Assembly: GCA_903883945.1 (NCBI GenBank)
Contig: CAISCV010000126.1
Location: forward strand, 1-55,109
Length of the DNA stretch: 55,109 bases
Reading direction: 5' to 3'
From: an uncultured Chitinophagaceae bacterium
GTDB taxonomy: Bacteria > Bacteroidota > Bacteroidia > Chitinophagales > Chitinophagaceae
Shown: positions 1 through 55,109 of the stretch, one piece after another
How the letters are laid out: each line of letters begins with the position of its first letter
How positions within the stretch are numbered: the first letter of the stretch is position 1
Translations under genes and position numbers: made by a program
The notes under the pieces: generated by a model
Told to the model about the DNA's origin: nothing
Databases searched by the model: none
The model's input: only the letters and a program-made list of their open reading frames with translations

Positions 1-1
1 A

Positions 2-838
2 AAGACGCCCAATATATTCACGGTTCATGGATGGCCATTTGAAAACGGTACGCCCTTTTATCAGAAAGTAGTTGCATTGGCTGTAGAACGATTGCTGATT
101 CCTTTTAGTGATAGCTATGTGTGCGTATCCAACTATACAAAAGAATTTGGATTGTCTAAGTTGCCGCTTAGCAAGTCTCGGGTATATGCTTGCCCCAATA
201 TGCACGAGAAAAAAGAAAAACCTTATCTGCAAAGTAAGACCCTGCAACACAATGTATTGATGGTAGGAGGTTTTAGGGCACAAAAAGACCACCTTACCGC
301 ATTGAGAGCTTTGCGTATTATTATCGAGGCAAACAAGATTCCTTCCATACATTTCACTTTTGTGGGAGATGGCCCAAAGCGTTGTGTGATCGAAAATTTT
401 ATAACCGAAAATAACCTTAGCTCCTTTGTTACGCTTGTGGGCGAAACAAAAGAAATAGATACCTATTATAGTAATGCCGACATTGTAATACTCCCTACCT
501 ATTACGAAGGTTTGCCTTTGTCGTTAATAGAAGCATTACAAAACGGCATCCCCGTAATTGCTACCAATACAGGTGGCATCAATGAAATTGTTTTTGATAA
601 TGAAAATGGCAATCTTATACAAGTAGAAGATGAGACGGCCTTGGCAGCACATATTACCAATTATTATTTGAATGATAAGATTAGTCAACTTTCTAGCAAT
701 GCCAGAAAGGTTTATGAAAAATATTATGGCTACGATATCATTAGCAAGAAGCTGAATGATGTAATGGATACATCTTTGCGTAACTCTGTTTTTGCTAAGA
801 AAAAAGAGGTTATCAATCAAGTTTCAATGGAATTCTAG
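2..838 (+). CDS. Glycosyltransferase family 4 protein (5' end outside window)
   Basis: Retaining GT-B glycosyltransferase that adds a sugar from a nucleotide-sugar donor to a lipid-linked oligosaccharide at the inner face of the membrane. The reading frame is open from base 2, so the start lies upstream of the window; 278 residues are visible. The first residues contain TVHGWPF, typical of the N-terminal acceptor domain. The C-terminal donor-binding domain shows the GT4 E-x7-E motif in EGLPLSLIEA followed by GIPVIATNTGGINEIV. It is the first visible gene of the polysaccharide locus and is followed at 75 nt by a polymerase-like gene. The sugar and acceptor cannot be told from the sequence. The family call is firm. 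Confidence 0.9.
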   Translation, partial: KTPNIFTVHGWPFENGTPFYQKVVALAVERLLIPFSDSYVCVSNYTKEFGLSKLPLSKSRVYACPNMHEKKEKPYLQSKTLQHNVLMVGGFRAQKDHLTALRALRIIIEANKIPSIHFTFVGDGPKRCVIENFITENNLSSFVTLVGETKEIDTYYSNADIVILPTYYEGLPLSLIEALQNGIPVIATNTGGINEIVFDNENGNLIQVEDETALAAHITNYYLNDKISQLSSNARKVYEKYYGYDIISKKLNDVMDTSLRNSVFAKKKEVINQVSMEF

Positions 839-913
839 TTAAATTAGTTTATTTAATTTCTTTCAAAACATCATTCTGATTATTTTTAGCAATTGGACTG
901 ATTTTTCTAATAA

Positions 914-2122
914 ATGATTTTCTTTCTTCTATTTCTAGCGCTCTTCAATAGGTTTATCTATAAATCTAGCTTAAACCCGATATTTCTACAATCGGTTTTA
1001 TGGCTTATTTATTATGTACTATTGGCAGCCAACATCAAAGTGTATGATGTACGGATTGAGCAGGTGAATGCATTTATTTTATTGCAATCTATTGGCTTTT
1101 CATTAGGAGGTTTCTTATGTTTTTTATTCTCAAAGAAATCATCGGTGTGGGAGAAAAAGGAATTAAGTGTATTTTCTTTGGAGGCTGTTCAAAAGAATAT
1201 ATTATTTCTTTTCCCTTTTTTCTTCTGTATCCTTTGTGTTTCCTTTCTTGCTTTAGCAAGAACATCCGGTTCTATCTCTCTGGCAAACCTGGCAGATATC
1301 AGACAAAATCTAGCAGAAGATGATGGTAAGAAGTATGGAACGTATGGACTCATACAATTTCTCTTATCTATATACTTGCTTTTATATGCAGCCACAAAAA
1401 CTAAGTTCCATTATCGGTTCACCCTGTTTTATATTATTTTCTTTTATTTCACAGCATTGTTAGGGGCTAAGGCGGCTTTTCTTTTCTTTTTCTCCTCCTT
1501 GTTATATGTTTTGTTGTGGCAAAAGAAAATTAATATTTCTAAAGTCGTCCTTTCAGTTGCACTCATCTTTAGCCTTTTTGTGGTTATTACCCTGCTGAGA
1601 ACAGATAGTTCCTATAACACAGACCTAAGTTTTCTTTCCGATGTATTACTTATCTATTCTATCACCTCTATGCCCGGTTTGGCGCTTACAGCACACGGTG
1701 CCTCATCGCCCTTCTTTGGATACCAAACATTCAGGGTTATCTATTTGTGGTTGAATAAAATTGGATTCTCTTTACCCATTTCCCCTGTTCTGTTACAATT
1801 TACCTATACGCCCCTTCCTACCAATGTTTTTTCTTATGTGAAGCCCTATTTTACAGATTTCGGCTATGTAGGTGTTTTCTTATTGCCATTAATAATCGGA
1901 TTCTTAAACAATTACATGTTTTTCAGGGCAAATAAAGGCAGATTGGGTTCTTTTATTTTAAACGCATTACTTATCTTCCCATTGATTATGCAATTTTTTG
2001 ATGACCAATATTTTCGATGGTTTTCCAATTGGATATACTTTTCTGTATTAATACTGTTACTCACCAAGATAAGATTTTATGATATTAGGCTCCGTAATAG
2101 TAACCTACAACCCACAAATTGA
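914..2122 (+). CDS. Wzy-like O-antigen/oligosaccharide repeat-unit polymerase
   Basis: Predicted integral membrane protein of 402 residues, with many hydrophobic segments from the first residues (FFLLFLALFNRF) to the C-terminus and one larger polar stretch in the last third. This is the usual look of Wzy polymerases, which join undecaprenyl-linked repeat units on the periplasmic side. These proteins share little sequence, so the call rests on topology and on position between two glycosyltransferase genes. The last 44 bases overlap the start of the next gene, which suggests translational coupling. A ligase of the WaaL type is an alternative. Confidence 0.7.
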   Translation: MIFFLLFLALFNRFIYKSSLNPIFLQSVLWLIYYVLLAANIKVYDVRIEQVNAFILLQSIGFSLGGFLCFLFSKKSSVWEKKELSVFSLEAVQKNILFLFPFFFCILCVSFLALARTSGSISLANLADIRQNLAEDDGKKYGTYGLIQFLLSIYLLLYAATKTKFHYRFTLFYIIFFYFTALLGAKAAFLFFFSSLLYVLLWQKKINISKVVLSVALIFSLFVVITLLRTDSSYNTDLSFLSDVLLIYSITSMPGLALTAHGASSPFFGYQTFRVIYLWLNKIGFSLPISPVLLQFTYTPLPTNVFSYVKPYFTDFGYVGVFLLPLIIGFLNNYMFFRANKGRLGSFILNALLIFPLIMQFFDDQYFRWFSNWIYFSVLILLLTKIRFYDIRLRNSNLQPTN

Positions 2123-2993
2123 AGTTCTAGAGAGGCTGATTGATAGCACTACCCGCAGTGTAAAAACAATTATTCTATCCGACAATGGCAGCAAAAATCT
2201 GAGTGAAATCAGGGCACTTGCTGCTTCCTTCAGCAATGTAACCATCATTGAGTTGAACGACAATCTGGGCATTGGCTATGCCCAGAACAGAGGTATTGAA
2301 GCAGTGTTTGCTGACCCAAGCATTGAAGGGGTTTTATTGTTTGACCATGATAGTCAGCCTAGCCCCGACATGGTTACGGTTGTAGGCAACGCTTACGAGG
2401 AAATGACTGCCAAAGGAATGGTAGTAGGTGCTTTGGGTCCTGTATATATGGATCCCCGCACCGAAAACAACTATCCTATTTCTGTATTCTCGGGCTTTAA
2501 ACTAATTAAGAAATATCCTATACCGGGTGATAATACCCCTATTGCTGCTTCATTTCTGATAGCATCGGGTTCTTTAATTCCGCGTACCACCTACGAAAAA
2601 GTGGGAGGAATGCGGGAAGACTTTTTTATAGATTATATAGACATCGAATGGAGTTTTAGGGCTACACACTATGGCTTACCATCTTATGTGATACCCAATG
2701 CACGGATGCTGCACATTGTAGGCGACGACCGAATGAAGATGTTGGGTAGGGAAATCTCTATTCATAGTCCATTAAGGCGTTACTACTTAGCCCGCAACTC
2801 CGTTTTTATGGTAAAGATTGGATACATTGATTGGCGCTACAAGGTGCGAGAGGTATTTTTTTCAATCAGTCGAGTAATTGTTTTCTTGTTCTTTGTCGAT
2901 AAACGAATGACCTATCTGCGCTACATCATTAAAGGATGGAACGATGGTTTCAAGGGCAAGTATGGAAAGATAGATGTGTTGCCGAGGGGATAG
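2079..2993 (+). CDS. Glycosyltransferase family 2 (rhamnosyltransferase-like)
   Basis: Inverting GT-A glycosyltransferase of 304 residues. The N-terminus has the family nucleotide-binding strand SVIVTYNP, then LSDNGS and the metal-binding DHDS stretch near residue 89. DYIDIEWSFRA near residue 184 corresponds to the catalytic ED-like region of rhamnosyltransferase-type GT2 enzymes. A hydrophobic stretch near the C-terminus (VIVFLFFV) may associate with the membrane. The start overlaps the upstream polymerase gene by 44 nt in another frame. The specificity for rhamnose is inferred from similarity of style and from the rfb genes in the same locus, not shown. Confidence 0.85.
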   Translation: MILGSVIVTYNPQIEVLERLIDSTTRSVKTIILSDNGSKNLSEIRALAASFSNVTIIELNDNLGIGYAQNRGIEAVFADPSIEGVLLFDHDSQPSPDMVTVVGNAYEEMTAKGMVVGALGPVYMDPRTENNYPISVFSGFKLIKKYPIPGDNTPIAASFLIASGSLIPRTTYEKVGGMREDFFIDYIDIEWSFRATHYGLPSYVIPNARMLHIVGDDRMKMLGREISIHSPLRRYYLARNSVFMVKIGYIDWRYKVREVFFSISRVIVFLFFVDKRMTYLRYIIKGWNDGFKGKYGKIDVLPRG

Positions 2994-3085
2994 TAACTGT
3001 TGAAGTATGGTATTGACTTTGCATAATTCTCTAAAAATATCTAAAAGAGTAGTCATCATTCATAAAGCAAAATAATTTACATAAA

Positions 3086-3484
3086 ATGTCTACCATACAA
3101 ATAGTTATCGAAAGAAGTAAGGATATGTTTTCGGCTTATGCCGAAAATGTAGCAGGTATTTATGGCGGTGGAAGCACCGTTGAAGAAGCCAAGCAATCTG
3201 TATTAGATGCCATTAAATGGTACACGGCGTATAATAAACCAGAAAATATCCCTGCTATTCTTACAACCAATTTCGATATCGTCTACAGGTTCGATGCCCA
3301 AAGCCTTCTTTCTTATTATAAGGGCATCTTTACAAATGGAGCCCTAGAAAGAATTACAGGTATCAATCAACGTCAGTTACAACACTATGCTAATGGGTTG
3401 AAAAAGCCAAGAAAAACGCAAGTTAAAAAGATTGAAACGGGGCTTCATCAACTAGCAAGTGAGTTGTTGACGATACAGTTGTAG
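3086..3484 (+). CDS. HicB-like antitoxin, orphan
   Basis: Protein of 132 residues. The N-terminal half (IVIERSKDMFSAYAENVAG followed by a GGGSTVEEAKQSVLDAI segment) matches the HicB partial RNase-H-like fold. The C-terminal half (ALERITGINQRQLQHYANG) looks like a helix-turn-helix that would bind operator DNA. HicB normally neutralises the HicA mRNA interferase made from an adjacent gene. No HicA-like reading frame fits in the 92 nt before or the 63 nt after this gene, so it is either an orphan antitoxin or a stand-alone regulator. It sits at the junction between glycosyltransferase genes and a DUF3800 gene. Confidence 0.75.
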   Translation: MSTIQIVIERSKDMFSAYAENVAGIYGGGSTVEEAKQSVLDAIKWYTAYNKPENIPAILTTNFDIVYRFDAQSLLSYYKGIFTNGALERITGINQRQLQHYANGLKKPRKTQVKKIETGLHQLASELLTIQL

Positions 3485-3547
3485 ATAGAGGAAAAGTAGG
3501 GAAAGATAGAGGTGATTTTTAGGGTATAATTCTAATAAATTATAATT

Positions 3548-4300
3548 ATGTATTTCTGCTATGTTGATGAAAGTAGAGACTGTGGCAAATACGATGCATC
3601 TATTCCAGATAAGACAGGTTCGCCCTATTTTATATTGTGTGGATTGATTGTAGATTCTTCTAAATGGAAAATAGCATTAGGTATCTTAAAATCTTTTCGG
3701 AAGCAATTGGCTAGAGAAAGTTATTTGCCTTATGATGTTGAATTTCATTGTGCAGAAATGATAGACCCACATAAAATAAAAGAGTACAGCACCATCAGTG
3801 TGCCAGATAGATGGAAACTAATTGAAAGATATGCAGAAACTATTGGTCAATACGGTGCTTTTTCTATAATTAGCGTGGTAATAGATAAAAGAAAAAGCGT
3901 GGTTGCACCAGCAAGTTATCTTACTACAGCGGTATCAAAACTATATCAGGCTTTTGATGAATTTCTAAAAAATGAAAAGCGATATGGTCTTTTGTTTTTT
4001 GATAGGGCAAACGAAAAGCATATTAATACACATGTTAGAAAATTATTGGGTACAGGGGCAAGTGGAGAAACAATACCGGATATTCGTATTGGTTGGGTGA
4101 TTGAGGACCCAATTTTCAGGGTTTCGTCAGATTCTATTTTCGTTCAATCGGCTGATGTAATTGCATATACATTAAAGGAAAAAGACTTTCCGCAAACATC
4201 TAGAAAAAAATTTCAAGCAGACAGGATATTTCAAAGAAAGCTTGAAAAAATTTGCTTTGTATCTCATCTAGCAAATGAAGATGGTATCATAAGGGCATAA
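3548..4300 (+). CDS. DUF3800 domain protein
   Basis: Protein of 250 residues beginning with YFCYVDESRDCGKY, the DUF3800 signature YxDESG with the Gly replaced by Arg. Further conserved points are FFDRANEKH in the middle and VQSADVIAYTLKEK near the C-terminus, the acidic and polar positions of an RNase-H-like fold. The biochemical role of the family is not established; members occur often in mobile and defence-associated regions. The gene has a short spacer after the HicB-like gene and may be co-transcribed. Its stop codon abuts the U-tract of a minus-strand terminator. Confidence 0.8.
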   Translation: MYFCYVDESRDCGKYDASIPDKTGSPYFILCGLIVDSSKWKIALGILKSFRKQLARESYLPYDVEFHCAEMIDPHKIKEYSTISVPDRWKLIERYAETIGQYGAFSIISVVIDKRKSVVAPASYLTTAVSKLYQAFDEFLKNEKRYGLLFFDRANEKHINTHVRKLLGTGASGETIPDIRIGWVIEDPIFRVSSDSIFVQSADVIAYTLKEKDFPQTSRKKFQADRIFQRKLEKICFVSHLANEDGIIRA

Positions 4301-4304
4301 AAAA

Positions 4305-4370
4305 ACCCCGGTTCCAAACCGAGGATTTGGTCCAGGCCAGCCAAAGCCGTACAGCTTCTTAGGTCTAGAA
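4305..4370 (-). ncRNA. Candidate small RNA
   Basis: A leftward unit of about 65 nt is bounded by an exact Bacteroidota -7 box (TATATTTG, 4376-4383) and the terminator at 4306-4324. It contains a GC-rich stretch (AGCTGTACGGCTTTGGCTGG) that stands out from the very AT-rich surroundings and has no reading frame of note. I do not recognise it as a known RNA family. The 5' end is inferred from the promoter box; no -33 element is clear. Confidence 0.4.
4306..4324 (-). terminator. Intrinsic terminator reading leftwards
   Basis: Read on the minus strand, CCTCGGTT and AACCGGGG pair around a 3-nt loop (8 bp, one G-U) and are followed by a run of seven Ts that reaches the stop codon of the DUF3800 gene. 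The T-run is on the minus strand only, so the terminator serves a leftward transcript, although no leftward protein gene is found to the right of it before 7276. Confidence 0.7.
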
Positions 4371-4375
4371 TGCAA

Positions 4376-4383
4376 CAAATATA
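4376..4383 (-). promoter_or_regulatory. -7 promoter box TATATTTG (minus strand)
   Basis: Exact match to the Bacteroidota sigma-ABfr -7 consensus TAnnTTTG on the minus strand, placed to start the small-RNA candidate about 6-8 nt downstream. Confidence 0.45.
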
Positions 4384-4484
4384 AGCTAAGGATCTGTATT
4401 GAATAAATATTTATTAGTTTCGGACTATTTTCAATAATAACCAGCTACTAATTACGCCTACCAGCAGAAATATCAGGCATAAAC

Positions 4485-4652
4485 AAACTTTAGTTAGGCA
4501 TAACTAAAGAATAATTACTAATAATTATTTACTTATTACTAATAACTAAACTTTAGTTAGGCATAACTAAAGAATAATTATTAATAATTATTTACTTATT
4601 ACTAATAACTAAAGTTTAAATAGGCATAACTAAAGTTTGTTTATGCCTAACT
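4485..4652. repeat. Array of eight 21-bp units (array 1)
   Basis: Eight head-to-tail units of exactly 21 bp. Units 1-3 are repeated as units 4-6 with one base change, giving a 63-bp higher period; units 7 and 8 are variants. The core is AGTTAGGCATAACT; across the boundary of units 1-2 and of units 4-5 it forms CTTTAGTTA-ggca-TAACTAAAG, a dyad with perfect 9-bp arms. One or two degenerate units may precede it (from about 4443). All six reading frames contain stops within the units, so it is not coding. The rest of the 4301-4837 gap holds the small-RNA candidate and nothing else I recognise. Confidence 0.9.
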
Positions 4653-4837
4653 ATTTCTCCGTTAAAAGTGTTTTAATGGGTCTTTAGGCTATATGAAATG
4701 TTAATGTGTGTCAATTACGTAGCTAAATGACGATTGTGTACTCCATTTATCAAAATAAGTACCCCATCATACCCCTACAAGTGCTTAAATGTCTACCTTC
4801 AACGGTGAAGCATAAAACTTAGCTTCATTTTCCCGAT

Positions 4838-5491
4838 ATGACAAAAGTTATAGTCGTACTTATCAGTTGGTTAGCTACCAAACAGCTTAAAATGATTGCT
4901 TTAGCCACCAGTGTTGCAAAGTTGATGTTGACCAATGTGACCACATTTGCTACACCCGATGTTTCCTTAACGGCTTTAACAGCAGCTGCTGCAAGGCTTC
5001 AGGCTGCGTATAATAATAGAAAGAATGGCGATGTAGGGCGTGTAGAATATAAAAACGCTGCGGAAGCACTGGATGTTCTGTTGCATTCGCAAGCTACCTA
5101 TGTAAATGGTATAGCAAAGGGCAATTCGGCTATTATCGTTTTGTCGGGGTTTACGGCAACGAGTAACGATAAAGTAAAGAAAACTAAAACAGATGCACCG
5201 GGGCCGGTATTAACGATAACGCCGGGCGGTGGAGTTTTAGATTTGGGTATTAAAAAAGTGAAAGATGCAGCTTCTTACATCTTTATTATTTTTGTGGGTG
5301 TAGTAGGAGAGGTGATTGTGGGAGATAATTATGTGCGCACCACTACAGATGCCATCATTGTTACCAAAGGAAAATTGAGTGAAATTGTTACTGGATTAAA
5401 GATTGGCACCACTGTTACGGTGTTGGCACTTACCCAGAATGCAGGAGGCATTAGTGCCGCAGGGCCTGCCACCACCAAGTTGATAAACTAA
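4838..5491 (+). CDS. Conserved-looking hypothetical protein with C-terminal fibronectin-III-like region
   Basis: Protein of 217 residues without an assigned function. The N-terminal 100 residues are Ala-rich and probably helical (TALTAAAARLQAAYNN). A Gly/Pro linker (DAPGPVLTITPGGG) is followed by a beta-rich, Thr/Val-rich C-terminal part (ASYIFIIFVGVVGEVIVG; KLSEIVTGLKIGTTVTVLAL) whose strand pattern suggests a fibronectin-III-like domain. Genes of this layout are common as single genes in Bacteroidota. No clear signal peptide is seen. It stands alone between array 1 and an intrinsic terminator. Confidence 0.65.
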   Translation: MTKVIVVLISWLATKQLKMIALATSVAKLMLTNVTTFATPDVSLTALTAAAARLQAAYNNRKNGDVGRVEYKNAAEALDVLLHSQATYVNGIAKGNSAIIVLSGFTATSNDKVKKTKTDAPGPVLTITPGGGVLDLGIKKVKDAASYIFIIFVGVVGEVIVGDNYVRTTTDAIIVTKGKLSEIVTGLKIGTTVTVLALTQNAGGISAAGPATTKLIN

Positions 5492-5493
5492 CT

Positions 5494-5528
5494 AAAAAGG
5501 CTATCTGGCATACCGGATAGCCTTTTTT
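5494..5528 (+). terminator. Intrinsic terminator
   Basis: AAAAAGGCTATC and GATAGCCTTTTT form a 12-bp stem around a 10-nt loop with a T-rich tail, just after the stop codon of the hypothetical gene ending at 5491. Confidence 0.85.
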
Positions 5529-5680
5529 ATGCTAATTATAAACTGATTGCTGAACCAATAAAAGATACTGTCCTCTAAAGATGATGAAGACTTCTAAAAA
5601 ATTATAAATTCCCTTACCCATCAACCCCTATTTTCGTGATTGAAAGAATTGGTATTTAAAATAATGCTCAGATAAGATTT

Positions 5681-6457
5681 ATGAACCCTTTAGCGATAAT
5701 TAGTAACAAAAAACCTAGTGTGCTGGCACAATTGGTAGTAGAAAAGTTGTTTGATAAGAAACTGAAGAACTTCTCTAGTATAGAAAAATATTTTTTGAAT
5801 AAAACAGGGATTGAAATTGGCGGGCCAAGTAGAAAATTTACCACTAGTCAGCCCATACCCTTATACGATTTAGCAAAAAAGGTGGATGGTTGCAACTTTA
5901 GTAGCCATACAGCTTGGGAGGGTGAAATAAAGCCGGGAGATACCTATGAGTATCAAGCGGGTAAAATGGGTCATCAATATATTTGTGATGGGGTAGATGT
6001 GCCAATTATCCCTAAAGGCGTGTTTGATTTTGCGCTTTCATGTCATAATCTCGAACATATTGCCAACCCTATGAAGGCAGTCGAAAATTGGATTAAGTTG
6101 TTGAAACCAAATGGTAGTGCCATATTGTTGGTGTTGCCTAGAAAAGAATCAAACTTCGATCACAAACGCCCTACAACAACGTTTGAACATGTATTGGAAG
6201 ATTATAAAAATGATATTGGAGAAGATGATTTAACCCATCTGCCAGAAATATTGCAACTCCACGATTTACGTTTCGATCCAATGGCAGGAGGGCTAGAAAA
6301 TTTCACTAAAAGGTCGCAGGATAACATCAATAATCGTTGCTTGCATCATCATGTGTACAGCTTGGATTTGTTAGAAAAGATATGTCTTCATTTCAAACTG
6401 AAAGTAGTTTTAAAAGAAAGCCGTGTAGGCGATCATGTTGTGGTAGCGGTTAATTGA
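5681..6457 (+). CDS. Class I SAM-dependent methyltransferase
   Basis: Protein of 258 residues. GIEIGGPSRKF near residue 46 is the glycine-rich SAM-binding loop, followed at a distance by FDFALSCHNLEHIANP and the post-loop segment WIKLLKPNGSAILLVLPR typical of methyltransf_11-type enzymes. In a polysaccharide locus the substrate is probably a sugar or a glycolipid, which is inference. It has its own intergenic space on both sides (about 190 and 106 nt), so it is probably a single transcription unit. Confidence 0.8.
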   Translation: MNPLAIISNKKPSVLAQLVVEKLFDKKLKNFSSIEKYFLNKTGIEIGGPSRKFTTSQPIPLYDLAKKVDGCNFSSHTAWEGEIKPGDTYEYQAGKMGHQYICDGVDVPIIPKGVFDFALSCHNLEHIANPMKAVENWIKLLKPNGSAILLVLPRKESNFDHKRPTTTFEHVLEDYKNDIGEDDLTHLPEILQLHDLRFDPMAGGLENFTKRSQDNINNRCLHHHVYSLDLLEKICLHFKLKVVLKESRVGDHVVVAVN

Positions 6458-6532
6458 TAAACTGAAAGTGACCATAAACCCCTAAGTACTAACCTAATTT
6501 GATAATCTACTTCCGTTTATTAAGTATTCTCT

Positions 6533-6540
6533 TAACTTTG
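6533..6540 (+). promoter_or_regulatory. -7 box TAACTTTG upstream of the VapBC-type pair
   Basis: Exact TAnnTTTG match 23 nt before the antitoxin start codon. A -33 TTTG is present but too far away to be convincing. Confidence 0.45.
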
Positions 6541-6563
6541 AAAACAACAAAAACTTATTAATC

Positions 6564-6794
6564 ATGGTGGCAGTAGTTGGAACTTATCAAAATGGATATG
6601 TAAAGCTTGATAAAGAATATCACTCAAATAATCCGGTGAAAGTAATTGTTACATTTTTAGAAGAAATACCTGCACAAACAGAAAAGGGTCTTTCTCTTTC
6701 AGACTTTTCATTTACACAAAGCCAAAAAAATCTAGAAAACTTTAAAGGTTCATTTAGTGAAACGGTGATGGAAGAAAGAAGATCTGACCTATGA
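6564..6794 (+). CDS. Antitoxin of a type II VapBC-like module
   Basis: Small protein of 76 residues that precedes and overlaps (by 4 nt, ATGA-type) a PIN-domain toxin gene. The N-terminus (AVVGTYQNGYVKLDKEY) is a short beta-rich DNA-binding-like segment as in DUF2281/DUF104-like antitoxins, followed by an acidic, probably flexible C-terminus that would wrap the toxin. The call depends mainly on its partner and on the overlap. Confidence 0.7.
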   Translation: MVAVVGTYQNGYVKLDKEYHSNNPVKVIVTFLEEIPAQTEKGLSLSDFSFTQSQKNLENFKGSFSETVMEERRSDL

Positions 6795-7237
6795 AAATTT
6801 TTATAGATACCTCTTCATTATTCAAACTGTATCATCGGGAAGCAGATACTGAAATTATTGAACAAATATTTTCTCAACTACTAGTTACGGAGGTTTATTT
6901 ATCGGAGATATCAAAAGTCGAATTTGCATCATCTGTGTGGAAAAAAGTACGAACAAGAGAAATTACGGCATTAGAAGCTACTACTACTTTGCAACTATTT
7001 GAAAATGATAGTTCGAAATATACTTTCATAGCTACTGATAGTATGATAATTGAAAAAGCTAGAAAATTGACAATAAAATATGGATTGAAAGGGTTGAGGA
7101 CTTTGGATAGCATTCAACTTTCGAGTGCAATTTCTTTGTCAAAAGAAATTGAACTATTTGTTACATCAGACAACTTATTGAAATCATTTTTAAATCAAGA
7201 AGGACTACAAACAGATTTGCTGACTGTTAAAAAATAG
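6791..7237 (+). CDS. PIN-domain ribonuclease toxin (VapC-like)
   Basis: Protein of 148 residues with the four acidic positions of PIN nucleases: IDTSSLFKLY (Asp6), an ExxK-like LSEISKVEFA (Glu45), LRTLDSIQLSSA (Asp113) and a final FVTSDNLL (Asp134). Such toxins cut tRNA or other RNA when released from the antitoxin. The 4-nt overlap with the upstream antitoxin gene shows the usual coupled arrangement. The pair sits inside the polysaccharide locus and ends 38 nt before the convergent flippase gene. Confidence 0.85.
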   Translation: MKIFIDTSSLFKLYHREADTEIIEQIFSQLLVTEVYLSEISKVEFASSVWKKVRTREITALEATTTLQLFENDSSKYTFIATDSMIIEKARKLTIKYGLKGLRTLDSIQLSSAISLSKEIELFVTSDNLLKSFLNQEGLQTDLLTVKK

Positions 7238-7275
7238 GTTTGAAAATTATTTATGGTTTTTCTTCTACCTCAAAT

Positions 7276-8523
7276 TCATGCACTAGCTGATGCGTTCCTT
7301 TTTGTAAAATAAATAACCAAGAAAGCAATAACTACCAAACTTTCGGCTATCCATAAACTTTGCGTAACGGAGATAACCCCATTAAAGTAAAGGGTGTTAT
7401 ACACAAAGCCTCCTACAACAATTAAAGCCGTAACAAACAAAACAACCGTAGCAAAAGCCGTATTTAGTTGATGTTTGAGCAATATCCAAATAAAAGGAGG
7501 CACATTCAGGCTAACGGCAATAATTGTAGCCAACAGAAAGAACAGACAAGTGTAAAAAACGTGGTTACTACTAGCCGGAAGGTGAAAATAGCTTAACAGG
7601 TAAGGCGAAATAAAATAGATACTGACACAAGCTAAGGCTATACAAGCATAAAATCCGCCAAATATTTTAATTGCTTTGCTTTTGCTTACCCCCTCTTTCG
7701 AACAAAAAACAGGATAAATACTATTTACAAACACCGCTAGCATGGCTCGGAATGCCAGGAAAATCTTTTCAGCTAGACCATAAACCAATATCAGCTCGGT
7801 ATTTTTTACATAGCCAATAAAGAAAGTAGCACAAGTGTTGGGGCTCATCAACAAAAAGCTGTTCATTACCAAGGGGGCATCTTTTTTTATAATGGATACC
7901 GATTCTTGAATAGTTTTTAGATTGAAATTTATTTTTAGCTGGTGAAGTTTGCAGAAGTTCCTAAAGAACAATATGGCCATGAGTGTATTGCCAATGCCTA
8001 CAAATGCCATCAGATAAGATAAGTTATATTGCAGTTTTATAAATAGCAGCAACAACAATAAAAGCAGTAGACGTGCGAAGAAGTTAGAAATTATGAACAG
8101 ATATTCTTTACTACTACTCATATATACCCAATAAAAATTCAGGTTATAACCAATTATAAAAGTATAACAACAAATACTTGCCAGCATATTCTGGTGCAAC
8201 AACGGAACGTAGAAGCACATAACTATCCAAGCAACAAAACCTACAGCAAATACTATCGTTTTGATGCCTATATAATGCTCGATGTCTTTGGTAATACTTG
8301 GTGCAGTGGTTTGGTGAATTCCCCCCGCAGCCATGGCATTTTTAAGAAAATTGATATTGGAAGAGTAATCAGAAAATAAAAGATACACATTGGCGAAGTT
8401 AAGCAACAGGAAAATTGGGGCAACATCACTTTTGTTTTTTAAACCTATTAAAATAGCCACGATGAGTATGGGAAAGAATGAATTGAATATTTGGGAATAA
8501 AATACCCGTAAAAATTTTTTCAT
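7276..8523 (-). CDS. Wzx-like polysaccharide flippase
   Basis: Integral membrane protein of 415 residues with about 12 hydrophobic segments, beginning FLRVFYSQIFNSFFPILIVA, as in the oligosaccharidyl-lipid flippases of the MOP superfamily. It would move undecaprenyl-linked repeat units across the inner membrane for the Wzy-like enzyme. It is on the strand opposite to the rest of the locus and is separated from the gmd gene by a divergent promoter region (8524-8717). Sequence similarity within this group is low, so the call rests on topology plus context. Confidence 0.75.
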   Translation of the reverse strand: MKKFLRVFYSQIFNSFFPILIVAILIGLKNKSDVAPIFLLLNFANVYLLFSDYSSNINFLKNAMAAGGIHQTTAPSITKDIEHYIGIKTIVFAVGFVAWIVMCFYVPLLHQNMLASICCYTFIIGYNLNFYWVYMSSSKEYLFIISNFFARLLLLLLLLLFIKLQYNLSYLMAFVGIGNTLMAILFFRNFCKLHQLKINFNLKTIQESVSIIKKDAPLVMNSFLLMSPNTCATFFIGYVKNTELILVYGLAEKIFLAFRAMLAVFVNSIYPVFCSKEGVSKSKAIKIFGGFYACIALACVSIYFISPYLLSYFHLPASSNHVFYTCLFFLLATIIAVSLNVPPFIWILLKHQLNTAFATVVLFVTALIVVGGFVYNTLYFNGVISVTQSLWIAESLVVIAFLVIYFTKRNASASA

Positions 8524-8659
8524 AACAATGATTGCGTAGCTATAATTTGCCCCGAATATAGTTATTTGGTAAATAAGAGGCTTTTAAGTGTGTGCAATAA
8601 CAAAATTGAATGAATTATATCTGCTAAAGGTTGCTTTTGAATATTTAAAAAAGTAAACA

Positions 8660-8691
8660 TTTGATTTAATTACATAAATAAGTTAACCTTG
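8660..8691 (+). promoter_or_regulatory. Promoter for gmd operon
   Basis: TTTG at 8660-8663 and TAACCTTG at 8684-8691 are separated by 20 nt, a near-consensus Bacteroidota -33/-7 pair, 26 nt before the gmd start codon. Confidence 0.55.
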
Positions 8692-8717
8692 CAGTCAATA
8701 ATCAATAAACACATTCA

Positions 8718-9827
8718 ATGAAAAAAGCACTTATCACAGGCATTACCGGGCAGGATGGCTCCTATCTGGCGGAGTTACTGCTTAAAAAAGGGTATGAAGT
8801 ACACGGCATCAAACGCCGTAGTTCACTTTTCAACACAGGAAGGATAGACCATTTTTATCAAGATCCACACATTCCAGACCGTAACTTGGTTTTGCACCAT
8901 GGAGATTTAACCGACAGCACCAATTTGATTCGTATTATTCAGGAAGTTCAGCCAGATGAGATTTATAACCTCGCTGCCATGAGCCATGTTCATGTAAGCT
9001 TTGAAGAACCCGAATATACGGCTAACGCAGATGGTATAGGAACGCTGAGAATTTTGGAAGCGGTACGTTTGTTGGGCTTGGTAAAGAAAACAAAAGTATA
9101 CCAGGCGTCTACCTCCGAGTTATATGGATTGGTTCAGGCAGTTCCTCAAAGCGAAACCACGCCTTTCTATCCACGTAGTCCTTATGCAGTTGCAAAAATG
9201 TATGCCTATTGGATTACCGTAAACTATCGGGAGGCTTATGGTATGTATGCTTGCAACGGTATCCTTTTTAACCATGAAAGTCCGGTTCGTGGCGAAACAT
9301 TTGTTACCCGTAAAATAACTAGGGCTGTTGCCAAGATAGCTTTAGGTATGCAAGACATCGTTTATTTGGGTAACCTGAACTCTAAAAGAGACTGGGGGCA
9401 CGCAAAAGACTATGTAGAAGGAATGTACCTGATACTACAACAAGAAACACCAGAAGATTATGTATTGGCAACGGGTATTACCACCGAAATACGTGAATTT
9501 GTACGGATGGCTTTTGCAGAAGTAGGGATAGAAATTGCTTTCAGAGGCGAAGCAGAACAAGAAGAAGGATACATTACGGCTATCAAAGGCGACCATCATT
9601 TGTTGATAGGCAAGACAGTGGTTAAGGTAGATCCTCACTATTATCGTCCAACAGAAGTAGATTTGTTAATTGGTGATCCAACAAAAGCAAACGAAAAGCT
9701 AGGGTGGAAACCAACGTACGATTTGCCGGCTTTGGTAAAGGAAATGGTAGCTAGTGATTTGGACTTGTTCAAGAAAGAAAAGCACTTGAGAGACCATGGT
9801 TTTGCTCACAAAAATGAGATAGAATAA
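8718..9827 (+). CDS. gmd: GDP-mannose 4,6-dehydratase
   Basis: Converts GDP-D-mannose to GDP-4-keto-6-deoxy-D-mannose, the first step to GDP-L-fucose. The 369-residue protein starts with the NAD(P) Rossmann motif [14 protein letters not shown]. It has the Tyr-x3-Lys catalytic pair in YAVAKMYA and the Gmd-specific [15 protein letters not shown] segment (many homologues have Arg or Leu at the Val) and [10 protein letters not shown]. Its last base overlaps the first base of the fcl start codon (ATAATG), a tightly coupled pair. Length and motifs match the family over the full length. Confidence 0.97.
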
Positions 9828-10759
9828 TGGAGAAACAAGCTAAAATTTATATAGCGGGTCACCGCGGAATGGTAGGAAGCGCCATAGAAAGAAGGCTGAG
9901 AAAGGATGGCTTCGAAAATATTGTTACCCGAACTTCGAAAGAGTTGGATTTGCGCAATCAACAAGCGGTCAACAACTTCTTTGAAACCGAAAAGCCAGAT
10001 TATGTTTTTCTGGCTGCTGCCAAAGTAGGAGGCATCGTTGCCAACAATACCTACCGTGCAGAGTTTATTTATGAAAACCTGATGATTGAATCGAACATCA
10101 TTCATGCAGCCTACATCAATAAAGTAACGAAGTTGTTGTTCTTAGGCTCTTCTTGTATTTATCCCAAGTTGGCACCTCAGCCCTTGAAGGAAGAATACTT
10201 GTTGAGTGATTACTTAGAGCCTACCAATCAACCCTATGCTATTGCAAAGATTGCAGGCATTGAGTTGTGCGATGGATATAGGGCGCAATATGGTTGCAAT
10301 TTCATTTCGGCCATGCCAACCAACTTGTATGGACCAAATGATAACTACGATTTAGAAAAATCGCATGTGTTGCCAGCCTTACTTCGCAAATTTATTACCG
10401 CCAAAAAGAACCATGTTCCAACAGTAGAGCTTTGGGGAACAGGTACACCAAAGCGTGAATTCTTGTATGTAGATGATTTGGCAGATGCTTGTTTGTATTT
10501 GATGGAGACCTACAACGAGAAAGGGTTGGTAAATGTTGGTTGGGGAGATGATGTAACCATTCTTGAATTGGCACAAATCGTAAAAAGGGTCGTAGGCTAT
10601 AAAGGTGAATTAAAATTTGATACAACCAAGCCGGATGGTACACCTCGCAAACTAATGGATGTTACCAAACTAACAAATTTGGGTTGGAAAGCAACAACTA
10701 GCTTAGAAAACGGTATCAAAGCTGTTTACGATGATATAAAAGATAATGACTGGAACTAA
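9827..10759 (+). CDS. fcl: GDP-L-fucose synthase
   Basis: Epimerase/reductase that turns GDP-4-keto-6-deoxymannose into GDP-L-fucose. The 310-residue protein has [14 protein letters not shown] (NADP binding), LGSSCIYPK (catalytic Ser/Cys region), PYAIAKIAG (Tyr-x3-Lys) and [15 protein letters not shown], all typical of Fcl/WcaG. It is translationally coupled to gmd upstream, and its 3' end overlaps the following GT4 gene by 14 nt, so the three genes form one operon. Confidence 0.97.
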
Positions 10760-11960
10760 AGAGGGAGCGAAACCGAGGGTTTTGTTGTTTTTAAACAGAT
10801 TGGTAATAGGCGGGCCAGCCATCGATGTTATTTCGATGGCTGGTTTTTTGCAAAATGATTTCGAACTCTTAATCATTTATGGCGAAAAGGAATCGCATGA
10901 GGTAGAAGCGACCTATTTGTTGAGTAAATATCCCAATCTGCAATTAAAAAAGATACCTAGCCTAAGGCGTTCTATCAACCCATTTCTGAACATAGCTGTT
11001 TTTTTCTCTGTCATAAAAATCATCAATTCATTTAAACCTTCTATTGTTCATACACACGGTGCAGTGCCGGGTGTAGTGGGCAGATTGGCTGCCTTCTTTT
11101 GCCGTATTCCTGTTATAATCCATACCTATCACGGGCATTTCTTCCACTCTTATTTTAATAAAGCCTTTTCTAACGCTATTATTTTAATAGAGAAAACGTT
11201 GTCTAAAATAAGTACGGTAATTATTGCAACGAGTAGCCGTCAGTTAAAAGATCTGGTTGATAAATACAAAATTGCACCCCTCAATAAAGTTACTGTTATT
11301 GAATTGGGGATTGATGATGCTTTTTTAGCCGCTTCCTCTCAAGAAGGTACTGCTTCATTTGCAGCTAAATACAAGGTAAATGCCGATACCATTGCTGTTG
11401 GCATCATCGCTAGGATTGTTAAAGTGAAGAACTTCCCTCTTTTTGTGGAGATAGTTGCTAAAGTCTTGAAAAAAACAAAGAAAAAGATTGTTTTCTTTGT
11501 GATTGGAGACGGATATTTGAAGGCAGATATTCAACAACTCTTATCAGACAAAGGAATTGGTTGGAGTAGTAACGAGTTTCCTAATATAGATGCTTCGGTA
11601 ATCTTTACTTCTTGGATATCTAATATTGGTGAAGCGCTTTCTGCTTTGGATATTGTGGTATTAACGTCTAATAATGAAGGAACAGGCTTGTCACTTGCCG
11701 AGAGCCAATATGTTGGTATACCTGTAGTTGCTACCAATGTAGGGGGGGTGCCAGACACGGTTATTGATGGGGAAACAGGTTTTCTTGTTAGTCCGACAGA
11801 TGCAGATATATTTGCGGAGAAACTATTGTTATTAATAGAAGATGAGCCGTTGAGAAAGGAGATGGGGGCAGCAGCGAAAGTATTTGCCAGAAATAAGTTT
11901 TCTAAACAGCAGGAGATAGAGCGTTTGAAGCAATTATATTTGAAACAACTGGAAAAATAA
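10746..11960 (+). CDS. Glycosyltransferase family 4
   Basis: GT-B enzyme of 404 residues. The N-terminus has [12 protein letters not shown] (GT4 glycine-rich loop) and [17 protein letters not shown]. The donor site shows [18 protein letters not shown] and the E-x7-E motif in [21 protein letters not shown]. It overlaps fcl by 14 nt and is followed at 24 nt by rfbB, which places it in the sugar-nucleotide operon. It may transfer the fucose or the dTDP-linked deoxysugar made by its neighbours; which one cannot be read from the sequence. Confidence 0.9.
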
Positions 11961-11984
11961 ACTAAATAGACATAAAGGAATAGT

Positions 11985-13037
11985 ATGAAAAATATTTTAA
12001 TTACAGGAGGTGCAGGTTTCATTGGTAGCCACGTGGTTAGGTTGTTTGTGACTAAGTATCCCAATTACAAAATAGTTAATCTGGATGCGCTTACCTATGC
12101 AGGTAATTTAGAAAACTTAAAAGATATTGATCAGTTGCCTAACTATCAATTTGAGAAGGTGAACTTATTGGATCCTGCTGCCTTAAAGGGTGTTTTTGAT
12201 ACGCATAACATTACCGATGTAATACACTTGGCAGCAGAAAGCCATGTAGATAGAAGTATTGAAAGTCCATTAGATTTTGTGTATACCAACATCGTAGGTA
12301 CAGTTAACCTATTGAATGTCGCCAAAACTAAATGGGGTGCTGATTTTAGCAATCACTTATTTTATCATATTTCAACGGATGAAGTGTATGGTGCCTTGGG
12401 CGCAGAAGGTTTTTTTACAGAAACTACACCTTATCATCCCAACTCGCCCTATTCTGCTAGTAAAGCTGCATCCGATCATTTTGTGCGAGCTTACGCAGAG
12501 ACTTATCACATCAGAACAATCATTTCTAATTGTTCAAATAACTATGGGCCTTTTCATTTTCCAGAGAAGTTGATTCCATTGTTTATTAATAATATCATTC
12601 ACAAAAAACCGCTTCCTGTTTATGGAGATGGTTTATATACAAGGGATTGGTTATTTGTAAAAGACCATGCAACCGCTATTGATGTTATTTTTCATAATGG
12701 CAAAGTAGATGATACCTACAATATTGGTGGCTTTAATGAATGGAAAAACATTGACCTCGTAAAACTTCTTTGTACATTGATGGATGAAAAACTAGGAAGA
12801 ACTGCTGGTGAAAGTGAGCAATTGATTACTTATGTAAAAGATCGTCCGGGTCATGACCGTCGTTATGCTATTGATGCCACTAAGCTGAATCAGGAATTGG
12901 GTTGGAAACCTTCTGTAACTTTTGAAGAAGGACTAAGCCAAACTATAGATTGGTATCTGGAAAATACTACTTGGTTGACCAATGTAACGAGTGGTGCGTA
13001 TCAAAATTATTATACTGGCATGTACGCTGATAGATAA
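11985..13037 (+). CDS. rfbB: dTDP-glucose 4,6-dehydratase
   Basis: Converts dTDP-glucose to dTDP-4-keto-6-deoxyglucose. The 350-residue SDR starts ILITGGAGFIGSHVVRLF and has HLAAESHVDRSIESP, the Thr-Asp-Glu catalytic triplet in ISTDEVYGALG, YSASKAASDHFVRAY and NCSNNYGPFHFPEKLIP. These are hallmarks of RfbB/RmlB. It follows the GT4 gene by 24 nt and is separated from rfbC by a 140-nt gap containing a long hairpin. Confidence 0.97.
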   Translation: MKNILITGGAGFIGSHVVRLFVTKYPNYKIVNLDALTYAGNLENLKDIDQLPNYQFEKVNLLDPAALKGVFDTHNITDVIHLAAESHVDRSIESPLDFVYTNIVGTVNLLNVAKTKWGADFSNHLFYHISTDEVYGALGAEGFFTETTPYHPNSPYSASKAASDHFVRAYAETYHIRTIISNCSNNYGPFHFPEKLIPLFINNIIHKKPLPVYGDGLYTRDWLFVKDHATAIDVIFHNGKVDDTYNIGGFNEWKNIDLVKLLCTLMDEKLGRTAGESEQLITYVKDRPGHDRRYAIDATKLNQELGWKPSVTFEEGLSQTIDWYLENTTWLTNVTSGAYQNYYTGMYADR

Positions 13038-13069
13038 TTTACTATAAATCATTTTATCATCTAAATCAT

Positions 13070-13168
13070 ATTAAGTACCCAGCCATAATTATAATATAGA
13101 TAAAATTCTAAGTTGAAGGTTGAAAAGAGTTTATTTATCATAAACTTAATTGTGGCTGAGTACTTAAT
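13070..13168. repeat. Long locus-specific hairpin between rfbB and rfbC
   Basis: Two 22-nt arms (13070-13091 and 13147-13168) are inverted copies with two mismatches, around a 55-nt loop. Core of the arm: AAGTACCCAGCCATAATT. The right arm ends 9 nt before the rfbC start codon, so folding could affect rfbC translation or separate its level from rfbB. Confidence 0.8.
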
Positions 13169-13177
13169 CACAATTAA

Positions 13178-13738
13178 ATGAGAGTAGAAGAAACTAAATT
13201 ATTGGGTTGTTTCATCATCCACGATACTGTTTTTGAAGATAGCAGAGGCTACTTCTTTGAAAGTTTTAATAAACAAAAGTTTGATACTTTAACGGGTACA
13301 AACACCACATTTGTTCAAGACAATCAATCCAAATCAACAAGGGGGGTATTGCGTGGACTTCACTTTCAACTAGGCGAACATGCGCAAGCTAAATTGGTGC
13401 GGGTATTAGAAGGGAAAGTATTAGATGTGGCGGTTGATTTAAGAAAAGAATCTCCTACGTTTGGTGAATATGTCGCAGTAGAATTAACTGGTGAAAATCA
13501 CCTACAGTTCTTTATTCCTCGTGGGTTCGGTCATGGCTTTCTCGTATTGAGTGAAACAGCGACCTTCTTTTATAAATGCGATAACTTCTATAACAAAGCT
13601 AGTGACGGGGGACTTATTTATAATGATCCAACCATTAATATCGATTGGAAGATGGATACTAGTGAATTGATTCTATCTGAGAAAGATGCCAATCAACCCA
13701 CATTTGAACAAATAAAAGATACCGTATATTTTAAATGA
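13178..13738 (+). CDS. rfbC: dTDP-4-dehydrorhamnose 3,5-epimerase
   Basis: Cupin-fold epimerase of 186 residues acting on dTDP-4-keto-6-deoxyglucose. Signature segments are DSRGYFFESFN, FVQDNQSKSTRGVLRGLHFQ (catalytic His in GLHFQ), VDLRKESPTFG and IPRGFGHGFLVLSE. Full-length match to RfbC/RmlC. It is followed at 39 nt by rfbA. Confidence 0.97.
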   Translation: MRVEETKLLGCFIIHDTVFEDSRGYFFESFNKQKFDTLTGTNTTFVQDNQSKSTRGVLRGLHFQLGEHAQAKLVRVLEGKVLDVAVDLRKESPTFGEYVAVELTGENHLQFFIPRGFGHGFLVLSETATFFYKCDNFYNKASDGGLIYNDPTINIDWKMDTSELILSEKDANQPTFEQIKDTVYFK

Positions 13739-13777
13739 TTCTAATCATTGAATCATTCATATCAAATAATATAAATT

Positions 13778-14638
13778 ATGAAAGGAATCATATTAGCAGG
13801 TGGAAGCGGTACAAGGTTGTACCCCATTACAAAAGGAATTAGTAAACAAATAATGCCTATCTATGATAAGCCAATGATTTACTATCCTTTGTCTGTACTG
13901 ATGCTGGCTGGCATTAAAGAAGTACTCATCATAACTACTCCCGAAGATTCTGCCCAGTTTCAACGGTTGTTGGGCGATGGGAAAGATTTGGGTTGCAGTT
14001 TTAATTATGCAGTTCAAGAGAAACCAAATGGATTGGCACAGGCCTTTGTAATTGGTGCTGACTTTATTGGTACTGATAAGGTTGCGCTTGTATTGGGTGA
14101 TAATATCTTTTATGGTGCAGGTTTTAGTAAATTGGTTCAATCTTTTAGTGACGTAGAGGGTGCTGCCATTTTTGCTTATGAAGTAAATGATCCGGAACGT
14201 TATGGTGTGGTTGAATTTGATGCTGATTTTAAGGCTCTATCCATAGAAGAGAAGCCAATCAGTCCTAAGTCTAATTATGCCGTTCCTGGTTTGTATTTTT
14301 ATGACAATGAGGTGGTAGAGATTGCAAAGAACATTCCTCCTTCTCCACGTGGTGAGTATGAGATTACAGATGTAAATAAGGTTTACTTAGCCAATAATAA
14401 ATTGCTTGTTGGTGTAATGAATCGTGGTACTGCGTGGTTGGATACGGGTACATTCGATTCTTTAGCTGATGCAAGTGAGTTTGTACGTGTAATAGAAAAG
14501 CGCCAAAGCCAGAAAGTAGGTTGTATAGAAGAAGTAGCCTACCGTATGGGCTTCATTAATAGAGAACAATTGATGGACTTAGCAAACCGTTATGCCAAGA
14601 GTGGTTATGGCGAATATTTGAGGAAGTTGAAACCATAA
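13778..14638 (+). CDS. rfbA: Glucose-1-phosphate thymidylyltransferase
   Basis: Makes dTDP-glucose from glucose-1-phosphate and dTTP, feeding RfbB. The 286-residue protein begins [20 protein letters not shown] (nucleotide-binding loop) and contains [19 protein letters not shown] (metal-binding Asp) and [13 protein letters not shown]. Length and motifs match RfbA/RmlA. It is the last gene of the operon; no rfbD (dTDP-4-dehydrorhamnose reductase) follows. A convergent terminator separates it from lysS. Confidence 0.97.
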
Positions 14639-14641
14639 CGA

Positions 14642-14776
14642 AGTTTTAGGTTATAAGTATTAAGTTATACGTTAGCAAAAATTAGTTAGTAAAAAGAGAA
14701 GGGAGGTACTTAATAGTACCTCCCTTCTCTTTTTACTAACGTATAACTTAATACTTATAACCTACAACTTAAAACT
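14642..14776. terminator. Nested double hairpin between convergent rfbA and lysS
   Basis: The inner stem is a perfect 25-bp inverted repeat (14685-14709 with 14716-14740) around the 6-nt loop TTAATA, with A- and T-runs in the arms so it could terminate both strands. Outer arms (14642-14675 and 14736-14776) are also inverted copies, identical except for 7 nt present only on the right. CTAAC at 14736-14740 belongs to both stems. The right arm reaches the first base or two of the lysS stop codon. Confidence 0.9.
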
Positions 14777-16334
14777 ATCCTACATTTTCTGGTCTCATTT
14801 GCGGAAATAATAACACATCCTGAATACTAGGACTATTCGTCATCAGCATACATAGTCTGTCTATTCCAATTCCAATACCACTTGTGGGCGGCATGCCATA
14901 CTCCAGGGCACGCAAGAAATCATTATCTATAAACATTGCCTCATCATCCCCACGCTCCATTAGTTTAGCTTGTTCTTCAAATCTATTCCGTTGATCGATA
15001 GGGTCGTTTAATTCACTATAAGCATTTGCTATTTCCTTGCCATTTACCATTAGTTCAAAACGCTCTACCAATCCTTTTTTGCTACGGTGCTTCTTCGTTA
15101 GTGGACTCATCTCCACTGGATAATCAATAATGAAAGTTGGTTGTATATAAGTGTGTTCACTGGTAGCACCAAAGATTTCATCTATCAGTTTGCCCTTTCC
15201 AATATTGTTGGGTACACCAATATTCAGTTGCTTACAAACCTCCCTTAATCCAGTCTCATCTTTATCGCTTACGTCAATGCCTGTATTTTCTTTAATAGCC
15301 TCATGAATGCTCACTCTTTTGAATGGTGCCTTAAAGCTGATTATTTTATCGCCCACTAATACTTCTGTTGTACCATGTAAGGCAATAGCAATCTGTTCAA
15401 ATAATTGCTCTGTTATTTCCATCATCCAGAAATAATCTTTGTAGGCTGTATACCATTCCAATACAGTAAACTCGGGATTATGCGTTCTGTCCATTCCTTC
15501 ATTTCGGAAATTGCGGCTAAACTCATATACCCAATCAAATCCTCCCACAATCAGTCTCTTCAAATACAATTCATTGGCAATACGCAGATATAAAGGAATA
15601 TCCAATGCATTATGATGCGTAATAAAAGGTCTAGCTGCCGCACCACCCGGGATACTTTGTAATACAGGGGTATCCACTTCCAAAGCCCCTTGATTGTTTA
15701 AAAAGGTACGGATGGTATTCATCAAGGTCGTACGCTTTACAAACGTATCTTTTACGGCAGGGTTAATAACTAAGTCTACATAGCGTTGACGATAGCGGAA
15801 CTCGGGATCTGTAACTTCATCAAAAACATTTCCTTCCTCATCTCTTTTTACCACAGGCAAAGGTTTTAAAGACTTTGCAAGTAAAGTTATAGACTGGGTG
15901 TGAATAGATGTTTCGCCAGTTTTCGTGATAAATACATAACCGGTGATACCAATAAAGTCACCAAGGTCTAGTCCGTGTTTAATTACATTATCCCAGAATG
16001 ATTTGTCCTCCTCGGGACAGATATCATCTCGTTTTACGTATAGTTGAATAATGCCTTTGCTGTCTTGTATTTTAATAAAGAATACTTTTCCTTTATCGTT
16101 AATACTCATGATTCTTCCTGCCAAGCATACGTTGGCAAAGCCTTCCAATGGGTTTTCTATTACAACACCTGCTTCTTCTAGTTTCTTTACCGCTGCATTA
16201 TAGGCTTCTTTTACAGTACTGGAGTAATGCGTTACAGGGTACAATGCAGCAGGATACGCATCTATCCCTGCCGCTTGCAACTTAGCTAATTTCTCTCTTC
16301 TTACTAGTTCTTGTTCACTTAAATGTGCACTCAT
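14775..16334 (-). CDS. lysS: Lysyl-tRNA synthetase, class II
   Basis: Charges tRNA-Lys. About 519 residues from the chosen ATG. An N-terminal OB-fold anticodon-binding domain (GRIMSINDKGKVFFIKIQD) is followed by the class II catalytic core: motif 2 in YEFSRNFRNEGMDRTHNPEF and motif 3 in SGIGIGIDRLCMLMT. An in-frame TTG at 16358 would add eight residues, but a consensus -7 box at 16356-16363 overlaps it, so the ATG at 16334 is preferred. It converges with rfbA. Confidence 0.96.
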   Translation of the reverse strand: MSAHLSEQELVRREKLAKLQAAGIDAYPAALYPVTHYSSTVKEAYNAAVKKLEEAGVVIENPLEGFANVCLAGRIMSINDKGKVFFIKIQDSKGIIQLYVKRDDICPEEDKSFWDNVIKHGLDLGDFIGITGYVFITKTGETSIHTQSITLLAKSLKPLPVVKRDEEGNVFDEVTDPEFRYRQRYVDLVINPAVKDTFVKRTTLMNTIRTFLNNQGALEVDTPVLQSIPGGAAARPFITHHNALDIPLYLRIANELYLKRLIVGGFDWVYEFSRNFRNEGMDRTHNPEFTVLEWYTAYKDYFWMMEITEQLFEQIAIALHGTTEVLVGDKIISFKAPFKRVSIHEAIKENTGIDVSDKDETGLREVCKQLNIGVPNNIGKGKLIDEIFGATSEHTYIQPTFIIDYPVEMSPLTKKHRSKKGLVERFELMVNGKEIANAYSELNDPIDQRNRFEEQAKLMERGDDEAMFIDNDFLRALEYGMPPTSGIGIGIDRLCMLMTNSPSIQDVLLFPQMRPENVG

Positions 16335-16355
16335 TACCTGTTGTTTTGTGGGGCG

Positions 16356-16363
16356 CAAAGATA
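16356..16363 (-). promoter_or_regulatory. -7 box TATCTTTG for lysS
   Basis: Exact TAnnTTTG match on the minus strand, 21 nt before the lysS ATG at 16334; it decides the start over the upstream TTG. Confidence 0.55.
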
Positions 16364-16413
16364 TAGGTCAGGAAGCAAAGAGAGATAAGATATGGTGTAA
16401 TGAGTATCTTTTC

Positions 16414-17133
16414 TTATTCATTATCAGACTTTCTTTTGATGCTTGCTCCACCGCTTGCATCCGATTCTTTAACTACACAGTTGCCCTTATAGTAAACACT
16501 ACTTCCACCTGTTGCCTCAGCACTTAATTCTTTAGATACCGATATTCTTACGTCTGAAGCACCGCTAGCGTCTAGTTTGCAATAGTCTGCTTTTAAGTCA
16601 TACCCTTTTAAATTTCAGGCACCGCTTGCATCTATTTTAAGTACCGATGCAGTTCCCGTTATATGCATGGAGGAGGCGCCACTAAGGTTTAAGTACGCAT
16701 TTCCAATAGAAACATTTCCGTCGAAACTACTAGCGCCGGATAATTCAATCTTTAAATTTTTAGCAGTAATGTTCTTTGCCTTTACACTACACGCTCCCGA
16801 TACCTCTAGCCCCTTAAGGCTTTTAAAAGTAACGAAAGCCTTCATTTTACCATTCTTTTCACTATGCCAGAAACTTTTATCTTCATAGTGAATCTTCAAC
16901 ACATTTCCTTGTACTTCTGTTTTAATTTTAGATGCATACTCCTCTGAGGAGGCACTTACAACAACCTTTTCATCCTTACCTTCTATCAGTAGTAGGTCTA
17001 TAGCACCTGATAATTCAATCTTATCAAAATCCTTAATGTTTCTTTCTTTACTGGTAGAAACATCTTTCTCGTTTTGAGCAATACTACTAATGCCAATAAG
17101 TGCAACTGAAACAAGAATAAAAAGCTTTTTCAT
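16414..17133 (-). pseudogene. DUF2807 (head GIN domain) protein broken by an in-frame TGA
   Basis: A signal peptide (MKKLFILVSVALIGISSIAQ) is followed by the parallel beta-helix repeat typical of DUF2807 adhesin-like proteins, with recurring SGA turns (KIELSGAIDL, LEVSGACSV, IELSGASSF, LNLSGASSM, IDASGA). At 16615-16617 a TGA stops translation after 172 residues directly after DASGA. The same frame then continues for 66 more codons with two further repeats of the same style (KLDASGASDV, SDASGGASIK) to a TAA at 16414-16416. A single C-to-G change in a Ser TCA codon would explain it. Function of the family is unclear; cell surface or periplasm is expected. Confidence 0.8.
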
Positions 17134-17360
17134 TGTATGAAGTTTTAATTGTGAGGAATGAAAATAGGCATCTTCTAAAACAAAATCATCTTTTTTGTTA
17201 AACGGTAAAACTGTAGCATTGTAATAATCTAATTGCGTGATTGTTGGTATTTAGTTTTTATAAGGGAAGTGGCTTGTTTTAAGTCTAAAACCTAATTGTG
17301 GGTTTCCTTTGTTAATCTGGTAATCTCATACTTTATAACTGAATTATTTATTAAAGCTAA

Positions 17361-18689
17361 TTATGCTTGTTTACGTGGTATTTCAATCGTAAATATTGTA
17401 CCCTTACCCAGGGTGCTGTCTACCTTTATTTTTCCTTTGTGCGCATCAATTACCATTTTTACATAACTCATTCCCAATCCAAAACCTTTTATGTTGTGTA
17501 CGTTACCAGTATGGGCGCGGTAGAACTTTTCGAAAATGTGTTTCACGCTCTCCTTACTCATCCCTATGCCATTATCCTGCACCGAAACAACAAAATATTT
17601 AGAAGTACTATGGCTCGAAATTTTGATGGATACCTTTTCATAACTGTATTTAATTGCATTATCTATAAGGTTTGATAGTAAATTTTTAAAATGTAATTCA
17701 TCTGCAACAATCAAATCGTTTTGAGCATTCAGTTTCAGCGCGACACTGCATTCTTTCTCTTCTAGTTGGAGTTTAAAATTTTCTAATACACTATTTATAA
17801 CAAGATGAACGTGAAGCTCAATTAAGTCGAGTTTCATTTCTTGTTTCTCTTGTAATGCCGCTTGAAGTATAGTTTCAACATGGCGGTTCATCCGCTTGTT
17901 TTCTTCTTTGATTATACCCGTAAAATAGTCCATCTTCTCCTTGTTACTTTGTACCTTTTCATTCCTAAGCGCATCTACAGCAAGTGAAATGGTAGCAAGA
18001 GGGGTCTTGAATTCGTGCGTCATATTGTTGATGAAGTCACTCTTTATCTCACTCAATTTCTTTTGATTAAATAAAGTGCGAAGGGTAACAAAGAATGCAG
18101 CAACTATTATGAGCATAAAACCAATTGCACCCAATATAATCCAACGTAGTGAACCCCATATTTGTTTGGTAAAGTCAGGTACTATAATGATAAGGTGTTC
18201 TGGTGCACTAATTCCTTCTAGGTCAGCAGCAGTTTCGGGACCAATACCTACAAAAAGTCTTTTGTTGGAAACAGTATCCCAATATGCTTGTTCAAAATCG
18301 GGGGTTCGCATCTCGAAGTCTTCGGTGCTATTGATGATGGCAAACTCAAATTGTAGGTAATGTAAATCTTCTTTTGCAAAGGCTTTGTTCAATTTCTGTT
18401 TTACATCATCCAGTTTATATTTTTCTTCTACCGTTGGGGCATTTAGAATAAAAGGCATACCATTACCAAACCTAGAGAATCCAAGATTACTTCTTAACTT
18501 TAGAGAAGGAGCGGCATTTATTCCTTTATATAAATCAACTGCAACAGATACTCCTGCCTCATTAATTTTATTGTTTAATTGCCCTCGACGAAGCACCAGC
18601 AAATTATTAAGCCAAGAAGCTTGTAAAAGCAAAAGCCCTAAAAGAGAAAGTGTTATGAGAATGACTATAACGGGTAAAGTTTTCTTCAT
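17361..18689 (-). CDS. Membrane sensor histidine kinase, orphan
   Basis: Protein of 442 residues. A first membrane helix (VIVILITLSLLGLLLLQ), a periplasmic sensor region of about 150 residues without a recognised domain, and a second membrane helix (IILGAIGFMLIIVAAFFV) are followed by a HisKA domain with the phospho-accepting His in FINNMTHEFKTPLATISL. The ATPase domain has the N box LLSNLIDNAIKYS, G1 box DNGIGM and G2 box GFGLGMSYVK. No response regulator is adjacent, so its partner must be elsewhere. The promoter box lies so close that the mRNA may start at the ATG. Confidence 0.92.
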   Translation of the reverse strand: MKKTLPVIVILITLSLLGLLLLQASWLNNLLVLRRGQLNNKINEAGVSVAVDLYKGINAAPSLKLRSNLGFSRFGNGMPFILNAPTVEEKYKLDDVKQKLNKAFAKEDLHYLQFEFAIINSTEDFEMRTPDFEQAYWDTVSNKRLFVGIGPETAADLEGISAPEHLIIIVPDFTKQIWGSLRWIILGAIGFMLIIVAAFFVTLRTLFNQKKLSEIKSDFINNMTHEFKTPLATISLAVDALRNEKVQSNKEKMDYFTGIIKEENKRMNRHVETILQAALQEKQEMKLDLIELHVHLVINSVLENFKLQLEEKECSVALKLNAQNDLIVADELHFKNLLSNLIDNAIKYSYEKVSIKISSHSTSKYFVVSVQDNGIGMSKESVKHIFEKFYRAHTGNVHNIKGFGLGMSYVKMVIDAHKGKIKVDSTLGKGTIFTIEIPRKQA

Positions 18690-18694
18690 TATGG

Positions 18695-18702
18695 CAAATA
18701 TA
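18695..18702 (-). promoter_or_regulatory. -7 box TATATTTG for the sensor kinase
   Basis: Exact TAnnTTTG match whose last base is only 5 nt before the kinase ATG. Transcription would begin at or next to the start codon, so a leaderless mRNA is likely if the box is used. Confidence 0.45.
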
Positions 18703-18802
18703 AATACTAGAAATAGGTATTTAAACAGGAAAAAAACCTTTACCTACATTTTAACTATGAAGTTCTATTTGTTAAATAAAAAATAGTTCGTACTTTTCTC
18801 CA

Positions 18803-19357
18803 ATGGAAAATAGCATACTATCAGGAACATTACTTATTTCTGATCCTTTTTTGAAGGATCCCAACTTTGTTCGAACAACAGTTTTGATATGCGACCATCA
18901 AGCAGACGGTAGTTTTGGCTTTGTGCTAAACAAGAAGAAAGAAGAAGTTTTGGGCGACTTAATCGAGGACTTAGAGGGTAATACTTTTCCTGTTTATTTT
19001 GGGGGGCCTGTTCAAACCAACACCCTTCATTTCTTGCATCAATGTCCACAACTAATTACTGGTGGAATTGAGGTATTAAAAGGAATTTATTGGGGAGGAG
19101 ACTTTGCAGAGGTAATAACCTTGTTACTAAAGCAAGAATTGAGCCCTCAAAATATACGTTTCTTTTTGGGTTACAGTGGTTGGGGTATTGCTCAATTACA
19201 ACAAGAGATAGACGATAAAAGCTGGATATTATCCAAATGCAGTAAGCAATTACTGTTTAATACCTTGCCTGAAAATAGTTGGAAGTCTGCTTTGCAGGAA
19301 TTAGAGGGAGAGTATAAAATGATGGTAAATTATCCCTTGGATCCGCAGTTGAACTAA
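18803..19357 (+). CDS. YqgE/AlgH family protein
   Basis: Protein of 184 residues with the DUF179 pattern: GTLLISDPFLKDPNFVRTTV at the N-terminus, DGSFGFVLNKKKEEVL, VYFGGPVQTNTLHFLH, GIYWGGDFAEV and FFLGYSGWGIAQLQQEI. The molecular function is not settled; in some bacteria the family affects expression of a second gene set. It is divergent from the sensor kinase and convergent with queA. Confidence 0.92.
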   Translation: MENSILSGTLLISDPFLKDPNFVRTTVLICDHQADGSFGFVLNKKKEEVLGDLIEDLEGNTFPVYFGGPVQTNTLHFLHQCPQLITGGIEVLKGIYWGGDFAEVITLLLKQELSPQNIRFFLGYSGWGIAQLQQEIDDKSWILSKCSKQLLFNTLPENSWKSALQELEGEYKMMVNYPLDPQLN

Positions 19358-19362
19358 ACAGT

Positions 19363-19437
19363 TAACAGTAATTAGTGAGGAGTAAACAGTATTTATGCTT
19401 TTTCCTAAATGTTCACTGGTTACTTTTTACTATTCAC
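19363..19437. repeat. Imperfect hairpin between yqgE and queA
   Basis: The gap holds CAGTTAACAGTAATTAGTG on the left and, inverted, a partly matching word series (CAGTGAATAGTAAAAAGT read on the minus strand) on the right, overlapping the queA stop codon. The match is partial, weaker than in the other hairpins of the window. Confidence 0.4.
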
Positions 19438-20659
19438 TGAAGAGTAAGCATCCATCCCCATAACTTAGGAATCTGAAATTATTTGCCAGTGCGTGATCAT
19501 ATACTTTGCGCCAATCATTGCCTATAATAGCAGCCACCAACAATAAGAGCGTACTCTGTGGTTGATGAAAATTAGTAACTATTCCTTTTGCTATCCTCAA
19601 CTTATAACCTGGGGCAATTAATAGTTGTGTTTTAGTAATCAGACGGGTAAGATGATGTTCTTTCATCCAATTAATTATAGCCAGTAAGGCAGTTTCTTTT
19701 TTAATATCCTGTGGTAACTCATACGCATCCCATTGAGTTAATCCCAAATTTTCATTTACTATTAACCACTCACTACTCACCACTTTTACACCTAGCCAAT
19801 ACAAACTCTCTAGCGTTCTTAGAGAGGTAGTACCTACGGGAATGATTGTTCTATTGGTTAATAAACTTTCAATCAAATCCATAGAAACATCAATATACTC
19901 AGCATGCATTTCGTGTTCCTGCATGGTAGCTGCCTTAACCGGTTTAAATGTTCCCGCACCTACATGAAGTGTTACAAAATTGTGCGAAATACCTTTCTCT
20001 GCTAGATTAGTAAACAATCTTTTTGTAAAATGAAGTCCGGCAGTAGGAGCAGCAACACTCCCATCGTGTTGTGCATAGATGGTTTGATAAGTAGTTTTAT
20101 CTGCTTCATCTGCTTTACGGTTTAAATAGGGTGGGAGTGGTATCAACCCAGCCATATGAAGTATTTCTGCAAAGGTTAGTGTCTCATTATCCCACAAAAA
20201 TTCTATAAGAAAATAATCATTTAATCTCTCAACCATCAACGCCGAAAGCTTAATTGTTATTCCTCCTTCCTCTATATCCATTACCAATGCCTCTGCCTTC
20301 CATTTCTTTGCGCCACCTACCAGGCATTTCCACAAAACCTTTCCTTTTTGGAGCATGGCAGTGGTAATATCAGGATATTGGTCGTGAGGTTCCAGACAGA
20401 ATAGTTCTATTACACCACCTGTTGCTTTGGTAAAGAGTAGTCTTGCCTCAACCACCTTGGTATTGTTGAATATCAATAAAGTATCAGCAGGAAGATGAAA
20501 AGCTAGAGCTTTATAAGCACTTTCTTCCAACATCCCATCTTTATAAACGAGTAGTTTACTTTCGTCTCTTTCAGGCAAAGGATACTTTGCAATTTGCTCA
20601 TCGGGGAGCGAATAGGTATAATCTAAAATAGAAATATCCTTGGGATGATGATTGGGCAT
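19430..20659 (-). CDS. queA: QueA-like S-adenosylmethionine:tRNA ribosyltransferase-isomerase
   Basis: Transfers the ribosyl part of SAM to 7-aminomethyl-7-deazaguanine in tRNA, giving epoxyqueuosine. About 409 residues. Conserved segments are YSLPDEQIAKYPLPERDESK, LIFNNTKVVEARL, HDGSVAAPTAGLHFT, LHVGAGTFKPV and NFHQPQSTLLLL. An in-frame TTG at 20680 could add seven residues; the ATG at 20659 fits the family better. A variable loop near residue 295-308 (VVSSEWLIVNENL) is encoded by a word-like repeat also seen in intergenic DNA. It lies 41 nt after hemH and may be co-transcribed with it. Confidence 0.93.
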   Translation of the reverse strand: MPNHHPKDISILDYTYSLPDEQIAKYPLPERDESKLLVYKDGMLEESAYKALAFHLPADTLLIFNNTKVVEARLLFTKATGGVIELFCLEPHDQYPDITTAMLQKGKVLWKCLVGGAKKWKAEALVMDIEEGGITIKLSALMVERLNDYFLIEFLWDNETLTFAEILHMAGLIPLPPYLNRKADEADKTTYQTIYAQHDGSVAAPTAGLHFTKRLFTNLAEKGISHNFVTLHVGAGTFKPVKAATMQEHEMHAEYIDVSMDLIESLLTNRTIIPVGTTSLRTLESLYWLGVKVVSSEWLIVNENLGLTQWDAYELPQDIKKETALLAIINWMKEHHLTRLITKTQLLIAPGYKLRIAKGIVTNFHQPQSTLLLLVAAIIGNDWRKVYDHALANNFRFLSYGDGCLLFSE

Positions 20660-20700
20660 TATGTCGTTTTGAGCAAACAATTCAATTTACATTTATCCTT

Positions 20701-21732
20701 TTACACCACCTCTTTCACCCACTTACTCACTGCCGCAACCCAATTTGGGTCGGTGTTCAAACAAGGAATCATCTCATAGCTTTCACCGCCCGCTTCCATG
20801 AAGTCTTCTTTTCCACGTATGGCAATTTCTTCCAATGTTTCTAAGCAATCACTCACAAAAGCAGGGCAAATAACCAATAGTTTCTTGATGCCTTCTTTAG
20901 GCATATCCTTTAAGCGGAAGTCGGTGTAAGGTTTTAACCAAGGGTCTCTTCCCAATCTCGACTGGAATGAATAGCTATACTTTTCTTTAGGCAGTTGTAA
21001 AGCCTCAGCGGTAAGTTTGGTAGTTGTTAGACATTGGTGGCGATAACAGGTTTCGTGTGCGACCGAATCTACATTACAACAATCATTCACTTGCAAACAA
21101 TGTTGTTTGGTAGGATCAGACTTCATTAAATGCCTTTCGGGTATTCCGTGATAACTAAATAAAATATGATCATAATCCTGCTCCAGATAGGGGCGGATGT
21201 GTTCTGCAAAGGCATGTATATAATCTGGGTTATTGTAATATGGTTTTACGGTAGTTAATGAAAACTTATATCCCTGATTATGATGCACTTCTTTCATGTA
21301 ATCGACAGCCGTTTCATAACTACTCATGGCAAAATGCGGATACAAAGGCATCAAAACCACTTCTTCTATAGAAGGGTTCTCCTTCAGCATTTTATCATAC
21401 GCATATTTAGGTGTTGGATTACCATAACGCATAGCAATCTCAACTGGTTCATCCATGGTTGCCTGAACTGCTGTTTGCAATTGTTTGGTTAGCTGAATTA
21501 AGGGTGATCCTTCTTTCCACCAGATTGTTCTGTAAGCCTCTGCACTTTTAGGTGCCCGGAAAGGAACGATGATGCCACGAACCAATAGCAATCGCACCAA
21601 GTAGGGAATATCTATAACCTTTCCATCCATTAAAAACTCCGCTAAATATTTCCTCACGTCCTTTGTGGCTGTACTATCTGGTGAGCCTAGGTTCATGAGT
21701 ATGACCCCTCTTTTAATATTTTTTCCTTCCAT
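20701..21732 (-). CDS. hemH: Ferrochelatase
   Basis: Inserts Fe2+ into a porphyrin in the last stage of heme synthesis. The 343-residue protein begins GVILMNLGSPDS, contains FSYHGIPERHL (the catalytic His-containing SYHG motif), FQSRLGRDPWLKPYTD and CPAFVSDCLETLEEIAIRG (active-site Glu region), all typical of HemH. It is separated by several kilobases from the other hem genes and lies upstream of queA on the same strand. Confidence 0.96.
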   Translation of the reverse strand: MEGKNIKRGVILMNLGSPDSTATKDVRKYLAEFLMDGKVIDIPYLVRLLLVRGIIVPFRAPKSAEAYRTIWWKEGSPLIQLTKQLQTAVQATMDEPVEIAMRYGNPTPKYAYDKMLKENPSIEEVVLMPLYPHFAMSSYETAVDYMKEVHHNQGYKFSLTTVKPYYNNPDYIHAFAEHIRPYLEQDYDHILFSYHGIPERHLMKSDPTKQHCLQVNDCCNVDSVAHETCYRHQCLTTTKLTAEALQLPKEKYSYSFQSRLGRDPWLKPYTDFRLKDMPKEGIKKLLVICPAFVSDCLETLEEIAIRGKEDFMEAGGESYEMIPCLNTDPNWVAAVSKWVKEVV

Positions 21733-21751
21733 TTTTTTGTTTTAAGATGTA

Positions 21752-21759
21752 CAAATGTA
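21752..21759 (-). promoter_or_regulatory. -7 box TACATTTG for hemH
   Basis: Exact TAnnTTTG match on the minus strand, 19 nt before the hemH start codon. Confidence 0.5.
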
Positions 21760-21909
21760 TAGTTCTAAGAAACTAAGTTGATTGAAAAATTAATTAATAC
21801 TATTATTTACGAATAATACGTAGGAAAGTTTTGTCCGGATGAAAAAGAGGGTCTTCATATTAAATCAGGCAAGAGATATAAAAATATTTTCAGAAAATAT
21901 AAAAAAATA

Positions 21910-21917
21910 TATATTTG
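21910..21917 (+). promoter_or_regulatory. -7 box TATATTTG for the STM3941-like gene
   Basis: Exact TAnnTTTG match 28 nt before the ATG at 21946; it favours that ATG as the start. Confidence 0.45.
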
Positions 21918-21945
21918 TCATAACGATTTTAAAACCCACTTGTTT

Positions 21946-22527
21946 ATGAAGAATAATTCTATGGAGGTTTATTATAATAAATCTAAGATTAAAACACGCT
22001 TAATCCCTCTTTCTTGTTTACTTGTATTTATACCATTTGGTGCTATAAAACTGTTATACGACTTTTTTCAGCGGTCGCCACATGAGGTAAAGGTCTATCT
22101 GCCCATTGTTGCTGTAATGGGTGGCTTAGCCTTGATGATGTATTATTTTGTATTTCAAATATTTAGTTTCTGGAATAAAAAGTACACCCTAAAGAAGCCC
22201 GTTTTTATAATAGATGAAAAAGGGGTTACTGATAAGGTTAGCAACCAATCGGTTGGTTTTATTCCGTGGAGTAATATAAAAAAGGTGAGTGCCTTTAATT
22301 CTAGAAACCATTATCTGGTATTTTTTATCAATGATAAACAAGAGATTATAAACAAGTTTAAAAGTGTAGCAAAGAAGAAGAAGGTAGCCAAAACATTTAA
22401 AAAGAATGGGGCTAATGTGCGTATTGAAGTTGATTGGCTGGATGCGAATGTTTATGTAATGAAAAAACTAGCACAAGCAAAGTTGGAGGAATATACTAAT
22501 ACTAGTGCCAATGCTCAGGTAGCCTAA
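21946..22527 (+). CDS. STM3941-like membrane protein
   Basis: Protein of 193 residues from the ATG at 21946 (an in-frame TTG at 21940 is less likely). It has two membrane helices in the first 80 residues (LIPLSCLLVFIPFGAIKLLY and LPIVAVMGGLALMMYYFVF), followed by a cytoplasmic beta-rich part with VFIIDEKGVTD and GFIPWSNIKKV, the pattern of the PH-like domain in STM3941-family proteins. Function unknown. It is monocistronic, with its own promoter box. Confidence 0.6.
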   Translation: MKNNSMEVYYNKSKIKTRLIPLSCLLVFIPFGAIKLLYDFFQRSPHEVKVYLPIVAVMGGLALMMYYFVFQIFSFWNKKYTLKKPVFIIDEKGVTDKVSNQSVGFIPWSNIKKVSAFNSRNHYLVFFINDKQEIINKFKSVAKKKKVAKTFKKNGANVRIEVDWLDANVYVMKKLAQAKLEEYTNTSANAQVA

Positions 22528-22674
22528 AAGAATGATTTACTTACTTGGTTTCATAAGCATCTGAATCGGTGTCTTTTCTTTGTATATTGATGTTATTTTT
22601 ATTAAGGATTTAAAAAGATTCTCGAGAAGTGACTATCTACTGGTATTAACACATACCTTGCACGAAAGTGATGT

Positions 22675-23619
22675 ATGAAAGATGCTGATGAAATACCCTA
22701 TTACGAATTGCCCCCCTATACTGCCCAAGATGTAATACTCCCTCTATATAATTTGGTTAATGATATTACTAGGGTAGTTCCTGAACTAACTTGCAATCCA
22801 GCTTTTGAGGAAGATAACAATAAGTTGAAAGCAAGGATGAAAGATGCCGATACCGAATTTCCTTTGTTAATGAATTTTCTTGAGTGTTTGGCTATGTGTG
22901 AAATGATGGGTGTGATAAAGTTTTACTACAATCACGCAGTGCTACCAAATACAGAAGGTAAAGAAAACCTCACGGAAGAAGAAATATTATCAAGAGAGAT
23001 GTATGACGAAGTGATGCAAAAGATAATTGAGATAAGTGATGATGTATTTCTTGTTTTTCCAACTATTAGAGATGTATTCTATGAAATGGAAAACGCTGAG
23101 AAAAAACTAAAAGAGGAAGCAAAAACACTTGGTCTTAATAAGAGAAAGAAAGTAGTCTACTTTTCACTTGCAAACGATTTAGTAAGCCAGCACATAGTAG
23201 CACTATTCAGTTTTTTTGATTACCTTATCATTCTTGGTACGTCTAACTTTAGTGAACGTGTACGGGAAGCTGACTTCTATTGTATTACCGAAATTAAAGA
23301 AACAAAGAAGATTTTTGAAAGGTCGCTTAAAGCAACGAAACGTAATAAAGATTATGAAACAAGATTCAGTCTGCGTGATTTAGTTGTATTATTAATGATA
23401 AACAATATATTCCAAAAAGCATATTTCTCTGATGCAGGCGATGATTTGCACAAAGTTTTTGAAGATTCCGTCTCACATTACAATGAATTAGCGCCTACTG
23501 TAATACGCGACCACATGCTAAAGATGGCAAAGTCTCTTGAAGAAAATTTTTGTAATGAAGCGCTTTCAATAAAGGGATTGGATAAAGCAATGCAACCTAT
23601 ATTCGATTTCCCGGTATAG
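22675..23619 (+). CDS. Hypothetical protein
   Basis: Protein of 314 residues that I do not recognise. It is predicted to be mostly alpha-helical and soluble, acidic in the first half, with charged helical stretches (AEKKLKEEAKTLGLNKRKK; KETKKIFERSLKATKRNKD) and no signal peptide or clear membrane helix. It stands alone, 147 nt after the STM3941-like gene, and is convergent with the DUF3050 gene at 18 nt. Confidence 0.6.
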   Translation: MKDADEIPYYELPPYTAQDVILPLYNLVNDITRVVPELTCNPAFEEDNNKLKARMKDADTEFPLLMNFLECLAMCEMMGVIKFYYNHAVLPNTEGKENLTEEEILSREMYDEVMQKIIEISDDVFLVFPTIRDVFYEMENAEKKLKEEAKTLGLNKRKKVVYFSLANDLVSQHIVALFSFFDYLIILGTSNFSERVREADFYCITEIKETKKIFERSLKATKRNKDYETRFSLRDLVVLLMINNIFQKAYFSDAGDDLHKVFEDSVSHYNELAPTVIRDHMLKMAKSLEENFCNEALSIKGLDKAMQPIFDFPV

Positions 23620-23637
23620 TATTCGTATTTAAGGTTG

Positions 23638-24411
23638 CTAAGCCTTTGTCAAGTCATTATAAACACCATCCCAAAGTGCTATTCTCATCTTTAAAGATTC
23701 TATGGCAGCTTGCTCCACTTCCTTCCATTTTAAATCATCGTTTCCGCATAAGTTGGAAATCATCTTCAATGCAAGATGACTATGGTGGTCACCATCTACT
23801 TCTATATGCCTCTCTAGATAATATTTAAAAACAGCAATGCTATCTGGAAACTGCTTGTGAATGTCCTCAACGATAGACATAAACATAGCAGGAATCAAAT
23901 CTTCTCTTCCAAAAGTAAAAATAGCTGCTTGTAGATAGTCTTTGTTGCTGTTTATTATTTTAAATGTAAAATGTATGAAGTCTCTGGCAGCCTGTGGCGT
24001 ATTGGAACTCTCCAATGCTTGATGCAAGCTCCCAGTATCTTTCAGAACAGATAGGAATGTTTCAATCTGGTTTGTATCTGCGCCACATTGTTTCATAGCG
24101 TCTTTATATAACTCAAAATGACTTTTAATAGTTCCATTCAAATCAACATCAGATTCCTCACCCAATACTATTTCATTAATAAGTTGCCTTATTTCTCCTG
24201 TCCCTTTTGGAAACCACGGAACTGTTGTACAGGTAAGATTTTGTTGTAATGATTTTAGTAAAGACATAAAGTCCCAAACGGCGAATATGTGGTATTGCGT
24301 AAAAACCTTTACGTCTTCGATAGTTTTAATTACTGAATAAAGTTTATGATGGATAATTTGTTCTTTTAAAGGATTTATTGCGCTGTTTATCTGATTTATA
24401 CGTTCATTCAT
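23638..24411 (-). CDS. DUF3050 (heme-oxygenase-like fold) protein
   Basis: Protein of 257 residues from the ATG at 24411; a TTG twelve codons upstream is less likely. Conserved stretches FTQYHIFAVWDFMSLLKSLQ, VPWFPKG and the C-terminal VDGDHHSHLALKMISNLCG followed by KWKEVEQAAIESL and RIALWDGV match DUF3050, a family with a heme-oxygenase/TenA-like helical bundle and conserved His positions. The reaction is not known. Its presence among hem genes is suggestive only, since it is several kilobases from them. Confidence 0.85.
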   Translation of the reverse strand: MNERINQINSAINPLKEQIIHHKLYSVIKTIEDVKVFTQYHIFAVWDFMSLLKSLQQNLTCTTVPWFPKGTGEIRQLINEIVLGEESDVDLNGTIKSHFELYKDAMKQCGADTNQIETFLSVLKDTGSLHQALESSNTPQAARDFIHFTFKIINSNKDYLQAAIFTFGREDLIPAMFMSIVEDIHKQFPDSIAVFKYYLERHIEVDGDHHSHLALKMISNLCGNDDLKWKEVEQAAIESLKMRIALWDGVYNDLTKA

Positions 24412-24555
24412 GCGACTTATAACACCTTTTGAGAAGGGGATGTTCAAAATTAAGGCAATAAATTTATCTACTGTAATAACTCATTTCACAAGAAACCTAA
24501 CTAAATGCAACCATTCAACTGATATCTATTACTATTTCTACATCTGTTCAACTAC

Positions 24556-24563
24556 TATCTTTG
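24556..24563 (+). promoter_or_regulatory. -7 box TATCTTTG for the MurC-like gene
   Basis: Exact TAnnTTTG match 23 nt upstream of the start codon at 24587. Confidence 0.5.
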
Positions 24564-24586
24564 GCGCCTATTAATAACAAGACGTT

Positions 24587-25966
24587 ATGAATACGATTAC
24601 TTCATTAAAGGAAATTCAGAAATTACATTTTATTGGCGTTGCAGGTACAGGAATGAGTGCCATAGCACAGTATCTTTCGGCAGGAGGAAAGACAATTACA
24701 GGTAGCGACCGCTACTTTCATCCTACAGAGAAGAATGAAACACAAGAGAAGCTAGTTGAAGAAGGCGTACAATGCTTTCTGCAAGATGGAAGTGGTATTG
24801 ATGAACAAACACAAGTAATTGTGATTTCTACTGCAATAGAAGAAAGCAATGTGGAGATACAAAAGGCGAGAAGTCTATCTATCCCAATTATCAAGAGGGC
24901 TGAGTTATTGAGTTTGATTGTGCTAGAAAAGCGTACTGTAGCGATTGGCGGTACAAGCGGAAAGAGTACCACCACTGCTATGTTATTTGACATATTAGAC
25001 TTTGCAGGGTTGGAACCTAGTATCATTAGTGGTGCAGGATTAGTACGCCTTCAGGAAGAAGGGAGGATAGGGAATGCTCAATTGGGTAAAGGAGATTTAT
25101 TGGTGATAGAAGCAGACGAAAGTGATGGATCTATAGTAAACTATCATCCCGAAATTGGCGTTTTACTCAATATAGATAAAGACCACAAAGAAATTAGTGA
25201 ACTGGAAGAGCTCTTTAAAACATTCAAGAGTCATTGCCAGACTTTTATCGTGAATGCCTCTCAAGAGGTTACTGCTGCATTCTCTCAAAACAGAAACAAC
25301 GATTTTAGCTCTACCGATGCCGATGCACAATACAAAGCAACGGGCTTTGTGCAAACAGGACTAAACATCAGCTTCTTTATTAATCATATACCTTTTACGC
25401 TCAATGCTATTGGTAAACACAACATGGAAAATGTGCTGGCGGCAGTAACTGTTGCTAATAAATTGGGCGTAAGCCTGGAAATATGTAGTAAAGCCATTGC
25501 AAAATACAAGGGAATTTACAGGCGCAATCAGGTGTTAGGCAAAAAGAACAACGTATGGGTGATTGATGATTATGCCCACAATCCTGCAAAAGTAGCTGCT
25601 GCCATTATTGGGGTACAACCTTTGGCAAAGAAGGTAATTGCCTGGTTTCAGCCACATGGGTATGGTCCAACACGCTTTCTGAAAAACGATTTTATAGAAG
25701 CTATCAGCAAAGCTCTTCGTCCTCAAGATGAGATCTGGATGAGTGAAATATTCTATGCAGGAGGTACTGCCATCAAAGACATAAGTGCCAACGATTTGAT
25801 ACAGATGATTAAAATAACCCACCCCAATGCCTATTTTTTGGAAGACAGAAACTATCTGGTTGACACACTTCGTCCACATTTTACGGATGATTGTGTATTG
25901 TTATTGATGGGTGCAAGAGACCCTAGTCTGGATGTTTTTGCAAAAAGTGTATTTGAAGCATTATAG
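24587..25966 (+). CDS. Mur ligase family protein (MurC/Mpl-like)
   Basis: ATP-dependent amide-forming ligase of 459 residues. An N-terminal Rossmann domain (LHFIGVAGTGMSAIAQYLSA, TGSDRY) binds the UDP-sugar; the central domain has the P-loop GGTSGKSTTT, EADESDGS and NIDKDHKE; the C-terminal domain has VIDDYAHNPAKVAAAI and a final LLMGARDPSLDVFA. It resembles UDP-MurNAc ligases, but the P-loop His-Thr of MurC (GTHGKTTTT) is replaced by Ser-Ser here, and the gene is not in a division cluster. It may be a paralogue with another acceptor or amino acid. The Mur-ligase fold is certain; the substrate is open. Confidence 0.8.
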   Translation: MNTITSLKEIQKLHFIGVAGTGMSAIAQYLSAGGKTITGSDRYFHPTEKNETQEKLVEEGVQCFLQDGSGIDEQTQVIVISTAIEESNVEIQKARSLSIPIIKRAELLSLIVLEKRTVAIGGTSGKSTTTAMLFDILDFAGLEPSIISGAGLVRLQEEGRIGNAQLGKGDLLVIEADESDGSIVNYHPEIGVLLNIDKDHKEISELEELFKTFKSHCQTFIVNASQEVTAAFSQNRNNDFSSTDADAQYKATGFVQTGLNISFFINHIPFTLNAIGKHNMENVLAAVTVANKLGVSLEICSKAIAKYKGIYRRNQVLGKKNNVWVIDDYAHNPAKVAAAIIGVQPLAKKVIAWFQPHGYGPTRFLKNDFIEAISKALRPQDEIWMSEIFYAGGTAIKDISANDLIQMIKITHPNAYFLEDRNYLVDTLRPHFTDDCVLLLMGARDPSLDVFAKSVFEAL

Positions 25967-25997
25967 ATTACTAACCACAATGACAGAATAAAATAGG

Positions 25998-26104
25998 AAA
26001 TATGAAGTATGAAATATGATTTCTACCGGGATTGTTTTTTCAAAAAAAAATGAGTAAATAAAGTATTCAATTACTTCATATTTTATATTTCATACTTCAT
26101 ATTT
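25998..26104. repeat. Long locus-specific hairpin before mqnC
   Basis: Perfect 20-bp inverted repeat, AAATATGAAGTATGAAATAT at 25998-26017 and its complement at 26085-26104, with a 67-nt loop that holds a run of A's. It may end transcription of the MurC-like gene. Confidence 0.8.
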
Positions 26105-26167
26105 CTGACTTTGTATCTTCATGGCAAACTTAACACCCTTACTTTTGTTTCTTTCTAAAAGGAAATT

Positions 26168-27295
26168 ATGATGCAGTTAGCAGATTTGTACAAGAAAGCT
26201 TTGGCGTTTGAGTTTTTGAGTGTAGAAGAAGGTATGTTTTTATTTGAACATGCCCCTCTGACCGAGTTGATGTTTGTAGCCGATGAATTAAGAAAAATTC
26301 AAGTACCTCATGGCAAAGTAACCTGGCAGATTGATCGGAACGTAAATACGACCAATGTATGTATTGCTAACTGTAAATTCTGTAATTTCTACCGTATTCC
26401 TGGTCATGCTGAAGCCTATATTACTGATATGCCTACTTATCGGAAAAAGATTCAGGAAACTATCTCTTGGGGTGGCGATCAGTTATTATTGCAAGGAGGA
26501 CATCATCCCGATCTTGGCTTAAAATATTATGTAGATACCTTTAAAGCCATTAAGCATGAGTTTCCTACCATTAAACTACATACACTCGGACCACCCGAAG
26601 TGGCGCACATTGCTAAACTAGAGAAGCTTTCTCATGCCGAAGTACTCAAAGCTTTGCAGGATGCAGGAATGGATTCTTTGCCGGGTGCTGGCGCTGAGAT
26701 ATTAATAGACCGTGTTCGTAGATTGATTAGTAAAGGAAAATGTGGTGCCGATGAATGGTTAGAGATTATGCACCAAGCTCATAAACTGAATATTACCACT
26801 AGTGCTACTATGATGTTTGGTCATGTGGAGACTTTAGAAGAAAGGTTTATTCACTTAGTTAAAATCAGAGAGATACAAGAAAAGAAACCGGCTGATGCAA
26901 AGGGCTTCTTGGCATTTATCCCTTGGACTTTTCAGGATGTAGATACCTTATTAACTAAAATACGTGGCGTTCAGAACCTTACAACGCCCGAAGAATATAT
27001 GCGTATGATTGCTATCAGCCGTATCATGTTACCCAATATCAAAAACATTCAAGCGAGCTGGTTAACCGTTGGCAAACAAACAGCACAACTAACCTTACAC
27101 GGTGGTGCCAATGACTTTGGCAGTATCATGCTCGAAGAAAATGTAGTGAGTGCTGCGGGTGCGCCTCATCGGTTTACCTATAAAACTATTCAAGATGCTA
27201 TTAGTGAAGCAGGTTTTGAACCTCAACTACGCAACCAGCAATATGAATGGAGAGAAATTCCTCAAACGATACAAGAACAGGTGGTGGATTATTAA
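26168..27295 (+). CDS. mqnC: Cyclic dehypoxanthine futalosine synthase
   Basis: Radical-SAM enzyme of the futalosine route to menaquinone. The 375-residue protein has the iron-sulphur motif C-x3-C-x2-C in VCIANCKFCNF, then GGDQLLLQGGHHPD and SLPGAGAEILIDRVR, and ends with SIMLEENVVSAAG. It most resembles MqnC rather than MqnE (the DRNVNTTNVCIANC context and LPGAGAEI). No other mqn gene is in the window. Confidence 0.92.
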   Translation: MMQLADLYKKALAFEFLSVEEGMFLFEHAPLTELMFVADELRKIQVPHGKVTWQIDRNVNTTNVCIANCKFCNFYRIPGHAEAYITDMPTYRKKIQETISWGGDQLLLQGGHHPDLGLKYYVDTFKAIKHEFPTIKLHTLGPPEVAHIAKLEKLSHAEVLKALQDAGMDSLPGAGAEILIDRVRRLISKGKCGADEWLEIMHQAHKLNITTSATMMFGHVETLEERFIHLVKIREIQEKKPADAKGFLAFIPWTFQDVDTLLTKIRGVQNLTTPEEYMRMIAISRIMLPNIKNIQASWLTVGKQTAQLTLHGGANDFGSIMLEENVVSAAGAPHRFTYKTIQDAISEAGFEPQLRNQQYEWREIPQTIQEQVVDY

Positions 27296-27304
27296 TACTG
27301 GATT

Positions 27305-28171
27305 ATGAAGTTGACTAAGAATCTCCTACTGTTATCAATTATTGTTACTATTATTTCTTGTAGTAAGTCTAATACTTCTACCCCAAATAACATTGGTGCC
27401 AAAGTGATGCTACATGTAGCCTATGGTACAGACTCGCAACAGGTAATGGATATTTATTTACCAGCAGGAAGAGATACCTCAACCAAGGTGTTGGTACTTA
27501 TTCATGGTGGTTCTTGGACAGGTGGCGACAAAAATGATTTTGCCCAATACATTGATACTTTTCAGAAGAGGTTGCCCGGTTATGCCATATTTAATATCAA
27601 TTATCGGTTGGCAGCTAATAGTTTGCCCTTCAAAAATGCTTTTCCTACTCAAGAACAGGATGTACAAGCCGCTGTAAACTTTATTTTTAATAGTGAAAAA
27701 ACGTATATTGTATCTAATAACTGGTGTTTACTAGGCTTTAGTGCGGGCGGTCATCTGGCTTTGCTTCAGTCGTATAAAAATAATACCCTCATTAAACCGA
27801 AGGTTGTGGTTGATTTATTTGGCCCGACCGATATGGCAGATTTATATAACTTTTATGGCAAGAATTTAATTACTCAGTATGGATTGAGTTATTTGTTAAA
27901 CGGTACACCTACTAATAATTCCAATTTATACTACTCCTCTAGCCCCATTAATTATGCTACTTCAACAAGTCCTCCAACATTGATACTTCATGGAGGAAAA
28001 GATACCATTGTGCCGTTTAGAGAGTCCGTGAATCTGCACAATAAATTAACCAGTCTGGGAGTAATAAATAAGTATGTGTTATATCCCAATCAGCCACATG
28101 GATTTAAAGGTGCCGATGAATTAGACGCGCACCAACAAATGGTTTCGTTTATAAAAACCTATATGCCTTAA
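27305..28171 (+). CDS. Lipoprotein alpha/beta hydrolase
   Basis: Esterase/lipase-like protein of 288 residues with a lipoprotein signal peptide (LLLLSIIVTIISC, lipobox Cys at residue 19), so it is anchored in the envelope. LIHGGSWTGGD is the oxyanion region, GFSAGGH the nucleophile elbow (Ser), GKDTIVPF holds the acid and PHGF the His of the triad. It follows mqnC by 9 nt and is probably co-transcribed. Substrate unknown. Confidence 0.88.
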   Translation: MKLTKNLLLLSIIVTIISCSKSNTSTPNNIGAKVMLHVAYGTDSQQVMDIYLPAGRDTSTKVLVLIHGGSWTGGDKNDFAQYIDTFQKRLPGYAIFNINYRLAANSLPFKNAFPTQEQDVQAAVNFIFNSEKTYIVSNNWCLLGFSAGGHLALLQSYKNNTLIKPKVVVDLFGPTDMADLYNFYGKNLITQYGLSYLLNGTPTNNSNLYYSSSPINYATSTSPPTLILHGGKDTIVPFRESVNLHNKLTSLGVINKYVLYPNQPHGFKGADELDAHQQMVSFIKTYMP

Positions 28172-28244
28172 TTAATGAGTGCATTAATTGCTATTACTTT
28201 TAGTGATAATTAGATGATTAATCAATAATCAATTTTAAAATATA

Positions 28245-28973
28245 ATGATGAAATTAGCAAACAACAAAATATTAATTACTGGTGGCGCAAGCGGCATTGG
28301 CTTAGGACTAACTAAAAGATTCCTAGAAGAAAACAATACGGTGATTATCTGTGGAAGACGAGCCGAAGTGTTGATAGAAGTTGCAGATAAGTACCCTTCC
28401 GTAATTACTAAAGAATGCGATTTGTCGGTTGAAACAGAACGTCTTGCGCTGTATGAATGGGTATCTGAGCATCATAGCGATTTGAATGTGTTGGTAAACA
28501 ATGCAGGGATTCAGAACTGGATGAATGTAACAGATACAGATTTCTATTTAAGGGCTAAGGTAGAAATTGCTACTAATATAGAAGCGCCTTTGCACTTATC
28601 GTCGCTATTTATAAATCTGCCATCGTTAACTACTATCATTAACGTAACCTCAGGTTTGTCGTTTGTTCCTTTGGCGAAAGTGCCGGTATATTCAGCTTCA
28701 AAAGCATTTTTTCATTCATTTACCCTTTCCTTACAATATTTGTTGAAATCAAAAGGTATTGAAGTGATTGAAATAATTCCACCTGCACTGAATACAGACT
28801 TAGGCGGTAAAGGATTGCATGATGAAGCACCGCCCGTGAGTGCATTTATTGAAGCCATTTTTAGTCAATTAAAAGAGGGAAAAACAGCACTTACTTTCGG
28901 ATTTAGCGAAGTAATGGCGAAAGCTACTCCCGATGAATTAAAAGTTGCTTTTGGCAGAATGAACCCAAGTTAA
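28245..28973 (+). CDS. Short-chain dehydrogenase/reductase (DltE-like)
   Basis: NAD(P)-dependent oxidoreductase of 242 residues: TGGASGIGLGL (cofactor loop), NVLVNNAGIQNW, catalytic Ser in NVTSGLS and Tyr-x3-Lys in VYSASKAF. The arrangement matches the DltE-like SDR group. It follows the hydrolase by 73 nt and converges with hemL, whose end is 11 nt away. Substrate cannot be inferred. Confidence 0.9.
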   Translation: MMKLANNKILITGGASGIGLGLTKRFLEENNTVIICGRRAEVLIEVADKYPSVITKECDLSVETERLALYEWVSEHHSDLNVLVNNAGIQNWMNVTDTDFYLRAKVEIATNIEAPLHLSSLFINLPSLTTIINVTSGLSFVPLAKVPVYSASKAFFHSFTLSLQYLLKSKGIEVIEIIPPALNTDLGGKGLHDEAPPVSAFIEAIFSQLKEGKTALTFGFSEVMAKATPDELKVAFGRMNPS

Positions 28974-28984
28974 TTTCCATTATT

Positions 28985-30277
28985 TTACAGTATCTCCTTC
29001 AAACTATCGGCAACGGCGGCAATGGTTTTATCCAGGTCGTCATAACTGAGGGCATTGTTTAAGAACCAACTTTCAAAAGCACTCGGCGGAAGATATACCC
29101 CACGATTAAGCATCGCATGAAAGAACTTTTTAAACAGTTCATTATTTGCAGCAGCAGCACTCGCAAAGTCAGTAACAGGATGCGCACTAAAGTGAATGCT
29201 AATCATAGAACCCAGGTGATTGATAACATACGGCGTTCCTGATGCCTTCAAAACTTTATCTAATCCCTCTTTGAGATACAATGTTTTTGCATCCAATTCT
29301 TTTAGTATTTCTGGATTGTCTTTCAGGATAGAGAGCAAGGTATACCCTGCAATCATCGCAATAGGATTACCGCTCAAAGTACCCGCCTGATACACATTAC
29401 CCAACGGGGAAACTACTTCCATAATGTGTCGCTTGCCCCCAAAAGCACCCACAGGCATACCCGCACCAATCACTTTACCGTAGGTAACAAGGTCGGCATC
29501 AATGCCCAATTTTTCTTGTACACCACCCAAAGCGAGACGGAAGCCCGTCATCACTTCATCGAATATCAATACAATATGATGGTCATCACAAATCTTTCTC
29601 AGTCCCTTCAAAAAACCTTCTTTCGGTAAGATGCAACCCATATTACCAGCCACAGCCTCTATGATGATGGCCGCAACCTGGTCTTTGTTTTCCTTCACCA
29701 ATTGCTCCACCGCTTCCAAATCGTTGTAGGCACAAGTGAGGGTATCGTTGGCAACACCGGCAGTAACACCCGGCACTGTCTGAATATTGAAAGTCGCCAA
29801 ACCACTACCTGCCTTCACCAAAAAGCTATCAGCATGACCATGATAACAACCCTCAAACTTAATTATTTTGTTACGTCCGGTATAGCCTCTCGCCACACGT
29901 ACCGCACTCATACAAGCCTCTGTGCCGCTACTCACCATCCGTATTAAATCTACATTGGGTGCCATACTTTTTATCAGTTCGGCCATCTTTATTTCCAGCT
30001 CTGTTGGCGCACCATAAGAGGTGGAGTAAATGGCTTGCTCTTGTATGGCCTTGATAACGGGCTCATAAGCATGCCCTAAAATCATAGGACCCCAAGAGGC
30101 GATATAGTCTATATACTGATTGTCATCTGCATCGTACAGGTAAGCACCCTTTGCTTTTTTAATGAAAAGGGGGGTGCCACCCACACTTTTAAAGGCACGA
30201 ACAGGAGAATTGACACCGCCAGGAATAGATTGCTGTGCGCGGGAAAAAAGAGCCTGACTAGTTGTAATATTATTCAT
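28985..30277 (-). CDS. hemL: Glutamate-1-semialdehyde 2,1-aminomutase
   Basis: PLP enzyme that makes 5-aminolevulinate from glutamate-1-semialdehyde, the product of HemA. The 430-residue protein begins with [18 protein letters not shown] and has [29 protein letters not shown] and the PLP-lysine in [17 protein letters not shown]. Full-length match. It is on the same strand as the hemA-hemB cluster but separated from it by accessory genes. Confidence 0.97.
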
Positions 30278-30333
30278 ATTAAGTTATAAGTATTAGGTAT
30301 TAAGTTGTAGGTTTTGAGTATGTGGTTATTTAA

Positions 30334-30642
30334 TCATCCATAAATTAATAGTTTTGTGCTGTCTATTTCTTTTTTTCGGTAAGGATTTTTTAAAGAACGT
30401 TCGGTAATTATATGAACTTCTCTATTATAAGTATCCTTAATTGCATAGTATAAATCCCACCATAAAGTCCCATTTTCGAGGGGGTCAAGCCCATCATCAA
30501 ACTTCACCAAAAAATCAACATCACTTTCATCATTGAATTTATCAGTTACTACAGAGCCAAAAACATAAGCCTGCTTAATCTTATGCTTCTCCAAAAGTGC
30601 TATCACTTGAGGTAAATGCGGTTGAAAAGACTGGTGTAGCAT
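30334..30642 (-). CDS. MNT-type nucleotidyltransferase, without HEPN partner
   Basis: Small nucleotidyltransferase-fold protein of 102 residues with the motif GSVVTDKFNDESDVDFLV (GSx10DxD) and a second acidic region in NREVHIITERSL. Such proteins are usually antitoxins of HEPN/MNT modules and can add AMP to their toxin. No HEPN-domain gene is seen on either side, so it is a lone copy. The 327-nt gap from its start codon to the next gene contains no other feature I recognise beyond short AT-rich words. Confidence 0.8.
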   Translation of the reverse strand: MLHQSFQPHLPQVIALLEKHKIKQAYVFGSVVTDKFNDESDVDFLVKFDDGLDPLENGTLWWDLYYAIKDTYNREVHIITERSLKNPYRKKEIDSTKLLIYG

Positions 30643-30969
30643 AATTTATGTAAATGAATGAAATTGTAATAGGCAGCTAAGGTAGGCATAATCATTTTTA
30701 TTACATAATGGATTGGAATTATAATGAATAGGAACAGGCATCTAAAATTCAATAAATCAACCCAAAAAGATTTATTCCCCCATAATTAATTATTAGCGGA
30801 GCTTCGTTGGAGAAATAGACTCACTTGTAAAAATTGACAGTGCCTTCTCACAGTCATGTTATTGTATGTTTATTTATTGGATAGGATTGGGAATAGGATT
30901 TGCCTTACGATAAAAATAAGTTGGGCTGATAAAAGAAGATTTGCTGGTTATAAAATTAAATTGCTACCA

Positions 30970-31596
30970 ATGAAAGATGAAATTACACTGCTTCGCGAAG
31001 AAAACAAACGCCTGAATACCATTATTCAGGTACTCACAGAAAAATTGCAAGAGACAGAAATCCTTCTTTCCGCCTACCATAAAAACAACGTAGGCGTAAA
31101 CAACGTTGTGGATGGTATCGTCGAAAATAACATAGGCGTAAGTAACGCTGTTTCCCCTTATGATAAAAATAACATAGGCGTAACCAACGTTGTGGATGGC
31201 ATTCCAGAAAATAAGATAGGCGTAAGTAACGCTGATTCCGCCTATGATAAAAATAACATAGGCATAAGTAACGTTGTGGATGGCATCGTTGAAAATAAGG
31301 TAGGCGTAAGTAAGATTAATATGGGTATACTATCAGGAGAACTGAGGGCGGTTATGATTAAATGCCCTACGCGTGGTCTAGGTACTGCCGCACAAACGCT
31401 AGCGCAGTTGTACTCCAATCCTAAGTGTCCACAAAAGGACTTAATGAAGCTTACTGGATTATCTGCAGATGGGATTGTAAAGCATATCAGGGCACTCAAG
31501 AAGAAGAACCTGATAAAAAAGGTTGCTAATCAAGAGTATATTCTTTCTGATATAGCAATAAAAATGGTGGAAGCAGCGAAGGAGGAAGGTAATTGA
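30970..31596 (+). CDS. Coiled-coil/repeat/winged-helix protein
   Basis: Protein of 208 residues, family not recognised. From the chosen ATG, residues 1-36 form a coiled coil (ITLLREENKRLNTIIQVL). Residues 39-115 are five and a half copies of a 14-residue repeat with alternating forms (NNIGVSNAVSPYDK and NNIGVTNVVDGIPE). The C-terminal 75 residues look like a winged helix (QKDLMKLTGLSADGIVKHIR; NLIKKVANQEYILSD), so it may bind DNA. The frame is open back to 30856, but those 38 residues look non-native. It stands alone, in the opposite direction to the hem cluster. The repeats are also a 42-bp DNA array. Confidence 0.65.
   Translation: MKDEITLLREENKRLNTIIQVLTEKLQETEILLSAYHKNNVGVNNVVDGIVENNIGVSNAVSPYDKNNIGVTNVVDGIPENKIGVSNADSAYDKNNIGISNVVDGIVENKVGVSKINMGILSGELRAVMIKCPTRGLGTAAQTLAQLYSNPKCPQKDLMKLTGLSADGIVKHIRALKKKNLIKKVANQEYILSDIAIKMVEAAKEEGN
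31084..31314 (+). repeat. Coding array of 42-bp (2 x 21) units
   Basis: Five and a half tandem 42-bp units inside the winged-helix protein gene, each starting AAYAASRTAGGCRTAA. Two unit types alternate, giving an 84-bp higher order. One unit (31252 on) carries ATAGGCATAAGTAA, differing at one base from ATAGGCATAACTAA in unit 7 of array 1. Confidence 0.9.
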
Positions 31597-31636
31597 TATT
31601 GGATAATTGATAGGACTACAATAACAATTTTAGTTA

Positions 31637-31990
31637 CTATGATTGAAAGAAGATATCTGCCGGTAATTGAAAATAGTCCCTTAATTTCTGAGCGATTTTT
31701 AAAGTCAGCTCCCTTCTGCCTGACAAAATTGATGAAACATGTCCTTTACTACCAATAATTGGTTCCAAATCTTTAGCTTTTATACCCTTTTCTTCCATTT
31801 TATACTTTATAGCTTCCAAAGGATTTAGTTGTGGTAAAACATAATACTTATCATCATAGTCTTTTATTAGAACAGATAACAACTCCATCTCATCACCTTC
31901 AGGTGTTCCTTGCTCGGCATGAAAAATTTCCATCAATCTATTACTAGCATTGTTGTACTCTTTTTCTGTTTTTATAACTTTCCAGTTCAT
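31637..31990 (-). CDS. higA: HigA-like antitoxin (XRE family)
   Basis: Protein of 117 residues. The C-terminal half is an XRE helix-turn-helix (YKMEEKGIKAKDLEPIIGSK then VSSILSGRRELTLKIAQKL), preceded by the LPQLNPLEAI segment typical of HigA proteins that follow HigB. It overlaps the upstream toxin gene by 4 nt. Expected to bind the toxin and repress the pair's promoter. Located between hemB and the repeat protein. Confidence 0.85.
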   Translation of the reverse strand: MNWKVIKTEKEYNNASNRLMEIFHAEQGTPEGDEMELLSVLIKDYDDKYYVLPQLNPLEAIKYKMEEKGIKAKDLEPIIGSKGHVSSILSGRRELTLKIAQKLRDYFQLPADIFFQS

Positions 31991-32322
31991 AGTCCTTTCA
32001 TTTTAAAGTTTTGTATATCAATATCAAAGTCAATTGTTCCTGCGTTTATCTTGTCATATTCTGAAGGAGTGCCAAACCAAATAACATAGCAAGCTTGTTG
32101 AATAAAATTGATGGAAACAATCAATTTAAATTCATTACCCTTGATATTGAATATTACCCTGTTATTATTTATAATACTTGCATTACCATAAATATTTTTT
32201 ATTTCATTGAAATTTGTAAAAGAGAACTTAGAAAATTCATTAACCCAAAGAAGTAGCCCTTTTTCTGCCGTAGGATACTTGCTTATATAGTAATGAATAG
32301 TCCTCTTTACAGGTATTTTCAT
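31987..32322 (-). CDS. higB: HigB-like mRNA interferase toxin
   Basis: RelE-fold ribonuclease of 111 residues from the ATG at 32322; the open frame reaches back to 32412 but those residues lack family features. Characteristic parts are LLLWVNEFSKFSFTNFNEIK, NNNRVIFNIKGNEFKLIVSI and CYVIWFGTPSEYDKI. Toxin first, antitoxin second, with a 4-nt overlap, as in HigBA loci. It is inserted in the tetrapyrrole cluster downstream of hemB. Confidence 0.85.
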   Translation of the reverse strand: MKIPVKRTIHYYISKYPTAEKGLLLWVNEFSKFSFTNFNEIKNIYGNASIINNNRVIFNIKGNEFKLIVSINFIQQACYVIWFGTPSEYDKINAGTIDFDIDIQNFKMKGL

Positions 32323-32463
32323 TCGGTGAATGTAGCAAATAGTTTTCAAATTGAAAACATTATTAATAATTAGGAGAGGTATAATAAAAAAGCGCTCGTT
32401 ACTAATAATCAAATACAGGAGGTTGAAAGTAGCAATTAGGGTTCAATTAATAATTATCAATTA

Positions 32464-33438
32464 TCAATTAATCAATCGGACAACATCCTTCGCAAAATAG
32501 GTCGCAATCAAATCGGCACCTGCACGCTTGATGGATGTAATGGTTTCTAGTATTGCCTTATCTTCATCTATCCAACCCATCTTGGCAGCCGCTTTAATCA
32601 TGGCATATTCGCCACTGATATTGTAGGCGCTTACGGGAATGTCTACTGCATTTTTTACCTCACGGATAATGTCTAGGTAACTTAGTGCAGGCTTAACCAT
32701 TACAATATCAGCACCTTCTTCTACATCCATCAGGGTTTCCTTTACAGCTTCCAATCGGTTGCTATAATCCATCTGATACGTTTTTTTATCACCAAAGCCC
32801 GGTGCAGAATCAAGCGCATCTCTAAAAGGACCATAAAAGCAAGAAGCATATTTGGCACTATACGCCATGATGCCCGTTCTGGTAAAATTATTTTCTTCCA
32901 AAGCCTGCCTGATAGCTGCTATCCTTCCGTCCATCATATCGCTAGGGGCTACAAAATCTGCACCTGCTTCGGCATGACTCACACTCATCTTAGCCAAAAC
33001 ATCTACGGTAACATCATTTACAATCTCGCCATTAATCACTACACCATCATGACCATCTGATGAAAATGGGTCTAAGGCAACATCTGTCATCACCAACATA
33101 CCGGGTACAGCATCTTTGATAGCTTTAATGCTGCGTTGCATCAATCCATTGGTATTGGTCGCTTCAGTTCCATACTGATTTTTAAGTTCATCCTTACATT
33201 TCACAAAGAGCAAGACACACTTCAATCCCATTGACCAAAGTTCTTTTACCTCTTCGACTGTGTTATCCAGACTATAGCGGAAATAACCTTGCATGGAGGC
33301 AATCTCTTCTTTTACTCCAGTGCCTTCTACAATAAACAGGGGCACAATAAAATCGTTAGGGGTAAGTATCGTTTCCGCAACCATGCTTCTGATAGCGGGC
33401 GACTGGCGAAGGATTCTGTTTCTGCGTGCTATAATCAT
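32464..33438 (-). CDS. hemB: Porphobilinogen synthase
   Basis: Condenses two 5-aminolevulinates into porphobilinogen. The 324-residue protein shows FIVPLFIVEGTG, SHAEAGADFVAPSDMMDGR, MAYSAKYASCFYGPFRDA (first active-site Lys) and VMVKPALSYLDII (Schiff-base Lys), all diagnostic of HemB. It is 75 nt downstream of hemF on the same strand and near the end of the cluster. Confidence 0.97.
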   Translation of the reverse strand: MIIARRNRILRQSPAIRSMVAETILTPNDFIVPLFIVEGTGVKEEIASMQGYFRYSLDNTVEEVKELWSMGLKCVLLFVKCKDELKNQYGTEATNTNGLMQRSIKAIKDAVPGMLVMTDVALDPFSSDGHDGVVINGEIVNDVTVDVLAKMSVSHAEAGADFVAPSDMMDGRIAAIRQALEENNFTRTGIMAYSAKYASCFYGPFRDALDSAPGFGDKKTYQMDYSNRLEAVKETLMDVEEGADIVMVKPALSYLDIIREVKNAVDIPVSAYNISGEYAMIKAAAKMGWIDEDKAILETITSIKRAGADLIATYFAKDVVRLIN

Positions 33439-33513
33439 GATAACTTATTTAAATTAAAAAACTGTTTGTCTTCTTTGTGTTTCTTTCTGTCTTTAAGTCT
33501 TAGTGGCAAACTA

Positions 33514-34461
33514 CTAAATCCAGTTTAGTGGATTCAAGCAAGCCTGCAACAACTTATCTTCTTCACTACCAGCAACTGGCTGGTAATTATATTCAAACCG
33601 AACCGTTGGAGGCAGGCTCATGAGTATACTTTCTATCCTGCCATTGGTGCGTAAGCCAAATAAAGTACCTCTATCATGCACTAAATTAAATTCTGTATAC
33701 CTGCCACGACGTATTTCCTGCCAATGTTTTTGTTCTGCAGTATAAGAAAAATTCTTTCTTTTGGAAACAATAGGAAGGTATGCATCCGTAAAAGCATTGC
33801 CACAACCCTGACCAAAATTCATCCAGAAATCTACATCTTTTGTGGATGAAGGTCGCTGATAATCATAAAAAATACCACCAATTCCCCTGCGTTCATTATT
33901 GCGATGATAGTTTACGAAGTAATCATCACATTGCTTTTTGAAAGTAGGATAAAAGGAAGCATCAAACTGGTCACACACGTTTTTATAGGTGCCATGAAAA
34001 TGAATGGCATCATCATCAAACAAATAATAGGGTGTTAAATCGGTTCCACCACCAAACCAACGATCTATCAACCCCTCCTGTCCCCCTTCTTTGGATGATG
34101 AATCATACAATTCGAACATTCTATAATTGCAATGAACAGTGGGAACAAAAGGATTGATGGGATGCAAAACAAGACTTAGTCCACAAGCAAACCAAGATAA
34201 TTCCTTATCAATATACTGAGTGGGTAGTTTCAATTGATTACGCATGGCATCAGTAACCACTCCTTCAACAGCCGAAGTATTTACACCACCCTTTTCAAAT
34301 ACATTTCCGTTGGCAATAACGCGGGTTTTGCCACCACCGCCTTCAGGCCTTACCCACAAATCTTCTACAAATGTAGCTTTGCCATCTTCTGCTTCCAAGG
34401 CAGCGCAGATGTTATCCTGCAAAGAATGAATATAGTCTACCCAATGTTTTTTGATGTTCAT
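33514..34461 (-). CDS. hemF: Oxygen-dependent coproporphyrinogen III oxidase
   Basis: Oxidative decarboxylation of coproporphyrinogen III to protoporphyrinogen IX using O2. The 315-residue protein shows EDLWVRPEGGGGKTRVI, LVLHPINPFVPTVHCNYR, WFGGGTDLTPYYLF and RRGIGGIFYDYQ, the HemF signature. It points to an aerobic or facultative lifestyle. The unknown gene at 34528-35226 separates it from hemE. Confidence 0.97.
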   Translation of the reverse strand: MNIKKHWVDYIHSLQDNICAALEAEDGKATFVEDLWVRPEGGGGKTRVIANGNVFEKGGVNTSAVEGVVTDAMRNQLKLPTQYIDKELSWFACGLSLVLHPINPFVPTVHCNYRMFELYDSSSKEGGQEGLIDRWFGGGTDLTPYYLFDDDAIHFHGTYKNVCDQFDASFYPTFKKQCDDYFVNYHRNNERRGIGGIFYDYQRPSSTKDVDFWMNFGQGCGNAFTDAYLPIVSKRKNFSYTAEQKHWQEIRRGRYTEFNLVHDRGTLFGLRTNGRIESILMSLPPTVRFEYNYQPVAGSEEDKLLQACLNPLNWI

Positions 34462-34527
34462 AATTACTCCAACCCTTAAAGGAGAGTTGAAACCTTTTGT
34501 TTAAATAACAATTGTTCGTTTTTACTC

Positions 34528-35226
34528 CTAATCAACTTCGATTAATTGCGGATTTTGAATGCGACCAATTTCCCAAAAGTACATATCTACAATCTTCATT
34601 AAAGGATAATAAGAACCGTCCAAATTAATTCTTGACTGAATTTCTTTTAATGAAACCAAATTATTATTTATGAATTCAAAAATACTTTTTAAAGATTTCT
34701 CATTAAATCCTTTATTAATCTTAGATCCTTTAAATCCAATAACTAATAATCTATCATAAGCAGGAACACATCCAAGTGTTCCAAGTAATATTTTAGTTAT
34801 TAGTGTATCTGTAGCTGATACAAACCCTTCTGTCGAACCTGTCTTTGTAGGCTTAGTGTACCCAATGCTTCTATAATGGTTTTCTAAATCCCCTTTAGCC
34901 TTAAGAATTATTGGAATTTGACTTTCTTGAATTTCATTTCCTATACTACATTGAATAACTGAATAACTCTTGATAATATCTACCGCCTCATTATGTACTT
35001 TATAATCTTTCCATAATAATGCACTAGAACCTCTATACATCCCCCAACTTGCTAAATAAAAAGCTAAATGGAGACTTAAATAATCAATATCATATTTATC
35101 CGAGTTATTAAAAGCATTAAAACAATGCTCCCAAGACATATATCTGTGATTGGTATGTTTTTTAAGACTTGCATAAAAATTTTCAACTGTTTTTACTATT
35201 TCATTGCTTTCAACCGGTTGATTCAT
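34528..35226 (-). CDS. Hypothetical protein behind two large palindromes
   Basis: Protein of 232 residues from the ATG at 35226 (a GTG at 35265 would lie inside the operator-like palindrome and is not preferred). Not assigned to a function. It contains MSWEHCFNAF, LSLHLAFYLASWGMYRGSSA and LLGTLGCVPAYDRLLVIG, stretches that look like a conserved, mainly helical family. No signal peptide or membrane helix. It splits the hem cluster between hemE and hemF and has its own regulatory region, so it is probably an inserted accessory gene. Confidence 0.6.
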   Translation of the reverse strand: MNQPVESNEIVKTVENFYASLKKHTNHRYMSWEHCFNAFNNSDKYDIDYLSLHLAFYLASWGMYRGSSALLWKDYKVHNEAVDIIKSYSVIQCSIGNEIQESQIPIILKAKGDLENHYRSIGYTKPTKTGSTEGFVSATDTLITKILLGTLGCVPAYDRLLVIGFKGSKINKGFNEKSLKSIFEFINNNLVSLKEIQSRINLDGSYYPLMKIVDMYFWEIGRIQNPQLIEVD

Positions 35227-35251
35227 TTTCCATGATTTATTAGTTAGAATC

Positions 35252-35278
35252 AATATGCGTGACACTGTCCCGCATATT
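35252..35278. promoter_or_regulatory. 27-bp palindrome, operator-like (proximal copy)
   Basis: Arms of 13 nt around one central base, one mismatch; left arm AATATGCGTGACA. It is centred 39 nt upstream of the ATG of the unknown gene, where a repressor would block transcription. Confidence 0.7.
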
Positions 35279-35297
35279 CAAATTATGACTCCAAGTC

Positions 35298-35324
35298 AAT
35301 ATGTGAGACACTGTCTCACATATT
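35298..35324. promoter_or_regulatory. 27-bp perfect palindrome, operator-like (distal copy)
   Basis: Arms of 13 nt (AATATGTGAGACA and its exact complement) around one central base, extendable to 29 bp. Its centre is 46 bp from that of the proximal copy. A short dyad TGACT-cca-AGTCA (35286-35298) sits between the two. Confidence 0.75.
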
Positions 35325-35361
35325 GGAAAAGCATTACTTTATTTCACTCATAATCTATATC

Positions 35362-36387
35362 TTAAAACTGATATTCCTTCACTGTATCCACAAATGCCTT
35401 TGCATGATCTACTGGAACATGAGGCAAGATACCATGACCTAAATTAGCCACATACCTGCCTTTGCCAAATGCCTGTAACATTTCTGTAACCTCTTTCTTT
35501 ATCACCGGTATTGGGGCAAGTAATTTAGCAGGATCGAAGTTGCCTTGTAAGGTAATACCAGCACCAGCCATTTGTCTGGCAGTGGCAGGCTTTATGCACC
35601 AGTCAATTCCCAAACCTGCTGCGCCTGTTGCTGCCATTGCATCCAGACTTTGCCAGGCACCTTTAGCAAAAACAATTGTTAATACTTCATCCTTCAACGC
35701 CGTAACAATCTGACGGATATAGTGCAACGAATAAGTTTCAAAATCGTGCGGACTCAATAATCCACCCCAGCTATCAAATATTTGTACCACATCTGCCCCT
35801 GCTTTGGCCTGCGCCTTTAGGTAAGCAATGGTGGTGTCGGTAATCATCTGTAATAAAGTATGTGCTAATTCGGGCTGCGTGTAACAGAACTCCTTCACTT
35901 TATCGAACGTCTTAGAACCCTTGCCTTCAACCATATAACAAAGTAATGTCCATGGAGCACCTGCAAAACCTATCAGGGGAACACGACCATTTAGTTCTTG
36001 TTTTATGAGTTTAATGGCCTTAAAAACATAACCCAACGTTTCTTCTACATCTGGCACGCGCACTCTTTGCAAATCGGCAACGGTAGCAATGGGGTCAGGC
36101 AATATAGGGCCTTTGCTTTCAATCAACTGAACTTCTAAGCCCATTGCTTGAGGAACCACCAATATATCGGAGAACAAGATAGCCGCATCTACACCCACGA
36201 TATTAACGGGTTGAATGGTAATCTCGGCAGCTAACTCTGGCGTCTGACAACGCTCGAAGAAACCGTACTTGTTCTTTATTACCATATACTCTGGCAAGTA
36301 CCTTCCTGCCTGCCTCATCATCCATACGGGTACTCTTTCGGTGGGTTCACCACGTAATGTTCTTAATAGTAAATCGTTTTGTAGCAC
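35362..36387 (-). CDS. hemE: Uroporphyrinogen decarboxylase
   Basis: Removes four carboxyl groups from uroporphyrinogen III. The 341-residue protein begins with [20 protein letters not shown] (signature Arg residues) and contains [29 protein letters not shown] and [14 protein letters not shown]. It follows hemD by 15 nt and is read with hemC and hemD. Confidence 0.97.
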
Positions 36388-36402
36388 TTTCTTAATTATG
36401 AG

Positions 36403-37122
36403 TTATAAATTATGTGTTGCAAATTCATTCTGGAAGTAAGCAATTGCTTTCTTCACCAGATTATCTTTTTCGGGGGTATCAGCTTTAACAATTATATAGT
36501 TACTATAGTTGCCTATGGCCTTTGCAGTTGTATTGCCAATAGCGAAAAGTATAGTGTTTTCTACTACTTTATTTACTGAAAAGAAACTATCTACTGCACT
36601 TGGGCTGAAAAACAAAACCGCATCATAATCTTTACTGATAGGGTGTGGGGTAACCATAGTTTCGTAAACCACCATCTCTTCCAAACCGATTCCATTAGAT
36701 TTCAGCAATTGAGGCAATTCATCTCTACGTATGTTCCCACAAAAGAATGTAGCCTCTTTAGTTCCATTAGTAATCATGCCTTCTGCAAGAGAAAGTGCAT
36801 CTTTACCAGTTCCTTTAATGCTGTTATCCCCAAAATAATCCTTAATAATTGTTTTAGTAGTGCCTCCCATGCAGTAAATATCCCAGGTTGGTTTGTGTCC
36901 CTCCAGACTTTCTATGATTGCCTCGGCAGCATTCATACTGGTAAAAATAATGGTTTGAGGGGTTTCAGCTAAAGCCTTTATTCTTTCTTTTTTATCTAGA
37001 TTAATAGCTACACTCGTATCAATAAAGGACAAGCATTCTATATAAATATTATGTGTTGCAGCTTCTTGCAGCAAGATTGTATCTACTGGACGGGTACTTA
37101 ATATATTGATGGGTCTTTCCAA
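36403..37122 (-). CDS. hemD: Uroporphyrinogen-III synthase
   Basis: Cyclises hydroxymethylbilane to uroporphyrinogen III. The 239-residue protein has the two-lobed HemD layout: ILSTRPVD, IIFTSMNAAEAI (first lobe), FFCGNIRRDELPQLL, VVYETMVTPHPI and VLFFSPSAVDSFF (second lobe) and IGNTTAKAI. HemD sequences diverge strongly, but these segments plus the 15-nt spacers to hemC and hemE make the call safe. Confidence 0.93.
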   Translation of the reverse strand: MERPINILSTRPVDTILLQEAATHNIYIECLSFIDTSVAINLDKKERIKALAETPQTIIFTSMNAAEAIIESLEGHKPTWDIYCMGGTTKTIIKDYFGDNSIKGTGKDALSLAEGMITNGTKEATFFCGNIRRDELPQLLKSNGIGLEEMVVYETMVTPHPISKDYDAVLFFSPSAVDSFFSVNKVVENTILFAIGNTTAKAIGNYSNYIIVKADTPEKDNLVKKAIAYFQNEFATHNL

Positions 37123-37137
37123 TTTAAAATTTACAAT

Positions 37138-38070
37138 TTACAATTTCTGTATGGCATCAATAATGACTTGACCGCCTTGTTCTAATAGAGAATTGGCAGC
37201 TAATGCCCCACCGTTCTCCGCCTCTTCAAATGTGATAGTTTGTTCTATTTCTGCCTTTGCAGAACCATCTATTGCCACCACATTGCATCTAAAATGAATG
37301 GCGTTGTATTTTACTTCTGCCAATGCACTGATTGGGGTTGAACATCCTCCCAACAAAACCCGTAGAAAATCTCTTTCTATCTTGGTACAAAGTGCTGTAT
37401 TGATATCATTAAAGTGCTGGCAGGCATCAAAACTAAATGCATCCCTCTCTCTGCTAACCACCATTATCGCCCCTTGAGCGGGTGCAGGCAACATCCAATC
37501 TAAATCGATACTATTTTCTGGACGAAGATAAATACGTTCCAATCCGGCAGCGGCAAATATGGCTCCATGCCAGTTGCTTTCTGCCACTTTTCTAAGACGG
37601 GTGTTTACATTCCCCCTCAAGTTTTCTATGATGTGATTCGGGTATCGATGCAGCCATTGTGCCTTACGGCGGATGCTGCTGGTACCTATTGTGAGTGGTG
37701 AATTGTTAGATGTGAGTGATTCGCTACTCACCACTGACAACTCACCATTCACTACCAATATGTCCTTATAGCTTGCTCGCTTCAACACCGCACTCTGAAT
37801 AATACCTTTTGGCAATTGTGTAGGCACATCTTTCATAGAATGTACCGCAATATCTATCCGGTCATTTAGCAAAGCGAGGTCAAGGCTTCTGGTAAAGACT
37901 CCTTGCACACCCATTTCGTATAGTGGCGTAACCAAATCTATATCGCCCTCACTCTTTATGTAAACTAACTCCGCAGCATATCCATTTTCTTTTAAAAGAT
38001 CTTGCACAAGTGTTGCTTGCCAAACAGCAAGCTGGCTTTCTCGGGTGCCAATACGAATAACTCTTTCCAT
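37138..38070 (-). CDS. hemC: Hydroxymethylbilane synthase
   Basis: Polymerises four porphobilinogens into hydroxymethylbilane. The 310-residue protein shows RIGTRESQLAVWQA, VHSMKDVPTQLPKG, GTSSIRRKAQW, GNVNTRLRK (cofactor region), PAPAQGAIMV and FLRVLLGGCSTPISA (dipyrromethane Cys). Residues of about 106-127, which include LSVVSSESLTSNNSPLT, are encoded by a 65-bp palindromic element and look like filler in a variable loop. The gene is followed by hemD at 15 nt. Confidence 0.97.
   Translation of the reverse strand: MERVIRIGTRESQLAVWQATLVQDLLKENGYAAELVYIKSEGDIDLVTPLYEMGVQGVFTRSLDLALLNDRIDIAVHSMKDVPTQLPKGIIQSAVLKRASYKDILVVNGELSVVSSESLTSNNSPLTIGTSSIRRKAQWLHRYPNHIIENLRGNVNTRLRKVAESNWHGAIFAAAGLERIYLRPENSIDLDWMLPAPAQGAIMVVSRERDAFSFDACQHFNDINTALCTKIERDFLRVLLGGCSTPISALAEVKYNAIHFRCNVVAIDGSAKAEIEQTITFEEAENGGALAANSLLEQGGQVIIDAIQKL
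37691..37755. repeat. Palindromic element inside hemC
   Basis: A 65-bp imperfect hairpin lies wholly within the coding sequence: GTGAGTGGTGAATTGTTA on the left pairs with GACAACTCACCATTCACTAC on the right (few mismatches), and GTGAGTGA pairs with CTACTCAC around TTCG. It keeps the frame and encodes about 22 residues between the conserved HemC blocks. Confidence 0.75.
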
Positions 38071-38083
38071 AATAATGATGTAA

Positions 38084-38149
38084 TGATTGGAATGATTTAA
38101 TGATTAGATTGAAGGATGTTGGGTATGAATCATTAAATCATTTCAATCA
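38084..38149. repeat. Long locus-specific hairpin between hemA and hemC
   Basis: Arms of 22 nt (38084-38105 and 38128-38149) with one mismatch around a 22-nt loop; arm core TGATTGGAATGATTTAATG. It lies in the 93-nt gap between the hemA stop and the hemC start on the minus strand and could attenuate transcription or stabilise mRNA ends. Confidence 0.8.
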
Positions 38150-38163
38150 CCCTAATCATAATT

Positions 38164-39387
38164 CTAGTTAGCACTGATTGCAATAAATTCATTGATTGCT
38201 TCAATAAAGTTGCAACCACCTTTGTTTTCCTTGCGCATGCTTTGTGCCATGTTATTAATCACTTTTTGAATGCGGGTATTGCAATCACAAGTGCTTGTTG
38301 TATGGTGACTGTTAGAGTAACTGATAAATAGATCACATTCTTGCATGGCAATCAGTTTATTCTTTACCGCTTTTATTACAGGCACATTCTTACGCATCGC
38401 ATACCATTCATTAAATTCTGCAATATGTTCAGCTATAATTGCTTTTGCTTTTGGCACTTCATCAATCCTCATTTGAAGCGTAGCATCGTTTATCTTAGAC
38501 AAATCATCAACGTTCACCAATGTGATATGCGTCAATTCTTTGCAGTTAGGATGGATATTGTTAGGGATTGACAAGTCTATCAATACCTTATTATTACTAT
38601 TAATAAATTGTGCTTTATTAAGAATAGGAGAAGACGCATTAGTCGCAACAATAATTACATCGGCTGCCTTTATTTCATGCTCAATCAGTTCATAAGAACC
38701 TACTCTAAGGTTTAGTTCATCTGCCAGTTCCTTTGCCTTATCTTCTGTGCGGTTAATAAGCGTGATGTTGGTATTATTCAAATAATCAACCACATTCTTA
38801 CAAGTATTCCGTCCTATCTTACCCGTACCGAGTAACAATATCTTCTTATCGCTGATGTTCTCTACGTGGTCTTTCAAGAATTGAATAGCTGCAAAAGAAA
38901 CCGAAACAGTACCACCACTTAGCTGTGTATTGTTCTTGATACTTTTTGAAGCTTGAATCACAGAATTTACCAAGCGTTCCATATAACCACCTATGGAGCC
39001 ATGTTCTTTTGCAAATTTGAATGATTGTTTTATCTGACCAATTATTTCATAGTCACCCAATATCTGAGAATCCAACCCAGCACCAACAGAGAACAAATGT
39101 TCGATTGCTTCTGCGCCCTTTTTGATATAAGAAAGATGGTTGAAAGTTTCTACACTGCCCGTTGTTTTAGAACATAATAGGTTTACGAGTGCTTTTGAGC
39201 TCTTGGCCAACCCATAGATTTCAGTTCTGTTGCAAGTGCTAATCACCATTACTTCGGTAATGCCTGCTTGTTTTGCGTCGGCTATCAATGCACTGTATTG
39301 CTCCGTGCCAATAGCAAACTGCCCCCTGATTGATGCTTCCGTTTTTTTGTAGTTAATGCCCGCTGCGTAAAAGTAAAGTTCCTGCAT
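38164..39387 (-). CDS. hemA: Glutamyl-tRNA reductase
   Basis: First enzyme of the C5 pathway; reduces glutamyl-tRNA to glutamate-1-semialdehyde. The N-terminal catalytic domain holds VISTCNRTEIYG with the nucleophilic Cys, then GQIKQSFKFA; the NADPH domain has LLLGTGKIGRNTCKN and INRTEDKAKELA. About 407 residues from the ATG at 39387; two further in-frame ATGs at 39393 and 39399 are possible. It is the first gene of the leftward hem cluster and has a good promoter box upstream. Confidence 0.96.
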   Translation of the reverse strand: MQELYFYAAGINYKKTEASIRGQFAIGTEQYSALIADAKQAGITEVMVISTCNRTEIYGLAKSSKALVNLLCSKTTGSVETFNHLSYIKKGAEAIEHLFSVGAGLDSQILGDYEIIGQIKQSFKFAKEHGSIGGYMERLVNSVIQASKSIKNNTQLSGGTVSVSFAAIQFLKDHVENISDKKILLLGTGKIGRNTCKNVVDYLNNTNITLINRTEDKAKELADELNLRVGSYELIEHEIKAADVIIVATNASSPILNKAQFINSNNKVLIDLSIPNNIHPNCKELTHITLVNVDDLSKINDATLQMRIDEVPKAKAIIAEHIAEFNEWYAMRKNVPVIKAVKNKLIAMQECDLFISYSNSHHTTSTCDCNTRIQKVINNMAQSMRKENKGGCNFIEAINEFIAISAN

Positions 39388-39423
39388 AATCATTACCATT
39401 TAGGTGGTATCTCTCAATTTACG

Positions 39424-39431
39424 CAAAAATA
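39424..39431 (-). promoter_or_regulatory. -7 box TATTTTTG for hemA
   Basis: Exact TAnnTTTG match on the minus strand, 24 nt upstream of the first of the three in-frame ATGs. Confidence 0.5.
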
Positions 39432-39588
39432 GCCGTTGGGGTTTTCGCAGAAATCCAACATTCGTCAATACACTGTCATTTTTGTGTCATGTTTAATGAC
39501 AATGAATAATTGATGGCAGTTATTTTTTCAATTAAACATATCGTCATTCAATTGTGAGAGATAAACCATTTATGCTACTTTAACAATC

Positions 39589-39756
39589 ATTTCCATTGCC
39601 CCGGAAATCATTTCCATTGCCCCATAAAATATTTCCACAGCCCTGGAAAACATTTCTACAACCCCGGAAATAATTTCCACAGCCCCGGAAAATATTTCCA
39701 TAGCACCGGAAAACATTTCCACAAACCCATAAAACATTTCCATAGCCCCATAAAAT
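39589..39756. repeat. Array of eight 21-bp units (array 2)
   Basis: Eight exactly phased 21-bp units, each starting ATTTCYA. Most carry the dyad TTTCC-n8-GGAAA; units 2, 7 and 8 have CATAAAA on the right side instead. A degenerate ninth unit follows at 39757. The minus strand is open through the array as a heptad repeat (such as MFSGAME), but I treat it as noncoding. It lies in the divergent gap between hemA and glyA (39388-40044), which otherwise shows only the two promoter boxes. Confidence 0.92.
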
Positions 39757-39965
39757 ATTTGTGGGGTAATAAGAAACATGTTTTTTACACTTTATTACCT
39801 AACAACAGGACTAAAAACGGAAGAAACAAATCAGTTTTTGAAGCATTTATGATTGAAAAAGAAGTAGTATACCAAATATGCTTGTGCAATTAACCAAGTA
39901 AGAGTAATTTTTTAGTACTAAATGAAAGATGCAAAGCCTTATCAACAACAAATAATTAAATTTTA

Positions 39966-39995
39966 TTGCCTACTCACTCCCAACTGTTATTTTTG
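39966..39995 (+). promoter_or_regulatory. Promoter for glyA
   Basis: TTG at 39966-39968 and TATTTTTG at 39988-39995 are 19 nt apart, matching the Bacteroidota -33/-7 layout, 49 nt upstream of the glyA start. Confidence 0.55.
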
Positions 39996-40044
39996 CGCCT
40001 CGATTTTTAATTGAGGGGGCAATGCTTCCTAAAAAACAGTATAC

Positions 40045-41322
40045 ATGCAAAGAGATACATTGGTTTTCGACCTGATTAATCAGGAATTAGAGCGTCAGCG
40101 TCATGGTATAGAATTGATTGCGAGCGAGAATTTTACTTCGCTACAAGTAATTCAGGCGATGGGTAGTGTGATGACGAATAAATATGCTGAAGGATATCCA
40201 GGACGCCGTTATTATGCTGGTTGCGAAATAGTAGACCAAACAGAACAACTTGCGATAGACCGTTTGAAACAAATATTTAATGTAGAATATGCCAACGTTC
40301 AGCCTCATAGTGGCGCGCAAGCAAATGCTGCTATTGCATTGGCGGTATTACAACCAGGAGATACAACGCTTGGGTTGGATTTGAGCATGGGCGGTCACCT
40401 TACACACGGAAGTCCCGTAAACTATAGTGGTAAACTATACAACGCTCATTTTTATGGCGTGGTAAAAGAGACTGGTTTGATTGATTATGAGATGTTGGAA
40501 AGTCAGGCTCGTACCTTGAAACCAAAATTAATTATTTGTGGAGCTAGTGCCTATAGCCGCGATTGGGATTATAAAAGAATCCGTGCAGTTGCCGATGAGG
40601 TAGGTGCATTGGTTTGGGCAGATATTGCACACCCTGCAGGTTTGATAGCTAAAGGTTTGTTGAACAGTCCGTTCGAGCATTGTCATTTTGTAAGTTCTAC
40701 TACCCATAAAACATTGCGTGGCCCTCGTGGTGGCGTGATTATGCTGGGTAAAGACTTCGAAAATCCTTTTGGACTAAAAGACGCAAAGGGCAACATCCGT
40801 ATGATGAGCAGCTTGATTGACCTAGCTGTTTTCCCTGGAATACAAGGTGGTCCGTTAGAACACGTAATTGCTGCTAAAGCTGTTGCTTTTGGAGAAATAT
40901 TAACCGATGAATTTTTGGTATATCAACAACAAGTACAAAAGAATGCACAAGCAATGGCTAAGGCATTTATGGATAAAGAGTATCACCTGATAAGTGGTGG
41001 AACTGATAATCATTTGATGCTGATTGACCTAAGAAACAAAAACATCAGTGGGAAAAAAGCTGAGCAGGCATTGGTGAAAGCAGACATTACTGCCAACAAA
41101 AACATGGTTCCTTTCGATGATAAGAGTGCCTTCATCACCAGTGGTATCCGCTTTGGTGTACCAGCTATTACTACCAGAGGTTTGGTAGAAAGCGATATGC
41201 AATTTGTGGTAGACGCTATAGACAGGGTATTGATGAATGCAGAAAATGAAGCAGAGATTGCAGCTGTTAAGAAACAGGTGAACGACTTTATGACCCATTT
41301 TAAATTATACCCAGAGCTTTAA
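40045..41322 (+). CDS. glyA: Serine hydroxymethyltransferase
   Basis: PLP enzyme that interconverts serine and glycine with transfer of a one-carbon unit to tetrahydrofolate. The 425-residue protein shows [41 protein letters not shown] and [13 protein letters not shown] (PLP Lys). Full-length match. It connects functionally to gcvT at 48.5 kb, which also feeds the folate one-carbon pool. Confidence 0.98.
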
Positions 41323-41325
41323 TTA

Positions 41326-41409
41326 ATTGACAATTGATAATTTATAATTGACATGAGAGTGTTTAATTATCAATTGTCAATTATAAATGATAAATTGTCA
41401 ACTGTCAAT
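41326..41409. repeat. Long locus-specific hairpin between glyA and the DUF4293 gene
   Basis: Left arm 41326-41353 and right arm 41375-41409 are inverted copies with a short insertion on the right; both are built of words such as ATTGACAATTGATAATTT. It sits in the 95-nt gap and reaches close to the next start codon. Confidence 0.75.
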
Positions 41410-41417
41410 TTTCAATT

Positions 41418-41855
41418 ATGATACAGCGTATCCAGACAATATGGCTTTTGCTAGCTTCAATTTTTGCATTATTAACACTAAGGGTTTCCTTTTTTGGTTA
41501 TGCAGTTACAAAACCATTAAATGAAATGATTGGGGAAACAAATATTGTTAAGTTCACAGCTTTTAGCAGCCCTACAATTCTAATAGTTTCTGTAGCAGTT
41601 GCTGCCGCTTCATTTGTTGCAATATTTCTTTACAAAGACAGAAAAAGACAATTATTAATCACTAGCGCAATTGCCGTAGTGGCTATAATCAACATCATCC
41701 TGTACTTATCCCAAATGAGCACATTTAAGGAAGGGCAGTACAATATTTCAATAACATCCATTATTACTTTCCTTATTCCCTTGTTTTTGTTGCTTGCCGC
41801 AAGGGGCATCTGGAAAGACGAACAATTAGTAAAAAGCGCAGATAGACTCAGATAG
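41418..41855 (+). CDS. DUF4293 family membrane protein
   Basis: Protein of 145 residues with four predicted membrane helices; it begins MIQRIQTIWLLLASIFALLT, the characteristic start of DUF4293, a family restricted to Bacteroidota and of unknown function. Other helices are ILIVSVAVAAASFVAIFLY, AIAVVAIINIILYL and IITFLIPLFLLLAARGIW. Short hairpin-filled gaps separate it from both glyA and the aminotransferase. Confidence 0.85.
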   Translation: MIQRIQTIWLLLASIFALLTLRVSFFGYAVTKPLNEMIGETNIVKFTAFSSPTILIVSVAVAAASFVAIFLYKDRKRQLLITSAIAVVAIINIILYLSQMSTFKEGQYNISITSIITFLIPLFLLLAARGIWKDEQLVKSADRLR

Positions 41856-41860
41856 TGATT

Positions 41861-41943
41861 AGTGATTAGTTGTTAGTGATTAGTCTTTAAAGATTAATAA
41901 GTTGAATTCAATTAAAAAGATTCTTCACTAACAACTAATCACT
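41861..41943. repeat. Long locus-specific hairpin between the DUF4293 gene and the aminotransferase
   Basis: Perfect 19-bp arms (AGTGATTAGTTGTTAGTGA at 41861-41879, complement at 41925-41943) around 45 nt, with further copies of the same words flanking both arms. Confidence 0.85.
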
Positions 41944-41965
41944 AACAACTAACCACTAAATAATT

Positions 41966-43159
41966 ATGTTACAAATTAGTAAGCGTGGGCAGGAAATGCC
42001 CCCATCTCCCATTAGAAAGTTGGTTCCTTATGCAGAAGCTGCTGTTGAAAAAGGAATTAAAGTATACCATTTAAATATTGGCCAGCCAGATATTGAGACG
42101 CCTCAGTTGATGTTGGATGCAGTACGCCATAGCGATTTCAAGATATTGGATTATGGGCATAGTGCTGGTAACGAAAGCTACCGTAGAAAACTGGTTGGTT
42201 ATTATAAAAGTGTAGGTATAGAGGTCGATTATAAACAAATACTCATTACCACAGGTGGAAGTGAAGCGTTGTTATTTGCCTTTATGGCCTGTTTCGATCC
42301 GGGTGATGAAGTAATTATTCCCGAACCATTCTATGCCAACTATCATGGCTTTGCAGCAGAAGCAGGGGTGGAAGTAGTAACTATTACTTCGGATATTTCT
42401 ACAGGATTCGCTTTACCACCCGTTGAGGAAATAGAAAAGAAAATAACTTCACGCACAAGAGGCATTGTTATCTGTAATCCCAACAATCCTACTGGTTATG
42501 TTTATAGCAAAGAAGAATTAGAACAGTTAGCAACAATGGTTGCCAAGCATAAACTTTATTTCTTTTGTGACGAAGCCTATAGAGAATTTAATTACGAAGG
42601 AGCCATACCCATGTCTTCACTTAGTCTGAAAGGTGTAGATGATAATGTGGTGATGGTAGATACCATAAGCAAAAGATATAGTGCTTGTGGTGGAAGAATT
42701 GGTGCATTGGTAACACGCAACAAAACATTGATAGATACCGTGATGAAGTTTGCACAGGCTCGGTTGTGCCCTCCAAGCTTTGCACAGATGGCTGGCGAAG
42801 CTGCGTTGGATTTACCTGCAGATTACTTCGATCAAACCAAAGCAGAATACAAAAGTAGAAGAGACCTTATTGTAGAACGCCTCAACGCGATGGAGGGAGT
42901 TTATTGTCCCAAACCAAGTGGGGCATTCTATGCTATAGCCGAACTACCTATTGACGATGCCAACAAGTTTTGCCAGTGGTTATTAGAGTCTTTCAGTTAC
43001 AAGGGCGCTACTGTAATGTTAGCACCAGGTTCGGGATTCTATGCAACTCCTGGATTGGGACTAAACCAGGTAAGGCTGGCATATGTATTGAATAAAACAG
43101 ACATTAACGCTGCAATGGATTGCCTGCAAGAAGCATTGAAAGTATATTCTGCCGATTAA
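41966..43159 (+). CDS. Class I/II PLP-dependent aminotransferase
   Basis: Fold-type I aminotransferase of 397 residues: HLNIGQPDIETP, TTGGSEALLFAF, ICNPNNPTGYVYSKEEL, DEAYREFNYEG and the PLP Lys in TISKRYSACGGRIGAL. C-terminal Arg in LNQVRLAYVL binds the substrate carboxylate. Probably an aspartate- or branched/aromatic-type enzyme; specificity is not readable. The N-terminus (MLQISKRGQEMPPSPIRKL) is typical of a Bacteroidota subgroup. Confidence 0.92.
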   Translation: MLQISKRGQEMPPSPIRKLVPYAEAAVEKGIKVYHLNIGQPDIETPQLMLDAVRHSDFKILDYGHSAGNESYRRKLVGYYKSVGIEVDYKQILITTGGSEALLFAFMACFDPGDEVIIPEPFYANYHGFAAEAGVEVVTITSDISTGFALPPVEEIEKKITSRTRGIVICNPNNPTGYVYSKEELEQLATMVAKHKLYFFCDEAYREFNYEGAIPMSSLSLKGVDDNVVMVDTISKRYSACGGRIGALVTRNKTLIDTVMKFAQARLCPPSFAQMAGEAALDLPADYFDQTKAEYKSRRDLIVERLNAMEGVYCPKPSGAFYAIAELPIDDANKFCQWLLESFSYKGATVMLAPGSGFYATPGLGLNQVRLAYVLNKTDINAAMDCLQEALKVYSAD

Positions 43160-43258
43160 AAGAGACGTTAACCGCTTCGAAAAAATAACTAGGCAACAAC
43201 AATATACTCAAGCATATCTCTAAGGAATGTATCTGATGATACCGTAAATACTTCCTTT

Positions 43259-44689
43259 ATGATGAGATTGTGTGGCTATATATTGTGTTTATCGTTCATT
43301 ATTTCCTGTATAAAAACCAGTGCACAGAGCTATAATGCCATTAATGGATCTGCTTATGCCGGGGTGCTAGGTAATTTCACCAATCCTGCTAGCGGCATCA
43401 ACACTCCATTCAAATGGGATATTTCTATATTGGGGGCGCAATCAACTACTACCAATAATGCAGTTTCCGTTAGAAACCTAAACTTGAATAATGTAACATC
43501 AACTGCGGTGTTGTTTCAGCCAACAACAGGAACTGGTAACAGGCATATTGATAACAATGCCGATTTTCACCTGGTTAATATACGATATGCCATAGACAAA
43601 ATCCAATGCGTAAGTTTTGGAATTAGACTGCGATCCTATTCTCATGCTGCAGCAACTTCCTTTAATTTCATAGATACCACAAGTGGCTTATTGCCTTTCC
43701 TAAGTTACAATGCAGGCTCTACGCCATTCAATTCTACGCTAACGAATGAGGCATGGATTGAGAATGATTTCACTTATTCTAGAATACTTAAAGAGGATAA
43801 CGAAAGTAGGTGGTCGGGTGGGATTACACTTGGGATACTAAGAGGAATATCTGGTGTTTATGGTTCTGTAAACAATCTTCGGTATGTTTCAGAACCTAAC
43901 AGAAGCGTTGCCAGAAATGGTAGTGTTAGTATACTTTATTCTGATACTTATTCGGTTACAGATGAAAAGAATACATTAGTTAACAATGCTATACAACTCA
44001 AAAAAGCAAGTAAACTTAGCCTAGGTGCAAGTGTTGGGGTGGAATATTTAGTAAAAAAGAATGTTTTTGATGAACCTTATAACCCCAAGAACTACTACTG
44101 GAAAATTGGATTGAGCATCATGGATATAGGTAGCAACAAGTTCATTACAGCTCCGTATTCTTTTATAATCGATTCGCCCAAAGCCAATGTAACCGATACC
44201 GGACTTATCAATCAAATTGACGGCGCTTATGGTCATTACGATGTAAAAAGAGTATTGATTAACAACTTTAAAGGCACTGCTCCCTATCAAAATACTTTCA
44301 AAATGCGACTTCCTACCCGGCTAGTGCTTTCTATAGATAAGAGTCTTGGCACTAATTTCTATGTGAATGCATTGCTTAGTGTAAATATTTATAATCAGAA
44401 CAGTAACAATATTTACAAAACTAATACGACTGAACTCAGCTTGCTGGTACTTACACCTCGGTGGGAGAATCATTTTTGGGGCTTTTATATGCCGTTGCAA
44501 TACACAGCAACAAACAATCTTTTTATAGGTACTGCAATAAAAATAGGTCCGTTGTTGATTGGGCTTCACAATGTCAATTGGTTGGATAAATCTACTATTG
44601 CTGCATTAAATGGAGGAAGTTATGTGGCCCTCCATATACAGCCCAAAACTCAAAAGTTGCATCATTCCTTAGATTGCTTTGAGATGTGA
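43259..44689 (+). CDS. DUF5723 outer-membrane-type protein
   Basis: Protein of 476 residues with a signal peptide ending near TSAQ. It then has SYNAINGSAYAGVLGNFTNP and a long series of alternating beta strands (DFHLVNIRYAIDKIQCVSFG; WKIGLSIMDIG) that suggest an outer-membrane beta-barrel, in keeping with DUF5723 of Bacteroidota. Function unknown. It follows the aminotransferase by 99 nt, probably as its own unit. The 285-nt gap after it holds no recognised feature. Confidence 0.75.
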   Translation: MMRLCGYILCLSFIISCIKTSAQSYNAINGSAYAGVLGNFTNPASGINTPFKWDISILGAQSTTTNNAVSVRNLNLNNVTSTAVLFQPTTGTGNRHIDNNADFHLVNIRYAIDKIQCVSFGIRLRSYSHAAATSFNFIDTTSGLLPFLSYNAGSTPFNSTLTNEAWIENDFTYSRILKEDNESRWSGGITLGILRGISGVYGSVNNLRYVSEPNRSVARNGSVSILYSDTYSVTDEKNTLVNNAIQLKKASKLSLGASVGVEYLVKKNVFDEPYNPKNYYWKIGLSIMDIGSNKFITAPYSFIIDSPKANVTDTGLINQIDGAYGHYDVKRVLINNFKGTAPYQNTFKMRLPTRLVLSIDKSLGTNFYVNALLSVNIYNQNSNNIYKTNTTELSLLVLTPRWENHFWGFYMPLQYTATNNLFIGTAIKIGPLLIGLHNVNWLDKSTIAALNGGSYVALHIQPKTQKLHHSLDCFEM

Positions 44690-44974
44690 TAGTCAACAAT
44701 GAATTTTTATATGATTAGAAATCAAAATTTAACTATCACCGCTTCTGCTGTATGGTTTATTGCTTACTTTTTGGCAATATAATTTCCATTAATAGTGCTA
44801 TTATCCACTTTAAGAATTTAGAAATACTGTAATTAAACCTTGGGTGTAAATAGTCACTCTTCTATCTGTTTAGGACTTAGAACGGATGGGACAGAAAAAA
44901 AAGTTGATCCTTTTGTGTCGTTTATCCTTTTAAAAAATATCTTAGCAGCTTATTACTAACTAAAAAAACGATTT

Positions 44975-45562
44975 ATGGATCAAACAACGATTGCGCTTAA
45001 AGACACTTCTGCTAATCCTGGCCCATTGGGATTACTTGCTTTTGGAATGACCACCGTTCTGCTAAACCTTCACAATGCAGGTTTCTTCGAACTAAATTCC
45101 ATGATTTTAGGAATGGGTATTTTCTATGGAGGACTTGCCCAAGTAATTGCTGGCATCCTCGAAGCCAAAAAGAACAACACTTTTGGGCTGACTGCTTTCA
45201 CTTCTTATGGGTTCTTCTGGCTCTCTTTGGTAGGCCTGATTGTATTCCCAAAATTGGGTTGGATCGACAAAACATCTAACTCTGGTATGATTGCTTACCT
45301 CATTATGTGGGGTATTTTCACGTTCTTACTGTTCTTTGGAACTTTAAGGTTGAGTAAAGCATTGCAATTTGTGTTTGCTAGCCTAACCCTCTTATTCTTT
45401 TTGCTAGCTATTGGTGATGCAACAGGAAATGCTGCTATCAAACAGTTTACAGGTTTCGAAGGCATCATTTGTGGTGGTTCTGCCATTTACACTGGCGTTG
45501 CGATCTTGCTGAATGAAGTATATGGAAAGGTTGTTCTTCCAATAGGCCCTGCTGTAAGATAA
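44975..45562 (+). CDS. Acetate uptake transporter (GPR1/FUN34/YaaH, SatP type)
   Basis: Integral membrane protein of 195 residues with six helices. The N-terminal NPGPLGLLAFGMTTVLLNLHN is the family signature (NPAPLGL), followed by FYGGLAQVIAGILEAKKNNTFGLTAFTSYG. SatP-type proteins carry acetate and succinate across the inner membrane. Own transcription unit ending at a strong terminator. Confidence 0.93.
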   Translation: MDQTTIALKDTSANPGPLGLLAFGMTTVLLNLHNAGFFELNSMILGMGIFYGGLAQVIAGILEAKKNNTFGLTAFTSYGFFWLSLVGLIVFPKLGWIDKTSNSGMIAYLIMWGIFTFLLFFGTLRLSKALQFVFASLTLLFFLLAIGDATGNAAIKQFTGFEGIICGGSAIYTGVAILLNEVYGKVVLPIGPAVR

Positions 45563-45582
45563 CCAGGTTAAACCTTCTACTA

Positions 45583-45630
45583 AAAGCGCACCTTCTTCAG
45601 TTGTTTAAGACAATACAGAAGGTGCGCTTT
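45583..45630 (+). terminator. Intrinsic terminator after the acetate transporter
   Basis: AAAGCGCACCTTCT (45583-45596) pairs perfectly with AGAAGGTGCGCTTT (45617-45630) over 14 bp; T-rich sequence follows. Confidence 0.85.
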
Positions 45631-45742
45631 ACTATTATTTCTGTGCAGACCCAATACTGATTTCGGGTATATACTCCTAAATAAAAACAAAATAACACTC
45701 GATAAATAACTCATTCCAAAAACTTGCTTTACATTGCGCCTG

Positions 45743-46834
45743 ATGTATAGTTTTCTTCACAAAGAGTTTTATAACAACACAGTATCAACCTATCTGTGTG
45801 TATTTGTTTCTATCCTGCTTGCAGTGATACTCAAGCGTTTTATTTCAAAGTACTTCGCTACTTTATTGTTTAAGTTGTTTGCAAGAACGGGCAAAAAGCT
45901 AAATAAACCTGCCTTCATACAACTTATTCTACCACCATTAGAAAATTTCCTTTTCCTGTTCATTTCTTTTGTTGCGTTAGATAAACTCACTTATCCCAAA
46001 GAGCTTGATTTCAATATTTATAAGGTCTCCTTGTTTCAGGTAGTCGATTCTGCTTCTAGCATCGCCTTAGTTGTAACTTTTACATGGCTTTGCTTACGTG
46101 CCATAGACTTTATAGCAATGATTCTGGAAGAAAGCGCCATAAAAACAAGTGACCATGCCGAAAGCCAGTTAGTTATTTTCTTCAAAGACTTCTTTAAAAT
46201 GATTCTTGGAATCATTGGTTTTTTACTCATATTAAAGTTTGGATTTCATAAGGAAATTGGTAATCTAGTTACTGGATTAAGTTTGGTTGGGGCCGCCTTG
46301 GCATTAGCTACTAAGGAGAGTCTGGAGAATTTGATTGCCTCTTTTATTATCTTCTTCGATAAACCTTTTATGGTGGGCGATAACATTAAAGTTAACAACC
46401 TTACAGGAATAATAGAAAAGATAGGCTTGCGTAGCACCCGCATCAGAACAGAAGAAAAAACATACATCTCTGTTCCCAACAAGCAGATGGTGGATAGTAT
46501 TGTAGATAATTTAAGCTTAAGGAATCAGCGAAGAGTTACTATTAATTTAGAGATTAGCGTTTCGGTGAAGGTGGCATTGCTAAAGGAATTGTCTCCTGAA
46601 ATCTGTGCATTGTTGAAACCACACATAGAGATTCAGAATTATTCTGTTTATCTAAAAGATACTGGCAAGAATGCACATTTAATTGAAGTGATGTACTTTA
46701 CAGATATTAGCCAAACCCTAGCAGATTTCAATGTAATGAGAGAACTGGTAAACCTAGATATAATTGCCTTATTAGAAAATAGAAATGTTCCGCTTGCTGC
46801 CAGCGATTGTAATATAGTGGTAATACAGAAATAG
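45743..46834 (+). CDS. MscS-family mechanosensitive channel
   Basis: Protein of 363 residues from the ATG at 45743 (a TTG three codons upstream is less likely). Several N-terminal membrane helices are followed by the pore helix GNLVTGLSLVGAALALATKE and the beta-domain FFDKPFMVGDNIKVNN then STRIRTEEKTYISVPN, typical of MscS. It releases solutes on osmotic downshock. Monocistronic; the 188-nt gap after it shows nothing convincing. Confidence 0.92.
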   Translation: MYSFLHKEFYNNTVSTYLCVFVSILLAVILKRFISKYFATLLFKLFARTGKKLNKPAFIQLILPPLENFLFLFISFVALDKLTYPKELDFNIYKVSLFQVVDSASSIALVVTFTWLCLRAIDFIAMILEESAIKTSDHAESQLVIFFKDFFKMILGIIGFLLILKFGFHKEIGNLVTGLSLVGAALALATKESLENLIASFIIFFDKPFMVGDNIKVNNLTGIIEKIGLRSTRIRTEEKTYISVPNKQMVDSIVDNLSLRNQRRVTINLEISVSVKVALLKELSPEICALLKPHIEIQNYSVYLKDTGKNAHLIEVMYFTDISQTLADFNVMRELVNLDIIALLENRNVPLAASDCNIVVIQK

Positions 46835-47022
46835 CTTAACAATTGAGGTGGCGATTAGCATTAATCCCAATAAACAAAACGTTTTCAACAAAGTACACAA
46901 GGGCTTTTTTATTTGGTGGAATTTTCTGCATCATTATGTTGTTTGTGATTCCTCCCTTAGATTTTCTTGTAGTTAAATAATGGATGCAATCCATCTTATT
47001 TAAATGAGTAGTAAGCCTTAGG

Positions 47023-47553
47023 CTATTTAATTCCTGACACTATCTTTCCTAACTCCTTGGTTATGTCGCCTTCTTTGCCGTATTCTACGACTCGCCCCAC
47101 CTCTTTACCCTCCTTTAATACTATAAAAGTGGGCACATTGATAATGTTAAAACGCTTATTTAGGTCATTGATGGTTTGCTTCTTTCTGTCTACAGCTATT
47201 AATGAAATTTGACTTTCGGGATAACCACTGGCATTAACCAGTTGATAGAATTTTGGCAATAGATTCTGAGTATCCTCGCACCAGGTACCACCAAAGACAA
47301 CCATTGTAAACTTACGCTTTTCTAATTGAAATATACTTACGGCAATTGGGTCTGGCTGACCATACTTACTATTTTCATTAAACCACCCAAAGGCAGTATC
47401 AGTTGCTAATAATGTACGATTGATAACCCCAACCAGCATTTTGTGATCCTTATCTTTGGATACCAGATAATTTACTTTCATCGATTTATGTGAAGAAGTG
47501 CAAGCTCCTGATAGTAAGACCGCAAAAAAAAGGAGTAACCCAAAATGTCTCAT
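47023..47553 (-). CDS. Thioredoxin-fold lipoprotein with single active-site Cys
   Basis: Protein of 176 residues with a lipoprotein signal (LLLFFAVLLSGAC, lipobox Cys 18). The thioredoxin-like core shows FTMVVFGGTWCEDTQNLLPKF, where the usual CGPC is CEDT with only one Cys, and the cis-Pro loop INVPTFIVLKEGKEVG. A thioredoxin fold in the periplasm or at the outer membrane is likely; disulfide exchange is doubtful without the second Cys. Its start overlaps the MerR gene stop by 4 nt, so both are co-translated. Confidence 0.82.
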   Translation of the reverse strand: MRHFGLLLFFAVLLSGACTSSHKSMKVNYLVSKDKDHKMLVGVINRTLLATDTAFGWFNENSKYGQPDPIAVSIFQLEKRKFTMVVFGGTWCEDTQNLLPKFYQLVNASGYPESQISLIAVDRKKQTINDLNKRFNIINVPTFIVLKEGKEVGRVVEYGKEGDITKELGKIVSGIK

Positions 47554-48263
47554 ACGTTTAGTGTTGCTTTTAAATCGACCAAGAAAGTTCTAATCCTGGT
47601 TAAAGAATCTGTTAGTTCCATGTGCACATTTGCCTTTTGCTTATTTTGCTTTAGATAGGCTTTTGCCCCTTCAATGCTAAACTTCCTAACTTTTACTAGC
47701 TGGTATATAATCTGGAGGTTCTTAATATCCTCCACCCTGAATAGCCTATCTCCTTTACGTGTTAAACGTGGTTTTAGTATGTCAAATTCATTCTCCCAAT
47801 AACGTATCAGCGAATTGTTTACGCCAAACCATTCGGCTACAACAGATATTTTATAATACATCTTCTGGTTCAGGGTCGCATCATCGGGTATATTAATCAA
47901 ATCGAAAGAACCACTAATTTCCTCTGATGTTATGTGTCCACCTTTGCTAATAATTCTAGCAGGTATGGCAGTATCATCTTCAGTTGCGGGTGACTTTTGA
48001 GTGTAGCCTCCTTTTAGTTTTACCTTTATCCGATTGTCACTATATACAATATCATTCTCTTGTTCTGTCAGACTTCCTTTTTCTACCGCCCTTCCATTTG
48101 CGTTATCTCTAGCAGGTAGTACCGTTATACCCGTTGTTCTTACGGTTGTATTATCTTGCAATGATACTTCTTGCTTTTTAGTTGGCTGTACCTTCTCCAC
48201 CTCTTCTTTTGGAGTGGAAATAGTAACAGGGTTACCAAATAAATCTAATTGTTGAATAGCCAT
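47550..48263 (-). CDS. MerR-family transcriptional regulator with long N-terminal extension
   Basis: Protein of 237 residues. The first 125 or so are polar and low in structure (VEKVQPTKKQEVSLQDN), unlike standard MerR proteins. The MerR helix-turn-helix follows: YKISVVAEWFGVNNSLIRYW, then LTRKGDRLFRVEDIKNLQII and a dimerisation helix IEGAKAYLKQNK. Effector and target are unknown. It precedes the thioredoxin-like gene with a 4-nt overlap. This Bacteroidota type of MerR protein is usually conserved next to housekeeping genes. Confidence 0.85.
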   Translation of the reverse strand: MAIQQLDLFGNPVTISTPKEEVEKVQPTKKQEVSLQDNTTVRTTGITVLPARDNANGRAVEKGSLTEQENDIVYSDNRIKVKLKGGYTQKSPATEDDTAIPARIISKGGHITSEEISGSFDLINIPDDATLNQKMYYKISVVAEWFGVNNSLIRYWENEFDILKPRLTRKGDRLFRVEDIKNLQIIYQLVKVRKFSIEGAKAYLKQNKQKANVHMELTDSLTRIRTFLVDLKATLNV

Positions 48264-48415
48264 GCCGTAAAAATAACAATCATCATCATGTATTCGGTCA
48301 GTTTGCCTGTAAGAGAATATATAAATAACGGGGTTATTAACATAAAGTGATTAAAAAGGCTGCAACAAGGGTAACCTAAGCAATGGTCAATACCCCAATC
48401 ACGCTTATCTTCTGT

Positions 48416-48423
48416 TACATTTG
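48416..48423 (+). promoter_or_regulatory. -7 box TACATTTG for gcvT
   Basis: Exact TAnnTTTG match 34 nt upstream of the gcvT start codon; no -33 element is clear. Confidence 0.45.
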
Positions 48424-48457
48424 CGGCATCTTTTTACTGGCTTTATAATTTATTTTT

Positions 48458-49534
48458 ATGATTAAGAATACCCCTTTTACAGAAAAGCACCTGGCACTTG
48501 GCGCTAAGATGGCTCCCTTTGCTGGTTACAATATGCCCATCAGTTACAGCAGCATTACTGATGAACACGCTGCAGTACGCAATGATGTAGGGATATTTGA
48601 TGTTAGCCACATGGGAGAGTTTATTTTAAAAGGAGAACAGGCATTAGATCTTATACAACGCGTTACATCCAACGATGCAGCTAAACTAACCAACGGACAG
48701 GCTCAATACAGTTGTTTGCCCAACAATGAAGGTGGCATTGTAGATGATTTGATTGTGTACTGTGTGGAAGAAAACAACGTGTATATGCTGGTGGTTAATG
48801 CAAGCAATATTGAAAAGGACTGGAACTGGATTAGCAGTTTCAATACCAATAAGGTAGAGATGCACAATATTAGTCCCAAAACTTGCTTACTTGCTATACA
48901 GGGGCCTAATGCGACGAAACTATTGCAGCCTCTTACCGAAATGGATATATCCAACCTTAAATATTACACTTTTGTGAAGGGCATCTTTGCTGGGGTAGAG
49001 AATGTATTGGTGAGTGCTACTGGTTATACAGGTGCTGGCGGTGTAGAAATTTATTTTGAAGACTCCAACAATGCCGCCGATATTATATGGGATAAAATGA
49101 TGGAACTATCTATTAAACCCATTGGATTGGGTGCAAGAGATACCTTACGTTTAGAGATGGGCTACTGCTTGTATGGCAATGATATAGACGACACCACTTC
49201 TCCTTTGGAGGCAGGTTTGGGTTGGATTACCAAGTTCAACAAGGAGTTTAATGGTAGATTATTGATGGAGGTACAAAAAATTCATGGCGTAACCCGCCGC
49301 TTGGTTGGCTTTGAAATGATAGACCGTGGTATTCCGCGCCACGACTATCTGATAAAGGACATAGGGGGTAATACCATTGGCAAAGTAACCAGTGGTACAC
49401 AAATACCTGGGCTAGGAAAAGCGGTTGGTTTGGGATATGTATCTACTTCGTTTGCTCCTGTTGGTAGCACAATCTATATAGATATAAGAAATACACTAGT
49501 AAAAGCAATTGTTGCAAAAACACCCTTTTTGTAG
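48458..49534 (+). CDS. gcvT: Aminomethyltransferase, T protein of the glycine cleavage system
   Basis: Transfers the methylene group of the aminomethyl-lipoyl H protein to tetrahydrofolate, releasing ammonia. The 358-residue protein shows [43 protein letters not shown] and [20 protein letters not shown]. Full-length family match. Stop codon is 4 nt before array 3. The other gcv genes are not in the window. Confidence 0.97.
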
Positions 49535-49538
49535 TCCC

Positions 49539-49706
49539 AGCGACGTCGCTGAGAGAGCTATCTACGTCGTTGAGAGGCTTAGCGACGTCCGGGAAAGACT
49601 CAGCGACGTCGCTGAGAGAGCTATCTACGTCGTTGAGAGGCTTAGCGACGTCCGGGAAAGACTCAGGGACGTCCCTGAGAGGCCTATCTAGGTCGCTGAG
49701 AACTGT
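49539..49706. repeat. Array of eight 21-bp units (array 3)
   Basis: Eight exactly phased 21-bp units starting 4 nt after the gcvT stop codon. Units 1-3 are repeated exactly as units 4-6 (63-bp period); units 7 and 8 are variants. Units contain palindromes centred on GACGTC (CAGCGACGTCGCTG, CAGGGACGTCCCTG). The plus strand is open through the array as a heptad repeat (such as LSDVAER), which I treat as a by-product of the 21-nt period. GC content is well above the surroundings. The rest of 49707-49928 shows no gene. Confidence 0.93.
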
Positions 49707-49928
49707 ATTTTATGCTTATTAGACTATTATCACATTCTTTAATATTTTAGATAACTCAGTGTTGGTAAGGGTTCTGTCTCAAAATAACGATTTTATTCAC
49801 GGCTATGCCTTCTTAGGCATTGGCTAAATATCAAAAGAAACAGTCCGTCCGCAAACAAATACCTTGAAATTATCTCCTTTAAATTTAACGCTATCCCCCT
49901 CGTTAATAGCATATCAAATAAAGGGCGG

Positions 49929-50090
49929 TTATTTCTTCCCAAATAAAAGTTTTAAAATACTACTACCGATCTTTTTCTCTAATCCACCTTTAGTAGTTGG
50001 AATACCTGTTTCACGAGCAAATTTTTGTTTTGCTGCTGTTACCCCTAAAGCCCTTTTCCAAGAAAAAGAAAACCCGTATTTATTTGCCAT
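49929..50090 (-). CDS. Small basic protein downstream of hsdR
   Basis: Short frame of 53 residues, MANKYGFSFSWKRALGVTAA at the start and LEKKIGSSILKLLFGKK at the end, rich in Lys/Arg. The composition, the Trp-Lys-Arg and the TGIPTTKGGLEKKIG segment look like a real conserved small protein rather than a chance frame. It starts 25 nt after the hsdR stop on the same strand and could be the last gene of that transcript. No function can be given; a DNA- or RNA-associated role is only a guess from its charge. Confidence 0.6.
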   Translation of the reverse strand: MANKYGFSFSWKRALGVTAAKQKFARETGIPTTKGGLEKKIGSSILKLLFGKK

Positions 50091-50115
50091 GTGATTTTGT
50101 TTTACTAATTTATTA

Positions 50116-53025
50116 TTATTTCCCCGTCAATCCATTAATAAACGTCTCCACAAACCCTACAATCTTAGCTAGTATCCTGTCACCCGTTTTTTTACGTTCC
50201 AATATCGTTGGTTTCATGCCATCTATCAACTCCAATACATCATCACGCAATGGCTGCCGTTCAGCAAATAGATAACTCTCAATCAACTTTTCTGTTTGGT
50301 CGGCTTTAAGCTTTTCATCTTTTACTATTTCATCAAAAGCCTTTTGTTGCTCAAGTGTCCAAAACTTTTCAAATTCGTCTGGTATATCGGCACTGTCTTC
50401 AATCGTTGGTAGGTTTTCTTGAATGAATTTTTCTATGAGTTCCCGCTTACTTCTTAGCGTTAATTCGCTGCCTAATAAATTGAAAACCTCACGCTCATAC
50501 TGTTTCTTTTCGGCAGGGTCTTTCGATTTGATTTTTACTAGTAATTGAAGGATGTAGGCAACATTTATTTCATCTCGATGTATCAACTCCAATTCAAAAT
50601 CTACATCTTGAAGTATCGATACCTTTTCGGTCTCCTTTTTAGTTGAATCGTACAAGTCCAGATACTTACTTTTATAATCTTCAAAAGCTTGTTCCTCTAT
50701 ATTTAGATGCTCCCAATTGAAGTCGGCAAAGGCTGCCATTATATTTTTAATCCTAATCAGTTCCCTAAACGCTTTTACAAACTCAAATTGTTGGTTTTCA
50801 TCTTCCAACTCATTCACGCTATCAATGGTCGGCGCTATGTTCATTAGTTCCTTCACCCCTTCATTGAATTTCATTACATAATCCTCATAGGGCTTCATGA
50901 TAATTACATCAATCGCGTCCTTATTGCTGAATAAGGTAATGGCATCATCTGTGGCTTTTTTGAGGTTACGGAAAACTACAATGTTACCCTGTGACTTCTG
51001 TTCGTTTAGTATCCTGTTGGTACGTGAATAAGCTTGTATTAGCCCGTGATAACGTAGGTTCTTATCTACATAAAGGGTATTCAACTGCTTGCTATCAAAC
51101 CCAGTTAAAAACATATTGACCACCAATAGAATGTCTATCTGCTTTTCTTTAACCCGCTTAGATATGTCGTTGTAATAGTTGTAAAACGATTCACTGTCTT
51201 TGGTAGAATACTTAGTGCCAAATATCTGGTTATAATGGCTTATGTACTCATCTAGCTTCTCCCTACTATGTTTGTTGATGGTGAAGGTACCGTTATCGCT
51301 CACCACTTCCTTGTTGTTGCCATAAGTCGCTTTAGGTTCTGCCACCAAATCCAAATCGTAGTTATCCATCCCAAAAGCATAGTTGATACCGTTGGCATCC
51401 GCATCATCTTCATTGGTTGCATAGCTGAATATGGTTGCTATCTTTAAGTTATGCTTGCCCTCTAATTTCTTTTTGTGTAGTAGGTCGTAATACTTCGTAA
51501 GGGCATCAACACTGCTCACACAAAACATTCCTGTAAAGGTTTTATTATGGGTCTTTTTGGGGTGTTGAGCTATGATGTAGTCGGCAATCTTTTCAAGTCG
51601 TAGAGGGCTATCCATCAACTCCTTGGTATCAATGTCTTCTACTTCAATATCTATGTTTGTTTCGCTACCGTCCTTTTGTTTGTATCGCCCAACATATTCT
51701 ACCGAAAACTTCAAAACATTATCATCTTTAATGGCATCCGTGATAACGTATTTATGCAAGCACTCCCCAAATAATTCTGTGGTGGTACGTTTACCCTGTT
51801 CGTTCTTTACAGCATTGTCGGCAAATATGGGAGTACCCGTAAACCCAAACAATTGAATGTTATTGAAGAATGCCTTAATCCTGTTATGGGTTTCACCAAA
51901 TTGAGAACGGTGGCATTCATCGAATATAAATACGATCTGCTCGTTTTTAAGCTGTTCCATCTTCTCCAGATACTGCCCTTTGCTAATAGCAGTATTCAGC
52001 TTTTGAATGGTAGTAACAATCAGTTTGGTGTCGTCCGTAAACTGTTTTACCAATGCCTTCGTGTTATCGGTGCCATCAATGCTGCCTTCGCTAAAGCTGT
52101 TAAATTCCTTTGTGGTCTGGTAGTCCAAATCTTTTCTATCTACCACGAAAACCACCTTCTTCACCTGAGGCAAATTCATTAGTATCTGGCTTGCTTTAAA
52201 CGATGTTAGCGTTTTGCCGCTACCAGTGGTGTGCCATATATAACCGTTCTTGGTGCTATTTTTTACACGGTCTATCAACGCCTCTACTGCATAATATTGG
52301 TAAGGTCGCAACACCATTAGAACCTTATAGGCTTCGCTTAGAACAATGTATTTACATATCATTTTGGATATGTGGCACGGCTCTAGGAAATCGCTGGTGA
52401 AGCCATTGAGTACATTGGTCAACCGTTTATTCTCTTTATCCGTCCAGTAGAAAGTTTCTTTAAATGATTGGTTACGGTTGTTTGCGTAGTATTTTGTATT
52501 AACCCCATTACTGATAACGAAGATTTGAACGTATTGAAACAAAGCTGCACTTGCACCAAAGGAGTGCCGTTGATAGCGGTTAATCTGGTTGAAGGCTTCT
52601 TTTAGTTCCAACCCCCTTCGCTTCAATTCTATCTGTACCAGTGGCAAACCATTAATCAGTAGGGTAACATCATATCGGTTCTTATACGTGCCTTCAATGG
52701 TTACTTGATTGGTTACTTGAAACTCATTCTGACACCAGTGTTCGCTATTGATAAACTCAAAGTATAGGTTGTCGCCGTTATCCCTTACGATGTGTTGCTT
52801 TTCTCTTAGGGTCTTAGCTTTCTCAAACACACTACCCTTACTAAGTATATTCAGTATCCTTTCAAACTCATTTTGGGATAGGCTAATGTTGTTATGTTTT
52901 TCTAGTTGACGCTTTAAGTTGCCTATCAACTCCTTTTCATCGTTGATAGCTACCATCGCATAACCCAACCTTTGAAGTTGCGCTACCAATTGTTCTTCTA
53001 ATATTAGTTCGGGTTGCTTTGCCAT
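50116..53025 (-). CDS. hsdR: Type I restriction enzyme R subunit
   Basis: ATP-dependent translocase and nuclease subunit of a type I restriction system. About 969 residues from the ATG at 53025 (a TTG 4 codons upstream is less likely). The N-terminal PD-ExK nuclease shows YDVTLLINGLPLVQIELKRR. The helicase motor has HTTGSGKTLTSF (motif I), FIFDECHRSQFG (DECH, motif II), FGFTGTPIF (motif III) and LLVVNMFLTGFDSKQL with IQAYSRTNRI (motifs V-VI). All key motifs are intact. It begins 2 nt after the Abi gene stop, so the two are coupled. Confidence 0.97.
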   Translation of the reverse strand: MAKQPELILEEQLVAQLQRLGYAMVAINDEKELIGNLKRQLEKHNNISLSQNEFERILNILSKGSVFEKAKTLREKQHIVRDNGDNLYFEFINSEHWCQNEFQVTNQVTIEGTYKNRYDVTLLINGLPLVQIELKRRGLELKEAFNQINRYQRHSFGASAALFQYVQIFVISNGVNTKYYANNRNQSFKETFYWTDKENKRLTNVLNGFTSDFLEPCHISKMICKYIVLSEAYKVLMVLRPYQYYAVEALIDRVKNSTKNGYIWHTTGSGKTLTSFKASQILMNLPQVKKVVFVVDRKDLDYQTTKEFNSFSEGSIDGTDNTKALVKQFTDDTKLIVTTIQKLNTAISKGQYLEKMEQLKNEQIVFIFDECHRSQFGETHNRIKAFFNNIQLFGFTGTPIFADNAVKNEQGKRTTTELFGECLHKYVITDAIKDDNVLKFSVEYVGRYKQKDGSETNIDIEVEDIDTKELMDSPLRLEKIADYIIAQHPKKTHNKTFTGMFCVSSVDALTKYYDLLHKKKLEGKHNLKIATIFSYATNEDDADANGINYAFGMDNYDLDLVAEPKATYGNNKEVVSDNGTFTINKHSREKLDEYISHYNQIFGTKYSTKDSESFYNYYNDISKRVKEKQIDILLVVNMFLTGFDSKQLNTLYVDKNLRYHGLIQAYSRTNRILNEQKSQGNIVVFRNLKKATDDAITLFSNKDAIDVIIMKPYEDYVMKFNEGVKELMNIAPTIDSVNELEDENQQFEFVKAFRELIRIKNIMAAFADFNWEHLNIEEQAFEDYKSKYLDLYDSTKKETEKVSILQDVDFELELIHRDEINVAYILQLLVKIKSKDPAEKKQYEREVFNLLGSELTLRSKRELIEKFIQENLPTIEDSADIPDEFEKFWTLEQQKAFDEIVKDEKLKADQTEKLIESYLFAERQPLRDDVLELIDGMKPTILERKKTGDRILAKIVGFVETFINGLTGK

Positions 53026-53027
53026 AA

Positions 53028-53972
53028 TTATTGCCAAATAGGTTCATTTTGCCAATCCAATAAATTTCCTTTCCCGTCAGAGGGAATACCTAAAAATTTA
53101 ATTGGAACATCAGGGTATTTATTAAACTGCACTTCTAATTTTTGTTTCATTGTATTATCAGGATTCGCCCTTTGCAACATATATTTCAATAAGCACAAAA
53201 AGTAAAACATCCTTTTATTGTTTTCAAATGGCTTGCTTATCCAATTGCCTTTAGGTTTTAGTAACTTTTCTGGTTCTATAGCTAAATCCCTATTCCATAA
53301 ACGGCTATGGTGCGCACAGATATTACGGACATAAGTTATTGTATGAAGCCACGAAGTAAAAACAGATGGGTGCAAATCAAAAAAATCAGCAATCCGTTTT
53401 TTATCAGCATTGTTTTTCAATCCTCTGTATAAATGCGACAATTCACCAACTGTAAGCAATTCAAAACACATCCAACTTGGCGGATTGGCAGGCTTGTGGT
53501 AATTTGTTATGTAATGTTTAATAAATGTTTCGGGTGTCCTAGCCGTTTTAGCTTTCGATATAATTGTTTGAAAATCACCGTAAGGATTAACTAACAGACC
53601 AATTTTATTATAATAAGGGGTTATGAAATGATTTGGGTTATCCTGCCAATGGCTATCCTTATAGTTAAGTGACATTGTATAAATAAATTGGGTTCTAATG
53701 GCTATTTCTATTCTTTCTATACAATCAAAAACCAATAAACGCAATTCTCTATCAAAAGTGTAAGTGCTTATTATCTGCTCAAATAGAATATCAGTATCAA
53801 ATATGTCTTTTGTAGTTTGATAAGGAAGGAAATAGGCACTTAGCCTGTAATAACTAATTTCTTGTAAATAAGCAATTGCTTTGGGTTTATTTGGAAGTAG
53901 TAGCCCCCTACTCTCAAGTAAGGTAATTTGGTCTGAAAAGCTAAGTGGTGTTTTATTAAAAACTTTACTCAT
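53028..53972 (-). CDS. Abi family (AbiD/AbiF-like) HEPN protein
   Basis: Abortive-infection type protein of 314 residues. N-terminus LSFSDQITLLESRGLLL and ISYYRLSAYFLPYQ, the middle FDRELRLLVFDCIERIEIAIR, and the HEPN nuclease motif Rx4-6H in YVRNICAHHSRLWNRDL are typical of Abi_2 proteins, which probably cut RNA to stop phage infection. It sits between hsdS and hsdR and is directly coupled to hsdR, so the operon combines DNA restriction with an RNA-targeting layer. Predicted function follows the family; no experiment supports it here. Confidence 0.9.
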   Translation of the reverse strand: MSKVFNKTPLSFSDQITLLESRGLLLPNKPKAIAYLQEISYYRLSAYFLPYQTTKDIFDTDILFEQIISTYTFDRELRLLVFDCIERIEIAIRTQFIYTMSLNYKDSHWQDNPNHFITPYYNKIGLLVNPYGDFQTIISKAKTARTPETFIKHYITNYHKPANPPSWMCFELLTVGELSHLYRGLKNNADKKRIADFFDLHPSVFTSWLHTITYVRNICAHHSRLWNRDLAIEPEKLLKPKGNWISKPFENNKRMFYFLCLLKYMLQRANPDNTMKQKLEVQFNKYPDVPIKFLGIPSDGKGNLLDWQNEPIWQ

Positions 53973-53985
53973 AGGGCAGGTTGTT

Positions 53986-54032
53986 AAAAGAGAAAACCCC
54001 CTAAGTGTGCATCGCAGAGAGGCAGAGGGGGT
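53986..54032 (-). terminator. Intrinsic terminator between hsdS and the Abi gene
   Basis: Read leftwards, ACCCCCT and AGGGGGT form a stem of about 7 bp around 23 nt and are followed by TTTTCTCTTTT. It would end the hsdS transcript, so the Abi-hsdR pair may have its own promoter in 54033-54178. Confidence 0.55.
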
Positions 54033-54178
54033 GTATTATCGTTATTGAAAATGTTCTTATAAAAAGACCCGCATGCTGTTCTGACGGGAAGCAATACAGG
54101 TACTGTTGGTGCAAATGTATGTTTTTTGACTGCAAATAACATTAATGTTATAATATTTTTTTTAAAACCCTAACCCTG

Positions 54179-55102
54179 CTACACAAACATCTTCTGCAAC
54201 AACCCTTTCTTCCATTGTTCGGTAAGGGTTAGTTGGTTGGTAATATTGGCAATGTTTTCATCAATGGCTGAAAGGAAACTGGCTATTTTGATTTGCTCTG
54301 GTAATGAAGGGAATTTGAAAACTAATTTCCTCAATTCAACCATAGTTAATGCTCTTTGAGTTGACCCAATTGATATTTTATTTATTTCCTCTTTGTTAAT
54401 CTCGAATAAAATTTCTAAAAAACTACTACTCTCTTTAATATCTCTAAACCAAATAAGGTTACCATCTTTGAAATAGAAGGGGTCATTGTTTTTAATTCTT
54501 AAAACATTACCTAGAGTACCAACTGCTGTCATAAGAATATCATTAATCTTTGGCACTCCATACGTTTCTTTAAATTCTAAATATGCTTTTTCAGAAATAT
54601 AAAGAATATCTGTTGGTGCTATATTTAGTTTCAATTCACTTATCTCTTTGCCCCTATAAAAAGGAATGCCTACACTAACATAGTCAGATGAATAAACCCT
54701 TTTGCTAGATGTTAATTCTGCTACCTCCCCCAAACTCTTTTCCTCCCACTCTGGGAACTCACTCCCATCATCTTGTCTGAATCGCAGATTACTCGGATTA
54801 AAGGATTTCTCGGATTTTCGTTCCCCACTTTCATCAACATCTGTGTCATCCTTAAATCCTTCAAATCCGTGATTCCGACAAAATATCCGTTGCATCACCC
54901 CCTTTTTGTATTGCACTAGGTGGGCTTTTTCTTGTTTCAATTGCTGCAACTTATCATCTACTGCACTTAGGAAGGAGGCTATCTTGTTTTGTTCGGGTAG
55001 GGTGGGGAGGTGTAATTCTACTCTTTTAACGTGAGTTTTGGATGTTATTCTTTTTTCATTCCAATATGAGAAGTATAAATACTTACCAATACGACCAATT
55101 CG
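54179..55102 (-). CDS. hsdS: Type I restriction specificity subunit (3' part; 5' part missing or broken)
   Basis: Carries the DNA-recognition subunit that directs HsdM and HsdR. The visible part has the end of the first target-recognition domain, the central conserved region (LPTLPEQNKIASFLSAVDDK and QYKKGVMQRIF), the whole second recognition domain beginning DFPEW-like at EFPEWEEKSLGEV, and the C-terminal conserved region (SLPEQIKIASFLSAIDENI). In this frame a TAA occurs at 55103-55105, seven bases from the window edge, before most of the first recognition domain. The gene is therefore either truncated, frameshifted near the edge, or part of an exchangeable hsdS set. Confidence 0.75.
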   Translation of the reverse strand, partial: RIGRIGKYLYFSYWNEKRITSKTHVKRVELHLPTLPEQNKIASFLSAVDDKLQQLKQEKAHLVQYKKGVMQRIFCRNHGFEGFKDDTDVDESGERKSEKSFNPSNLRFRQDDGSEFPEWEEKSLGEVAELTSSKRVYSSDYVSVGIPFYRGKEISELKLNIAPTDILYISEKAYLEFKETYGVPKINDILMTAVGTLGNVLRIKNNDPFYFKDGNLIWFRDIKESSSFLEILFEINKEEINKISIGSTQRALTMVELRKLVFKFPSLPEQIKIASFLSAIDENIANITNQLTLTEQWKKGLLQKMFV

Positions 55103-55109
55103 TTACCAT

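Follow-up and report, generated by a model that had tools for sequence, protein, structure and literature searches.

The window analysed here is the whole of contig C126, 55,109 bp long, from the 4.09-Mb, 314-contig assembly (G000) of a member of an uncultured, freshwater-type bacterial genus. Four tandem arrays of one length class lie in it. This class, called 21n below, takes in any array for which TRF reports, in one row or more, a period equal or close to a multiple of 21 bp. The features that bear on the arrays are:

4475-4648, no strand: array 1, a near-palindromic block bounded by terminal inverted repeats (TIRs), built of 21-bp monomers with a 63-bp higher-order repeat
4475-4496, + strand: left TIR of array 1, AGGCATAAACAAACTTTAGTTA, perfect over 22 nt against 4627-4648
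4627-4648, - strand: right TIR of array 1, the reverse complement of the left one
30856-31596, + strand: ORF with a predicted winged-helix C-terminus (Pfam MarR_2 1.9e-6, HTH_24 2.9e-5)
31068-31313, + strand: the window's fourth member of the 21n class, with periods of 42/84 bp, set in frame within ORF 30856-31596
39588-39760, no strand: array 2, 8.2 x 21 bp with TTTCC-n8-GGAAA dyads, flanked by the glutamyl-tRNA reductase gene and glyA
39761-39800, + strand: weak version of the array-2 family tail (GTGGGGTAATAAGAAACATGTTTTTTACA...)
40045-41322, + strand: glyA, serine hydroxymethyltransferase (Pfam SHMT 7.5e-163), neighbour of array 2
48458-49534, + strand: gcvT (Pfam GCV_T 2.7e-83), neighbour of array 3
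49538-49706, no strand: array 3, 8 x 21 bp with a 63-bp higher period, starting 4 bp past the gcvT stop codon

A gene for a type I restriction enzyme R subunit (50116-53037) converges on array 3. Short spacers at gene ends hold AT-rich repeats of 7, 14 and 21 bp (14641-14776, 25991-26111, 30277-30321, 36394-36425, 37116-37146 and 41324-41419), and the repeat spacer just past glyA has much the same heptamers (AATTATC/AATTGAT) in the relatives G001, G002, G004 and G007.

The original prediction described arrays 1 to 3 as eight units each of an exact 21-bp period, with unrelated unit sequences and dyad symmetry throughout. All three indeed fall into a clean 21-bp register of eight rows, with unrelated units and a dyad in each: CTTTAGTTA-ggca-TAACTAAAG in array 1, ATTTCC-n8-GGAAAT in array 2 and CTCAGCGACGTCGCTGAG in array 3. 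The 63-bp higher period claimed for two of the three is found in arrays 1 and 3; self-match is 0.63, 0.78 and 0.65 at lag 21 for arrays 1, 2 and 3, and 0.89, 0.80 and 0.90 at lag 63.

The near-palindrome of array 1 takes in all of 4475-4648, with 85-nt arms that are 78% complementary, and when extended to 4499/4624 the TIRs match at 24 of 25 positions. A second copy on contig C192 of the same genome (G000:C192:11092-11276) is 85% identical over 185 bp. Both copies span AGGCATAAAC to GTTTATGCCT, sequences found at 11095 and 11310 of L118 in the C192 copy, and they measure 174 and 216 bp; the difference is exactly 42 bp, or two 21-bp units. The C192 copy's own ends match at 12 of 13 nt. The motif AGGCATAAACAAACTTTAGTT, with up to three mismatches allowed, occurs seven times in this genome as against none for a reversed control, and six of the seven lie within array 1 or the C192 copy. 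Two features of a MITE are present, namely terminal inverted repeats on array 1 and its C192 copy, and dispersed copies with defined ends, array 1 being found as two copies whose ends match. By eye, neither the two array-1 copies nor the L149/L287 pair shows a target-site duplication. At the place orthologous to array 1, G001 has a 41-bp array that starts with a related end, AGACATAAACAAACTTT. On L120 (G000:C145), around 1-284, a partial match to the array-1 family comes straight after an array of the GATAGCACTATC family, as if nested.

The other arrays of the window also have relatives elsewhere. Array 2 is matched in 6 of 39 genomes, at G000:C87 and in G001, G002, G003, G007 and G011. The family tail is clear in 7 of 10 members (those from G001, G002 and G007), weak beside array 2, and undetected in G000:C87 and G003; its core, GGCAAAATCTTTTTAACA, has four exact copies among the matches listed in a 13-genome search, all adjoining array-2-family arrays. 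Units show no consistent polarity of decay toward the tail in eight members of the family, and a plasmid search with array 2 as query returned no match. Array 3 has a family copy at G000:C255:19645 and further matches in G007. A viral scan with a 17-mer of array 3 gave a single exact match, on one IMG/VR contig (L336). For the fourth array, other long copies lie on C184 (76% over 250 bp) and C164 (70% over 243 bp), with short matches on C87, C184 and C252. This 42-bp array gives ORF 30856-31596 its in-frame 14-residue repeats.

The period shared by these arrays is a property of the genome. TRF was run on 55 stretches of G000 fetched without regard to arrays (548,954 bases), where it reports 80 arrays, with a best period divisible by 7 in 50 of them and of exactly 21 in 22. 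Within this sample, 28 of the 35 long arrays (at least 80 bp) belong to the 21n class, which as defined includes a few probable coding repeats of other kinds, such as an 87-bp one on L078; in 19 of the 28 the best period is exactly 21, 42, 63 or 84 bp. A first-order Markov shuffle of 604 kb (the unselected stretches plus the window) yields 4 arrays, none of at least 80 bp, as compared with 89 in the real sequence, 39 of them long. The original prediction had held the common 21-bp period to be more than coincidence, and would have given this up for a genome with many arrays of broadly ranging periods. The genome does hold many arrays, but the long ones in the unselected sample are so concentrated on multiples of 21 that this test favours the period.

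Long arrays of the 21n class occur at 5.1 per 100 kb in G000 and at 5.8 in an unselected set from G007; a second G007 set, whose contigs were partly chosen for array matches and which is not strictly unselected, gives 7.6. In other Chitinophagaceae the value is 0.21 per 100 kb, from 3 arrays in 1,399,729 bases over 75 loci (80 named loci minus 5 that contip length marked as members of the genus), and 50 kb of E. coli contain no long array. The arrays of those other Chitinophagaceae are mostly short, and among these too no period is as frequent as 21 (13 of 66), so the tendency toward 21 bp may be older than the genus and the expansion genus-specific. When all stretches from the genus are pooled, some of them selected, there are 134 arrays of at least 80 bp. 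The best period is exactly 21, 42, 63 or 84 in 85 of these, with smaller numbers at 22, 41, 43, 62, 64, 65, 66 or 87; best periods of 31, 52 and 53 do not occur among the 134, and the only array with a period of 32 bp consists of 8-mers. The 111 pooled arrays used below come partly from stretches chosen for matching arrays 1 to 3, so density claims rest on the G000, G007 and Chitinophagaceae density sets. The genus, then, has a class of arrays with a monomer of about 21 bp, higher periods of 42, 63 and 84 bp, and a much higher density than its relatives in the family.

In contrast to the period, the count of eight is not a constant of the class. Counted in 21-bp units, 68 arrays measure between 5.5 and 16.8, with quartiles of 7.2, 8.6 and 10.1, arrays of fewer than five units having been excluded beforehand. 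The upper end of this range may be trimmed where longer arrays are cut off by assembly: of the 17 arrays on 43 fully fetched contigs, 4 lie within 50 bp of a contig end, with 0.7 expected. These arrays tend to be break points in short-read assemblies of such bacteria.

Compared together with 150 bp of flank on each array, the 111 arrays fall into 68 single-linkage clusters, and 51 arrays have no detected relative. As some of the 17 multi-member clusters are joined by their flanks (orthologous places, heptamer tracts) and not by their units, dispersal is evident for a minority of arrays. Within that minority several families are dispersed with common ends. One pair in G007 has 320 bp in common, including 86 and 42 bp past the array, with no alignment outside; three copies in G000 begin with a common leader of 20-24 bp, and the DNA ahead of the leader is different in each. 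TIR-like ends with at least 14 matches are found on 8 of the 111 arrays and on none of 300 mismatched end pairs, a score that arrays palindromic throughout will also reach; most arrays of the class are without strong TIR-like ends. No flank 8-mer is enriched in more than 10 of the 111 arrays, and there is no universal leader or tail.

Y1 transposases were considered as mobilisers of the arrays. Counts per genome are 0-5 in the genus (13 genomes), 0-3 elsewhere in the family (9 genomes) and 0-6 elsewhere in the order (13 genomes); the means are about 2.5, 1.1 and 2.1. Despite the higher genus mean, G000 and G007 have one each, that of G000 being a weak match; a clear link with the arrays is therefore lacking, and no mobilising enzyme emerges from these counts. 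A long multi-copy gene, surface-protein-like by eye (L132 1-1888, with L155, L296 and L141), has arrays with different units near three of its four copies.

Taken as a whole, the best-supported view of the arrays is that they are repeat elements of small size, for the most part non-coding and in some cases at least MITE-like; the account of their amplification, dispersal and age is drawn from sequence. Array 1 is probably, at a moderate level of confidence, a copy of a small non-coding element bounded by TIRs. It would belong to a genus-wide, mostly intergenic minisatellite class whose members share a monomer of about 21 bp and not a sequence, and which would grow by whole monomers or blocks, be copied in a MITE-like way, and take its step from DNA geometry. 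Of the mechanisms named in the original prediction, a replicating element finds direct support in some families, through TIR-bounded copies, common tails and leaders, and slippage-like block amplification fits the 42-, 63- and 84-bp higher periods.

Between species, the places of arrays are sometimes kept and more often empty. Upstream of glyA, an array is present in G000 and in G007, the latter being the only one of 10 relatives with the glyA locus to have one. G001 has none there although its left flank is nearly identical to that of G000; its empty site does not represent a clean insertion difference; about 435 bp of G000 and about 245 bp of G001 are unaligned. A long array directly after gcvT is found in G000 only and in none of 11 other genomes of the genus, a comparison from which G010 was left out because its match is cut by a contig end. 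Downstream of gcvT, G002 has a three-unit 21-bp repeat at 60 bp and G004 a 41-bp array at about 740 bp. Over 101 spacer comparisons, the relative has an array in 3 of 11 cases if G000 has one and in 5 of 90 if it has not (Fisher p 0.04); these comparisons are not independent, as 8 arrays stand behind the 11 cases, with array 3 entering four times.

The count of 3 in 11 leaves aside one locus at which three species have arrays with different units:

L131 (G000, contig C130), 10022-10202: 41-bp array
L157 (G007, contig C126), 4857-5131: 42-bp array
L250 (G006, contig C8), 18376-18513: 41-bp array

These arrays lie 39, 59 and 92 bp, respectively, from the same conserved flank, and the longest blastn matches are in the flank, not in the arrays. 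A similar arrangement occurs in the window itself at 41853-41959, in the spacer that lies one gene downstream of glyA. There, a gene end and a gene start that are conserved in G000, G001 and G007 enclose, in each of the three, two heptamer arrays in inverted orientation at a matching position. Complementarity between the two arms extends over 26 nt with 1 mismatch, 29 nt perfectly and 22 nt with 2 mismatches, respectively, and the heptamer differs in each species (TTAGTGA/GTTAGTG-, AAATATG- and TTATGAG-type). In the orthologous spacer G006 also has a heptamer pair, part of it inside the slice examined; inverted repeats are weaker in G002 and G008, shorter in G004, and not comparable in G012, G011 and G009. 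The heptamer-pair spacer, like the 41/42-bp locus, reads as a place where the architecture was kept while the sequence was replaced.

These two loci, the three-species locus and the heptamer pairs downstream of glyA, are the clearest cases for a tentative alternative. A length-specific, sequence-blind process in this genus might form or retain arrays solely at set length increments, which for the large arrays would be two turns of the helix, with a place keeping its architecture while its sequence is replaced.

A more doubtful proposal is that the arrays are non-mobile and arise locally, through replication or repair that works with a two-turn ruler at hot spots, families being segmental copies. 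The 51 of 111 arrays without a detected relative are consistent with such births, as are the matches confined to the flank at the three-species locus and the presence of one class array inside a gene. However, ends are common beyond the arrays in several families, and rapid divergence of one ancestral array would give the same picture at the three-species locus.

It is unlikely that the arrays are helically phased binding sites, in which rows of dyads on one face of the helix are selected for a regulatory or nucleoid protein. The period equals two turns, and some places are kept between species, with the non-independence already described. Arrays occupy 23 of 172 divergent spacers, a rate twice that of co-directional ones (44 of 661), and 15 of 169 convergent spacers, in raw counts uncorrected for spacer length. 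The gene calls behind these spacers are plain ORFs, from which 42 mostly-array ORFs had been dropped and 5 real-size ORFs holding more than 60 bp of array had been kept. Tests on the units were confined to arrays with periods of 21, 42, 63 and 84 bp that have enough units and are free or nearly free of indels, which gave, out of the 111, 108 arrays for dyads, 72 for coding, and 68 for pairing and curvature. Unit stems are longer than in shuffles (mean 5.4 vs 4.4), with 26 of 108 arrays at p <= 0.05 where 5.4 are expected, and many units hold stems of 6-10 bp; a fixed-window dyad statistic has little signal (13 of 108 at p <= 0.05). Against this, the dyads are no more than ordinary in roughly half of the arrays, with 60 of 108 reaching p <= 0.5 where 54 would be expected. 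No sequence is common to the 68 clusters, the long array is absent directly after gcvT in 11 relatives, and upstream of glyA only one relative in 10 has one. Selected curvature was considered and is not supported, since predicted curvature, computed from wedge parameters, does not exceed that of column-permuted arrays (mean rank 0.47 over 68 arrays). The protein lattice suggested in the original prediction finds no positive support in these indirect tests: the arrays have neither a common sequence nor a common flank motif, and no excess of predicted curvature.

Tandem RNA hairpins acting on the transcript are improbable. The 6-10-bp stems are compatible with them, and a single-stranded DNA fold of array 1 has a stability far above that of its shuffles (z -10). 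Yet variation does not compensate within stems: arms of the same unit are favoured over those of neighbouring units in 28 arrays and disfavoured in 28, with 12 ties (Wilcoxon p 0.18, 68 arrays), in a statistic that misplaces axes in 42-bp arrays and is weak for these. Rfam families and tRNAs were not found in the window, and arrays occur in every spacer orientation, including the convergent spacers.

That the arrays encode heptapeptide repeats, 21 bp being seven codons, is very improbable as a general account. Heptapeptide repeats can be read in frames of arrays 2 and 3, the mean number of open frames is slightly above that of column-permuted arrays (2.42 vs 2.04 of six, 72 arrays), and the fourth array is in frame in the winged-helix ORF. 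However, substitutions have a codon-phase bias in none of 72 arrays at p <= 0.1, in a conservative test in which 7.2 would be expected by chance, and 8 of the 72 have no open frame. Array 1 is among these, with no open frame on either strand over 4485-4635, in line with the stops in all six frames noted in the original prediction. Periods of 22, 41, 43, 62, 64 and 65 bp are not multiples of three. The combination that marks a coding minisatellite, an open frame with codon-phased variation, is thus absent, and coding repeats are ruled out as a general explanation, in agreement with the original prediction. ORF 30856-31596 has matches in 5 of 12 other genomes of the genus, that in G007 covering the repeat part only, and stop codons were counted within the best match in 4 of those 5.

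An origin from triple heptamers was likewise tried and is ruled out in general. The mean autocorrelation excess over 72 arrays is +0.396 at lag 21 but -0.018 at lag 7 and -0.013 at lag 14, and it is slightly negative at lags 10 and 11 too. The 7-bp period of STRR-type heptamer repeats is therefore missing from these arrays, with array 1 as a partial exception: its texture is heptamer-like, with a self-match of 0.47 at lags 7 and 14, and it also matches heptamer arrays of relatives.

Coincidence or a tandem-repeat-finder artefact has next to no probability, for although selected stretches inflate the pooled counts and 21 is also the commonest period in the mostly short arrays of other Chitinophagaceae, the unselected sample and the Markov control stand against it and the arrays are visible by eye in register.

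The best reading remains that of MITE-like minisatellite elements akin to BrickBuilt and PgRS of Porphyromonas, present in unusual numbers. If this is correct, arrays would lengthen and shorten by whole monomers or by blocks of two to four monomers, through slipped-strand replication or unequal exchange. Founder copies may occasionally be copied into new intergenic places, in a MITE-like manner and by a putative enzyme. Old copies would then drift into private sequences. The least certain part concerns the unit length, which may reflect DNA geometry, such that only whole double-turn lengths are made or kept, and neither codons nor heptamers set the step. Periods of 22, 41 and 43 bp here, together with the 22-, 23- and 41-nt repeats that occur in Porphyromonas gingivalis (PMC4596501), point to geometry rather than codons. 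The geometric idea on its own predicts arrays of 31/32 and 52/53 bp at least as often as of 22 bp, and apart from the one 32-bp array built of 8-mers these are absent as best periods; a two-turn unit must therefore be assumed.

Extrapolated from the unselected density (28 per 549 kb), this 4.1-Mb genome would hold about 200 such arrays, most on one length step and many of them unrelated in sequence. If long reads confirm this, the genus would lend itself naturally to studying how tandem repeats come by their unit length. Among the matches listed in a search of the open-licence literature, weak evidence of absence in itself, there was no description of a genus-wide class of 21-bp arrays.

Several known systems resemble the class in part. 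Plasmid iterons are direct repeats about two helical turns apart, a spacing that the arrays share; unlike iterons, the arrays are very numerous on a chromosome and have unrelated units. REP and BIME sequences are intergenic palindromic repeats with Y1 (RAYT) transposases. The arrays share this intergenic, palindromic character, but they form 68 clusters among 111 and not one sequence, and this genome has one weak Y1 match.

Heptamer repeats of the TAACTGA type are described from Beggiatoaceae, Cyanobacteria and some Bacteroidetes (PMC4679880), and an account of intergenic heptamers across prokaryotes leaves open what sets the unit length (PMC6344855). G000 also has 7- and 14-bp arrays (8 and 10 of 89, of which 5 and 8 are intergenic). 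The 21-bp arrays in general differ from these in having no residual 7-bp period.

The closest parallels come from P. gingivalis, which belongs to the same phylum as this genome. PgRS/MITE464, with 41-nt units, and the 22-nt direct repeats of that species recall the secondary periods of 41 and 22 bp found here; compared by description, they are given as a few repeat types and not as a genome-wide length class (PMC4596501). BrickBuilt is described as a minisatellite MITE of one species, with a 23-nt unit, leader, tail, IS5-type TIRs and 19 copies, one of which adjoins gcvT (PMC4596501). By that description, the arrays resemble BrickBuilt in being intergenic minisatellites of variable copy number, with units that have conserved and variable parts, and, for some of them, in having leader and tail segments, TIRs, dispersed copies and places kept in a sister species (PMC4596501). 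For array 1 itself the likeness is one of general anatomy, by description only; its unit is 21 and not 23 bp, and it is not filed as a member. BrickBuilt, as described (PMC4596501), is one family, in contrast to the dozens of unrelated arrays found across this genus with one period and no common TIR. What goes beyond BrickBuilt is the number of unrelated arrays that obey a single length step throughout a genus.
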